Source: Temnopleurus reevesii (taxonomy: Eukaryota > Echinodermata > Echinoidea > Temnopleuroida > Temnopleuridae). Taken from it: a stretch of DNA of 64,000 nt. Position numbers and translations under genes: made by a program. The stretch spans positions 1 through 64,000 of the forward strand of contig BQKZ01000678.1 of the NCBI GenBank assembly GCA_036244855.1, written 5' to 3'. The notes under the pieces are model-generated. The model saw nothing but the letters and a program-made list of their open reading frames with translations, did no database searches and was not told the origin of the DNA. Positions 1 to 64,000 of this stretch are shown one piece after another (within the stretch, counting starts at the first letter, position 1; every line of letters begins with the position of its first letter).

Positions 1-43
1 CATCACCATCATCACCATCATTATCCTCTCTACCACCGTTATT

Positions 44-78
<35 letters not shown>

Positions 79-235
79 TATCATTATCATCTTCATCATC
101 ATTCTCTTCTTCTCCATCATCACCATCATCATCATCATCATCATCACCACCATTATCACATTCATTATCATCACTACTACCGTCATTATCATCATCATCA
201 TCATCATCATTATCATCTTCATCATCATCCTCAAC
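1..235. repeat. (ATC/CAT)n trinucleotide microsatellite
   Basis: Imperfect runs of CAT/ATC, interrupted by short CTT and ACC variants, fill the first 235 bases and continue off the left edge. Nothing else is visible here. The array lies directly 5' of a truncated retrotransposon end whose own tail is also a trinucleotide repeat, so it may have been seeded by a related insertion; that link is inference. Confidence 0.9.
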
Positions 236-240
236 TAAAC

Positions 241-675
241 ACAAAATTTTATGGTGGTAGAGCTTTTTCAGCTGCAGCTCCTATAGTCCCTGGAACGGAC
301 TTCCAAAAACCATCACAGAAGCTCCAACAACTACAACTTTCAAATCCTTATTGAAGACCCATCTATTTGCCCTGAAATAATTAGATCTTGAACATGATGC
401 GCTTGTCTTCTCAAATTTTAGGTTATTTCTTTGTATTAATCATCATTGTTTTACTTTTTCATTAGATATAATCTAGTAACTAAGTTTGTAGAAAATATTA
501 AGTTATGTCATTTGTAATTTGCAAATTGTTGAAATTGTTAAAATTGTACAGCGCATAGAGAATTCCTATGTTTTATTATGCGCTTTATAAATATTGAATT
601 ATTATTATTATCATTATTATCATAATCGTCATCATCGTCGTCGCCGACATTGTCATCGACATCATTATCAACATC
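241..675 (+). mobile_element. Truncated LINE (CR1/L2-like) 3' end with microsatellite tail
   Basis: From 291 to 380 the + strand reads WNGLPKTITEAP, then FKSLLKTHLFALK and a stop. This is the usual C-terminal signature of CR1/L2/Jockey-type reverse transcriptases (family form: AP-LWNSLP ... FKS-LKT-LF). The matching RAFSAAAP stretch just upstream lies in another frame, so the copy has a one-base frameshift. After the stop comes a 3' UTR with a 7-bp stem (551-557 pairing with 577-583), the sequence GCGCTTTATAAAT, then an ATT/ATC tail running to about 675. Only the extreme 3' end is present, as expected of a 5'-truncated insertion. Clade assignment is tentative. Confidence 0.72.
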
Positions 676-2099
676 ATTGCTGTTGCAATCATCCCTTTTC
701 AGCAGGATAATTAATCTTCATGACCCTCACTTTTGTCATATTTGGACAGATGTTTAAACAAATGCTATAACTATATATTTCTGCTGACTTGTCTAATTAT
801 GTAGACATTTTCATCAATAAAACTGCAAGTAAAAATAAAATTGCTACCCATTTCCCTTTATCACTCAAGACCTCTTCTCCTGAGTCTTAAATATTCAAAC
901 AAAGAATGTGGAATCAATTTTTCACGCTCCAAAAGATTGAAAATAAACTTCTATTAAAAACATCGACAAAATAAAAAAAAAAGGGATAATTGTAAATAGG
1001 CGAACGACGTTTGCTTGAAATGTTTCTCGAAAATAAGTTGTTTTCAACAAGTGTTCTTGTTGCAATAAAACCCTTGTTCATGCATATTTTTATGTAAAAC
1101 TATTTTAAGCTCTATAAAAAGCCGCACCCCATCCCACCCCATGAAACCGATCAATAGCTGAAAAGCCATTAAAAAAATAAGACAGTAAGCCCCGCCTACC
1201 GTAGCAAACTCCACCCCTACTATTGAGACCGCCCACCAACGTGCACATTCGTTGAATGGGCACGCGCCCCAGTTTTATGAGAAGCGCGTATCACACACGT
1301 GTCTAACTAGCACGTGCAACTTAACCACGCCCCTCTGTCCGAATGTAAACAACTATTGTTGCAGACAAGGATTCCCTACCACTGCAACAAGATTGATCAC
1401 AAAGACATCCAGAGCCACAATCTATACCGACCAACAGACCATACAACCCCTGCAATCGAGCATTTACAATCATAGGCCTATAATACATATAATTTACTAA
1501 TTCTATCATCTACAGGCTTATTCTGTTGTAGACACAATTTATATGTACTTAATAGGTAAGTTCTGTAGAAAGTTATAGCACTATCCATCAAGTGTTTGAA
1601 GCCTCTTCAATTAATTTATAAAACAATAATAAATAAATGGAATAACTATAGATTATGAGCACGGTTTGTACATCTAGCAGATATTTTCATTCAAGTTCAT
1701 ATTACTTGTTCATAGTTTATTAACAGGTTAAATATTTTCAAGTATCATGAAAACTGCGGAGATTATTGCTCATATTTGTCCGAGAAGTGTGATTGGAATT
1801 AATAGATAATAGAACAATATATAGTTTTTTTTTTCCTAAAAAGATAGCAGACGATTGATTCATCACGAGATATAATGCAACGTTGACTTTTCAAAAAAAT
1901 AAATCTGCTATCTTGATTTACCCAGAAATTATGACTCATTTCGAGAAAGAAACGCGAATATTGTGACACGTCAAACAAGCGAAATAACTTCTCAAATATA
2001 TATAATAATACACAAAGATGACGAAAAATAGACCCCCTATTGTCAAAGAACGCGCCCTGGCGTGTAAATGCTCTACACACACGGCGATGCACACAAAAT
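676..2099. other. Upstream intergenic or intronic DNA
   Basis: AT-rich sequence without a convincing gene. The exception is 1110-1400, which is richer in C and holds several CACCC/CCGCCC-type boxes and two CACGTG E-boxes (1296-1301 and 1311-1316). Short open frames here (for example 82 codons at 1252) have no coding character and I do not call them. Confidence 0.6.
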
Positions 2100-3124
2100 T
2101 TCATTCATGTCGATCGTTTTTGTTATTGCCTGGCGTGCGTGACGTCATGCACATCCGACAAACCCACATGTCGGCAAAATATAATTCACTGCGAGAAATA
2201 CCCAATTCCCGGATCATACCCAAACCGCTTATTCCCTTACTCTATTGGAGATATTTTGGATTAAATACTGCGGGATCCCTCTAAATAACCTTTGCCTACA
2301 CCAGACTCCATGAATGAGTGAGTAAAAGTGTCAAAATAGATACACTAATTTGTTTTATTTCAATCTGTAATGTTTGACTTTTTGTTCCTCTCTGCGAGAT
2401 TGACAGACCCCTCGCAAATGATCGCGAAATTACTTTGTTCTGATTGTTCCTCGATGATTATATTATCCCAAGCACCCAATTCGTTGGCAAATCGCCCATG
2501 TATATGACCATATTTTCACAAATTGAATAATACACTGTCAAATCTAACATGTTAGCAACATATTTCGTTGTATAAGTGATGATAAAGCTGAGTTCAATAC
2601 TGTATAATTTACCGGTAAATTGGTTCAATTCGAATGATAATATCCGAATGTGTATACTTCTTATACAAAGAAATCTCGGGGTCATTATCTCGATGTATAC
2701 ACCGTAATCGCAACCCCCCGAATCCGTCGCAACATTTCGGAACATTTTGGATGATTTTTGCTCAAATAATTGCACACTGTTGTCCATAAATGTCAAGATT
2801 TGCCAGAGGGACTAGTGCCTAGATGATTGCATAACTTTGGATTCGTGAATTGGGACGAATGTTGTGAAATTTGGACGTAAGTTTGTTCAATTTTTCGCCG
2901 AGCCGCGGGGTGCGAATCCATCATGTTACGCGCAGCTGCTGTGTAGCTGTAGACGACTCATGCATAAATTGACTCCTCATATATCCTTTTACCTATTTAT
3001 ACGAAACAACAAGGGCAAACAAAAAATGGTGTCCGTTTCTTATCCGGAATTGTGTCTCGTTTTGTGACCAAATTTGAGAGAATTTATCCCAAGTTTTCAC
3101 CCATTCACTGCACTGCGGCCCCAG
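2100..3124 (+). promoter_or_regulatory. BAZ2B: Candidate promoter and noncoding first exon of the BAZ2 gene
   Basis: The start-codon exon at 19024 follows a strong 3' splice site, so at least one 5' noncoding exon must lie upstream. The best candidate ends at 3124: CCCCAG is followed by a near-perfect donor, GTAAGTAA, at 3125. The preceding kilobase has more CpG than its surroundings, including a GCCGCGGGG patch near 2900, and a full palindromic CRE (TGACGTCA) at 2140-2147. I cannot place the transcription start. An alternative donor (ACG then GTAAGA) lies at 3331. The assignment rests on signal quality and position only. Confidence 0.33.
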
Positions 3125-4659
3125 GTAAGTAACATGCGAGTGTGTGTGTGACACATCAATACACATTCAATCGGATTTATCTCTGTTTTTGTTGTATTTC
3201 CTTACGGCTTTATCTGACCTTCCAATATGTCGAGCTGGTGGAAATCTTTCGTTCTTTTATTAGAAAACAACCACAGGGATCTCTTTATTCTAAATTGCTA
3301 TTTCGACTGGCGTCTTCACCTCCGATTTACGGTAAGATTTCGACTTGAAATTTTCGGATTTATCTCCCATCGTGTCCGCATTGACCCAGAACACACGTGT
3401 GTGTGTTCACTGGGGGCGATCGGTGGTCAATTTGTACGAATTTCGGCCAAATTTTCATACTTGTTTGTCGCCGTTTCGGATCGTTCTAATTTATTACTGC
3501 TGTACTTGTTAAAATATGAAAGGTCGTTACACACAGCACGGGTGTGGATTCACTGTCGTTCGCCTGCCATCTTTATTCCCCTTCAATTGGCGATGATTTA
3601 CTTGGCCGTTCTAATCGCATTGAAAATGTTCTGCTCCATGTCATGAATGGCTGTCGCATTGCACAGCGTTGAGTCTTTTGTGAGATGGGATTTGATGGTC
3701 GTTTTTGGAGCAGATTTCATCCCAAGTTGATCATTTCACTTTCCTCCTTCCTCCTCCTCCCGGGATGAGAAATACCTAGGGAGGGTAATCCACTTGTCTT
3801 TGTTCTTATATGCCCCCAGTACTTACTGGGTTATTATGTTTAAACCTCTCTTTTACTTTCTCCTAGATTTTGAATGAAGACTTTCAGAAATTGTTGTTTT
3901 GAGTATTTACAAAATTTTGCAAATGTGCTTTACTGCTCATCGATCAGAAGCGACATGCTCATAAATACGCTATTTAATTTTCTTGAATGTATCCTGAAAT
4001 TTTGGATATGTGTTTTCTTTCTTTGAATACAAAATGAATTATCATACCTGGGTGTTGATATTTTTTTACCAACACAATTAGTCTTGTACATTTGTAAATA
4101 CACTGCAGCGAATCACATGTCTGCTCACTTTTTTTTTTATACAGAATGTAGTCGATCTCTGATCAGAATAGTTATGCTATATTCCGTGAGGCTCTTTCCC
4201 TGCTTGAGGCTATTTAATGTTTAAAACTTTAAAAGACCTAATATTAGATAAGCCACTAAAATCATGTACAAATTACTATTCAATGGATTGTGAAATTTGT
4301 GCCACCATTATTTTATTACCTTTATTACTGGATGTACTGGAAAAATGCATGGATCTGCAGTCGAGTTTTCAGGTCTATCTGTCATCCGACTCTTATCTTC
4401 TCATATTTAAATTGATTTTGTGGTTTATTTATTCCTGTTGCTGTTTGATCATGTTTTGGAATAGATTTTTATACTATCCTTTTCCAGTTTATTTTTTTTT
4501 AAATGCGTACAACAATGGGGAAGATGACAGGTTGTGAACAGAACAAGTTGGCATTGTTACCTCTTGTGAGTGCCCTTTTTCCGTCAAATCAGGGTTGCAT
4601 GTAATATGCAGGTACAGGCGTGCATCCCTTCCTAGCAAATATCTTTGAATATCAAGCGA

Positions 4660-5490
4660 CTGAGCAAAAAAAGATTCAATGATCCAATGATGTTGAACTT
4701 GATGGTGAAGTTTGAGTGCATATTTAATCTTGAGTGTCTGAAAAATACCCAGTTAATTTTGTTAGATATGCAAATGTGCAAACCCTTCTGAAATATGCAT
4801 TTATGAGGTCGAATTTGAAATATGATTTAACTAACCGCTGACCAAAAAGATTCAATTATCCAAAGTTAAACTTGATGGTGAAGTTTGAGTGCAAATTAGA
4901 TGTCTGAAAAATACCTAGTTAATTTTGTTAAATATGCAAATGTGCCAACCTTTCTGAAATATGCATTCATGAGGTCAAATTTGAAATATGATTTACCTAA
5001 CCGCTGACCAAAAAGATTCAATTATCCAAAGTTAAACTTGATGGTGAAGTTTGAGTGCAAATTAGATGTCTGAAAAATACCTAGTTACATGTAATTGTGT
5101 TAAATATGCAAATGTGCTAACCCTTCTGAAATATGCATTCATGAAGTCAAATTTTGAAATATGATTTACCTAACAGCTGACCAAAAAGATTCAATGTTGA
5201 GTGCAAATTAGATGTCTGAAAAATACCTAGTTAATTTTGTTAAATATGCAAATGTGACAACCCTTCTGAAATATGCATTCATGAGGTCAAATTTGAAATA
5301 TGATTTACCTAACCGCTGACCAAAAAGATTCAATGATCCAAAGTTAAACTTCATGGTGAAGTTTGAGTGCAAATTAGATGTCTTAAAAATACCTAGTAAA
5401 TTTTGTTAAATATGCAAATGTGCCAACCCTTCTGAAATATACATTCATGAGGTCAAATTTTGGAATATGATTTACCTAACCGCTGACCCA
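4660..5490. repeat. Satellite-like tandem array, about 166-bp unit, five copies
   Basis: The phrase CTAACCGCTGACC recurs at 4831, 4997, about 5170 (as CTAACAGCTGACC), 5309 and 5476. Spacings are 166, 173, 139 and 167 bases, and a more diverged unit precedes 4831. Each unit contains GATTCAAT, a TGATGGTGAAGTTTGAGTGC block, ATGTCTGAAAAATACC, AAATATGCAAATGTG and a CATGAGGTCAAATTTGAAATATG block. The 139-base unit has lost the GATGGTGAAG block and its flank; the 173-base unit gained about 7 bases. The array is intronic if the first exon is at 3124. Confidence 0.92.
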
Positions 5491-8400
5491 AAGTGAGCGC
5501 AAACATTCCAACAATAACCAGACTCTCAGCCATTAATCTGAATTGTAATGAATTAAGCCTTGATGATCATATGAAAATACATATACACCTCATACATACG
5601 TTATTCAGAATGGTTGGCATCTTTGTGATTTATAGCTAAAAAAAAGGCATAGCTGCCAACCACTATTAACTGATTGTTTTTTTTCTATTTTTAACCCATG
5701 GATATCGGTGCCGAACGATTTTTACCTGTACCCTACGACACATGATGATGAATACAATATACTAATTTAATTTTCATTTGTGTAAACAATTGTTGTCTAG
5801 TTGACACCATTGGTTGATTGAGGTTATGACGAGGTATTCTAGAAAACAGGCGGATGCACAATGGTATCTCTATCTGCATACAAACATATAATTGCTTTTA
5901 ACATAATTGTAATCAAATCATTCATATTTTCTTTATTTTGTATAATTTGCTTGACGTAACACAGTGTATATGAAAAAAATGTAATCAGAACAAAATGTTG
6001 GCTGTATACAATGTATGTCGACGTTCAAATGAATAAATTCCAAATTCCAAACTGATGTCTACCGATAAACATTTTGAGGAAGCACATTATGAATGTCGGT
6101 TGATATCTTGTACCTGTTTAATATAAATGTACACTGTTCAATGCTTTCACCTACTGTATGCCTTACTGGTAGTCTTTGTTTAAATTATTGACTTTGCCAT
6201 TGTCTTGTAGAAAGGTAATCTACAGAAAGTCAATGATGCAGGTTCTTTGAACTCTGTTATTAGGCCAATTTAAAGCCAGTTTTGTAGTACAATGTGCTCT
6301 TATCAATATTTAAAATAAATCTATTGTTTGAAATTTCTACACTATGAATGTGTTTATCTAATAAGGAAATGTATGAAGCATATGTATCCTATAGAATGTA
6401 ATACATGGAAAAAGATAAAAAATATTGAACTGCATAAAAGTGTTTGCTTGATCCAGGAAGCAAGTTGCGCATTAAGCAAAATACAATGACAAAGAAAGAA
6501 AAGCCAAGCTCCCATTATTTTCAATGTATTTGACTGGAAGAAGCAGCTTCCTATCAATGGTTATACCAAGCAAAATTCAATTCGGCAAACATCAATGGAA
6601 GAAAGATGAATTTACAGTTCAAGGAAGAGATATGATGAACCCAGTTCACTTTTGAGACAAACTACACTGTTTGAATCCTTTACGTACTTACACATTAACG
6701 TTTACACATATTGAACAATCTTCTCCTAAATGCTGAAATAATACACAGTAGCAGTCAGTTTTGTAAAAGAAGGAGGAAGATTAACATATTGTTTTAAAAA
6801 GAAAACTTGATTAATTCCTTATTGAATTAAAAAGCAACACTTTGCCTTCTGAATAGCATTATTCTCACATTAGACTTGAATCATTTCTAGACAGAACAAA
6901 CCTTTAACACTGTTAAATATATACAATTACATCTAGAACCTTGAAAAATATGAACGAGGTCCCAGCTGTTCCTCCATGAGTTAACTACATGCACTGTAGA
7001 TGCAATGATTTGTAGCCCCTATACATGATCAATTGCACATAGTGTCTTCAGGTTGCGTTATATCGTGGAAATCTTACACAGACAAGATTTCCTTTTTTTC
7101 TGCTGGTGCATCATACAGGAGGCTGCAAATAAAATGTAATTTGATTGGATTTCGCTGAAAGTCATGGCTACAATATGTCAATTTGGGAGGGAAGGCCGCT
7201 GGAATTTTTGCAAAGTGACTGCTCAAAACGCGCTGATCTCTGCCATACATGGTTGTATGATTGGAGGAGAAATGAGAAATTTGATGAGTTCTTCATTGAA
7301 CGTGACACACTGCAGTTTGGGCATTGTTAAAATTGAGAGTTGTTTTTTTTTACTTGAACAATATACCCATGATATATCACATAACTCTCCCCTCATTTGG
7401 ATGTCATATCAATGCCATTTTTACTAATTTTGTTATAAGATTTAGAAGAATAAGGAGTAGAAACTAGAATTCTCAATTGAGTTCTTCATTTAAAGCTGAA
7501 CGAGAGTTAACTTTCCTATGCACAATGATTTGGTTTACAGAAGAAGGGTACAATATTATCACAAATATTTTGCATTAAATGAGATTTAAAATTGTCATTA
7601 TGTATTTGATATCATGCATGTAAATATATCATTTTGGGAATGAGTCCCGATCACATTCAAGCTGCTTAATGGTTAGGGAAAAATAACAGAGAAATATTTA
7701 GATTTTTTATACTCTGCTCAAGAAAGGACTCAAACAAGCACATTTTCACATAGAGAAATTCTGTCCTGTCATTCAGATGAATTCATCAGAGAAATGAGAA
7801 ACAGATGGCATATTACTGCAATCTTACTGAAACACTGGAGCCTTTCAAATGAAAACACCAGCATGACAGAATAGAATTACAAATATTCATGTTAAAGACA
7901 AGTTTCAGTTTAGATAAAGATATACCAATTTAGTCAGAAAATGATTTGAAGTAGTATTGTCAGAAAGTATTGTTTATAATTCACCAGAAGACTTAGATAA
8001 ACCATCCCCAAATGGCCTTTTAAAACTACTGAAACTGGTGAAAATATACATGGACCAATTTGAATCATTTTGTACTTTTAGTAAGAAGTTAATAACAGAG
8101 GGAATACCATGTAGGACTACACAATGATCTGACAGGTGCAACAGAGCACATTTTCATTTCTAATTTGCCAATAAATCTCTAATACAACATTTTTTTTCTC
8201 CAAAATCAATTTAAATTCCTATTTGTAGCTTTTAGAATTCATTGGAAATGTTGTTCAATGTTGTGGACTTTCATTATCTGGTCATTCCTTGGACAATAAA
8301 TTGTGTTCAATCTTCATAAGTTTAGGAATCTATCTGTATGTACATAAGCCTCCCCTGTCTTATATTAATGGTTTTATTTCTAAATGATTTCTTGCATTTT

Positions 8401-11400
8401 GATAGAGCCCCTCGGTTCATTTGTTTCATGTCATCCTCCGTTGAAAAAGAATTCAACTCCCATAAGGCATGAATTGCACAATGATACCCACACAAATGGT
8501 TATGATTAATACCCAGAAGAAATATGATCTACACATTGTTTTTTAAAGCCTCCATCCTAAAGAAACTAAAGGATTAGAATACAAAATGTTTTATAGAATA
8601 CCAGCACATTTTGAGATAACACTCAGTGCTTTCAATTGAGATGCTCTGCACAAAAGAAAAAGGGTTGACTTGATATGTAATCTGCAGAAAAACAAGATAT
8701 AGACGCACACACTTTATCTTGAATACCTTTTTAGTAATTTCAATATCCTGCCTCAGTTTCAGTTTCTAATTATTTTTCACCATGGGAAGTAAAGCTTGTT
8801 GAAGGAGAGTTGAAGAAAAATAGGAATAATACTGCACTTCCCTTTTTATAGCCAGTGTGTATGAGAGACATATGTCAGAATTCATCGGGCGTGCGAGAGA
8901 AAAAGCAAGCAGTCTCAATTACCGCTGAATGGAATATTTTATGACCAGGTGAAAAAAACATGCAGAAAATTATTCTAGCTCGCTGTGTGCTTCAATCTCT
9001 CATACTACCCAACCTACTGTCTCTCTCAAATATGAATAGATAAGCCAACATTTTGATGTGCATTCTTACGTTGTCGTGTGCGCTTTCCTCTCGGAGTAAC
9101 TGTGATTATAATAAGCCACGACAATTGCTTCTCACTTTTAACCTCCATTGGGTTGTTGTGTTATTCCATAACGGGCGTTCATTGCACAATTTCTCCTTTC
9201 AATTTTGCCTATGGATACCCTTTTGGCTGAGTTGATCTGATTTGCGTGTCCAACCTAGAAGTATGTGAGTATGGATTAGAATATACTTTGTATCAACGAG
9301 ATGACTATTTATGAGTCAGAATATGAATCAAACAGCAGTTTGATGCTACTGATACGAAACATTTTTCTTTTCAATTACATTGATTGCATGGAACAATGTC
9401 AAAATGATGTGACGTATAATTGTGTGTCTATAGGAAACCTTACAATACTTTCTACAAAAAACTGAATGATGTTTGATGATGCTTATGAATGTATTAATCA
9501 CCTTTGTAGTGTCTCCCCTCCGTGCGTTGGTGTACAAAGTAGGAATAGATTTATTTGAGATCATTTTATTATTTTATTGATAAGCTTTCATGTGATACAT
9601 TCTATCAATTTTAAGAATATAAAAGCTTGCAATATAAAGTTAATAGATAATAGATAAATCCCTGCATGTAGTTTTACAGACCCATATAAATTCTTTTCTT
9701 TATTTCTTCAGCCTATAACTGTGGCTCTCTGCAGTATTGGCTTTGGAAAGGACTGAAGAGTTGGAGGGACTAGTACTGTACAATATGCTAGACCTACCCA
9801 CATGTTGAATGTAGAAGTCCTGAAACTATTGACCAATAGGAGAAGAGACTATGTCAGTCCTTTATATTGCTGTATTTCTGCCTGTCTACATTGAAGCAAA
9901 TACTGTAGGAAAGAAAAGACTTTCATCTGATGGGTAGATATTTCTTTTGAATGTGAATTAGCGATGGGTTTGAGAACATAATTTAGGAGAGATTTATTTG
10001 TGTAAAGGAATGAACAAAATTGATGTAGTACGGGTAAAAGGTAGTAGTTTTGTGTATGTTTCTTGGAGGTTTTGAAATTACATGTACACGAAAAGCATGT
10101 TTCATCATAAGCCACTCATCTTTTAATATACTGTATTCCCTCTAAATAGCATTCAATGTGGGATTTGGATATATGTACTTGTCCAATGAGTTAGCTTTGT
10201 TTGCCAATGACAAATGAATTCATATCAATATCTAGAAACAAAGCTTTCAATATGGAAAATTTAAGCTTATTAATGAAGGGCATTCTTTCTTTGATGACTG
10301 AACTTTGGCATTGAAGTCGACTGGATATTATTTGGATAAGATTGCATGTACAGTAGTGTAAAGGATATTGTCTGAAATACATGCAATTCATTTTTATGAT
10401 GTTGATTGACATGTATATTCAAAATCAAGTCTATAACTTAGCATTAGATATTCAAAGAATCAGTTTATGATGGGTATGCTATTGATGGTGATGTAGGGAA
10501 ATATCTTCTTGGATTTTGTTGTAAACAAGACACACTGCCGAATACATGCTATGGGCGACTGATTGGGTACATGCATGCCCAGTCAAATATGTGTGTGTTG
10601 AGTTATCAGTCAAGTGAGGCGGAGAAAATACCCTGATGAATTATTACCAGAAACCCTTCTCTCTCTCTCTGTTCAATGATATAAACATGCACTGGTGCGA
10701 TTGGGCAAGCCTGTTTTATTGTGCTTTGTGTATTTGATAATGTAGAAAGCAAATTGCGCTCTTCTATCGCTGTCTCCTAATTATGGACGTGTATGCTACG
10801 GACAGATATATCTCATTATGCGCAAAAACTTACTGCTTTCTGTCTATTATGTAAACATCAATTGGCATTCTTCTGGGGTAGCTGCTGCGTGCAGCATGAA
10901 TTACTTATCGCGGTAAAGGAGAGGGCTTATGTATTTGATAGATTTTTTTGTGAGGCTTCGTAGATAATGCGTGCGCATAGTGGTGCTAGTAATTATTTTA
11001 TTTCTTTGCTCTGTGAATAGCGTTTTGACTCTGTATGCACAATGGCGGACTCAAGGAAGTGATGTTTTGTAGCTAATTAAAGAGGAATCGCACAAAGGTT
11101 TATTGGTATTGAACCACTGTGGGCTGTAAACACTTTTGTAACATCCGTTTTTGAGTGGATAATTTCTATTGTATGTAATGTTAAATGTAGGAACATCTAA
11201 TGGCTGAATAAAATTTCATTGTTTCCATATCTGCGTTGTATTTCTTTACATTTGCTGTGGGGATTTATTTTCTGTAGGGTACCCATGTTTTGTTAGCATT
11301 GGGGTTAGGGTTCGGGTCAAGGCTGTGATATTTGTTTATAACATTTTGGCGCTTATTGGCATGGCAATTACCTGGTAGGAGTATAGGTTGTGTGTTTTAG

Positions 11401-14270
11401 TTGTTAGGCTTGGGGGAATGGGGTTATTGTATATATATGCTGATTACTCTGTTTTGGGGTTTGGTTGGGGATGAAGGATGCCTTTTGTACATTCTTTGAA
11501 ATGAAGGTGTTTAGCATATATTGTCCTGCTGGGCTGCCGAGGGCTTGAGTCAGGAATAATTAATATGATAATTGTTGTTACAATTAAGTTCAAGTTTTGA
11601 ACCTTCATTTCTGAATGTAACCATAACTAATAGGGATGTGGCTGGATGTAAGTTTTAGATTGGTGAAGTGTTTTTTTTTACTTCCATTTGTATGATTCTT
11701 TTTCTATTTTTTCCCCTTTGCCTCTTTAGCCTCTCTCATGGAAATCTGAAAATGAATTATGTCTCAAACAATGACTGAGTAAGGATTAGGCTTATATATC
11801 TAAAAATAAAAAAGGATGGGGGTGGGGCATTTTATATATTGTAAACAAGTAGCCGTCGATTGGCCTACAGTATTTGCATCTTCATATTCTGATACATAAT
11901 GATAACATAGTTAAAATGAATTTCAAATAAGATAATTTTGATAATTAAAAGGGATAATTGGAGGCCTACGCTGAATGTTTAAAAAAATGTAAATCATTCA
12001 ATGGCAAACAGCAGGCTAAAACAAACAAACAAGCAACCAGGCTGATGAACATTCTGTTTTATAATATCCCTTAATTGAATTTCAGCTTCAGGCTCATAAT
12101 TCATGATGCATAATGTATGGGCAGTATACCCTGATGATTAAGGCTCGATCAATTCAAATGTACATTATGGAAAATTACTGTGTTATCATCTGTGCCAAAT
12201 CAACATCCAACAACAAAGCATTCATTGAATTTATTCCGTGCTCGCCTTTTTTCATTGAATAAATTTACAGTTTCCTCCTTGCCCTGCCTGTTATCAGTTG
12301 AGCCTAAAGCCTCGTCTATACCTCTGAAGTTGAATGCGTGGAATAGCAAAGCAAATTATAGGGGATGCAGTATTTTAACTCCCGTTTATTTCAACATTGA
12401 AAAGAAGCAAGACACACACAGAAAAAACACACGGGGTATTTGCAGAGAAGGGCAGAGTGGACTATTACACCCAAGAAGATATAAGCTTTCAAGAATGTCT
12501 GTAATTTATATTCGGAAGGTTAAACTCAGAGCTGTGTTTTCGAATCGCAGACTCTAGCCTGATGTTTATTTTATGTGACCTCACTGATCCCGCATATATA
12601 GTTTCTAAAAATAAAGGGCTCTTCAATTTGTTCTGTCCTGTGTTCATGTGTCTTTCATGTGATGATATACATATACACGTAGTTCTATAAAGGACAATTG
12701 CTTTTTCTACTTCTGTGGATAACAAAAGGGATAGTTGTTTGGTTAAACTCTATTGTATCTCATCTATAGTAATGAATATAAAGGTACATGTACTGTATAT
12801 AAGCCAATATTTTGGCATCGGCCCTCTAGATATTAACTTGTAGGCACCTATTTCACATTTCAGGTACAGTGTATGTAGTGTGATACTTTCATGTTTACCA
12901 TGTTTTTTTTAATGCATTATGCTTCAAACTGAATGAAAACTAGCGATCACTGTAAACGAGTCGAGGAAAAACAAGAACAAAGCTTTGTACAATGTTGCAA
13001 GTACAGTACATGTATATTACAGGTTATACAAATTTAACATGATTCTATCATAATTCATAAATTGCTCCAGTTTTCAACCTCAAGAAGGGTTTAAATGTAT
13101 AATGTATTTAAACAAGTTGTGTCATGTGCCATGAGTTTAATGAAGAACTTCACACAAGACATCACGATAGCCCCCTTTGGGTGCATTTTTGTACCCTAAC
13201 CAGATATTTATCATTACTTGCCACCCCAATTCTGCAAAATGGGAACCCAACGATACTGTTTGTCTCATTTAAGGGAAATCACTTCAAATGGAAATGACTT
13301 GCATAGCTGATCATCGTGAATTGACCTTATTTTTTTGAAGGGGGATTATAATTTGTTCGTTAGTCACTAAACTCTGGGTGTGAGTTGTTTTCATAATGTC
13401 TTGACATTTTTTTTTTACTTCTAGGATCTCTTTAAACCACTATTTCTTGTACTACTTGAGTCTGAATGCATGTATGACTTCATTCTATGAAGATATCTAT
13501 GATTTACTAATTAATAATAAGATATACAGTATTGTATGTTTAGTTTGATGACAAATAAAAAGTCAATCTTGCAGTTAAATTAATCTCATTATTCTGACAT
13601 AAACTGAAATGAAAATCTTCCAAAAAAAGTACTTGAAGCATACTGAAGAACTTCATTTAAGTTAATAAGTTTATAGCTTACCCTGGCCATTGTTAGATAT
13701 GTGTGATCATTCCTTGCGCTTGTGATAGTACTTCATCACTATGACAGATCCAACATTAATCTTGGCTACATATAATACTTTTCACTTATTGCAGACTTTG
13801 TGGGTGTGTCTTTATGAACCAAGGGAGACATTGTCTAATACATGTAGGGCAATGATTCAAGTCTTCCAAAGCCATCACTTATTTTCAAAATGTTTAAAAT
13901 TTTGCAATCTAGGTCTTTGAATTGATTGTCCTTGCTTTGTTGTCCCACAAATACCCTCACTACATTTATAATTTCAGAGTTAACGGTTTGCATACAATGT
14001 AAATCGTACCCATTTTCACCTGGGTTGATTGCGGCACAATGCAGATGAATTTGTTTCTGAAGGAAATGAACCTCTTTGCTGGGATCTGAACCAACAACCT
14101 TCAGATTAGAAGGTACAAGTCTTGAAGTAGAGCAGTGATGGTTTGATTGTTCACAAAACCCATTTCTCAAATGACTCCTCATCTCTCTGTCTGCACTGCC
14201 ATATTACCTCCAGGTGCGACGCTATGATAATTCAGGCTGATTCATTGACCATTTTTTTTGTTACCCCTCC

Positions 14271-14320
14271 TTCATCTTCAATCCCCCCCTCTTCATCTTC
14301 AATCCCCCCCTCTTCATCAT
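14271..14320. repeat. 21-bp tandem repeat
   Basis: Two full and one partial copy of a unit reading TTCATCTTCAATCCCCCCCTC begin at 14271, 14292 and 14313. It produces a low-complexity open frame rich in Ser and Pro that should not be mistaken for a gene. Confidence 0.85.
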
Positions 14321-17300
14321 CTTTGTCTCCTATTGACGCTGAGTTTCTTGTGTTACATTGATTGCTAGTTGATGATTGTAGCCGGTAATATGCCTTAGTT
14401 ACAATACAAGCATTTCCTATAGTGAGTCATCGCCCCTCATGCTGAACACTTCGACTTGTCTATATGTTAAAACACACGGAACATCTACAAGTAACTTATG
14501 CAGTGTCACATACAATTTTAATTTGTTTGCAAATTCCTCGCTCTTGGGGATTAAGGGGGGATTATTCCTCACTCATACACAAGACATGAAGTGTATTGAG
14601 GAGAGCATGAGGCGTTATGTTAGCGCATAATCCATCAAAAGATTTGTACTGTGTTTTATCTCATGAATGTACGCGTATAGTTAGAAGTCTCTTATGATTT
14701 AGACTGTTAAATCAGCAGATATTCCTTCATGAAGATTTTTGTAATGCCTATGAACTGGCGAGGAATAGGGATGAATGAAAATTGAGCAAACAATTTGATT
14801 TGAATTAAGGAAAAAGGATTTGGAATTGTCATGATTTACATTACAGTGTACACATCATGGGTTTTCTCAACAACGATCTAATGAAGGCCCCCTAATCTTC
14901 AACAAAAATATTCCTTTTTACACCACAGTGTATGAATTTTGTTACTGATGCAATTTTTTTTATATAAATTACGAGAATTATAGTTTGTTTACCAAAACTA
15001 TTCAGCATCAAGGGTTTCACGAAATGTAATATTTAAAAAAAATTGTCATTGACCTAGGAAGTTATAAATTTGAAGTTTGATACTGAACCCAGATGTTGTA
15101 CCTGCTATTATTAGCTTTGATATTAAACAATAAAACATATTGTATAAGTTACTTTGCAAAGTAGATGTAGCTTGGAGGTGTACTTTTCAGTTGTATGATC
15201 CTATACTAGGAACAAAATGTCCCTTTCACTTCTCCAGTTAATGTTATGACTAATGATCAAATTCATTGTCTTGTATTAGAAAAATATTTTGACCTTTATG
15301 TAGTTTACATGAGTACTGTACTGTGAAAAGTGAATTCTGTATTGTATGCAAAGCAGATCAAATTCCAAGGGGAAATACAATTTACTTTTATACAATACTA
15401 ACTCTAATCATATTACTCTCTCATTCGAAAAGTAGTTCTTGATCAGCAAATCATGTACATGTATATTGAAATAGGATTAATTTGTAATACAATTTACAGA
15501 TGCTTATCGTTTTAGAAACTTGTTGGGGAATATGTGTACCGTAGGTGTCCTTTTCTTGACATTTTCAAAGGAAGAATATCATGGAGCAGAGGCTTTTATT
15601 CACATCATTAGAAAAATAATAACCACTACTGCCTTGAAAAGGAGATTCACCATTTTAAGTGAAGATAGATCATAATGAACCTTACAAATGTATAGATTTG
15701 AAGTTCAAAATGACGCGGGAGATAACTATAAGCGGTTCAGTAAACCTCAATTACGATGGGATTGTCATATTTCTTCTGCTTTGAATTGAACTAGACTTGA
15801 CAGCTGTTTCTGTGGCATATTTAAAAAATGGGCGAGGAGGGGGAGAGAAATATTGGAGTTCTTTGTGCTAAGTGGTGTAGTTTAAACCTCTATGTGTAGA
15901 GGAAGGATTGACAACCACATATACCAGTGACGACTGGGTTTGGGAACAAAGGAATATCGCTTGGTAGTCGATTTGACCCACCTAAAATCATGAGTTCATT
16001 TCGGTTCAGTAACACAGCAGTAGGTTTCACTTAAAATGCCACATCATAAAGAGAAAGTGAGCGTTTATATTTGAATGTTTAGCTTCCTGTGGGAAGCCAG
16101 TCATAGGCTGGTGTAGACTTTAAAGTATTTGATGTGATATTCATAGTGACAAAGATATGAATAATTGCTTAAATTGTTGATTAATTGTTATTTTAGATGT
16201 ATATTATATGCATCCATCCTACTGTATCTATGGTACAGGGTTTTTTTCTGTTGTAAATAAGCATGAAGGAGAAAAGCTTGTACAATTTGAACCATCAACA
16301 GATTTTTTTAAACAAACTGATGCTGTCTTTAGGGTTCTCTTGTACTGTGTATTCCTAAAATATGAACTTGAAGAGAATTTGTCAATGAAGTGTTTAATGT
16401 TGATGGTTATTTTGGGGTGGATTCTCTATTCATGATGCTTTATCAAGCTGCTTTGGTGTATAAATGGACTTCCTCAATGTCTGGATCGATACAGGCATCC
16501 TGCTCACCTTCAAAGCAAGCTAAAAGAAGAGATGTAAACCAATGTAATAGACCCTTGTAATAAGTCTATGGAGAAGCAATATAGAGCAGAGAGGTGTAGC
16601 CATTTTATTATCTCTTCTCTTTCGCCCTTTCATGCACCAATCTACATACAATGTCACAAATCTTTGTGTGTGTATGAATATACATTGCAATGGGACATTG
16701 CATGTAATTCGGCAAGCCATCTGACTCATATTATAGCGAGAGAGTCTTCTTTGTAATGAAACTCTTTGTGTGTTTAATGGCATTAGCAGAATTTTCTCCC
16801 TCCGACTCTTATATATTTTTTTTTTCTACCTCTCGTTTTGCCTCTCTCTCTCTTGCTCTCTGTCAAGGAGGAACCTTTGGAGCATGCCATATGTGGGCTT
16901 CCAATACTCTGCGAGTTGCACATTTGCATAACTGTGATTGATTTCTGCTCGGAGATTGGTGGACATTTTGCTATTAAACCACACCTTATCCCATGTCGTA
17001 GTCGACATTAGATTACAGACTCTCTCTCTCTCGAGCTCTCTATGGGACCCCAAGAAAACGGGCTGTAATGATAATAAGACTGTGACGTGATGATGATTTA
17101 GAGGATACAGAGAGCAGTTGCTCTTTGATAGAGAGTGAAAGGTGCTCTGGTGTTTGAACATGAACGTGGAACAACAAGATTTGCCCTTTTGAATACCAAT
17201 GCCCATGCAGTAACAAGGTATTGTAAGCCATGTTAAAACCCTTTGAGGGGCTCCTCAATGGAAAGTGAATTGTCTCCAATTGTCTACCTCTGAAATTTTG

Positions 17301-19023
17301 AATGAAACCATGTACTCTTCTGATTGCTCTCTATTGATTTCATCTTTGGTTTATGTATTAGATCCAAGTAGGCCATACATTATAAGATGTTAAGTTTTTC
17401 ACTTTTTTGGTTGTTCTTAGAAGCCCAAAGAATAGGCTTCCTGTGGTGTGTTTAAGACTTCCAAGGAGTATTAACGCACATCAGTTGGTTGTATTTCTTT
17501 CTAACAAAACATGCTTCAAACTAAGAACTCGGTTGAATAACTATTTACAATATTGACAAATTCACCTTAGGTGAGAGGTGATGGTTTTGGTGATGGTTAA
17601 GAGAAATTTAGTGAAAATGTTGTCACACCAATTGACCCTTTTTAATCCATTGAGTTATAAGGGATATCACAGTTCACTTGGCAAAACAAATGCCAAAATC
17701 TTTAAACCACATATTTTGAATGAATATTGGTGAATATAATGAATAAGATTATTCAAGCGCTGGGTTCAATGTCAAAGTCTGGTATTTATGTTGCCATACA
17801 TTGTAGTATAAAGTAGTATCATTCCAAAACCTGATACATATGTAGAGCTTTTCATCATGAATGCTAATATTTGAGAAATCACGATTTTTATCACTTCACT
17901 GCCTTCCTATCTATTTGAAATTTCTCCACTGCTAATTATCCCCTTTTCCCTCTCTATTCTCTCTGCTTCTAACTGCTATAAAGGTCAGATAATGACTACG
18001 CCCTGATTCGTTTGAGTCTAGATTTAGGATGACAGCAATCGTTTGTATTCTTCATTTGATGCGCATTTCGGGTTTCCGTCCACTTGCACACGAGCAATTA
18101 TTCAAATCAGGGTTGAGCGCCCCAAGGCTGTGCTTTACCCTCATGGCCGCATCATGCAAGCAGTTCGGTCAATTAAAATATAGATTTCCATCTTTTGAAC
18201 TCCATTCCTGCTGCATAAACAGACCTTTTTTCCCCCTTCAATCTTCAGCTTTCTCTGCAGTAGATGAGTAGTGATATTTGGAATAAAGAGAAGGAAGATT
18301 AAATCACAGTTCGTGATGAATTATATTTTTTTCATCCATGAACATATATATGAATGAGAGATGCAAAAGATATCTGATTGAATATAGATTGAGTGAAAAC
18401 ATGAACATTTTGGGTAATAGGTAACAATGACTTTGTAAAGCCAATATACAAGTATACTGCAGTACATATAGATTAGATTAATATCAATATCAATGATTAT
18501 ATTAGAAGTGAAATTAGAAAATATATTGTATTTTATTCTCTTTGTGTTCCTGGAAAAATTATGAATTCTATAGACTCTCCAATAGACCATCACTCATTAA
18601 GGAAAAATCATGTCTTTTTAGTATATTTTGGGGTATAAATCTGGGTTACAGATATGAGAATAAACCTGACTGGAAGATTCAAACAAATGAATTGTTTGTG
18701 CAAATCAATAGAAAGAGATATTTCTTTTCTTTAAATTCAACGCTTATGAACAAAAAAGGTTTTTGATTGTGATTTTCTTAAGCAATTATTGCTCTCCTAA
18801 TTAGTGAAGCATCTGCAGCCATACGTCATGAAAGTCGAATTTGAAGATTCAGATATTGACGTAAGCTGCAATTTATCTGGACGCCTTTACCGTATGAAAC
18901 CGTATGAAATCTAGATAAATTTAATTGTTGGAATGCAAAATTTATCACTTGATATTTATTTCTCATGACATGTCTTTAAGAACATCAATTTAATTGTTTT
19001 TTTTTTTTGTTTTTCTGTTTCAG

Positions 19024-19106
19024 TATGGAGCCAGCTGAGAGCTCTGCCCCTAAGAGTCCAGCAGGACTGGCAGGGGCAGGTTTCTTCGATTCCGCACATC
19101 TCTTCG
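19024..19106 (+). CDS. BAZ2B: BAZ2-like exon 2: start codon and residues 1-27
   Basis: The exon begins after a T-rich tract and TTTCAG. The ATG is at 19025-19027, one base into the exon, and 27 codons (MEPAESSAPKSP..., ending DSAHLF) plus one base run to the donor GTAAGT at 19107. The short acidic and Ser/Pro N-terminus resembles the start of vertebrate BAZ2B (MESGE..., with HLF further on), though the match is too short to prove homology alone. I chose this start because it is the first ATG after the acceptor and because the downstream phase (1) matches the next exon. The product is a nuclear chromatin-remodelling subunit. Confidence 0.72.
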
Positions 19107-19116
19107 GTAAGTCCCA

Positions 19117-19760
19117 TTATCATTGTTGTCATCATCTTCATCATTATTATCATCATCATCATCATCCTTTATCCTCTCTCCATCTCCTTCTCATTCTCCT
19201 ATTGCTCGTCCTCCTGTTCCTCCTTCTTTATCATCTGATCCTTCTCCTCCTGCTTCTATTCCGTCTCCACCTCCTTGCTCCTTCTCCTCCTCCTGTTCCT
19301 CCTCGTCCTTCTTGCCCTCCCCATCCTCATCCTTCTTTCCTGCCAATTTCTCTTCCTCTTCTTCTTTCTCCTCTTCTTCTTGTTATTGTTCTTGTTCGTC
19401 TTGTTCTAGTTCTTGTTCTTCTTGGTTTTTCTTCTCTTTCTTCTTCTTGTTCTTCATTTTGTTTTTCTTCTTGCGCCTCGCGCCTTGAGCACTCGGCAGA
19501 GTGGATACGTGCGCTATATAAATTGCATCTATTCTTCTTCTTCTTCTTCTCCTTCTCTTTCTTCTTTTTCTTCTTTTAATCAACCTCTGTATCCTCCACC
19601 TTCTCCTCCACCATCTCATCATCTTCATCATTACTACTATTTTTCTTCTTCTTTTGATCATTATACTCGTATCATCATCTTCATCATTAGCAACATCAAA
19701 AACAACACTGTCACCAACATTATCATCCTCACTACTATTTTCATCATGAGCATTATATAA
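19117..19760. repeat. CAT, then TCC/TTC polypyrimidine microsatellite
   Basis: The + strand is (CAT)n near 19130-19170, then almost pure pyrimidine (TCC, CTT, TTC) to about 19590, then mixed CAT/TTC to 19760. It begins 10 bases after the exon 2 donor. Embedded at about 19478-19527 is a non-pyrimidine insert ending GCGCTATATAAAT, matching the tail of the LINE fragments at 541-600 and 22716-22760. Confidence 0.88.
19478..19527 (+). mobile_element. Retroposon tail remnant inside the pyrimidine tract
   Basis: A short insert with GCGCCTTGAGCACTCGGC and then GCGCTATATAAAT, followed by TTC repeats. The last part matches the 3' tails of the two LINE fragments in this window. It is too short to classify further. 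Confidence 0.4.
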
Positions 19761-20084
19761 GTTATCGTCTTCAATAATGTCATCATATTTTGATAATGAC
19801 ACATATTTTCTGTGAATGACGCTATCATTCATGAATTGCCTTTGGAGATAAATATTACCATGTTATCTCAAAATGACACCATGAATGGATTGTTATGTAA
19901 ATGATAAGAAATGAAATGAGTTAGGCGGCGAATTGAGAAAAATATAATGATCACCAATGCAAGAGCTCAACAAAGTAATCTCTACATTTACATTGTAAAT
20001 ACATCTATGCGATTGGGAAATGAGTCAACATTGTTAGTCTTCCCTCTGATATGAAAGTCTGAATCAACATGAAGATTATTACGA

Positions 20085-20142
20085 TCCCCTTACCCCCGCA
20101 CCTCCCCACCCCATCCCCTCCCCACCTGTCCCCCTCCCTTCT
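20085..20142. repeat. C-rich low-complexity tract
   Basis: Runs of four or five C separated by one or two bases (CCCC, CCCCC, CCTCCCC and similar). The opposite strand is G-rich and has four or more G-tracts, so it could form a G-quadruplex. No function can be assigned from sequence. Confidence 0.6.
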
Positions 20143-21017
20143 GCACCATTATAAGCTATCAAGTGCAAAACATATCTCATTCCAATCCAATCGCATTTCT
20201 CTAGCAGCTTGTTTTTTATCTCTTTGTTGAAAGCTAAATGGCATTATGCGGAGAGCAACGTGTGACGCAAGCTTTTGCATGGCAATGGCAGTCCAAATGT
20301 CAAAGTGGTGCACAATCCATTTGCAAGTACAATATAGAATGTATGATTGAATTGAAGTAGATAAACAATTTACTGATGTGAATTCAAGATAGACAAGTCT
20401 CTTGTGTGTATGAGTGTGTGTACACCAGCGCACGTAAGCGGAGATGGTATTTCATGTGACAGGACTGAATATTTCAATTTGGGTTTCAGTCAATATTTAT
20501 TAGGGAGAAAATAAAGAGCTTCGATGCTCCTTTTCCACGAGACTTTGAGATATCTTACCAATAGCTACACACATTGAACATGTTCATGATATCTTATAAT
20601 CTGATTTTTCAATGAATAGATTTTTTGAAGTCCAATTGCATTCAGTACGATGTCGTATGCAAACAATTCAAAATTGACCTTTTGATTTTTAAATGCCACA
20701 ATGCTTACACAAAAGTGTTATTTTTCATGCGTCAAAGAAACTGGAGTATTTATTTATATATTCATAGGAATGACATTTGGTGGTATCATTGGTTTGAATA
20801 AGAATTTGCTCTAAGCATAAAAAGAAAAGTTGAAAAGCATTATAAAACATGATCAATAATATACAAAAATGGCTATTTTATTTGCCATATAAGCACACAT
20901 TCCTAATGCTATTTCCCTATTACAGTTTTAATGTTTTTTGGTCGTTTTTTTCTTGAAGTTGGTATAGTGTTGTGTTGGAAACATGTGTCATCATCTGATC
21001 ACTGATATGTTAAATAA

Positions 21018-21150
21018 TTTCCCATTCATTTCTGATTGTTTCAAGGAATAATTCTCACTTTTTACTTATTTTTTTTCCTCAGCCGCACATTCACTGTTTG
21101 CTGCAGCTGCTGCAGCAGCGACCGCTCACCAGCCAAGACCAGTTTCAATG
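21018..21150 (+). pseudogene. Tandem duplicate of the exon 3 acceptor and 5' end, with stop
   Basis: A 133-base unit is repeated: 21018-21150 matches 21151-21283. Each copy carries a TTTCTGATTGTTT leader, a pyrimidine tract, an AG and then a GCACAT...CTGCAGCTGC coding start. In the upstream copy the AG is at 21081-21082. Read in the phase of exon 2 it gives AAHSLF, an Ala run and HQPRP, then TAA at 21160-21162. Its reading diverges from the true exon after the Ala run because of a small deletion. It is either a dead exon start or a poison splice site that would trigger transcript decay. Confidence 0.75.
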
Positions 21151-21215
21151 ATTTACCATTAATTTCTGATTGTTTTGAGGAATTATTCTGATTTTTTACT
21201 TACTTTTTCCCTTAG

Positions 21216-21416
21216 CGGCACATCCACTCTTCGCTGCAGCTGCCGCAGCGGCCCACCCCTCCACCAGCCAAGACCAGTTTTCCATGACCCACATGCCCAG
21301 TGCCTTCTCCATGTTTGGGGCACACCCTGCATTCTCTTCCCATCTCATGGGGGCGGAGTTCGGAGGACTCGGGTCGCTACGGCCGACTGCTTCGCCACTT
21401 GGTGCTTCCACTTCAG
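21216..21416 (+). CDS. BAZ2B: BAZ2-like exon 3: residues 28-94, EFGGLG segment
   Basis: The exon follows TTTTTCCCTTAG and ends at a GTTTGT donor; phases are 1 in and 1 out. It encodes AAHPLF, a run of seven Ala, then FSMFGAHPAFSSHLMGAEF and GGLGSLRPTASPLG. Human BAZ2B has the same order near its N-terminus (SAFPMVSHPVFG ... SEFGGLGTLGTP), and this is the best N-terminal evidence for the BAZ2B-like assignment. The segment is otherwise low-complexity and probably disordered. The donor has T at +3, a weak form. The coding part is distinctly GC-richer than the flanking introns. The 133-base duplicate immediately upstream offers a competing acceptor. Confidence 0.9.
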
Positions 21417-21434
21417 GTTTGTTTTACGATCATT

Positions 21435-21474
21435 TTGCTTGTTTGTTTGTTTGCTTGTTTGTTTGCTTGTTTGT
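21435..21474. repeat. (TTTG/CTTG)n microsatellite
   Basis: About ten tandem TTTG or CTTG units begin 19 bases after the exon 3 donor. Confidence 0.85.
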
Positions 21475-22715
21475 ATTGTATTTAAACGTGATTAAACATG
21501 TTTTTTGTTCTTTGTTTTGATTTGTCTTTTCTTCCATTTTTTCCCTCATTTATGGTTTATATTGATGCTTGTTATTTCATTTTTCTTTTAAATGATGAGA
21601 AGGGGGTGGCTGGATGAGAAAGATCAATATGATTTGACATGATATGATACAATTTGATTTATTTCTTTTAATTCATTTATCTCATGATTTATTTTATTAC
21701 AGATAAATTGAATTTGCAAAGACAATAAAAACAAAGAATAATTAGAAACAAAACCAGATCAATTCATATCCAATGCATAAAGATTTGCATGAAATAATTG
21801 TTCTTGCATTAGAGTAAATTATGACAAAATTTAGCACCAGTTTTTTGAAAAATGACTAGGATATAGACTGAACAAATATTTCAGATTCAAATGCATGATT
21901 TTTATGACACTCAGCTATTGGCTGAAAGTCTCTCACCAGCAGAAAAACATCATGCATATTCATGATGTAACATTACCCAATTGGCTCTGTGCCATGGCTG
22001 CCCCGGCCAATCAATGGCCGGGCTTCCCCTGCAACCATAGCAACCGATAGTAGATGGCCTGAAATAGATTCCCAGGGAGTGAGGTGCAGGAGTAGAGTGT
22101 GTGTGAGTGGACGTGTGTGGGTGGGTTCTAAGTTCAATGACCTATCCGTGTGCTCGATGCATGTGTGTGCGTCTGTGGTGTGGGTGTGTGTGAATGAGCT
22201 AGTCTGCTGGGGAAGCATGAATGAGTGAGCGTGTTTGGCACTTTGCGGAATTGAAAGAGCCACAGCTGATTTGAACTAGTCTACCTCGCAGACTCAACTG
22301 TGCAATGGAGTAAGTATTTGCGTGTGCCATTTACATTCTGCACTGTAGTGATTTACCATCAGCAGGGTTGGAAATCGTGACATGTTAGGCGTGTGCTATT
22401 ATTTCCTGACCCATTTTTTAGTTTTCAAATTCCAATATGATAGCAGGAATTGTAGACAGGAAGCCTGATAGCCTGTCCGTAAATCCCCTTTGAGAAATAT
22501 TTGGCAAGTGAAATTCAAGTTCAAGGGACGATCATTCCTGATTGTCTTTATTATGTTGAGATATTCAGCTACAGTGTGAGCCAGAAAGACGTGTTACCTG
22601 TTATCACTATAAAAACTCAGAGCAATTTTGTAGATATGATCCAGTGATCCACTGTGATCAAAATTGTCCTGAGGTTAATAGTGATAACACATAAGCAAGG
22701 AGTTCTGACTTGCAC

Positions 22716-22890
22716 AATAATAATAATAATAATAATACTTATATAGCGCAGAAACTATATTGATATATTTTACTGTGCTTAAAGACTCTTAATTAAAGTA
22801 AAGACATGAGTGGTAAAGTAGACTTATTATAATAGCGTGTTAAAGAGATATGTTTTAAGCTTTGATTTGAATGCGTTTAGTGACAATAAA
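22716..22890 (-). mobile_element. Truncated LINE 3' end, minus strand
   Basis: On the minus strand this reads SLNAFKSKLKTYLFNTLL and a stop, the C-terminal reverse-transcriptase signature, followed by a short 3' UTR, GCGCTATATAAGT and an (ATT)n tail, which appears as (AAT)n at 22716-22737 on the + strand. It is the same kind of element as at 241-675, in opposite orientation and also 5'-truncated. Confidence 0.72.
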
Positions 22891-23348
22891 TTTATTCAGA
22901 AATTATGAAACATGAGCATGAAAAGAGGTGCATGGCATGCGTAAATAACATTTTATAATTAGAGCTTCATTAGAGGTCCATGTTTGATAAACATTAATTT
23001 TCCCCTCAGATTACTTTTCATCTATGTTTGATTGGAATAGACCACATTACAGGAAGTTGGTAGATTATAGATTGTAGATTCATACTTTATCTGACAAGAC
23101 AATCGCTGATCAGAATTTCCATGGATGAAAGTAACAAGAATCTAATACTTCCTTCCAGGGCATTGTTCAGATTTATTTCGGTAGACAAAAACCATACTCT
23201 AAAAGAAAAAAAAATGATTGTGTAGAAGAATACGCAAATTAAATCCAAACTTGTGAAGTTGCAAATTTTGATGTGAAAAGAAAGATAACATTGCTGTTGC
23301 ATGAATATAATTAACTCAATCATGGTGTAAATAAATTAACACAGCATG

Positions 23349-23374
23349 AATCATAGAGGGTTACCCTCTATGCA
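23349..23374. other. Perfect short hairpin
   Basis: CATAGAGGG, TTA, CCCTCTATG forms a 9-bp stem with a 3-base loop, flanked on both sides by the direct repeat CATGAAT. No known element is recognised. Confidence 0.4.
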
Positions 23375-23962
23375 TGAATCAATTCCCATCTAGAATTAAC
23401 AATCTTTTCTCAGTTTTTATTTATCAGAAGTTTTTGTATTGGGTCTTCTCTCACGCATGTTTGTTTCCAGAACAAAATTTGCAGTTTAATGAGCAAACTG
23501 TAGTGAATGTCTGTTGGTAAAAAAAAACAAAGCTGATGGATGGAGTGATTTGTAATGCATGCATATCACTTTGGGAAGACAAACCGTCATTATTCATAAT
23601 TTTAAAGGGCTGATGAGAAGAATTGTCTTTTGTTCATTTTGTTCATTTGTATTGTTTAAAATATAATGTGTTTTCTTTGAGAGTAGTTTAATGATATAGA
23701 TTTAGTAGAAAATGGAAAATGGTTGAATTCATATAAATTATTCCAAAGGAAAAAAAGAATAATTTGGAATCTTGACACTTCAGTTGGAGGAATGGAAATT
23801 TAGAATATCATCTCCATATGGGCTATTATAGAAATTAAACTGAATCACGATTACTAATATTTACATCAAATGCTGTCATGTTCATGTTTTGTCTACTAAA
23901 CCAGTGCATTCTTACTAATATTTTTTTTTCTTCTCCTCCTTATATTTTATTTCCTTTTCTAG

Positions 23963-24016
23963 TCCCAGGATGGCCGTTTGAGGCCAGTGCTCAATTGTAT
24001 AACCTGGCAAATTTAG
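23963..24016 (+). CDS. BAZ2B: BAZ2-like exon 4 (candidate cassette): residues 95-112
   Basis: Fifty-four bases preceded by a long pyrimidine tract and TTTCTAG, and followed by GTGATT. It is phase 1 at both ends, so inclusion or skipping keeps the frame. It encodes VPGWPFEASAQLYNLANL. Support is the excellent acceptor, the open frame in the required phase and the symmetric length; the sequence itself I do not recognise. The donor is weak (no purine-AG at +3 to +5), which fits optional inclusion. It could be a chance intronic match. Confidence 0.55.
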   Translation, partial: SQDGRLRPVLNCITWQI

Positions 24017-26160
24017 GTGATTACTTCACATTCATACTGAAATTACAGAAATGCATTCTTTTTTTTTCATTTTCTGTTTTTCGTAGCAAGCTGAACTCTT
24101 TCTTTTGGAATGGCTATACTGTATAGATGTGTTTTCCTGGTTGACTTTCCTTTTATATTGAGTTTATTTTCCTTTGCGTAGATGCAGTTTTTGAAAGTGC
24201 TATAATTTTGGTCACTTTTTTCTTCAAATTTGCTGAATGTTCAGCCTTGAAATGTAGTATTTTTTATCGATTAGAAAGAATTTTGCACCCCTTTTTATTT
24301 TTTGTGTTCATGCTATAGAAGTAGGAAAAAATGCAAGCATTTCTTTTGATACACTGTAAGTGTGATACTATCACTGAATGCAAGTGATTACGAGTATTTT
24401 GTTTGATTGCCCCTTCTTTCTTTCCCCATCTCTTTATTTTTATGGTTTTTCTAGATTTTTTTCTCTTTAATAATTGTTTGCCTGCTCGTGAGTCCTCTCT
24501 TTTTCTCACTTTTTCCCTTTTGCCTTTATCTCATTTTGTATTTTGTAGTAATTAGTTTAATTGGTGTACATGTAGATGTTTTTATCTATGTTTTCTATTG
24601 AAGTGTTGTGTTTCAGCTAAATGTCTCGCAGGCTTTCACTCTTTTCTAGCCGGGTTTAATAATTTGTATAATGTAGCTCATGTATTGTAAGCTCAAATAG
24701 TGCACTGCTTTTATTAGATTTTGCAACGTAATAGCTTAGCATGGTGATTGTTGAGTGATTTTGTATTGGATTAGATGTCTTGTTCATGTGACTTTTGATG
24801 ATTTGAATGGAAATTTACATTTTGTAATCTCATGCATGCTGAGAATTTCCTAGAATCGGCCGCGCTCAAGATAGAAAATATTCCTATTCTTTGTCCTCAC
24901 CTTTTGAATGTGAATTTACATATTATTTGCAGGGATGATTTTCTTTTATTTTTAGTTGTACATGCAAGAATGATCAGTTAAAAACAAATAATGAAGCACA
25001 ATAAATCACTCATCAGAATTTCATATACCTGTACATGTACATGCCCTTTCACCTATATAATAATATATTTGCATAGTAATTGATAGTTAATATAGATAAT
25101 AGACAAGCATAAGATAAATCATGGGTTTGGTATCCAGAGCGTAACCTCGTGCTACTTACGATAAAATGTTCACATCAGTTTTGAATTCTTTTCCCAAATT
25201 CAATATAAATTTGTTGTGATCATTATGTATAAAAAGTTCAGCTTACGTTCTCATTGCTATGCCAATCATATTTTTTTGTGTGTGCATTTTTATTTGATAA
25301 TGATCTACATTTGTAGTTGCTAGTTTTCCTAACTTACAGGAAAAAAATAATCATTACATTATTAAACAGATGTATAGATACAACGCATACATGCATATGC
25401 ACATGTACATCCCTTTTATCATGATCCCCTCAACTCTTTCTCAGTGATCTTTTCTTCGAAACTAAGAAATAAACCAAGATTAAAGGATAAAAAATATCTG
25501 ATGACAGCCCCAAGAAATTCCTTGATTCAGTATTTCTTCTCCGACGAGATCATTTTGAAAGATAACTATTGGAGAAAGCTTTTTTTTGGTGCAACGAATT
25601 CAAGATTTTGGATATCCGCTCCAAGCGGTATGATATTCATACATGTATGCATGAAGGGCATGCTGTCTTGATCGTTGTCAGTATATATTTTTAAGTGTCG
25701 GTATGTGGAGAGGAAAAATGAAGGAGCATAGAAAATGAGAAATATCATTTTTAGTCTGGTTGTGTGTGAGAGGGAGATAGGGACACTATCCTGTGAGTCA
25801 TAGGGATAATATTTCCAGTTGTACCATCTGTCACAAATAAATATAGTTTCATCCTGATTCATTATGTAGTGTAGTGCTTAGGATTTGCCTATATTGTGAT
25901 GATGGGTGTTTTCTGAGACTTGTTGTTCCCATTTATCAAATACCTTTTCAGAGTTGAGATTTTTGGGGAAATGCCCACATGTTTTTAAGTAGATAGACCT
26001 GTATATTGGTGGGGAATTCTAATCATTTTCAAGGAGAAATTTATGTTTTTATCCACTTCTAATCTTAGTGTAGTAGGCCTACAGTTTTCTGGTACTGTAC
26101 TTCTGGACCTACTTTGGTGAAGGTTGTGGTCCCATTCTGTGTTAAATACCTGTCCAGAGT

Positions 26161-26201
26161 TTAGATTTTTTTTTTGTGTGTGTGTGTGGGGGGGGGGGGG
26201 G
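26161..26201. repeat. Poly-T, (GT)n and G14 run
   Basis: T9, then (GT)n, then 14 consecutive G. This is one of several homopolymer G or C runs in the window, with 26520-26535, 35140-35149, 35466-35475 and 51414-51424. Such runs are prone to length error in assembly. Confidence 0.9.
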
Positions 26202-26519
26202 TGCCCCCATCTTTATTCTTTATTTTCAATCTTGTGATTGGGTTAATTTAATAAGAATTTACCCTCTTCAAACAAAACTCTTACATGTGCTTGAGATTCA
26301 ATTAATTGCAATTTTTCTAAATGGTAAATTTGCACATTAAACCTGCAGGATACCATGTAGGCCTACAGTAATTGAATTTGGTGTATTTTAATGGTTAATG
26401 TATCATTATGAATACTTTATACTCCTTTGACGTTTTTACAGTAGATTAAACAATACAATGTACATCCAGCTGAATATAAAAAAGCGTGCATTGTCTATGT
26501 TGCTTCAGATACTTTTCTC

Positions 26520-26535
26520 GGGGGGGGGGGGGGGG
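26520..26535. repeat. G16 homopolymer
   Basis: Sixteen consecutive G on the + strand, followed by TGGATGG. Confidence 0.95.
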
Positions 26536-29500
26536 TGGATGGTGTTATCCTCTCTTTTTTGCCTCATCTCTTTTCCTCTCCAATTTCTATTCTCTTCATT
26601 ATGCATCTATGTAAATACAAAGACATTTGGATGTAGTTGGTGGTTGATGTTTAGCTGTAGGGATGAAATGCAGATACTATTGGAATTGTCTTCGGTGATG
26701 TTTGCCGAGTATTTTTTCTCAAGAGGCAGTGCATATTTGCATCTTGTGTCATCAGAGTTTCTTCTGGAATGTCCTGTGATGCTGTACATTGCTGACACTA
26801 CTTCACTTGGATGTGTGTATTATGTAGAACTGAACTGAAAGTGTAGTGTCAATTTCATTGTTAGTTCACACCCATCTGCATTGCTCGAATAGCTCACATA
26901 TTTAACACACATCAAATTACAATTTTCTGAAGTTTGGCTCCAATTCCGCAGTATATTTCTTCTAAATTCACCATTTTATCAGTCCATTGTTAAACTTTAT
27001 TCAATCTTTCAAGAGTAGTTTAAACTTAAATTATCAATTATAATAAATATTGCAATTCATGTTACTTTAATACTAAGATAAACATACTATAAAATACGTG
27101 CCTTATAACAACCACATTAAGATCACCAACTCTCTCACTGAACTTTCCCAAATACTTGCATGAATATTACAACAATTCAGTTTGAAAATGAAATGAAAAG
27201 CATTTACTACATCTATGAAATGGAGGTTTTATATTAAAAAAAAGAAGTTAAATTATTTATTATATATGTTTGATTAAAAAACTTTCTTTTCAATGGCCAT
27301 TAATCATATCTATGTTGATGTTTTAAGTTTAAAAGTATTTGATATGTATTTTATTGAAGTTTTACTACTCACATTGAAGTATAATGCACAAAGAGATAGA
27401 TTTGGGTGTAGATTTGGGTGTAATAGCTATTCTTAATGGATGAATTACGCCAACTTGACTAGAAATAGCTTAATTCATGATATTGTTTTAAAGCTAATTT
27501 ATCTTTATATGGGGAGAATACTTGAATTGACTTATCTTAGATACAGACATTGGCAATAATTGCTTTTAACCAAAATGATGCTGATGAAAATCTAAATGTT
27601 ACTGTGTCGAACCACACCTTAGGCAAGCTTTGCATCAGCATAATATTCACAAATTAATGCTCTTCAAGTCAAGTTGACACCACATGAAATTAATACTGCT
27701 GTATAGATTTAGAGCTGTCAGAACCATGAGATAATATACAAAGAAGAGATTATGGGATATCAGCTATCCTCTAGAGATGCTTGAATATTTTCTAATTATG
27801 TATTTAGCCTTACGGCCAGGTATTGTCTGAGATACAGGGAGAAAGAGAGAGATAGAGAGAGATGTAGAAAGACGGAGAAGGCTTGATAATTATGCATGGG
27901 ATGACAAAGAGAGAATGAGAAAGAAACAAAGATGTAGATAATCTGGTAGCCATTATAAAGTGGAGGGGAATAAGGGTTATATTGAGACAACAGAGAAGCA
28001 ATATTGTTATCCAGGTCTGACAATGTTGGATACGTGTTTCATCCCGTGTTCAGCTGTAAAACAGCTTTAGGTATCGGGGCATGACGACCCTCCATCCCGA
28101 CAACGAGATGATCAATTTACATCTCTGCAATTGGCACCTGCAAGTGCAGCAATCTCTCTCTTGCAAATCTGTTTTTCCTTTTTTTTCGTCATTGCTCCTA
28201 TCCCAAATGAGGACGAAAAAGCATCTCGGATAGATACTGATGGGTGAGCAAGACCTAGAGATTGCATGATGAGATGTGATGCCCCGAAAATGGAGTGAGC
28301 GCACTAAATAAACAAACCGGGGATGTTTCGCAGTTTGAGCGGTTCCTGCCCGATTCCTTAATTTCCCCATACACGAGCCCTTGCATGAAGGTGCCTTTCC
28401 CTTGTACTCAAGGTGGTACTTGAGCCTTCTATTATCTTACACGACCAAACGAAAAGACGAAGAAGAGAGAAAAAAAATGGAGGATAAAGAAGAGAGTGGA
28501 ATCATCATCATCACGCCTCATGACATACGGCATTGAGCCACTCCAATGAAAATCTAGCTGTGGTTGGTTGCGAGCTGCTGTTAAACGAGAAATCTCCCCG
28601 CGGACGTGCAGAGGGAAGAATATTATTATTACTTTTGCTTTTGTGGCCTTTGCTGGGGTGGTGTAACATAGACGGGATAAGCAATTAATATTGACATCAA
28701 TGATTCAGCTTGCATGCATTGTGGGGCTTGTTTCTCTCCCTCCGCTTACCGCTATGTTAATGATCCAGAGCCGACCAAAGGCTAAGGGTATAGGTGAAAA
28801 CAAGTGGAGAATAGAGCTTTGCATTCAGAGGCCTTCCTGATGATGAAGGGAGTTGGTAGATATTTGACAGATGAAATTGTCATCATACCTAGATTGAGCT
28901 AGCCAAAATGTTTTTGCAAAAACTGATTTCCATTCCTAGAGAATATTATACAATGTTATGTTGTTTACTCTTCTTTTGTTGGAAGGTCATATTTCTATGA
29001 TTGTATTCAAATTGAGTTTACACTTTCTGACAGTGAACTCTTTCTTCTGAACTCTGTCCAATCCATGAAAATAGAGGGAATTTGAGTAAATTCTGTTTAC
29101 CCGTGAGATCTGAAAAGTAGTTCCTTGTTATTGATTTTAACAGCAAAATGTGGTATTATATTGGAGATCATAAAAGAACCATGCTATGTAATCTATAGAA
29201 TTGACACAATTGGGGGTCTTGAGCGTAGATTTTGTTTCGATTTTACATTGTCACAAATATTGAGGTGGTCAGGAGAATGGATCTATTAAGATGAAAGCTT
29301 TAGCAGAATGAAAATCTTGCTCAAAATCTTTTCAATCAAATTCAATTGCGTTATAAAAAATGAATTTAGGAGTCAAGAAACTTTGGAGGAAGGGGTTTTT
29401 AAAAAAATGAATTTTATGTAGGATTTCAATTGTAAAGATGTCATCCACTACCATTTCTACTGATCCACTAGTTCTGGTCTGAGATGTTTTTAGGTACAGC

Positions 29501-30869
29501 TAACCTGGTCTTCCATTTCTTTCTTTCAAACAGATAAGGGAATATTTAGTACTTTAATAAATTTTAAATAGGCCAAAGATTAGCAAGATACATACATGTA
29601 ATAACCCAATATCTATTCAGCATACGAACAGTAGTTATTTTTAAAGAGTTTATGGGGGATTGATTCCATATTCAAAATGTAATTTATACAGTTGTTTCAA
29701 TGCAGATAAAACAAAAAATACCAGAAAAATTAGGACTTGTTTTAAACATTCACAAATGTCAGCCATTGATGTTAACTTTATCTGAAAACTACAGAGTCCT
29801 TCAGAAGAGTGATCGGATGTTTGGATGTTGGAATGAGCCTGAAAAAATCTTGGCGTAATTACAAAAATTTTGAAGAGCCGGGATGAGGGTGTACCACTGC
29901 TTGTGGTACTCACCCCGAATAAAGGGGTTATTCTGCCTGATTGAACTCTCCCAAGACAGTGTATACCTGAAATCACAGGGAAAAAAATGAAAGCGCAGCA
30001 TTTTAATGTTTCATCGAAAAAAAGGCAGCCATAAAAATGTATTTTAGGTATTGTGGAGCAACAGTACATGGATTTTACAGTTATTTTGGTACCAATAGAA
30101 AGTCAACGATAGAATAGGGGAAGTAGCTTACTTATACATGTAGCCACTTTTTGGAAATTGTTTGTCATTTTAGAGGCTACTATAGTGTCATTTTAGAAAT
30201 TCTGCATTCTTCAAAATGATCCTATCCATTCAGATATATATGACGAGACTGAAATTGACGTCATAGCAGAAGTTTTGAGATTTGATGATCTGATTTTTAC
30301 TCAAAGAGAGATATTGATAAACCCTTTTTTCTCTCAAGTCTTCTTTATCGTTTTATTCCAAATTGATATGATCTTTCAACTGCACCATTTCCCTTGCATT
30401 TCAATTCAGATTTCATTCAATCAATACGACACATATCTTGATTTTTATAAAGTTCATACATTTTTTTCATTTTCAGTCACCATGCACACTTCTGAAATCC
30501 TATATATTTGCCCTTTGAAAAACACCTGAATTCATCATTTGAACACTGTAGTTGTAACCTTTCTTCGTGATAAGAAATCTTTTGACTATTATTCACGTTC
30601 CTCCTGGCATTGTTATCCATTTTTGTCTTGTCAAAGTGAGTTTTTCTGAAGCAATGTTAATGTCATGTTGGTGTGACTCATTATACTAGCATTACTCAGC
30701 AGGTTTAAGTGTATTCTCGTTGTGAAATCAAATTGATGAAAGAATAGCATTGCCAAGATCAGGCAGGTGATTAAAGTCAGCATTAAGCTCCCCCCCAAAA
30801 AAAAAACACCCAAAAAACATTGGTTTGGATGCCCAAGACTGTCAGACCCTCTGAAAATGGACCGACCTG

Positions 30870-30870
<1 letters not shown>

Positions 30871-30905
<35 letters not shown>

Positions 30906-30908
30906 TTT
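30871..30908. repeat. (ATTT)n microsatellite
   Basis: Nine tandem TTAT units. On the minus strand they follow a TTTACTGTGATTTATTTCAA stretch that resembles a retroposon 3' tail, so this may mark a minus-strand insertion. I could not identify an open frame to prove it. Confidence 0.85.
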
Positions 30909-33432
30909 CACTTAAATTGAAATAAATCACAGTAAAATTACAGGTAAACATAACCTGTAAAGCCAATCTCAGTAACATAAATAAACATGTGAAATAGTGT
31001 CCGAAAAGTAATTTTCAGACGTTTTAGGGATTTTATATAGACCGCTGTAAGTCTTAATTTCTACATGAAATCTGTTCCAAAAGTGAAATAGATTTATAGC
31101 GAATCAAAAACATTTTTCAACCGACTGACGCAATTGTTGAAAACAGAACTTGGCATCCAACAATTTTTTGCCTTACACTTGAAGTTGACTGGAAAAGAGG
31201 GCACCCGAGTTGGTTTTAAAAGCGGTTTCATACATGTACCTTTTGACAGTGAACATTTTCTGATTAATATTTCATGGGGAATGAACAGAGATTTATTTCT
31301 AATATCTTTCATTTCGGCATACTGCATGAACATTTCTGTATCATAGTAAGTTTGAAATTAGCAGTATTTCTGGCAATTTTACCTGCAGTAACGATCAAAG
31401 AACAATTTACTGCTGATTTGTGCATGAGTCGACTCCTTAGCCAACTTGAAATAAACACAAAGGAAGAAGTTGAATGGAGAAAAAAAAGAGGTTATGCTAT
31501 TTAAACTTTGGCACTCGAAAGACAACGTTAGGCTAGCAGATGGCTATGTTTGCCTTGGAGATCAATTTTGTATTCAAAACTAGATGTAAAGTGAAATAGC
31601 AGACAACACTGTGTGTTTGGCTGTATATTCAGGTTTGCCACATTAAACATGCATGCATAAAGGCTATATGCCCTTTATCTCTCTGCTCTACTAATGTACA
31701 CTGCATGTGTATTATTAAACTGTTCCCCAGCTATTATTGCAGTATATCGTGAGATGTACCGTTTTGTGCATGCAGTTAATTTGTAACATATGCCAACCTG
31801 AAGCTTATTTCACGTTATATCTACCAAAATCTAGTTCTATCGGCTGTGCATGTTTGTGCGCTAGTGCATCATCATGCTCATAACTTCAAGGCCGCCTTGT
31901 TTTGATAATGATTTCAGTCTATAAATGTTGTATTGATTTTATTTCTTGTAAACGAGAAGTAATGGCTTATGTATGTGGCAATGGGAAATAGAAACTCAAA
32001 ACGTGATCAGCAGTAAAGTACTAGACAATATTTGTCGCCCAGTTTCAGGAAACTGCTTTGAAAGACAACTGATTAAAAGGAGACATACTGGCATTCATCT
32101 AATACAAAGGAAAGAATGACCATATTTTCATTTTTTAAAGACTTTTGTTGTCAAATCCTAGCCAATAGAACTAGCACATCGATTCTGAAAACACAATACT
32201 TTTTCAATTGAATTGTATTTTGGGGCAATATTTTCATCTTCAAGAGCCCTAGGAACCTTTACGAATATGAAATGAATGACAAAAAAACTGGACAAGGTCG
32301 AAAATATATATGTTTTGGATATTGATCTGGTTCCGATGGCAGTTTCTTCGAAATGCTTTCTGCAAAAACATGTGAATTTTGAAAATTGAATTCTCTCAAC
32401 ATGGCAGCCTAACAGCATATTCATTTCAGAAAAGACATTTATCTCTTTAGTAATCAGACTATTGGCGTTAGTAGCTTGAAAGTTGTCCTAGATAGAATCA
32501 CATGCCTGCAGCAAAGAGCATACTTAGATTATGTTTTCCATGAAAATTGAATGAGTAATATTTCTGATTACTTTCATTTAATATTGAAGCATTTATCTTA
32601 CCTAAGTAAAAAATTATTTCACTCGGACATTTCAGTAGATATGGATTAAGATTTGTGTCCAACGAATAAAATTATCAAAATCAACTAAACTAACATTTAA
32701 AATCTTTCAATCAGGCACAGAAATTTACCAATTTAGGTGATTATTTTGACCAATACATTTCAAGAGTGTAGTTTTGAATTAGAGTCTTGTGAATTCACTT
32801 TAGACAAGATTGCAAGATGGTCATATTCTACATAGAATATTTACACTAAAGAAACTAAACATATTTGATAGGATAAACTTAAAGAAACGATGGACCAGTC
32901 TTGTTTAGAATCCAATAAAAGTACTTCATGTAATTGATTTACATTTATATTATGTTATTATAAATACAATTCATTAGTGATAATTAAGAATTAAGTTCAT
33001 TTGATATCAGTAGAGTTATTGAGTTTCAGTTTCCCTCGTTTGTTTAATATTCAGATGGATTAGATATTGGAGAAATGTCTTACGAGCAATATCTTATTTG
33101 CGTATCTTTATACAATGATATTGATAGCCATCTTGCAAGCCAGTTCATGAAATAATTCTATTCTATATAATCCTATGACAACTTCCTGATACAATACTTA
33201 TCAAATTGAAACACACTGGAGTACTTTTTACAGTTTTTTTTTTCAAACACATCAGAGCAAGTTTACATTAAGACTTATTGATTGCACTCATGTTGTGGTG
33301 GTGTATTAGCTTGTATTTTACATTGATTTGCAAGTAACATATTTAATCATAGGATAGTGTGTTTTGACCCCCAAAATGTAATATTATTGATATTTGAGAA
33401 ATTAAGTGAGAGTGGGGAATTATTAGAGTAGA

Positions 33433-33504
33433 AATATACCATAATAATTCCTTGGTGAGAGGTAATATACCATAATAATTCCTTGGTGAGAGGTAATATA
33501 CCAT
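33433..33504. repeat. 31-bp tandem repeat
   Basis: AATATACCATAATAATTCC and then TTGGTGAGAGGT repeats exactly at 33433 and 33464, with a partial third copy from 33495. Confidence 0.9.
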
Positions 33505-35040
33505 CCAGTGCTTGAAAAATATGGACAGGGAAGGAGGGCAGATTATTTTGTGGGTTAGAGCGTTGGTCTTTGTTTGTGGTATCCTTTATACACACTTTAC
33601 GTATTAAAAAAGAAATGGACTGCACAGCCAGGCGTCTTTGTTCTACGGCTTTGGGATAGGTATAAAGGGGGAATAAAGAAAAATGATGTCTTCTCTATAG
33701 TGTGTGTGTATATGTAGTAGTAATAGTTGAGTGTTATAGTAGTCATGAGCGGGATATATTATTGTGGAGGAGTTGGGTCTCGTGAACAAAGGGCCATGGG
33801 GAGGTCAAATGCTTGTGATTAGTTTAGTTTGCTCAGTTGGCTATTATTCAGCGAAGTTCTTTTGTATGGTATTTATCGTTTATATCACTACATTGGGGGA
33901 GAATACATTGTATGTTGTGGGCATGTGTTATACATCATACGCATGTGGCTCTGCCTCAATTTATAATGTCTATTGTAGGCTTTATACTGTTTCCTGAAGT
34001 GTAGGAATGGAGGCCTGTATTGCATTTAACGATTGGCACAGACGTAAGAGTCTTGCATAAACAGGAAGATAAAGATATTCATGAATATATATAATGAGGT
34101 CAAATGATGGAAAGTATAGGAAACAATTTGATGTTTTAAACAGTCTACATAACAGTCCCTTATCACTTCAAATCATGCGCACACTTTAATTGTAGGCCTA
34201 GGAAAATCCTGCATTGTTGCTATCACACATCTGCAATTATTAATTACATTTATAATTTCATGGCAGATCTACATACAAATCTGTCTTTAGTTCATTTAAT
34301 AATTTGTAAACACCAGATGGAGGGAAGTAATTGTACTCTCACTTGTTTAGAATACTAGTAAACTACAATTTTTTGCTCAATGTATTGTTTGCTATTACAA
34401 TGGCCAAAGATTATCTTAATATTCAATGATCTCTCTGCTTAAGTTACCAGACAGATCAAATATTATTTTTTCAGTTGGTACCTCATTTTTGTTGATTTGA
34501 TATGTTTTTGAAGTAGACTTTGTGTCCTTAGAATTACAAATATTGTCAAAATACCCAGTAATGTGTACCAAGTAAAACCAAAGCTGTATTTTAATGTTTA
34601 TTTTTTAAATTTAATATCTTCACACCGATTCTTGTCAGTAACTTGTACAGTTAACTTTCATGACTGGTGTTGATTCCAAGATGAAATTTTTGCGATTTAT
34701 GAAATTCCCTGGAGAAAATATTGATTTATGAATAATACTTTGGACTTGATATCATGCATACCACCAACTAATCGGCATGTGATCGTAAATCTGACAAATA
34801 ATTTGTTTCTAGAAATCCCCATGGTAATATTTGTGCTTTTGCCTTTGTTCCAGTGCTGCCTCGTTTTTTTTACCAGTTGAAAAAAAAAATTAATTCTCTT
34901 TGTCCAGGGAGAAAGTTGACCCAGCTTGGATTTTCTCCAGATCATCAATTTTCTTGGAAGGGCAGAGTGGACTGTCTATGTTTATCATATACTGAACCTG
35001 TTATAATCTGTTTGGTCAGGGAAGAACTAGACCTGTCGGT

Positions 35041-35160
35041 AGTTGTACTTGTAAGGGATGGGGATGGGTGTGAAGTGTTAGGGGTGGGGTGGAAGTGTTA
35101 GGGGTGGGGTGGGTTCAAGGGATGGACTAGATCGAGGATGGGGGGGGGGACATGTATGGA
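35041..35160. repeat. G-rich stretch with 20-bp tandem repeat
   Basis: AAGTGTTAGGGGTGGGGTGG occurs at 35073 and again at 35093, next to further GGGG tracts and a run of 10 G at 35140-35149. At least four G-tracts lie close together, so the + strand could form a G-quadruplex. Confidence 0.8.
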
Positions 35161-36946
35161 AGAGGATGGGGGAGATGCAAGGGACCAACACTAACAGAGA
35201 GACTTCTGGAGGATTGGACAAGAAACAAGGGGAAGAGGATGGAGGAGAGGGGATGGGGAAGGAAGAAGAATGGAGGGGAATGATGTGTTAATTGAGACAG
35301 TTTGCTTTCGGTCTTATAAACAAGAACATACACAAAAAAGAAGATCCAAAGAGGATCATGGGAAACAGCAAAAAGAAATCTACAATTGAATAAAATGGTG
35401 TGCAAAGAGAGGGTCATCCAAGATAATGGAGCTGCCTTGCAAAGGGGTGAGGGTGGAGGAGAGAAGGGGGGGGGGTTTGAGGTGGTAGGCATTTGGAGAT
35501 TGATTTTAACTTAAACTATTCTGGTGGACACAGAAGTTTTTGTAAAATGTTTAAGGGCTGTTCCTAGGGGTAGATATTTGACTAGGATGAAAAGGATGTT
35601 CTGATGAACTCGAGCTCATTGTCCTCTCTAAACTGAAATAAAAACACAGACAAACCGATCGTAGACACCGCAGAATCCTGAACAATCACCCATTGACCTT
35701 CTAATTACTTCCTGTATGAGAAGGTGTGACCTGCGAAGTGTTTCCTTAACTTTTCACATCAGCAGTTGGAACTCAGCAGAAATAGACGTATAGGCCTATA
35801 TACTTTTTTTTATATCACTTTTATACATTTTTTTTGCATGGGGGGCCCTTTCCCTTTTAATGGAACGGATATGAAATTATTTGGAATGAAAACCCTTAGG
35901 GCCTACTCCTCGTTTGTGGTTCATGAAGATGCTAAAATCTATTTTCCTGTAAAATTGTGGACTAGTACCTCATTCGCACTTATCCTGCGTGTAGCATTCA
36001 TTTAGTCAGTGATCACACCGGGAATAATAGTCTAATATGGCACTCAAACTGTTTTTCTGTTGATTTTTATTGTCCTGGCCAATGTTTCACCAAGATACAA
36101 ATTACTTTAAGAAGAAGGATATTAAGAGTGGCTGTATTAGTTCTTGGACTGAATGATGAGAATATCTATTGCACTCATTAACTTCCTCCAATCTTTCTTA
36201 AGATCGTTCTTATTGTTAAGAAACCCCTGTCTTTTCTTTTATACAGCTAGGTACATGAACATGTGTACATTTACATGTTTGAAGCGTGTTTCAGTGGGTT
36301 TGGATTTTTGCAATTTTGATGGATTCTTGCAAACACCCCATGGTAGATTTGTAAATATAGATCTTGTCTTGATTTCACGAGTTGTGTTCCAGTTCTGACT
36401 GAATGACACACATTCCCATTCTATCTTCTAGCAACCCTAAATGTTGAATAAAGTTTGTGATCGATCCTTCCCCAGTTTCGATGTGTTAGCAGATAGCTGT
36501 ATTTTTGTTCAAGAAAATTATTATTTAATGTTCAAATTTGTGATATTGCATGAAAGTTTGACTTGAAAATATTTATGGTAGTGCGTTGATTTTCACTCTA
36601 GAAGATAACATGTTTGATTAAAAGGAGATGTGATTCATGTAAAAGATTTATTGTTGTTTCTTGAAGAAAGCATAGATATGTATAAAAATAAAAATGAATG
36701 TGCATAAACAAATGGAGGTATTTTATTGAACTTGAACAAGTTTGCAAATTACTCAAGGCTGTAGTTTTTATTGTTTGATAGAGGCTAAATCTGGACCAAC
36801 CAACCGGTCGTAATCTCGCTTCAAGCCAAAGAGTTTCATTATTTCATGTAAGGAATATGTAATTTGATGATAATGCAATGATAAATGCCGATGAATTGAC
36901 CATAATCCTAATTCTGTCTTCCAATTACCCAATCGCACGTCCTCAG

Positions 36947-37141
36947 GAGCGGGCGGCGCATGGTGGCAACAGCAGACTCCAAACCTCGAGCGTGATCTCT
37001 TCGCATCCAGCCTCGCGGTCTCCGCTGCTCCATCATTTACCTTCACACCAGAACCCGTAGGGGCGACGGCAGGGGGCACCCCATCGGCCCCCACCAGCCC
37101 GTCCTTCAACGCCCTCTTTTCAGATCCTCTCAAGCAACAAT
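36947..37141 (+). CDS. BAZ2B: BAZ2-like exon 5: residues 113-177, GGAWW segment
   Basis: Acceptor CCTCAG at 36941-36946 and donor GTATGT at 37142; phases are 1 in and 1 out. It encodes AGGAWWQQQTPN, then a P/S/T-rich stretch ending FNALFSDPLKQQ. The GAWW core corresponds to GAEWWRTTD in human BAZ2B, which follows the EFGGLG segment in the same order, so exons 3 and 5 support each other. The exon is GC-rich compared with both introns. A 221-codon open frame on the opposite strand across this exon (36768-37433) is a shadow of it. Confidence 0.85.
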
Positions 37142-40100
37142 GTATGTTGTTTTGTGTGACTTCAATAGCCGCATCATTATCTATTTTTGTTGTTTGTTTG
37201 TAGTGTATGATAAATTTCTTTTTATCGTTGTGAAGTGGAGCCATTGTGAACTCAATGTAGATCCTCAAAAGATGCAGTCTTCCCATCCTATTTCTCTTTT
37301 GCTTGATCATTTGTAGTACTTGGTATTGCAAGAAGCTGTCATAGCAACAAGTTTTTGTTATCTTATTGAAACTTGCTGTATGACAAGATTTTACAATTTC
37401 TTTTCTGTATATTAGTTTTGATTTCATCATCATTACATCATTTAATCAGAGTGGATATATTACCAATTTGCCCTTTCCCCAAATCTCTCCATTTGCTTGA
37501 TTTATCAGTTATAGGCTCCATTTTGTTTTCCTGCTAGTTTTCTCATTTCTGAATATATTTATTTCCATGATTACCTCTAGGTTGAAAAAGATTGTGTCCT
37601 GAAGCATGTTGCATACCACCAATCAGTAAAAGTGTGAATGCTGTTCGTATCCATTTTTTAGTAAATAGATGTATACCACCTTTCTTGTAGACTTCAATTT
37701 ACAAAAAAATGAGAGTTTTTTAATTATTGATTTTGCTGAATCACAACAACAAAATATTCCTGCCTAGAACAGAAAGTTTAAAACATTTGGGAGAGTCTTG
37801 ATTAGAATAAGAGTTGGGAGATGGAGAAGAAAAAACATTCACTAATGCCCAGCCTACGCTTCAATATACAGCGAGAAAAGGCTCCACCGAAGAATTATGG
37901 CAGAGAAAATTTCAAGACTACAGTACCTCCAGAGGTGGCCAAGCAGTTATTTTGGGGCTCGCATTGGGGCCTTCTTCAGCATTTTTAGTGAAATATGGGC
38001 CCCAGCTCGGATGCAGCTTGGCATACCTTCACTTGTCTCTGTAAATTGTAAATTATTTCTATTGCACTTGATGGATTGCATTCCCTGAGAAATATCCGCA
38101 GAAATTTTCCCCACATGTGTGTACACCTTAGCGATATCTGTGTTACATCTAGCATTGTCATATCCTTCACGGCTTGAAATCGTTGCAAAGTAATTTTAGA
38201 AGCATTTTTTCTTAGTCATTTATTTTGTGTCCATCTGGACTGTATAGATATGTGTGCATGAGTAGATTCTCAAGAGTCATATTTTGCTGTGAAATCCCAA
38301 ACTATTTACCCAACATTGTAGAGAGAATTTATACATACGTCATGAGGTTGAATGTAAAGGAGATGTGTCCTCTTTCCAGTTGTAATGAAATATGTTTCAT
38401 ACCATTTAATATAAAAGATTTTTAGAATCCTTTATTTTGATTCACATTAATTTTAGGACTCAAAGTTCTTGTCTGCAAAAAACACACACCAGGGGTCGAT
38501 AGCTCGAAAGGGCCGTAGCTATCCTCTTCATGCTAAGGCATCTTAAGTTCTTGCGCCACCCTCTTAACATAGTCGTACGAGGATGGCGCAAGAAGTGATC
38601 AAGACGTCTTAGCATGAAGAGGATAGCTAAGACCATTTCTAGCAATAAGCCCCAGGTCGTTAATTAGTGATGTGAACATAGGCATGATATGTTTTACAGA
38701 TGTCCTTCCAATAAGAAAATGGTTATGAGCATCAATTCAATGTTATTTTGCGTTATTATTGGGTTGAAATTAGAAGGGGAAAAGGGGGATGTGTCTTTAC
38801 ATATCATCATGTTTTGCAGCGCCATTTTCAAATATTCTAGGTGCAATAGAAAGTTACATATGTGCCACATATTTCAAACCCTACATGGACATTTTGGAAT
38901 GATAGTCCTATAGCAGAGGTATCGTTGCCTCAAAATACACATTGAAACATGCTTTTACCAATTCTACCTGAAGTTTCCGTCTATACACGCTGGTCATATT
39001 TGTCCAGTGCCAGTGTGTAATTGATCTTTTCCTGCCCATGCCGACTCCCTCTCTTGGCTTCAAAAATTCTTTCATATCTCCGCTCAAAGTATATATATCT
39101 GGAAAAAAAGAAAGAGAGGGTAGAGACAAAATTATTATTGAAAAAGGAAATGATAATGTGGTCACACAGTGACTCACATGAAGGTGAAAATCAGAGATTT
39201 TTTTGTTCGCCTTACTTTTTATTTTATTTGCCAATGCCGCGTTGCCCGAGTTAAAAGCACGTCCGGAGATAAGATCGACAGAGATTCGCTATATATCTTT
39301 CTCTCTTATGTATATTCATACCCTTGTCATTCTTCATATAGTGCTTGTGCATGTAGAATATACCTGACCATGATTCATCGCACTATGCTGTTTGTAATTT
39401 CCCAGTCGTTGAAATATTTCCACTTTTATATATGGCATAGATGCTGATGTTAGTTTCATCTGTTTTAAAAATAGGAATCATACTTGAAATGTGGTAATAT
39501 CGTTGAAAAAAAAAATGAAAATGTCATTAGGAAAAGTTTTTATCAATGTTATTCTCTATTTCTATTCTTGGATTGTCTCTTTTTTCTCTTTTTGTCAATG
39601 CTGTTCCATATTATCTTTTGAAAATGAAATCTAGATTTGACTATAGATTTTTCTGTATTTGACTTTATCCTGCATTACACGCCCTCCTAAAAATATGATC
39701 CAATTCAATAAGTGAAGGAAATTTGCAGCATGGGCATGAAGGAACATGATAATTTTGTAGCATAGTTTTTAAGCAATGAACTTTTCTACACCTTTTAGCT
39801 TAAATATTTAGTATTGAATGATAAATGCCATGAAATCCACTTTTAGTTAGTTTATAACACATTTCAAGTTTGCTTGGTTTTCAAATGGCGAAGAGAGGAC
39901 AAAAATAGCTTTCAAAATTATAATATGAGATTTCATAAAATTATTGAGAAAAAGACAACTCATGCAGCAGAGAATCATTAATCTTGATACAAAGATATCC
40001 TCCCCGATTCTGAATGTTTTTGACATGAAAAGGAAGCTGCAGAGAAACAAGACAAAGAATCCAAATGAATACATATGTACTTTAGTCACGTTAGAAACTC

Positions 40101-42955
40101 AACAAAATGGAGAAAAAAAAGAGAGAAGAAAATAGCTTGAACAAATTAATGGGCTTCCTATCTCCCGAGTTATAAATCCAGCCCAGTTTCTGTATGAATC
40201 ATAATGTATGCATTTCCTTAGTTTATATCTCAATCTATTAGGAGGTAGAAGAATAGTTCAACATTTGGTTAATCCCCAAAAGGCTGCCTCGTATTTCACT
40301 TTCCCCTCGTTCAAAAGTTGTCTTTGAAATTTTGCTGAGTTCTCAAAGCAAGCAGATTTTCTTGTCTTGGAGGTTTTGCATGAAACTGCCATTTTTAAGA
40401 TATGGCAACTTTCTAGAATTGTTTTACTTGTTCTAGACTCGAACCTGCCTTAATATGATCTGTTATCTGTTAATGCCAAAATGGAATTACATGTAGGTCT
40501 TTTCACATCTACCAAATTGTTCTTTGGAAGAAAGACCTTCATTAAATGAAATTTTGAATAGATACAGAATGTTGTTTTATTACAGTCGATTGCAATAGTG
40601 GGGAATTGTGAAACTTAGTGATTTGAATGTATGCAATTTAGACCTGGGTCATTGACCTCTGGGTTTGCCCAAGCCTGTTGAACCTACATGTACATGCCCA
40701 TCTATTGTACAAGCTTGCATTTTTTGTGTCCGACTGTTTTAATACAGTGGCAAGTTGGCAACTCCATTTGTACAATATGATTTCTTGCACATAAAGTTAT
40801 GCCTCCCTGCCTATATGACCTGTACATTTGGAATTTACATGCGCTGAAATGCATTGATTAAAGCCTCCCTTTTGATGGGAAATATACTTTATTTCCTTCC
40901 TAATGCGATTGCAGGAAAGATAAATTATCATTTTGTCTTGATGCCCATATCGCATGTGACTTTACAGTTTGTGCATGCATTAATGAACAGGTGCAATTTG
41001 ACTTATTTTGCATGCTTTTGAAGGTCTGTTAGGTCAATAATTCTAGAGTAGATTAATCGAGAGTAAGAAATTAAAAAAAAATCAGAAAATGGCAAAATGA
41101 TTGACTGAATATAACTTGTTGACCACCCAAATCAACATATATTCTGCTAATTTTTGTGAATTCAACTTATGTTATCATTTGACACTCTATTAATTGTAAT
41201 CAGGAACTCAAATAATGGACAGATTTCTATGCTTTGTGATTATAAAATTAAGCATAATTTCTTGTCTACAAAAATACAAATTCATAATTCATTTCAGAAT
41301 AAGAAATATGAACCAAACTTATTGTAGCTTAAAACTAAAGGTATAAGTAAGGCTAGTCTAGAAGAATATTCTGACAAACCATGAGTACACGACTTATTAT
41401 ATCTGTAGACATTAGGTTACTTGTTCTTATCATTACTAATGATGCAATATTCCCCCTTTTCCTTCTCTAAATATCAAAAAGCAAGAGACAATAGACAGAA
41501 TATGACAATGATTTATGGAGGGGATAGGAATAGAAGCAACATAAGGGTCTGGTTCCTCTGCATCCTGCAAAGAAATGTTAGATGAGGTTGGAAATTTTGA
41601 TTTATCATTCCAGTTTTTAGCATGAGATCAGGAAGATAATTGGTAACAGAACTGGTCATCAAAAATCAATGCTGCTGATCTGAGTTATAGGTTGGAGCAT
41701 GGAATGAATTTGGAAGAAAGGAGGAGTGACATTTCATTTTATTTGTGGTTCAATAAATCAGCTGTGCATTACATTATTGAAAATGGAATTCACAAGATGT
41801 TGAAGCTATACAGTTAACCTTATAAAATGTCAGTATAGAAATATAGAAGGCATAACCATGTAGGTTTTACAAGAGCCTGTGTAACTTGTTAAAATGTGTG
41901 CAACTGAATATGGTTTTAGGATGTGCTTTGTTCATACTCTAAAATCTAATGGTCATGTTTGATCACACCATGTGATTCAAATATCTGCAAATAATATCTG
42001 CACATTACATGTAGCTATGTCTACTATTTTTTTTTAAATATAAAGTGAACAAGTTCATTTTGAAGGCATTAATCTCGTTCAAAATGGTCAACAAGCTTTT
42101 TACATTTCTGGTCACATTTGATAAGTTTATTACAACACTGACAAATGACATTTAGATCTTCCCTCCAGCAAAATCCTCAATCGTACATTTGATTACATAT
42201 CTGAAGTGTTGCACTATCATTCTTTTAGCATCCAAAGGTAGTGCAATCTTTCAGTTTTTTGTTAGATTTTCTCACATAGAACTTTCTTTTCTTTTACTTG
42301 GCACTGTAGTATGTGTGATATGCACATGTAGTATCGAATATTGGGAATGAACGTCTAATATGAAGAAACCTTTTCATTTATCTACATCTTATCACTGTAG
42401 TATTCTACAATGTCTTTATTTTGCAGCAAGTCTACTCTAGAATATCATTTTACGTTTCCTATTCTTTAGTTGTATATTTCTATTTCATTCTATGCATGTG
42501 TGTATTATTTTATGTCTTGTTCAAGTTTTTAGAAAATTCAAACTTTTGTGTCAAATGTGTATGTGATTGCAAAATTAATTTATTACAAAATTGTAACCTT
42601 TCTTACCAGAAAATAATGGTAACCTTGTGATTGTAATTGTTGATCAGGAATCATTGTTTACATGTTATTGGGTGAAGTATTGAGAATCAATGGAAAATCA
42701 TGAGGAGAAAGAAAGAGCAATAAGGAAGAAAGAGCGAATGAGGAAAGTAAATGGTTTAACAGAGAGAAAGAGAGAGAGAAAGAAAGTGAGAGTCAGAAAG
42801 GAAGAGAGAGAAAAAGGTATTGAGGAAAAAGTAGAGTGGAAGAAAGAAAGAACATGTGGCCATATATTTCTTGAAAATGCAGGAGATAGAAAACTGCTGG
42901 AATCTGGTGAAAATACCAATCAATCTAAACCTTCTTTTAATTTTCTGACTTCCAG
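37142..42955 (+). other. BAZ2B: Intron 5, about 5.8 kb
   Basis: It contains a 166-bp foldback element at 38490-38655 and a purine-rich GAAA/GAGA stretch at 42696-42860 shortly before the next exon. The rest is AT-rich with no supported exon. Confidence 0.65.
38490..38655. mobile_element. Foldback MITE-like element, 166 bp
   Basis: The two halves are imperfect inverted repeats. The left half reads CAGGGGTCGATAGCTCGAAA, then GTAGCTATCCTCTTCATGC and TTCTTGCGCCACCCTC. The right half read backwards gives CTGGGGCTTATTGCTAGAAA, then TTAGCTATCCTCTTCATGC and TTCTTGCGCCATCCTC, leaving a small loop around 38565-38580. The termini resemble hAT-type CAGGGG ends, but I see no clear 8-bp target duplication, so the class is open. 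Confidence 0.7.
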
Positions 42956-43269
42956 GTGGTGCCAAGACCGGAAGGGGGCGTGGCCGAGGCAGAGGAAGGG
43001 GCAGGGGAAGAGGGCGTGGCTCTTCCCTCCTTAGTCGAAGCAGCAGCAGTACCACCACCTCCTCCACCACCAGCACTCCCAGCACCAGGGGCAGGAGAGG
43101 CAGGCCCAGAAGGGTAGACTATGCACCCCAGTACCTCTTTGGGGATCCAGCTGCACTCATGATGGGCCTCAATGGGTCACCTGTCGCAGCTACTACCAGC
43201 CTTGGATCTTCATCTCCGCTCTCGCTCCTCGGAACCAAAGATGCGGTCTCTGTCATCAAGGAATCACCG
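42956..43269 (+). CDS. BAZ2B: BAZ2-like exon 6: residues 178-282, RG repeat and AT-hook
   Basis: Acceptor CTTCCAG and donor GTAAGT; phase 1 in, 0 out. After CGAKT comes a run of eight RG dipeptides (residues 183-199), a Ser/Thr run, and RRGRPRR (224-230), a good AT-hook core (GRP flanked by basic residues), followed by VDYAPQYLFGDPAALMMGL and a Ser-rich end. AT-hooks bind the minor groove of AT DNA; RG repeats commonly bind RNA and are arginine-methylation targets. Known BAZ2 proteins carry AT-hooks mainly after the TAM domain, so this N-terminal position is unusual. The DNA of the RG run is itself G-rich. I infer that this is the same gene from phase, strand and composition. Confidence 0.85.
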
Positions 43270-43666
43270 GTAAGTCCATTTTAGATTATGCAGTTAATAG
43301 CTTGGATGCAAATTTGAATATAAGTGTGTGAGTGAATTTATATGCTCAAAGTATCTCAATTAAATTATCATAACCCATTTGCTACCTGTGTAGATGATAC
43401 TGCAAAATATTTTAAGAATCCTTGATTCAAGTACATTTGCTATGGTAAAAATTGGAATATGTATTATGAGAGAGAACAAGAACAATGATAAAACATTTCA
43501 TATTGAAATACTTTCAAAGACAAAATAACTATCAAATTCTTGTATTTCTCTGATCTTATACAGACCATTAAAACAACAGCAACAACAACAATAAAAAAAA
43601 AATAGGGAGAAACCCAGAAATAAGTATAGGAGGAACTTACTCAATTCATTTCCTTTTGTCTCACAG
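43270..43666 (+). other. BAZ2B: Intron 6
   Basis: AT-rich, with a CAACAG/CAACAA stretch at about 43564-43592 followed by poly-A. Nothing else stands out. Confidence 0.8.
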
Positions 43667-43939
43667 AGCATGGTCCTGAAAACGCCTCCCTTGTCTCTCA
43701 GCCGGGAGAAGTCCACCCCATCACCTTCCTCCAAGCACAGCAATAGCCACAGAGATCGGAGCAGCGATAGAGCGGACAGGAGCCGATTGGGTGAAGATGG
43801 AGGCCTGAGCGACTCTGATGGGAGCTTATCGGACCTGGAGGCAGGGATCCTTAGCTCTGGGAGCCATCCTGATAGCAGTAGTGGAGGATCCATCTCGGAT
43901 TCGGAGTCAGAGGATAAGGAGATGGCAGCAATAATGGAG
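43667..43939 (+). CDS. BAZ2B: BAZ2-like exon 7: residues 283-373, acidic Ser-rich segment
   Basis: Acceptor TCTCACAG and donor GTAGGT; phase 0 at both ends, 91 codons. It encodes SMVLKTPPLSLSREKSTPSP, a basic Ser/Arg stretch (HRDRSSDRADRSRLG), then acidic Ser clusters (LSDSDGSLSDLEAG, SISDSESEDKEM). The SDSD/SESE clusters are typical CK2 targets and correspond in character to the acidic Ser-rich block of BAZ2B upstream of its TAM domain. Probably disordered. The intron that follows begins with many G-runs. Confidence 0.88.
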
Positions 43940-44758
43940 GTAGGTTGGATGCCTTATAAGAGAGGGAGGTAAGGGCCTGGGAGGGGATGGTAGGGGAGGT
44001 AATTGTAAGGAAGAAGGGGTAGGGAAGCATTGTGTTGGGGTGCGTGGGGGGTGTTATGGGTTTGTGATGGATTGGGATGTGTAGCGAGGGGGAGGGTTGC
44101 TGAGAGTTGGGTGAGCTGTTTTTTGCTTGTTGACTTTCCTTGTATACTGCCATGCATTATTGATTTAAACCGATAGATTAGTTGTGGGAGAGATGGTGCT
44201 TCAGGTATTTAACTACTTTGTGAGCTGGAGTAAAATTATTACCACAATTCCTTTTTTAATAGCAAATTAGAGCATGTTTATAGTTTGTTTGATTAAAATT
44301 GATCAAGAAATGGCTTAATTATCGCAAAATAAAAAATGATGCTACGGTCGTTCTCCCCAGCACAACATGCTTCATGTACAAAATGAACGCAAACTCACAC
44401 ACCGCAGACAATACCACCAATCACTCCGCCCATTCCGGGCCGACGCTCCCCCGTGTGAAAGCCCTTAGCACACCGTAGGAATAATGGCTGATTGGCGTTT
44501 TCGACGTAAAATACACCAGAATACGTGAAACAATTTTTTCTGAGTTTCGTACACAGTTATATTTATGCATGTAAAGCAACTTGTGAATAAATCAGCTCGT
44601 TTCAAATCACTTCCTGCATCCCGACTATTACAAATCTCTACCTTTAAAGACCACATCTTTCAAAATGATTTTGAAAAAACTAAACTTTAGTTCATCTTTG
44701 CTTAACAACCTCCACGAATAATGATTTCCATATTATCTCTTCATTATTTTTCCTCCAG
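43940..44758 (+). other. BAZ2B: Intron 7
   Basis: The first 180 bases (43955-44120) hold about fifteen runs of three or more G, the kind of intronic G-run that binds hnRNP F/H and aids 5' splice-site choice. A patch at 44340-44500 has CCAAT (44417-44421), CCGCCC (44426-44431) and ATTGG (44491-44495) in GC-richer DNA and looks promoter-like. Confidence 0.6.
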
Positions 44759-44854
44759 ACAAAGAAGCAGCTTGAGGCAAAGAAAAAGGCACTTCTTCAG
44801 CAACAAGAGCAGTTGAAGAAACAACAACACAAAGCACAAATCAAGAAACATAAG
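44759..44854 (+). CDS. BAZ2B: BAZ2-like exon 8: residues 374-405, coiled coil
   Basis: Acceptor TTTTTCCTCCAG and donor GTTGGT (weak); 32 codons, phase 0 at both ends. It encodes TKKQLEAKKKALLQQQEQLK followed by KQQHKAQIKKHK, a Lys/Gln-rich amphipathic helix with Leu at spacings suited to a coiled coil. It continues in exon 10, with or without exon 9 between. Confidence 0.85.
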
Positions 44855-47626
44855 GTTGGTGCATTTATTCCATCCGTTTAATCTTTGCTGTATCATCTAA
44901 GCAATTACTTTCTTGTATAGTCTAAGCAATTAGTTTTGTTTTACAAAATGATCAGTTATATAATTCAGTTAATTTTCTATGTAACATTTTTGATCATCCA
45001 AAACTCTGGTCACATTGCTATAGAATAATATATTTTTTCTTGACAGTACACTTTAAAAAAAAAAGCTTAAGTAAACACATGAAATTTTTTGTCATCATAC
45101 AAAAGGAACATACAAATGATATCAATTGACATAATTCCCAATTATTATGTCTCATATTGCCCTCTTCTTTGAAAATTAAAAATTTCTGTAATACTCATAA
45201 CACGTCTTGTCATGCATCAGTTGAAAAATTATCAGATATAGACGAAAAAGGCCCACTTAATTTTCATGATAGTGTGTGGATCCCTTCAAAATATTTTTCG
45301 ATGCCATGTTTACACAAGTGCATCCATATGGTATGTTCGAGTCATTAGTTCCCTTTTTTGTTTGTCTATTGTTATGCAAACCTGACCTATAACCTGAATA
45401 ATTTGCCACTTTTGCAATATGTTCAATATGATCATATAACTAAGACTTCCTGTTTTGACTCTGTGTGAATATAATTGGCAGGGGAAATCATTAAAAATTG
45501 AGTAATGAGGCAGTATTTTTTAACGAAAAGTCACCAAACCACAGAATAGTAAGCATAAACATATTCATTCTCCACCGATTTTATAGCAAAACTGCACCTA
45601 TTCAACTGAAAGTAAATGATTTTATCAACAATAGGGAAACTCATTAGACTGTTATATGAAAATAGATAATAATCTATATTTCAGATCAATCTTTCATAAA
45701 TAACAGCTCATGAAACATTCAACTGTGTTGAGACACTTATATTTGATGGCATTTTACTCTTGAAATGTTGATTTCTTGTGAAATACTGATAATTGATTAA
45801 GATTAAAATGGTCTTGAAAATGCATTATATTATTACTCTACCATCCCTTTTCATTGGACCATTTTGGGGAACTTCACCATCTGAAGAAACAATTTTCAAT
45901 ACATGATTACAGAAAGCTCTTCATTTGCAAATATAAAATTGCTATGATTGATAGCAAAGATTTTAAACGATCCAAAAAATATCTGTCATAGTTTTCCGGT
46001 CATATTCCGATCCGATAACAGGTGTAGATGTGCTTGGAAAAATCAAACTAAATGTTTGCTCATGAAAAGGATAACAAACACGGTTCCTATCTCGCTATAG
46101 CTTTAGTATTTGGGGCTAAGGGATGAAAATTAATTAGGAAGTATGAATGAATCATGGCAGTGGTTAAAACGAATCACAAGACTGTAATTTACTCGGAAAG
46201 AGAGAATGGTTTTAGTTGAAAAAGATACAAGCCAGGTATTCCCAGTCCTAACCATGCAGTAATGTTTGGCACAAAGAGGGTTGGGAAATCAAGCTTAAAT
46301 ATAAAGGGAGAAATACAATCCTGATGCACAAGTTTGCTTTACTTATTGAATTAGTGTATCCCTTCCATAGCAAAATGCTGGATTTTTATGATAAAAGTTG
46401 AGTGAGCTTTCTTTCGTTTTTGATGAAAACAGATATATGAACCTTACGTTTCTGTAAACAGTCTTCTTATAGGCATTTTCTTCAAATCAGCTTAGGGGAG
46501 GATTCATACAGTTTGACATGTTGAATTTTATGCCCAATAGTCTACCCAAACTGGTTTTTAAAAAATCTAAAAAGAAGTCCCAAAATGGATATCCATGATG
46601 TAACATGTAGGTCTATAGCTTGATGTGCCGAGAAATAATTGGGCTTGAGAAATGGCCCCTAACATTGAGTCACATAAAATCTGTTATGTAGCTTTGTGAA
46701 TCCATCCATATAGCCCAGTGGGAATATATGGTATGGTGTGATAATGCTGTATATTTCACTTTTCCATCTTTGATGTATTGCACCAGAAAAGTAGATGTTA
46801 AATACCTGATGTTTCAAAGCGCGATCATGTTGCATTCTGTAAGAGCAAAGGTCATGAACCTGCTGAGCATGATCTCAATCTATAATTTGTTGAATATAAA
46901 GCAGGTATTGTGTCCCATCTATAGAAACTATGACAACATTATCTTCACACTACCTTAATATTCATAGACTGTCAATATTTCTCAATATTTTTTCTGTCAT
47001 CTATGTGGAGGGCCTATTTAATTGTTTCATTATTGTTGATAAGATCTATGAATATTTGTTCGTTAATAGTATTCATGTATTCTGTACTTGTTTTTGTTCT
47101 TCTGAACTAAAATTTCAAAGACATCATTTGCTTCCATTATAAGATTTTGGTGGGATTAGCAAAAGAATTGAACTTTTATTAGCTACATTTCTTTTTTCTT
47201 TTTTCTTTTTTTACCAATATTTCATTTTTTATGTTTTTAATGTCAATCCAAATATCTCTATACTTGTAAAGCTCTATGAAATTATCAGGGGCTAAAACCA
47301 AGGGGAGTTATCCTAATTCACGAGATCCTCCATAAGACTGCTCAATCTGCTTCAATAAACAAAAATCTTCATCGGCTTTGTTTGTTCGTTTGTTTGTTTG
47401 TTGTAGTTTTAATGATACTTAATTGAAGACAAGTCTGATTCGTCTGAGGGGTGCTACAAACTAAACATCAAATAATTTTGCTATCCTATAATAATGGGCC
47501 TCGTGGGAAATATTTGTTGTTGTATCATCGTAGCCATCTGTAATTCCCAGTTTATTTCAGTTTATGGTCACTCTTTTAGATTAGCCAATTAAATTTGATA
47601 TCTAACCCCGTCTAACCCCCTGTCAG
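44855..47626 (+). other. BAZ2B: Intron 8
   Basis: AT-rich with a (TTTG)n run at 47377-47402. No exon or mobile element that I can support. The intron ends in a C-rich acceptor tract (ACCCCCTGTCAG). Confidence 0.7.
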
Positions 47627-47662
47627 GATGGAGAAGAGGGAAGTGATTCTGAAACATCAGAG
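47627..47662 (+). CDS. BAZ2B: BAZ2-like exon 9: 36-base acidic microexon, residues 406-417
   Basis: Thirty-six bases between a good acceptor (CCCCCTGTCAG) and a weak donor (GTGATT), phase 0 at both ends. It encodes DGEEGSDSETSE. Acidic Ser residues are typical of this part of BAZ2 proteins, and composition plus phase make coding likely. Skipping it would fuse exons 8 and 10 into one uninterrupted basic helix, so it is a good candidate for regulated inclusion. Confidence 0.75.
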
Positions 47663-50600
47663 GTGATTTTGTTGTTTGTGTTTTGTGAAAGTATCGCCAA
47701 TAGAAGCAAGATGTAGAGAACAGAATAATGCTCTGTGTTTTTGTGCATGAAAGTTTGTGAAAATCGTTTGATGACTTGTGTGTATTTGTCTTGTTCTGTA
47801 TATGTTGTAGATTTAGAAGCACAAATTTTACATATTTGTTATGCTTATTATTTTTTTTATTCATGTGATTATTTTTTTACTCATTGAGACATACATATCT
47901 CTTTTTTTTCATGGGGGTAGGGGGGGGGCTGTATGCCAAAATATTGAAGTTCAGAAATATGACTTTAATACAAAGAGAAAATAATTCCAATATTAACTTT
48001 TGAAAGGAATTAAATACTGGGATTAAACGCAATGGAATATTTCAGTGTTTAGTTTGCTTCAAGTCTCAATTTGATCCATGATACAAATTAGATGATTCAC
48101 AAGATCCTGAAAATGTTTTATTCCTAATCACAAAAGTACACATGTGTTTTAAAAGAATTACACACCAACAAGGAAAAATACATAAGATTGCATATAATTG
48201 CAACATTCGATTAAATTTCAAGGGGAACAGCTTTCTCTTGCTCTCTCCCTTTTTTACAACCATCATAAAATCTACCAGCTTTAGATGTTCAATTTATATC
48301 AATGTTGTATTTATGTAAACACAGGGATTTGTAGAGACCTATTACCATGGCAATGACATCGCTTTACGTCTATTAATCACGACTGAACTAGCATTACTTT
48401 GCAATATTCATAATGGTGAAATGCTATCCTTCATTACAAGTGATATTTCTCTAAAGCCCTATCCTACTCCGGCTTGTCGATAAAACACAGAGTTTTCCAG
48501 AGAACGTTGGAAGCTCATACATTGAGATTGCTTCGAGGCGATTCTCATCAAAAGAAAATTGGAAAATGAAAGTGATGCTTGATATCACATTACATATAGT
48601 CATTAAATGAAGAATGAATGCCCAAATGCACCTTAGAGAATCGATCCTTAGTCTTCATTTCATTACTTTTCTCTCTGGGAATTGCATATTCTCAGCCTAC
48701 TATTAGGGTAAAAGTAGTTGATTCCCTTTGTTAACGCTACCTCATTAATACCACAGTTATGCCCCAAATTCAATTTACATAACGCAAGCTATTTCTCTGG
48801 GCGGGGCAGATTAATAAACAATTGTGCAAATCAATTGCGCTACATACCTAAACATAATAAGTTGCATTGCAAAATGTATATATTGAAGTTGCAATATATG
48901 TAACTTAATAATATAGCAATTTGTGTGTGTGTATGGCTGACAAAAAAAATGACTATGTACTTTGTAAGTTTGATTGTGCTGAGCTCGTTGCTTTGATAGG
49001 GGAATTGAGATTCGTTCCGTTTACTCAACCCTCCATGTTTTTATGTTACAATGCAAATTGCGATGCCCTTGAGCTCCGTTCGGATACTATGATAAATGCA
49101 TGAGCAATGCTTTTCTTGTCTAACCGTTTATTGCATGCTTCTTGTTTGTCTGATTATATACTGACTTGCAGTATTGCTATGTTCTGCAATGATGTTATAT
49201 CACCGTCGTACACTGCACTATGCAAGTTGTCTGTACTTGAATAAGATTAGGCATGATCTTTCTGCCCTGTCGATGACGTCGTCGTAGCAGGCCGTCTTGT
49301 TACTTGTTTCTTCATAAATTCTGTGAAGTACTCTGTCTGGGTTATTATTTGCCAGCGTTGAAAGAAAGAGAAAAGTGAATTCATACCTACATTATGATTT
49401 TTGTTCATATTTATTCTACTGGCTCTTCAAAATACCGTGTTGTATTGGTTTGGAATATTACATGACAATTACAGGGACAATAGTTCCCCTATGTTCAAGA
49501 CAGTTTCGAACATAATCATTTTCTAAATCTAACATAAAGTATGCATTCAAAATTTCTTCATATGTGAGCTATTTTTTATCAGAGGGAGAGGGAATGGTGT
49601 GATACCAAACATTCTTGAGTAATTATTTTACAGTAAATACCACAAAAGTTGGTTATTCATTTTCAGATTAATTATGTTTTGCCTGACTTGTAATTGTAAT
49701 TGTGTTTTTATAATTGTAAACTTTGCCATTATGGTTGTCCTGGCTGCGATGAAAGTATATTAAATATGGAATGAATGAATGAAAAATTTATAGAATACAA
49801 GAGGTTGATAAAATGTCAAATTAATTCTTTGTTCTGCCACATAACATTAACTTAGCCGTTTCCTACTGTATAATCACAAAAAAATTGTGTTACTTATTTG
49901 ATGTGTTGTAAAATTGTAGCCTATTCAATATGAGTATGTTGAAACAAAATAAAAGAACTGAAACTCGCAAAATTCTATTTTCCAGGGTAGAATTATAAAC
50001 CAGATTAGGAAATCCTGTTAGTATCATGAATTGTTTTGATAACAAAAGTTATGTAGCCTATAGCAATTGATCTCTAGATAATCAAATTCAAGCGTGATCT
50101 GACCTATTTTACCCACTTTTTCCTATAAAAGTTTATCACACTTCAGAGTAAATCTTTCAACCAGTTCTGTTCATTAGGATATAATGCATGGAGTTTCTGA
50201 AATAGTAACCGTAATATTCCTTATTTAATCAAATAAAAAAGTCATGGTCTTTGATTAATAAACGATAAAAAAAATACCCGGTAAACGAATTTCTATTTCT
50301 ACATAGTCAAATTTTCACTTCCTATCTTTAACTATTGTTGGTATTAAGTCTGTTCTATTATTCAAATAGCTTTTTATTACGGACATTATGAGAAGGAATT
50401 ATGCAACAAGTTTATTTCTTATATACATTACACCATCCCTTTCCATATTGTGTGTTCATTTGAAAGGTGTTACTGAACATATTAGGACTGTACATGTATT
50501 TTAAATGTTTACATTCAGTTATGTTGTAGTAAGAACAGAACGTCTTTAGTATCATGTATTTGCCATGTTGGAAGACACGTTATAAGCCCATCTGTGTCGG

Positions 50601-51869
50601 CCTGTGTCAATTCATTTTTTCATTGTCTTGTGCATGGTCTCTCATTGCAATTGTCCTCAGAATGGCTGACTCTTATGTTACATGAACCATCAGTGTGTTT
50701 GTGAAGTTCCCTTTATCTCAACGAATCAAGGATATACCAAAGATTAAAATCATTTTAACATTGACTTTAAAGCAATATTTTTATCCAGTCGATACGAATT
50801 TCGATACAATTTCAATGATTGTCATTTGAAGTTATATACATTTGTCTACAGATCTGATAAGTGATAAGGCATATTTGATATGCAAAATGCTTATCAATTA
50901 GAAATTTATCATATGTAGGCTAAGTACTCTAACAAATATGCTGCCTTGAAATGTTAACAGCACAATATATTTTGTAACAACATAAAGACCCCATGATATA
51001 TGGGGAGATATAGGATGTAGTAGATTTAATTTGATTACTGTCAACCAAAGGTCTGAATAGATAGATAAATATGTTCATTTTATCATTGTATGCAAATGGA
51101 GATAAAGACAGTTTTACTTCTTTGTGTATTTTATAACTTCCCCAGTATTCATGTTGAAGCCAAAATGCATTTCCTCCATGCATGGACGACTGATTGAATT
51201 AGACAGATATGTATATAATGTTTATGTGTTGAATGAACCAATAGATACACTGTATTGACTTAATATATGTATTGTGTAGAGAGAAAACAGTGACTTGTAA
51301 TTTGTATTTTAGGTATATAGATGTAAAGAGATTGTGTTAGATTGGGTATCCATGGTTTTGCATGGTTGTGTGAAAAGAGAATGGTCGCATAGAAGTGACA
51401 AAGCTATTTAGAGCCCCCCCCCCCTAATATGATTATCTGCCCCTCTTTGAAAAAAAATATGACCACAGTAATGAGGTATTACCCATATTCTTTCTTCCCC
51501 TTTTCTCACTGTTCTTTTCTCTAGTGATGTATTTTCTGAAATATTTTCTATTCAAATTCCATTCTGTCTTGCCCTAAATCTATTGTTTTAAAAAATAGAC
51601 TCACATTCTCTTTAACAAAAACATGCTGTCATATTTCTCAAAAGAAACACTATTCCCACACTCTACGAATGTTTTATCAGCTTCATATACTTCTATTGAA
51701 TAACTTATGTTCTTGACAATAGAGTCATCTTTAAATCAAGAAAATAGGTTAATAATAAATTGCACAAATGAGATTTACCTCCATGATATGAAAAGGATTA
51801 AAGATTTAAACCTCCAAACTCAGAAAAAAATGATGAAGTTGCAATTTCTAACATTTTCACTTTGATCAG
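47663..51869 (+). other. BAZ2B: Intron 9
   Basis: AT-rich. It contains a C11 run at 51414-51424 and a possible retroposon tail ending in (GAAT)3 at 49770-49783, which is weak. From 51240 onwards the sequence is repeated at 58807. Confidence 0.65.
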
Positions 51870-52235
51870 GAGCGAGCAATGAAAGAGCAGCAGGCCCGTG
51901 ACCAGCAAGTTCACGAGGAGGAACAGCGTCGCCGAGTGTTGGCGCTCACTCAGCAGTTTGAACAGCAGATCAAGGCCCAACAGCAGCAACTCCGACTCCA
52001 GAAGAAGGCCCGGGCGGAGCGCCAGGCTGCCTTCCAGCGGGAGAAGGACTTACGCAGCACCGCCTCACAGGCTGCTGCTGCGGCGGCTGCTAGCGCAGCG
52101 GCGCGGATGGCAGCCCAGAAGGCGCAGACCTCTGGACCGAGTGATCTCCTAGACCAGCCACAGGACCTGAGTGTGAATAGCTCACGGAGGCATGACAAGA
52201 CCGATGAGGATAGGAGTAAAGAGAGGAAAAAGCGG
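51870..52235 (+). CDS. BAZ2B: BAZ2-like exon 10: residues 418-539, basic coiled coil and PQDLS
   Basis: Acceptor TTTGATCAG and donor GTACGT; phase 0 at both ends, 122 codons. It starts ERAMKEQQARDQQVHEEEQR and continues as an E/Q/R/K-rich coiled coil (residues 418-480), then a run of Ala, then SGPSDLLDQPQDLSVNSS and a charged tail ending RSKERKKR. PQDLS at residues 514-518 (52158-52172) fits the PxDLS motif that binds the corepressor CtBP. That would add a repressive contact to a remodelling subunit; binding is inference. The same exon occurs again at 59811 with an identical protein. Confidence 0.92.
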
Positions 52236-53750
52236 GTACGTGCCCTGCTGACTGCTTCCCATCCTTCTCTAGAGTAATCTGTTCAGTCTGGAAGTTGTGC
52301 AGCAGCTAACCCTGTTCTCATCTACTCTTTAAAAAATAATTTTCACTAGAAAGGTTAAATTTGAAAAAAATCTGTAGGAGTGTTGACATCAGCCCCTCTT
52401 TAAACCAGATTCCAACACCAGTTAAAATAAATTGTTCTTGGTGCTATCCAGTGTGTTACGTGTATATGCTTTAAGCATTTGATGAAAACATCCTGTGCAT
52501 CTGCACAGATCGCTTCAAAGATTGTTTCAAAGATTGCTCGTGTCTATGATGAATACTTTCAACTGTTCAAGGAGGCAAAGCATTCTTGAACATAACTTGT
52601 GGGATGCTTTGTATAACTGGTCTAGGAAACCGCTCACAACCTCCAAGATCAGTTTCATCATTCTCATTAACTGTTAACTGGTCTCCAATAAACTGGTTTC
52701 TTTGAAACTACCCAGTAATTGAAAAAAAAGTAGTTGAGAACATGGTTGTTGTAGAATTTTAACTGAACCTCTTCATGCTGAATAATATCTTTTTCAATAA
52801 GAGGCCAGGGAACAGAGAGTATACCCTTTAATCACTCAACAGATAATCTCATTGTTCATAAGTTAATTTTTTCCAGTACAGAAAATTTATACAATAAATG
52901 TGTGTAAATTGGATGCGGACTTCAACATACACTCCAATCGGTATGTGATGTTGAACGCTTGATGGAACTAGTACATATTTTCATATTCTTTCAAAGCCAT
53001 AAATTACACTTGCACCAAAATTAATTTCTTCCACGAACTTCGGGCGTGGTTTATTTCAATCACTAATGTGTTGCTTCAATTTAGCACGCTTATTGATGTA
53101 TGTCTTGTTGTGGTTTTTACAAGTTCTTGCACCCTTTCTTTAATTGCAGCAATTTCAAGGTATTGGCATGTTTTGCGTAAATTCGAGGCAAAAACACTTG
53201 TGAAATTCTTTCACGAATCCACTTGCACGCATCCAGTGTACATGTATTTTTGAAACTGTAATATTGAAAGCTATTTTAGTGGCTTTGTGATTTTCTCTAT
53301 ATTTCTTTTACCAGCATAAAAGGATATAATGTTACTTTTTAACAGAATATACAGAAATCTGATGGTATTTTTTTTTAAATTTCATGAGAATTCAAGATAA
53401 TGGTTTTCTCATAAAGCCATTAATTTGATTAGCCTAAAAAATGAATTAGATGGATCCTGGTAATTTCTATTCTTTATTTGTTACATAGGTTTGGGATATC
53501 TTTGTTCGCCAAAAAATATATATTGTTTGTCTATTTTCCAGGATTAATGGTTTGTGATATTTTTATATCAGTAATATTTCACTGTGAAAGTTCATCTGTA
53601 TTGGTTGAAAATCCTGAGCATTTAACTCTTGCTCTCAACCCAACAAAATTTTCCTCAAAATATTATTGGTTTAATACATGGGAATGGTTTCTTCACAGCA
53701 TGCAGCATGACAAGTTCTAAAATAGTTCATCCTATCCTTATCAATTGCAG
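52236..53750 (+). other. BAZ2B: Intron 10
   Basis: AT-rich, no supported exon. It is present again at 60177-61673 with few differences, apart from small deletions near 52620-52750 and 52970. Confidence 0.8.
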
Positions 53751-53973
53751 AAGAAACTTGCAGCTATCATCAACAACCTTGCCCAATCCACCAGCCATTC
53801 CTCCTCCACCCCTCTCTCGGCCTTGGACGCGGTCGCCCACTCCAATGCAGCCACGCCTGGTTGCTATGCCAACGGGTTTGTGGACAGTGAGCAGGGCTCT
53901 CTAAGGGGGGATGGGAGCGATAGGGGGACGCCTCTGTCATTCGCAAACGGCATGGATGATGGGGAATACAGAG
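53751..53973 (+). CDS. BAZ2B: BAZ2-like exon 11: residues 540-613
   Basis: Acceptor ATCAATTGCAG and donor GTAGGT; phase 0 in, 1 out. It encodes KKLAAIINNLAQSTSHSSST, then ALDAVAHSNAATPGCYANGF and a Gly/Asp/Arg-rich end (RGDGSDRGTPLSFANGMDDGEYR). The opening resembles KKVIAALSNPKATSSSPA in human BAZ2B, which also lies between the acidic blocks and the TAM domain. The second copy (61674) has Ala for Ser at residue 570. Confidence 0.87.
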
Positions 53974-55343
53974 GTAGGTAGAAGGAAGTTTCGGCGTTTC
54001 CTAAAAATACGAGCATCTGATTTGGATATTTTCTGCAAAATTTCATCTGTCAGATTTAAAGAGAAAAGAATCATTGATTTGACATTGATAATTCAGAAGT
54101 AGATTTGCAAATCGGGATGAAAATACAGATCATTGCACAAAGCAGTCATAGCAACAAGCATTTTGAAGTCAGTGCCAGACATTCCACCCACTTTTTGATA
54201 GTATGTCAGGGCATTTCCATGTCCATATAGAATTTCTGAGTTAATATACTGGTTCGTTTTGCTGAAATTGCATAAAACCTAAATATACAGATGCTCAATA
54301 ACAGATTTTCATATGAGAGTCGTAAATTATATTTTATAATTATTTATTTTCTAGCAATCATGAATTACTGAAGCACATTTTATGGAATGGTTCTCAGTTT
54401 TCACAGCTTTCTTTAGATCTAATTTTTGTATATTCAGAAAAGATCATATATCTGCATGCTGAGTTCAGGGTAAATGAAAATGTACAAAAAGATATTAATT
54501 ATACCTCCAACATTACACACTCTTCTATTGCCCTGGCAGCGAATCTGATAATCAATCAATTCTTTCAAAGCATCCAAATTTATGGTTGGATTTCCTCAAA
54601 TTTCTTTTTGAACTTTGCTTTCCATTATTTATGTGATCATTTGTTTTGTTTGCCTTCCTAGCTCAATAAGAAGAAATATTTTAAGTGTTTCCAAATTATT
54701 TTTGTGACAATCTGTTTTGTTTGCGTCTTTAGCTGAATAAGAAGAAAAATTTTAGTGGTCCTGTCGCAGCCATGAAAAGGCGCTTGTGGTCGTGGACTTG
54801 CTCACCACCATTTGTGTTGTGGAGGATGGTGAATGAAGTCAATCAAATTAGACTCGCCATCTGCGCTGTGCAAAATATGACTCTGTGGCGCATGCTATCT
54901 GGCCCGGCAAATTTTTCTTCTGTTCTTCTGAGTGCCTCTTGTGTCTGGGACAGGGCCACTATATGGTAAAGTGTAAGTCTTTTGCTTGTAAATTTTGCAA
55001 TTATACAAATTTTAATGACAATTAGACACTAAATTTTGACCTGGCCACATTCTTTAAAGCACCTACCAAGAGTTGATTGATATTCAAACACAGATTTTAC
55101 CACTTTTGCCCAAGCTGTTCTGTTTTACTCAAATTTGGCCTAGCTATGTCTGCATTCAGTGATCTGGATTCAAGTAAAAGTAGCAAAAGTCAATGAATTA
55201 CAGAAGGACCATGAGACCCAACTTCTTCAACCATTTTTGCGACTTACTGCCACTGTACACCATCGTCTACACCTATCAGGGCGACATCGAAATGATTTTG
55301 CTGTACATTTTTCCTACTTCGTTTCACTTTTTACTCCCATTAG
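53974..55343 (+). other. BAZ2B: Intron 11
   Basis: It contains a 71-base tandem duplication (about 54630-54760) whose two copies each carry a pyrimidine tract, AG and a CTSAATAAGAAGAA start; a GC-richer island to 54970; and a degenerate relic of exon 12 at 55144-55300. It is nearly identical in the second copy at 61897-63266. Confidence 0.7.
55144..55300 (+). pseudogene. Relic or alternative form of exon 12 in intron 11
   Basis: After CCTAG at 55139-55143 the sequence reads MSAFSDLDSSKSSKSQ then a stop, against VSANSDLDEDRDCNSSN in true exon 12 exactly 200 bases downstream. Shared blocks in order: TGTCTGC, GATCTGGAT, AGTAGCAA, GTCAATGA, then ACCTATCAGGGCGAC against ACCCATCAGGATGAC. A possible 30-base microexon (55144-55173) ends at GTAAAA and is phase 1 at both ends, so it could be spliced in without a frameshift. 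A dead duplicate is the safer reading. The same sequence is in the second copy (63067-63096). Confidence 0.5.
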
Positions 55344-55508
55344 GTTCATCTGTGTCTGCTAATAGCGATCTGGATGAAGACAGAGACTGTAACAGTAGCA
55401 ATGTCGACAGCGAGTCAATGACCGTGGAATCTGGAAGCAGTACACCTGTACCCATCAGGATGACCTTGAAGCGACCTTCGGACATGGTGCCACTCTTAAC
55501 TCAAATGC
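55344..55508 (+). CDS. BAZ2B: BAZ2-like exon 12: residues 614-668, Ser/Asp-rich linker
   Basis: Acceptor CTCCCATTAG and donor GTAAGT; phases 1 in, 1 out. It encodes GSSVSANSDLDEDRDCNSSN, then VDSESMTVESGSSTPVPIRM and TLKRPSDMVPLLTQM. Acidic Ser-rich, then more basic just before the TAM domain. Differences in the second copy (63267): Glu to Asp at residue 642 and Leu to Phe at 665. Confidence 0.87.
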
Positions 55509-56657
55509 GTAAGTTGACTATTTTGGTTTTATCTAGAAGAGCAATATCAGTGATCATGAAAACATAGAAGGAAAGTATAATCAGTGATATGTTTTATCTT
55601 TTCAAAAGTTTTGTAGATGTTTGCCCTTTTCTATGTGTTTAAATCCCACCGTTGCCACCAGTTATCGCATAAATACTTTTCTAAGTAATAGTTCTTTGGA
55701 AAATAAGTGTGATAGTAATCAATTTTGCAAGAGAGTTTGTATCTTTCCAATTATTTCACTCAGAATCTTACATCTTACAATAGACTTAGAATAGAATAGC
55801 CAATTTTAAGTGAGTGCTTTAGAATAAGCTTGCCTTTAATACTATATTTGTGTCGTTAAACTATCTTGGGGTTTCTTTATACTAATCATTAGAGATATCA
55901 TTTTGGGGGGTGGGAGAAAGGGCAGATTTTGTCCTTAGGTTTGTCATGGAATGTAGCTTTGTAATAGTGTATCTGAGTTGTATTTATGCACCAGGAAGAG
56001 CAAATACTTGAACATAATACATGAAAGGAAATATTACAATAAAAGGATCTTTTTATTACTCCACAACAGGATATTGGCTCAGTTAGATCTAGATTAATGA
56101 GACACTGTTATTACTTTTCATGTCAGATACATTGTATGTTATATTAGCATCATAAGAAGTAATCATACAAAGTGATTGTAAGAGAATGTTTCTTTTATAG
56201 CAGTTTGGAATATAACTGTTTAGCAAAAGAGGAAGGGCTGCTTTGAAAGAAGTATTAAAAAATGATGATTTAATATATTTTGTTGATTATGATGTCAGTA
56301 GGTTACAAATGATATGCAAAGTTTAATTACATCATTTCATGGTACAGAACCTTTAACTTTTAAACACAAGAACAAGACTTGAATCATTGAGACTAAAATT
56401 ACAAGATCCATATTTGCCATCTTCCAATGAGGTTTACATATATATGTACCTGAATTTAATCATTCATGCATATTGTATCTGATTATATTTAAAATGCACA
56501 ATTGTAGGAAATCTCTATCTCAGCATAAAGCCAGTTTCTATGGTAAAAAATTTGCTTCCTGTGTTCACATGCAGGATTCATGAAAATATCTCATTCATTC
56601 TTTCCGACTATTTTTATTGCAAATGTAAATGTTTATCTCTATATTTGAACATTATAG
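55509..56657 (+). other. BAZ2B: Intron 12
   Basis: AT-rich. The part 55546-55705 is present in inverted orientation in the second copy (63478-63688). It includes AAATCCCACCGTTGCCACC at about 55646, which resembles a tRNA B-box and so may be a SINE remnant. From 55985 to 56094 the two copies are again nearly the same. Confidence 0.7.
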
Positions 56658-56944
56658 CAGCAATGAAGAGGAAGAGGCTCCGTGTTACCGATGAACGCGC
56701 CGTCAGATGGCCTCTCGCCAATGGATGGCGCCGGCAGACCATCATCAGGCAGCTTGGGCCCGGAGACCGCATCAAGGGTGACGTCATCTACTACGCTCCC
56801 TGCGGCAAGAAGCTCCGGACGTATCCGGAGGTCGTGAGGTACATCGAGAGGAGGGGCATCACCAACGTAGCAAGGGAACACTTCAGCTACAGTGCTAAGA
56901 TGAGGATAGGAGAGTTCCTCAACCCAAAGCCAGATGGGGATGGG
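56658..56944 (+). CDS. BAZ2B: BAZ2-like exon 13: TAM (MBD-like) domain, residues 669-764
   Basis: Phase 1 in, 0 out; donor GTAAGA. The basic cluster KRKRLRVTDERAVRWPLANG opens the domain, then GWRRQTIIRQLG, VIYYAPCGKKLRTYPEVVRY and FSYSAKMRIGEF. Human BAZ2B matches closely and in order (RRRVTDERELRIPLEYGWQR; VAYYAPCGKKLRQYPEVIKY; FSFSAKIRVGDF). This is the TAM domain (TIP5/ARBP/MBD) of BAZ2A/BAZ2B. In TIP5 it binds structured RNA and helps target the remodelling complex to chromatin; the BAZ2 version is not a typical methyl-CpG reader. This exon is the main evidence for the gene's identity. The acceptor is a tandem TAGCAG, so the first Ala (670) may be optional. Confidence 0.97.
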
Positions 56945-57290
56945 GTAAGAAGCAAATTTTCATAAAACTATATTGTGCCAAAATTATTTTCGCATCAATT
57001 GTTAGTTGTACATGTGTACAGAAAAGTTATATATTGTAATACTTATCATTCATTCATGTTATCTATCACATTGAATTTAATGGTCAACCCTTTCAAAGCT
57101 TTGGTTTTACTCTCATTTCCTTAAAGGGAAAGTGCTCACCTTTTTCTATTTTTGGCAGGCATAATCCATATTTTTCAGTCAGAGTCTTATTTGATTTTTT
57201 TTTAATAGAAAACAAAAGGAGGATCAAGATATTCTATCTCAGTGTAATGAAATATGAATTTATGCTATCTTTTTCTATTTGTCAATGAAG
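56945..57290 (+). other. BAZ2B: Intron 13
   Basis: A 346-base AT-rich intron with nothing notable. The polypyrimidine tract before its acceptor (TTTTTCTATTTGTCAATGAAG) is only moderate. Confidence 0.85.
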
Positions 57291-57462
57291 GGCATCATCT
57301 TTGAAAAGCTGTCCGAGGATGAGCTCTATGACCGCATGCACTATGGCCATCGTCGCAGCAAGGCAGCCCGCATGCAGCGACAAGCGGAGAAGAGGCGTAT
57401 CGCTCAGGAGCTTGCCAGACGTGCCAACGAGGCCAAAGAGCGCAGACGTCTAGAACAGCAAG
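57291..57462 (+). CDS. BAZ2B: BAZ2-like exon 14: post-TAM charged helix, residues 765-821
   Basis: Phase 0 in, 1 out; donor GTAAGA. It encodes GIIFEKLSEDELYDRMHYGH, then RRSKAARMQRQAEKRRIAQE and LARRANEAKERRRLEQQ, an Arg/Ala/Glu-rich helix of the kind that follows the TAM domain in BAZ2 proteins (human: WCLLKEEDVIPRIRAMEG, then a basic stretch). Human BAZ2 proteins have a GRRGRPP AT-hook right here; this exon has HRRSKAARM instead. The frame stays open to the donor, and the rest of the protein must lie outside the window or past an assembly join. Confidence 0.93.
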
Positions 57463-58805
57463 GTAAGATTTTCTTCAAAGTAATTCTGAGGTGCTGTTGC
57501 ATGGAACAATCGAAAGTACAGATTCACAGAGATGCCAATTGAAATACTGTCCAAAGTGTCATTGGTGGCCATCCAACGGAAACAGAAAAAGGTGACCATT
57601 CAAGACAGGTGACGTGGATTGTGTTTCAGCTGTGCGTAGATCCACGCGCGACCATACGATCGACTGATGGCCCTTTCTTCAGCGCCAGGAGTTATCAGTG
57701 AGTGCAAGAAAGGTTCATCAGTTGTTCGAACAGTCTTGCGTAGATCTATTCACAGCTTTATGAAACACAACCCAGTACAGATAGGTTCTGCAGGACATAG
57801 TTTTATCTGGAAGGAAGAAATATAACTGTCTTCTATAAAACAGTTGGCTAAGACAAATCGCTTCCATTACAGGTTTGACTTAGTGTAGAATAGGAACCTC
57901 GATTTAGTAGGATGTATGGGAAATTTACCATACTGATGGTCATTTGCTTCATCCCCATGAAGTTGCTTTCAATATCTATCATGCAACAAATCGGCACTGA
58001 CAATTTCTTAGCAATCCTAGGATTTTACTAAGTGGAAATTAATGTTTCTGACTGTTAAAATGATAAATGACAGATGTGTATAATTTGTTGTCACAGAAAA
58101 GCTCTCTGAAACACCCCTCAAGTTTGATCTACTTTGTTACATGGTGGCATTTTGTGGCAGTCTTTTATTTTTTGAATATATTAGACACCTTCTAAAGATT
58201 TATGCACATACCTCTTCATGATTTTTAAGCTACATTAATATTGCATTTTCGACCGAAATTAAGTTGTGTTGCTGAAATGCTCCCCTGAACTTTGCTTGAG
58301 TGTGCTTTTATCCTCACGCAAGCTCTCCCAGTGAACGTTGCCACAAGTTGTTTTTTTTCCTCAAACACAGTCTATTATTTGATGTGTATAAAATCATTTT
58401 TAGTCAGAAGTTTGACTTGTGTCTTGAGTTGGTGTAAAGTTTGCACTTGTAGCAGTTGGAAGATTTTTGTTGCCAAAGTGATAGAAATGTAGGCGGTTGT
58501 GAATCTCATGCAGGTGTTTTTCTCTGTGTAAAGGTTCTAAGTTATATTGATCGTATGTAACACTTTGATACCGCTGTCGCTTCGAATTGCTGGATTGAAG
58601 TAGCTTACGATAAAATGCTATTTTTATCCCTGTCTGATAGGTGATTAGCTTTTTACCTTTTGTAAACTTCAACTTTATACTTTATTTTAGATTTTCTCAT
58701 TTTTTTTTACCAAGTGGTAAAAGCATTAAGTATAAACTATTTAAAACAAACAGACAAAATAAGACAGACAAACAAATGATGTATATTCAGTAATATAACT
58801 ACTCA
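57463..58805 (+). other. BAZ2B: Start of intron 14, up to the N
   Basis: AT-rich. It contains a decayed inverted-repeat element at 57616-57773. No further exon is visible before the single ambiguous base at 58806, where homology to 51240 begins abruptly. Confidence 0.75.
57616..57773. mobile_element. MITE-like inverted-repeat element, about 158 bp
   Basis: The left end GGATTGTGTTTCAGCTGTG, TAGATCCACGC and CGATCGACTGATG recurs in reverse at the right as GGTTGTGTTTCATAAAGCTG, TAGATCTACGC and CGAACAACTGATG. The arms are about 60 bases with mismatches and a small gap. No clear target duplication, so the superfamily is undetermined. Confidence 0.6.
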
Positions 58806-58806
58806 N
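58806..58806. other. Single ambiguous base (N)
   Basis: The only non-ACGT base in the window. It sits immediately before the first base of the second repeat copy (58807), which makes it look like a scaffold join or an unresolved base at a junction. Confidence 0.98.
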
Positions 58807-59810
58807 AATAGATACACTGTATTGACTTAATATATGTATTGTGTAGAGAGAAAACAGTGACTTGTAATTTGTATTTTAGGTATATAGATGTAAAGAGATT
58901 GGCCCGTATTCCGATAGCAAGGTTTAAGTTAACCCTGGTCTAAATCTAAATCTGGCCAAAAAGGCTAGAATCTCTAACCGTCAATGTTTAATTTACCAGC
59001 ATATATGGTACTCATATTATTTAAAACTGTCTCTGAATGAAAACCTGAAAAGTTTTCTACATTATTAGAGCATGGGAAAAGATAGCATCCAACATACAAA
59101 TCAAACATTGGAAGTAACATTTTGACAATTTTGGCCAACCATACTTAAACCACAGGTTTAGACCAGGGTTAACTTAAACCTCGCTATCGGAATACGGGCC
59201 ATTGTGTTCGATTGGATTTCCATGTTTTTGCATGGTTGTGTGAAAAGAGAATGATTACATAGAAGTAACAAAGCCATTTAGAGCCCCCCATACATATATC
59301 TGCCTCCTCTTTTACAAAATATTATCACAGTAATAGAATATTACCCATGTATTTTAAGAGCCTAAGTGAGGATTATCCCTGAATACTGTTCTCTCCTTCT
59401 ACCTCTCTCTCTTTCTCTTTCTTTACGTTTCTTCTCCTTCTTCCCCTTTTCTCTCACTGTACCTTTCTCTTGTGGATGTATTTTCTGAAAATTCTTTTTT
59501 GCAAATTACATACCGTCCTACCTTAAATTTACCTTCTTCAAGATTTGACTCATATTAAGCCTAACAATTATAACAGATACTGTAATGTTTGTCAGAAGAA
59601 ATAATATTCCCTTGTTCTACTTATGTGTTATCATTTCTATCTACTTTTATGAACTTCTGGATAATAGAATAATCTTTAAAGAAAGTATGTAAACAATAAA
59701 ATGCATAAATGGGATTTAGCTCCATGACAGGAAATAGATTAAGGAATTGTACCTCCAAACTCAGAAAAATTGATGAAGTTGCAATTTTCTAACATTTTCA
59801 CTTTGATCAG
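58807..59810 (+). other. Intronic DNA before exon 10' (copy of the end of intron 9)
   Basis: It holds the 300-bp inverted-repeat transposon (58901-59200) and a CT-rich stretch at 59390-59450 that copy 1 lacks. It lacks the C11 run of copy 1. Confidence 0.8.
58901..59200. mobile_element. 300-bp MITE with 44-bp terminal inverted repeats
   Basis: The left terminus GGCCCGTATTCCGATAGC continues through AAGTTAACCCTGGTCTAAA; the right terminus is its reverse complement over 44 bases with one mismatch. It is flanked by ATT on both sides (58898-58900 and 59201-59203), and copy 1 has a single ATT at the corresponding empty site (around 51334). No open frame inside, so it is non-autonomous. A 3-bp duplication suggests the PIF/Harbinger group, which is inference. 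Confidence 0.92.
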
Positions 59811-60176
59811 GAGCGGGCAATGAAAGAGCAGCAGGCCCGTGACCAGCAGGTCCACGAGGAGGAACAGCGTCGCCGAGTGTTGGCGCTCACGCAGCAGTTT
59901 GAACAGCAGATCAAGGCCCAACAGCAGCAGCTCCGTCTCCAGAAGAAGGCCCGGGCAGAGCGCCAGGCCGCCTTCCAGCGGGAGAAGGACCTACGCAGCA
60001 CCGCCTCGCAGGCTGCTGCTGCGGCGGCTGCTAGCGCGGCGGCGCGGATGGCAGCCCAGAAGGCGCAGACCTCTGGACCGAGTGATCTCCTAGACCAGCC
60101 ACAGGACCTGAGTGTGAATAGCTCACGGAGGCATGACAAGACCGATGAGGATAGGAGTAAAGAGAGGAAAAAGAGG
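59811..60176 (+). CDS. BAZ2B: Second copy of exon 10 (identical protein)
   Basis: Same acceptor (TTTGATCAG) and donor (GTACGT) as 51870-52235. There are 12 base differences over 366, all synonymous, so the coiled coil and PQDLS motif are unchanged. It needs phase 0 upstream, while the preceding exon 14 ends in phase 1. Splicing exon 14 directly to it would shift the frame and reach TGA at 59840-59842. It therefore cannot follow exon 14 in a working transcript unless another exon intervenes. Confidence 0.9.
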
Positions 60177-61673
60177 GTACGTGCCCTGCTGACTGCTTCC
60201 CATCCTTCTCTAGAGTAATCTGTTCAGTCTGGAAGTGGTGCAGCAGCTAAACCTGTTCTCATCTACTTTTTAAAAAATAATTTTCACTAGAAAGGTTAAA
60301 TTTGAAAAAAATCTGTAGGAGTGTTGACATCAGCCCCTCTTTAAACCAGATTCCAACACCAGTTAAAATAAATTGTTCTTGGTGCTATCCAGTGTGTTAC
60401 GTGTATATGCTTTAAGCATTTGATGAAAACATCCTGTGCATCTGCACAGATCGCTTCAAAGATTGTTTCAAAGATTGCTCGTGTCTATGATGAATACTTT
60501 CAACTGTTCAAGGAGGCAAAGCATTCTTGAACATAACTTGTGGGATGCTTTGTATAACTGGTCTAGGAAACCACTTTAGCCTCCAAGATCAGTTTCATCA
60601 ATCTAGTGTTGACTGGTCTCCAATAAACTGGTTTCTTTGAAACTACCCAGTAATTGAAAAAAAAAGTAGTTGAGAACAGGGATTTTAACTGAACCTCTTC
60701 ATGCTCAATAATATTTTTTTTTTTTCAATAAGAGGCCAGGGAACGAAGAGTATACATTTTAATCACTCGACAGATAATCTCATTGTTCATAAGTTAATTT
60801 TTTCCAGTACAGAAAATTTATACAATAAATGTGTGTAAATTGGATGCGGACTTCAACATACACTCCAATAGGTATGTGATGTTGAGAGCTTGATGGACAT
60901 ATTTTCATATTCTTTCAAAGCCATAAATTACACTTGCACCAAAATTAATTTCTTCCACGAACTTCGGGCGTGGTTTATTTCAATCACTAATGTGTTGCTT
61001 CAATTTAGCACGCTTATTGATGTATGTCTTGTTGTGGTTTTACAAGTTCTTGCACCCTTTCTTTAATTGCAGCAATTTCAAGGTATTGGCATGTTTTGCG
61101 TGAATTCGAGGCAAAAACACTTGTGAAATTCTTTCACGAATCCACTTGCACGCATCCAGTGTACATGTATTTTTGAAACTGTAATATTGAAAGCTATTTT
61201 AGTGGCTTTGTGATTTTCTCTATATTTCTTTTACCAGCATAAAAGGATATAATGTTACTTTTTAACAGAATATACAGAAATCTGATGGTATTTTTTTTTA
61301 AATTTCATGAGAATTCAAGATAATGGTTTTCTCATAAAGCCATTAATTTGATTAGCCTAAAAAATGAATTAGATGGATCCTGGTAATTTCTATTCTTTAT
61401 TTGTTACATAGGTTTGGGATATCTTTGTTCGCCAAAAAATATATATTGTTTGTCTATTTTCCAGGATTAATGGTTTGTGATATTTTTATATCAGTAATAT
61501 TTCACTGTGAAAGTTCATCTGTATTGGTTGAAAATCCTGAGCATTTAACTCTTGCTCTCAACCCAACAAAATTTTCCTCAAAATATTATTGGTTTAATAC
61601 ATGGGAATGGTTTCTTCACAGCATGCAGCATGACAAGTTCTAAAATAGTTCATCCTATCCTTATCAATTGCAG
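60177..61673 (+). other. Copy of intron 10
   Basis: Nearly the same as 52236-53750, with a few substitutions and short deletions (for example around 60590-60710). No independent feature. Confidence 0.85.
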
Positions 61674-61896
61674 AAGAAACTTGCAGCTATCATCAACAAC
61701 CTTGCCCAATCCACCAGCCATTCATCCTCCACCCCTCTCTCGGCCTTGGACGCGGTCGCCCACGCCAATGCAGCCACGCCCGGTTGCTATGCCAACGGGT
61801 TTGTGGACAGTGAGCAGGGCTCTCTGAGGGGGGATGGGAGCGATAGGGGGACGCCTCTGTCATTCGCAAACGGCATGGATGATGGGGAATACAGAG
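61674..61896 (+). CDS. BAZ2B: Second copy of exon 11
   Basis: It corresponds to 53751-53973 with the same splice sites. Four base differences: three synonymous and one changing Ser to Ala (residue 570 of the main model). Confidence 0.87.
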
Positions 61897-63266
61897 GTAG
61901 GTAGAAGGAAGTTTCGGCGTTTCCTAAAAATACGAGCATCTGATTTGGATATTTTCTGCAAAATTTCATCTGTCAGATTTAAAGAGAAAAGAATCATTGA
62001 TTTGACATTGATAATTCAGAAGTAGATTTGCAAATCGGGATGAAAATACAGATCATTGCACAAAGCAGTCATAGCAACAAGCATTTTGAAGTCAGTGCCA
62101 GACATTCCACCCACTTTTTGATAGTATGTCAGGGCATTTCCATGTCCATATAGAATTTCTGAGTTAATATACTGGTTCGTTTTGCTGAAATTGCATAAAA
62201 CCTAAATATACAGATGCTCAATAACAGATTTTCATATGAGAGTCGTAAATTATATTTTATAATTATTTATTTTCTAGCAATCATGAATTACTGAAGCACA
62301 TTTTATGGAATGGTTCTCAGTTTTCACAGCTTTCTTTAGATCTAATTTTTGTATATTCAGAAAAGATCATATATCTGCATGCTGAGTTCAGGGTAAATGA
62401 AAATGTACAAAAAGATATTAATTATACCTCCAACATTACACACTCTTCTATTGCCCTGGCAGCGAATCTGATAATCAATCAATTCTTTCAAAGCATCCAA
62501 ATTTATGGTTGGATTTCCTCAAATTTCTTTTTGAACTTTGCTTTCCATTATTTATGTGATCATTTGTTTTGTTTGCCTTCCTAGCTCAATAAGAAGAAAT
62601 ATTTTAAGTGTTTCCAAATTATTTTTGTGACAATCTGTTTTGTTTGCGTCTTTAGCTGAATAAGAAGAAAAATTTTAGTGGTCCTGTCGCAGCCATGAAA
62701 AGGCGCTTGTGGTCGTGGACTTGCTCACCACCATTTGTGTTGTGGAGGATGGTGAATGAAGTCAATCAAATTAGACTCGCCATCTGCGCTGTGCAAAATA
62801 TGACTCTGTGGCGCATGCTATCTGGCCCGGCAAATTTTTCTTCTGTTCTTCTGAGTGCCTCTTGTGTCTGGGACAGGGCCACTATATGGTAAAGTGTAAG
62901 TCTTTTGCTTGTAAATTTTGCAATTATACAAATTTTAATGACAATTAGACACTAAATTTTGACCTGGCCACATTCTTTAAAGCACCTACCAAGAGTTGAT
63001 TGATATTCAAACACAGATTTTACCACTTTTGCCCAAGCTGTTCTGTTTTACTCAAATTTGGCCTAGCTATGTCTGCATTCAGTGATCTGGATTCAAGTAA
63101 AAGTAGCAAAAGTCAATGAATTACAGAAGGACCATGAGACCCAACTTCTTCAACCATTTTTGCGACTTACTGCCACTGTACACCATCGTCTACACCTATC
63201 AGGGCGACATCGAAATGATTTTGCTGTACATTTTTCCTACTTCGTTTCACTTTTTACTCCCATTAG
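61897..63266 (+). other. Copy of intron 11
   Basis: I found no difference from 53974-55343 by eye, including the 71-base tandem duplication and the exon 12 relic (63067-63223). This is far closer than the exons it separates. Confidence 0.85.
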
Positions 63267-63431
63267 GTTCATCTGTGTCTGCTAATAGCGATCTGGATGA
63301 AGACAGAGACTGTAACAGTAGCAATGTCGACAGCGAGTCAATGACCGTGGACTCTGGAAGCAGTACACCTGTACCCATCAGGATGACCTTGAAGCGACCT
63401 TCGGACATGGTGCCACTCTTCACTCAAATGC
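63267..63431 (+). CDS. BAZ2B: Second copy of exon 12
   Basis: It corresponds to 55344-55508 with the same splice sites. Two base differences, both changing the protein: Glu to Asp (residue 642) and Leu to Phe (665). The next exon would be a second TAM exon beyond the window. Confidence 0.87.
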
Positions 63432-64000
63432 GTAAGTTGACTATTTTGGTTTTATCTTGAAGAGAAATCATGCTTTTCCCAAAGAATTATTGATTAGAAA
63501 TGCATTTATCAGACGACTGGTGGCAGCGGTGGGATTCAAGCCCCTACATTTCAGACAGTGACAAAATAATAAGTTATATTCTGTGAATCAAATGGGCAGG
63601 ATCCTTCACAAATCACTACAAAACTTGTAAAAATATCAAGCAGGTCACTGCTTATTCTTTACTTCCATGTTTTCATAATCACTGATATTATAACCAAATT
63701 TGCAAGGGAACCCATATCCTTCCAATCATTTCACTCAAAATCTTACAGATTTTTTTTAACTAGCTGTTTAACAAGGGTGTATTTCACAGACTATTCTTTT
63801 CTCTTTTTATTTTTGAGGGGGATAGATTTTGCTGGGTTTGTATGTGATATAGCTTTGTAGGAGTGTGGAAATATACGTCTCCAGTTGTATTTTGCACCAG
63901 GAAGAGCAAATACTTGTACATAATACATGAAAGGAAATATTACAATAAAAGGATCTTTTTATTACTCCACAACAGGATATTGGCTCAGTTAGATCTAGAT
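63432..64000 (+). other. Copy of the start of intron 12, with inverted block
   Basis: After 27 shared bases it differs from copy 1: 63478-63688 matches 55546-55705 only when reversed. It then realigns in the same direction from about 63695, and is nearly exact from about 63890 to the edge. It contains GGTGGCAGCGGTGGGATTC (63521-63539), the antisense of a tRNA B-box-like sequence. Confidence 0.75.

Follow-up and report, generated by a model that had tools for sequence, protein, structure and literature searches.

The closest described systems to the locus analysed here are the heterotype false duplication and the false exon gain of genome assemblies (PMC9516828; PMC8081667). In the sections of PMC9516828 on which we draw, the main marks of a false duplication are halved read depth, gaps between duplicated pairs on the same scaffold, discordant linked reads and one-copy k-mers, and the false gain of exons within a gene is defined and named. 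Our locus shares with these systems, as the corresponding parts of the two articles describe them, a direct duplication on one scaffold, a gap between the copies, allele-like differences and doubled exons in one gene. It differs in two respects. The published heterotype marks include read depth, read pairs and k-mers (PMC9516828, same sections), whereas the present case is known from assembled sequence alone. The copies also diverge by ~3-4% in two long blocks and by much more in parts of the introns, compared with the 1.6% quoted as the heterozygosity of a zebra finch (PMC8081667). We consider it highly probable that the duplication is of the heterotype false kind, two alleles of a BAZ2 region having been abutted by assembly software, and is not a duplication of the gene.

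The window, the whole stretch of DNA that was analysed, has 64,000 bases and is made up of bases 1-64000 of a scaffold of 140,419 bases, in an assembly of 558,132,977 bases in 10,433 contigs. Its one non-ACGT base is an N at 58806. Self-comparison of the scaffold, extended past the window, gives a colinear repeat on the same strand, 51240-58805 against 58807-66721 (Table 1). Homology abuts the N from both sides: the left copy runs up to the base before it, and the right copy starts at the base after it, as the earlier note had said. Such limits are those that two overlapping, unmerged contigs would give. That note had described the repeat as 51240-56094 against 58807-64000; the recurrence and the orientation stand, and the full extents are larger. 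It had also placed the right edge of the window within the repeat, and in the extended scaffold the last block does continue, to 66721. The matching blocks begin with 95 bp of 100% identity (51240-51334 against 58807-58901), followed by 51331-51486 against 59201-59348 (80%) and the main block, 51489-55545 against 59435-63468 (95.85% over 4,072 columns). The last block, which inside the window is 55924-56094 against 63824-64000 (85.7%), extends in the scaffold to 55924-58805 against 63824-66721 (97.18% over 2,908 columns). The N thus lies exactly between the copies, as a gap lies between the members of a heterotype pair on one scaffold. A true tandem duplication would be expected to show contiguous assembly across its breakpoint; here the breakpoint is the N.

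Table 1. Features of the repeat and of the doubled BAZ2 exons (window coordinates; scaffold coordinates beyond 64000).
Feature	Location	Strand	Remarks
Left copy	51240..58805	+	3' end of left contig; e10-e14 of one putative allele; colinear with 58807-66721
Single N	58806..58806	.	Contig join; sole N of the window
Right copy	58807..64000, on to scaffold 66721	+	Start of right contig; e10-e14 of the other putative allele
e10	51870..52235; right copy 59811-60176	+	Splice-site model; entered in phase 0; 12 differences/366 bp
e11	53751..53973; right copy 61674-61896	+	4 differences/223 bp
e12	55344..55508; right copy 63267-63431	+	2 differences/165 bp
e13, TAM/MBD	56658..56944; right copy scaffold 64565-64851	+	3 differences/287 bp, all synonymous
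e14	57291..57462; right copy scaffold 65203-65374	+	1 difference/172 bp; phase 1 exit
MITE-like insertion	58901..59200	.	300 bp, right copy only; ~46-bp terminal inverted repeats
Inverted stretch	55543..55703 vs 63475-63689	.	Two minus-strand pieces, ~82% and ~84%

The gene was taken from the start to be a BAZ2 of echinoderm affinity, and this is borne out. Matches to MBD, DDT, PHD, Bromodomain and WSD score above the Pfam gathering scores in 5/5 chosen plus-strand ORFs, so that the BAZ2 domain set (TAM/MBD, DDT, WSD, PHD, bromodomain) is found in one stretch on one strand. The TAM exon of the left copy matches Pfam MBD with E=3.1e-22, and its best solved relatives are BAZ2B (2.6e-29) and BAZ2A (7.7e-21). 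A search for relatives with a rough 2,000-aa sequence, of which residues 330-700 were scored (E<=0.001), found 180 proteins; among the 120 listed, BAZ2B-like proteins of starfish, brittle stars and feather stars lead, which points to an echinoderm, or an organism near one, as the source. Three of these proteins, from Acanthaster planci (P0001), Amphiura (P0002) and Patiria miniata (P0003), share with our gene the MBD/TAM, DDT, WSD, PHD and bromodomain matches and are 61-62% identical to it across 64-68% of the queried sequence. The echinoderm relatives have one TAM, whereas the scaffold as drawn has two. In the phmmer scan a single TAM was found in 120/120 listed relatives of the 180, a set that includes many isoforms of the same species and does not amount to 120 independent cases.

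The gene model, with an exon numbering (e10-e14) of our own, is a transcript-free one built on splice sites and homology judgement. Its donor site for exon 9 is a weak one, and more exons are possible between 44854 and 51240; exon 10 itself fixes the entry phase. The doubled block is made up of five exons (366, 223, 165, 287 and 172 bp; 1,213 bp per copy). Exons 10, 11 and 12 had been reported as present twice, and all three are, together with the TAM exon and the one after it; the second TAM exon, which the earlier note had suggested looking for just beyond 64000, is there in the extended scaffold. The next exon, e15 (scaffold 67907-67999), fits the phase 1 exit of e14, and the join of the two agrees with the continuous protein of the relatives, as in the LEQQEMARR segment of Amphiura P0002.

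When exon 9, one copy and e15 are joined, the frame is open with either copy. When both copies are placed in series between exon 9 and e15, the frame shifts at the junction of e14 with the second e10, and a stop follows 10 residues past the first copy. A true in-series exon duplication requires that the frame be kept on serial splicing; this block has a phase 0 entry and a phase 1 exit. The scaffold order, with all exons spliced, would therefore be unable to make a BAZ2 protein. The frame test leaves room for mutually exclusive use of the copies, in which a true tandem duplication would supply two cassettes and exon 9 would be spliced to either block and then to e15. Such an arrangement would give this echinoderm a BAZ2 with two interchangeable TAM-bearing segments, and either block alone is indeed in frame with its neighbours and under coding constraint. 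We nevertheless regard it as very improbable. Its breakpoint would fall exactly at the only N of the window, some further single-N joins also have end overlaps, one TAM was counted per protein in the 120 listed relatives, and the choice of cassette would alter little, the TAM protein sequences being identical and the whole blocks differing by 3 residues.

The two copies differ at 22 coding positions in 404 codons, of which 19 are synonymous and three nonsynonymous, and coding indels are absent. The corresponding rates are dS ~0.073 and dN ~0.0032 (dN/dS ~0.04). Of the changes in a duplicate that is not in use, about three in four are expected to alter the protein. With this approximation, which is ours, the binomial chance of three or fewer nonsynonymous changes is 2.5e-9. 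Because of the 19:3 bias and the intact coding length, both copies look like working alleles. The same figures bear on a true tandem duplication of recent date, confined perhaps to one of the chromosomes, with the second copy broken or skipped. Its layout would equal that of an end overlap and it would accommodate the frame shift in the drawn order, but a broken copy is not expected to hold a 19:3 ratio with no coding indel at ~7% synonymous divergence, and the N would again lie at the breakpoint. This history, too, we hold to be very unlikely.

The identity between the copies is a mosaic, uneven along the repeat. There are no differences across the 1,525 bp of 53904-55428, and 26 and 30 substitutions in two 100-bp intron bins at 51500-51699. 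This uneven pattern (no differences in 1,525 bp vs 26-30% over 200 bp of intron close by) counts against the copies being alleles; recombination or polishing could be its cause. In 55546-55923 the colinear match is of 57 bp only and is accompanied by two inverted matches; we read the inverted match at 55543-55703 as an apparent small inversion between the copies. The MITE-like insertion is flanked by ATT on both sides (58898-58900 and 59201-59203), and its empty site in the left copy is at 51331-51333. The 95-bp identical start of the repeat takes in one chance base of this element. Its family is abundant in the assembly, with 1,812 first-look candidates to the query 58902-59200, 40 of which were scored. 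Many of its relatives are of ~310 bp. Just one of the two copies has the element, so that polymorphism or recent movement of the family is possible. Substitutions, indels, an insertion and an inversion are together the kinds of difference that would be expected of divergent haplotypes.

Differences of this nature also bear on a homotype false duplication, in which one haplotype would have been assembled twice through sequencing errors. The contig boundary and the gap between the copies would suit that origin. The differences are, however, allele-like, as in heterotype false duplication, and not error-like: silent changes outnumber the others 19 to 3, the 1,213 coding bp are free of indels, and an entire repeat-family element of 300 bp is present in just one copy. 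We give this origin hardly any weight, less than either form of true tandem duplication.

The surroundings of the repeat are single-copy, short interspersed repeats apart. The 4,000 bp to its left match themselves and, elsewhere, five short stretches of 55-93 bp; the 3,279 bp to its right match themselves and a ~230-bp interspersed repeat (40 candidates scored). A 2-kb query from the repeat, compared with the assembly, found no copy outside the scaffold.

Other joins were sampled in 300 kb of two scaffolds, bases 1-140000 of the present one (C678) and bases 1-160000 of one chosen arbitrarily (C100), which hold 11 single-N joins and four long N gaps. In a first terminal-overlap test, 12 kb per side were compared and plus-strand matches lying <=10 bp from the N were counted, one consistent overlap not being required. 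Matches reached the N from both sides at 4/11 single-N joins (58806 included), 0/4 long gaps and 2/400 random cuts (Fisher p 4e-6), and from at least one side at 7/11, 0/4 and 36/400, respectively (Fisher p 2e-5). Without the join at 58806 the single-N counts are 3/10 (p 1e-4) and 6/10 (p 1.3e-4). At 4 of the 11 single-N joins this test found no terminal match at the N. A stricter test, in which a single consistent overlap was demanded and 400 fresh controls were used, was passed by 3/11 single-N joins (7,566, 843 and 61 bp), 0/4 long gaps and 4/400 controls (p 5e-4), or by 2/10 single-N joins when 58806 is left out (p 0.008). The contrast between single-N joins and controls is weakened by the stricter test. 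The four passing controls have overlaps of <=259 bp each, and strict overlaps of >800 bp are present at only 2/11 single-N joins.

The individual joins vary. C100:129047 has an overlap of 843 bp (95.9%), and at C100:11568 an exact 61-bp overlap lies unmerged beside the N. C678:116297 has matches at both ends, of unequal lengths, and failed the stricter test; at C678:109733 only the right piece has a match, at its beginning. From their end matches, these four joins are likely to be further unmerged overlaps. A k-mer signature of de Bruijn assembly, with the exact start of 95 bp equal to k-1, was considered and dropped: exact starts elsewhere vary (95, 105, 38, 61 and 351 bp), and the 95 bp contain the chance base next to the inserted element.

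We propose that two alleles set end to end arose at this locus as follows. Two contigs would hold a single BAZ2 region, each in a different allelic form, and would overlap by ~7.6-7.9 kb. The assembler would have left them unmerged because, besides substitutions and indels, a small inversion and a transposon-like insertion separate them, and the scaffolder would then have abutted both with one N. The copies would represent the two homologous chromosomes of a single diploid individual. We take the single N at the join to be the scaffolder's mark for a negative gap, an assumption about how such programs behave. A printed rule of one N for a negative gap was not found in passages of PMC5368935, PMC8110574 and PMC9112764. 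The earlier note had put forward two haplotypes placed end to end as the simplest account, with a partial gene duplication by exon shuffling as the alternative. The former is favoured by the N-bounded homology, the failure of the serial frame, the coding constraint in both copies, the single-copy flanks and the overlaps at other Ns; the latter is not supported.

If left uncorrected, annotation of this scaffold would yield a BAZ2 that is split or broken in frame and has spurious additional exons. Exon gains or gene counts that depend on single-N joins of this assembly need checking before use, since end overlaps are present at some other sampled joins of this type.

Several smaller repeats lie on the same scaffold. 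An AT-rich 166-bp tandem repeat occupies 4668-5492 (Tandem Repeats Finder: 3.1 copies at 4668-5195, with self-matches to 5492). At 21013-21280 a 134-bp unit is present twice (83% matches); it includes coding-like sequence and an acceptor-like CAG site, and is possibly a small tandem exon duplication. A 165-bp tandem repeat of 2.6 copies at C678:76639-77076, with related copies to ~77515, has a unit that holds a BAZ2 exon end with its GTAAGT donor, the exon end being duplicated here within contiguous, N-free sequence. Neighbouring ORFs at C678:84073-84562 encode the similar peptides NTNLKEEAEMDLTPSHSLDKELAFN and NPNVKEGGYVESDPSHSWDEELAFN; an exon of BAZ2 may have been duplicated here at an older date.
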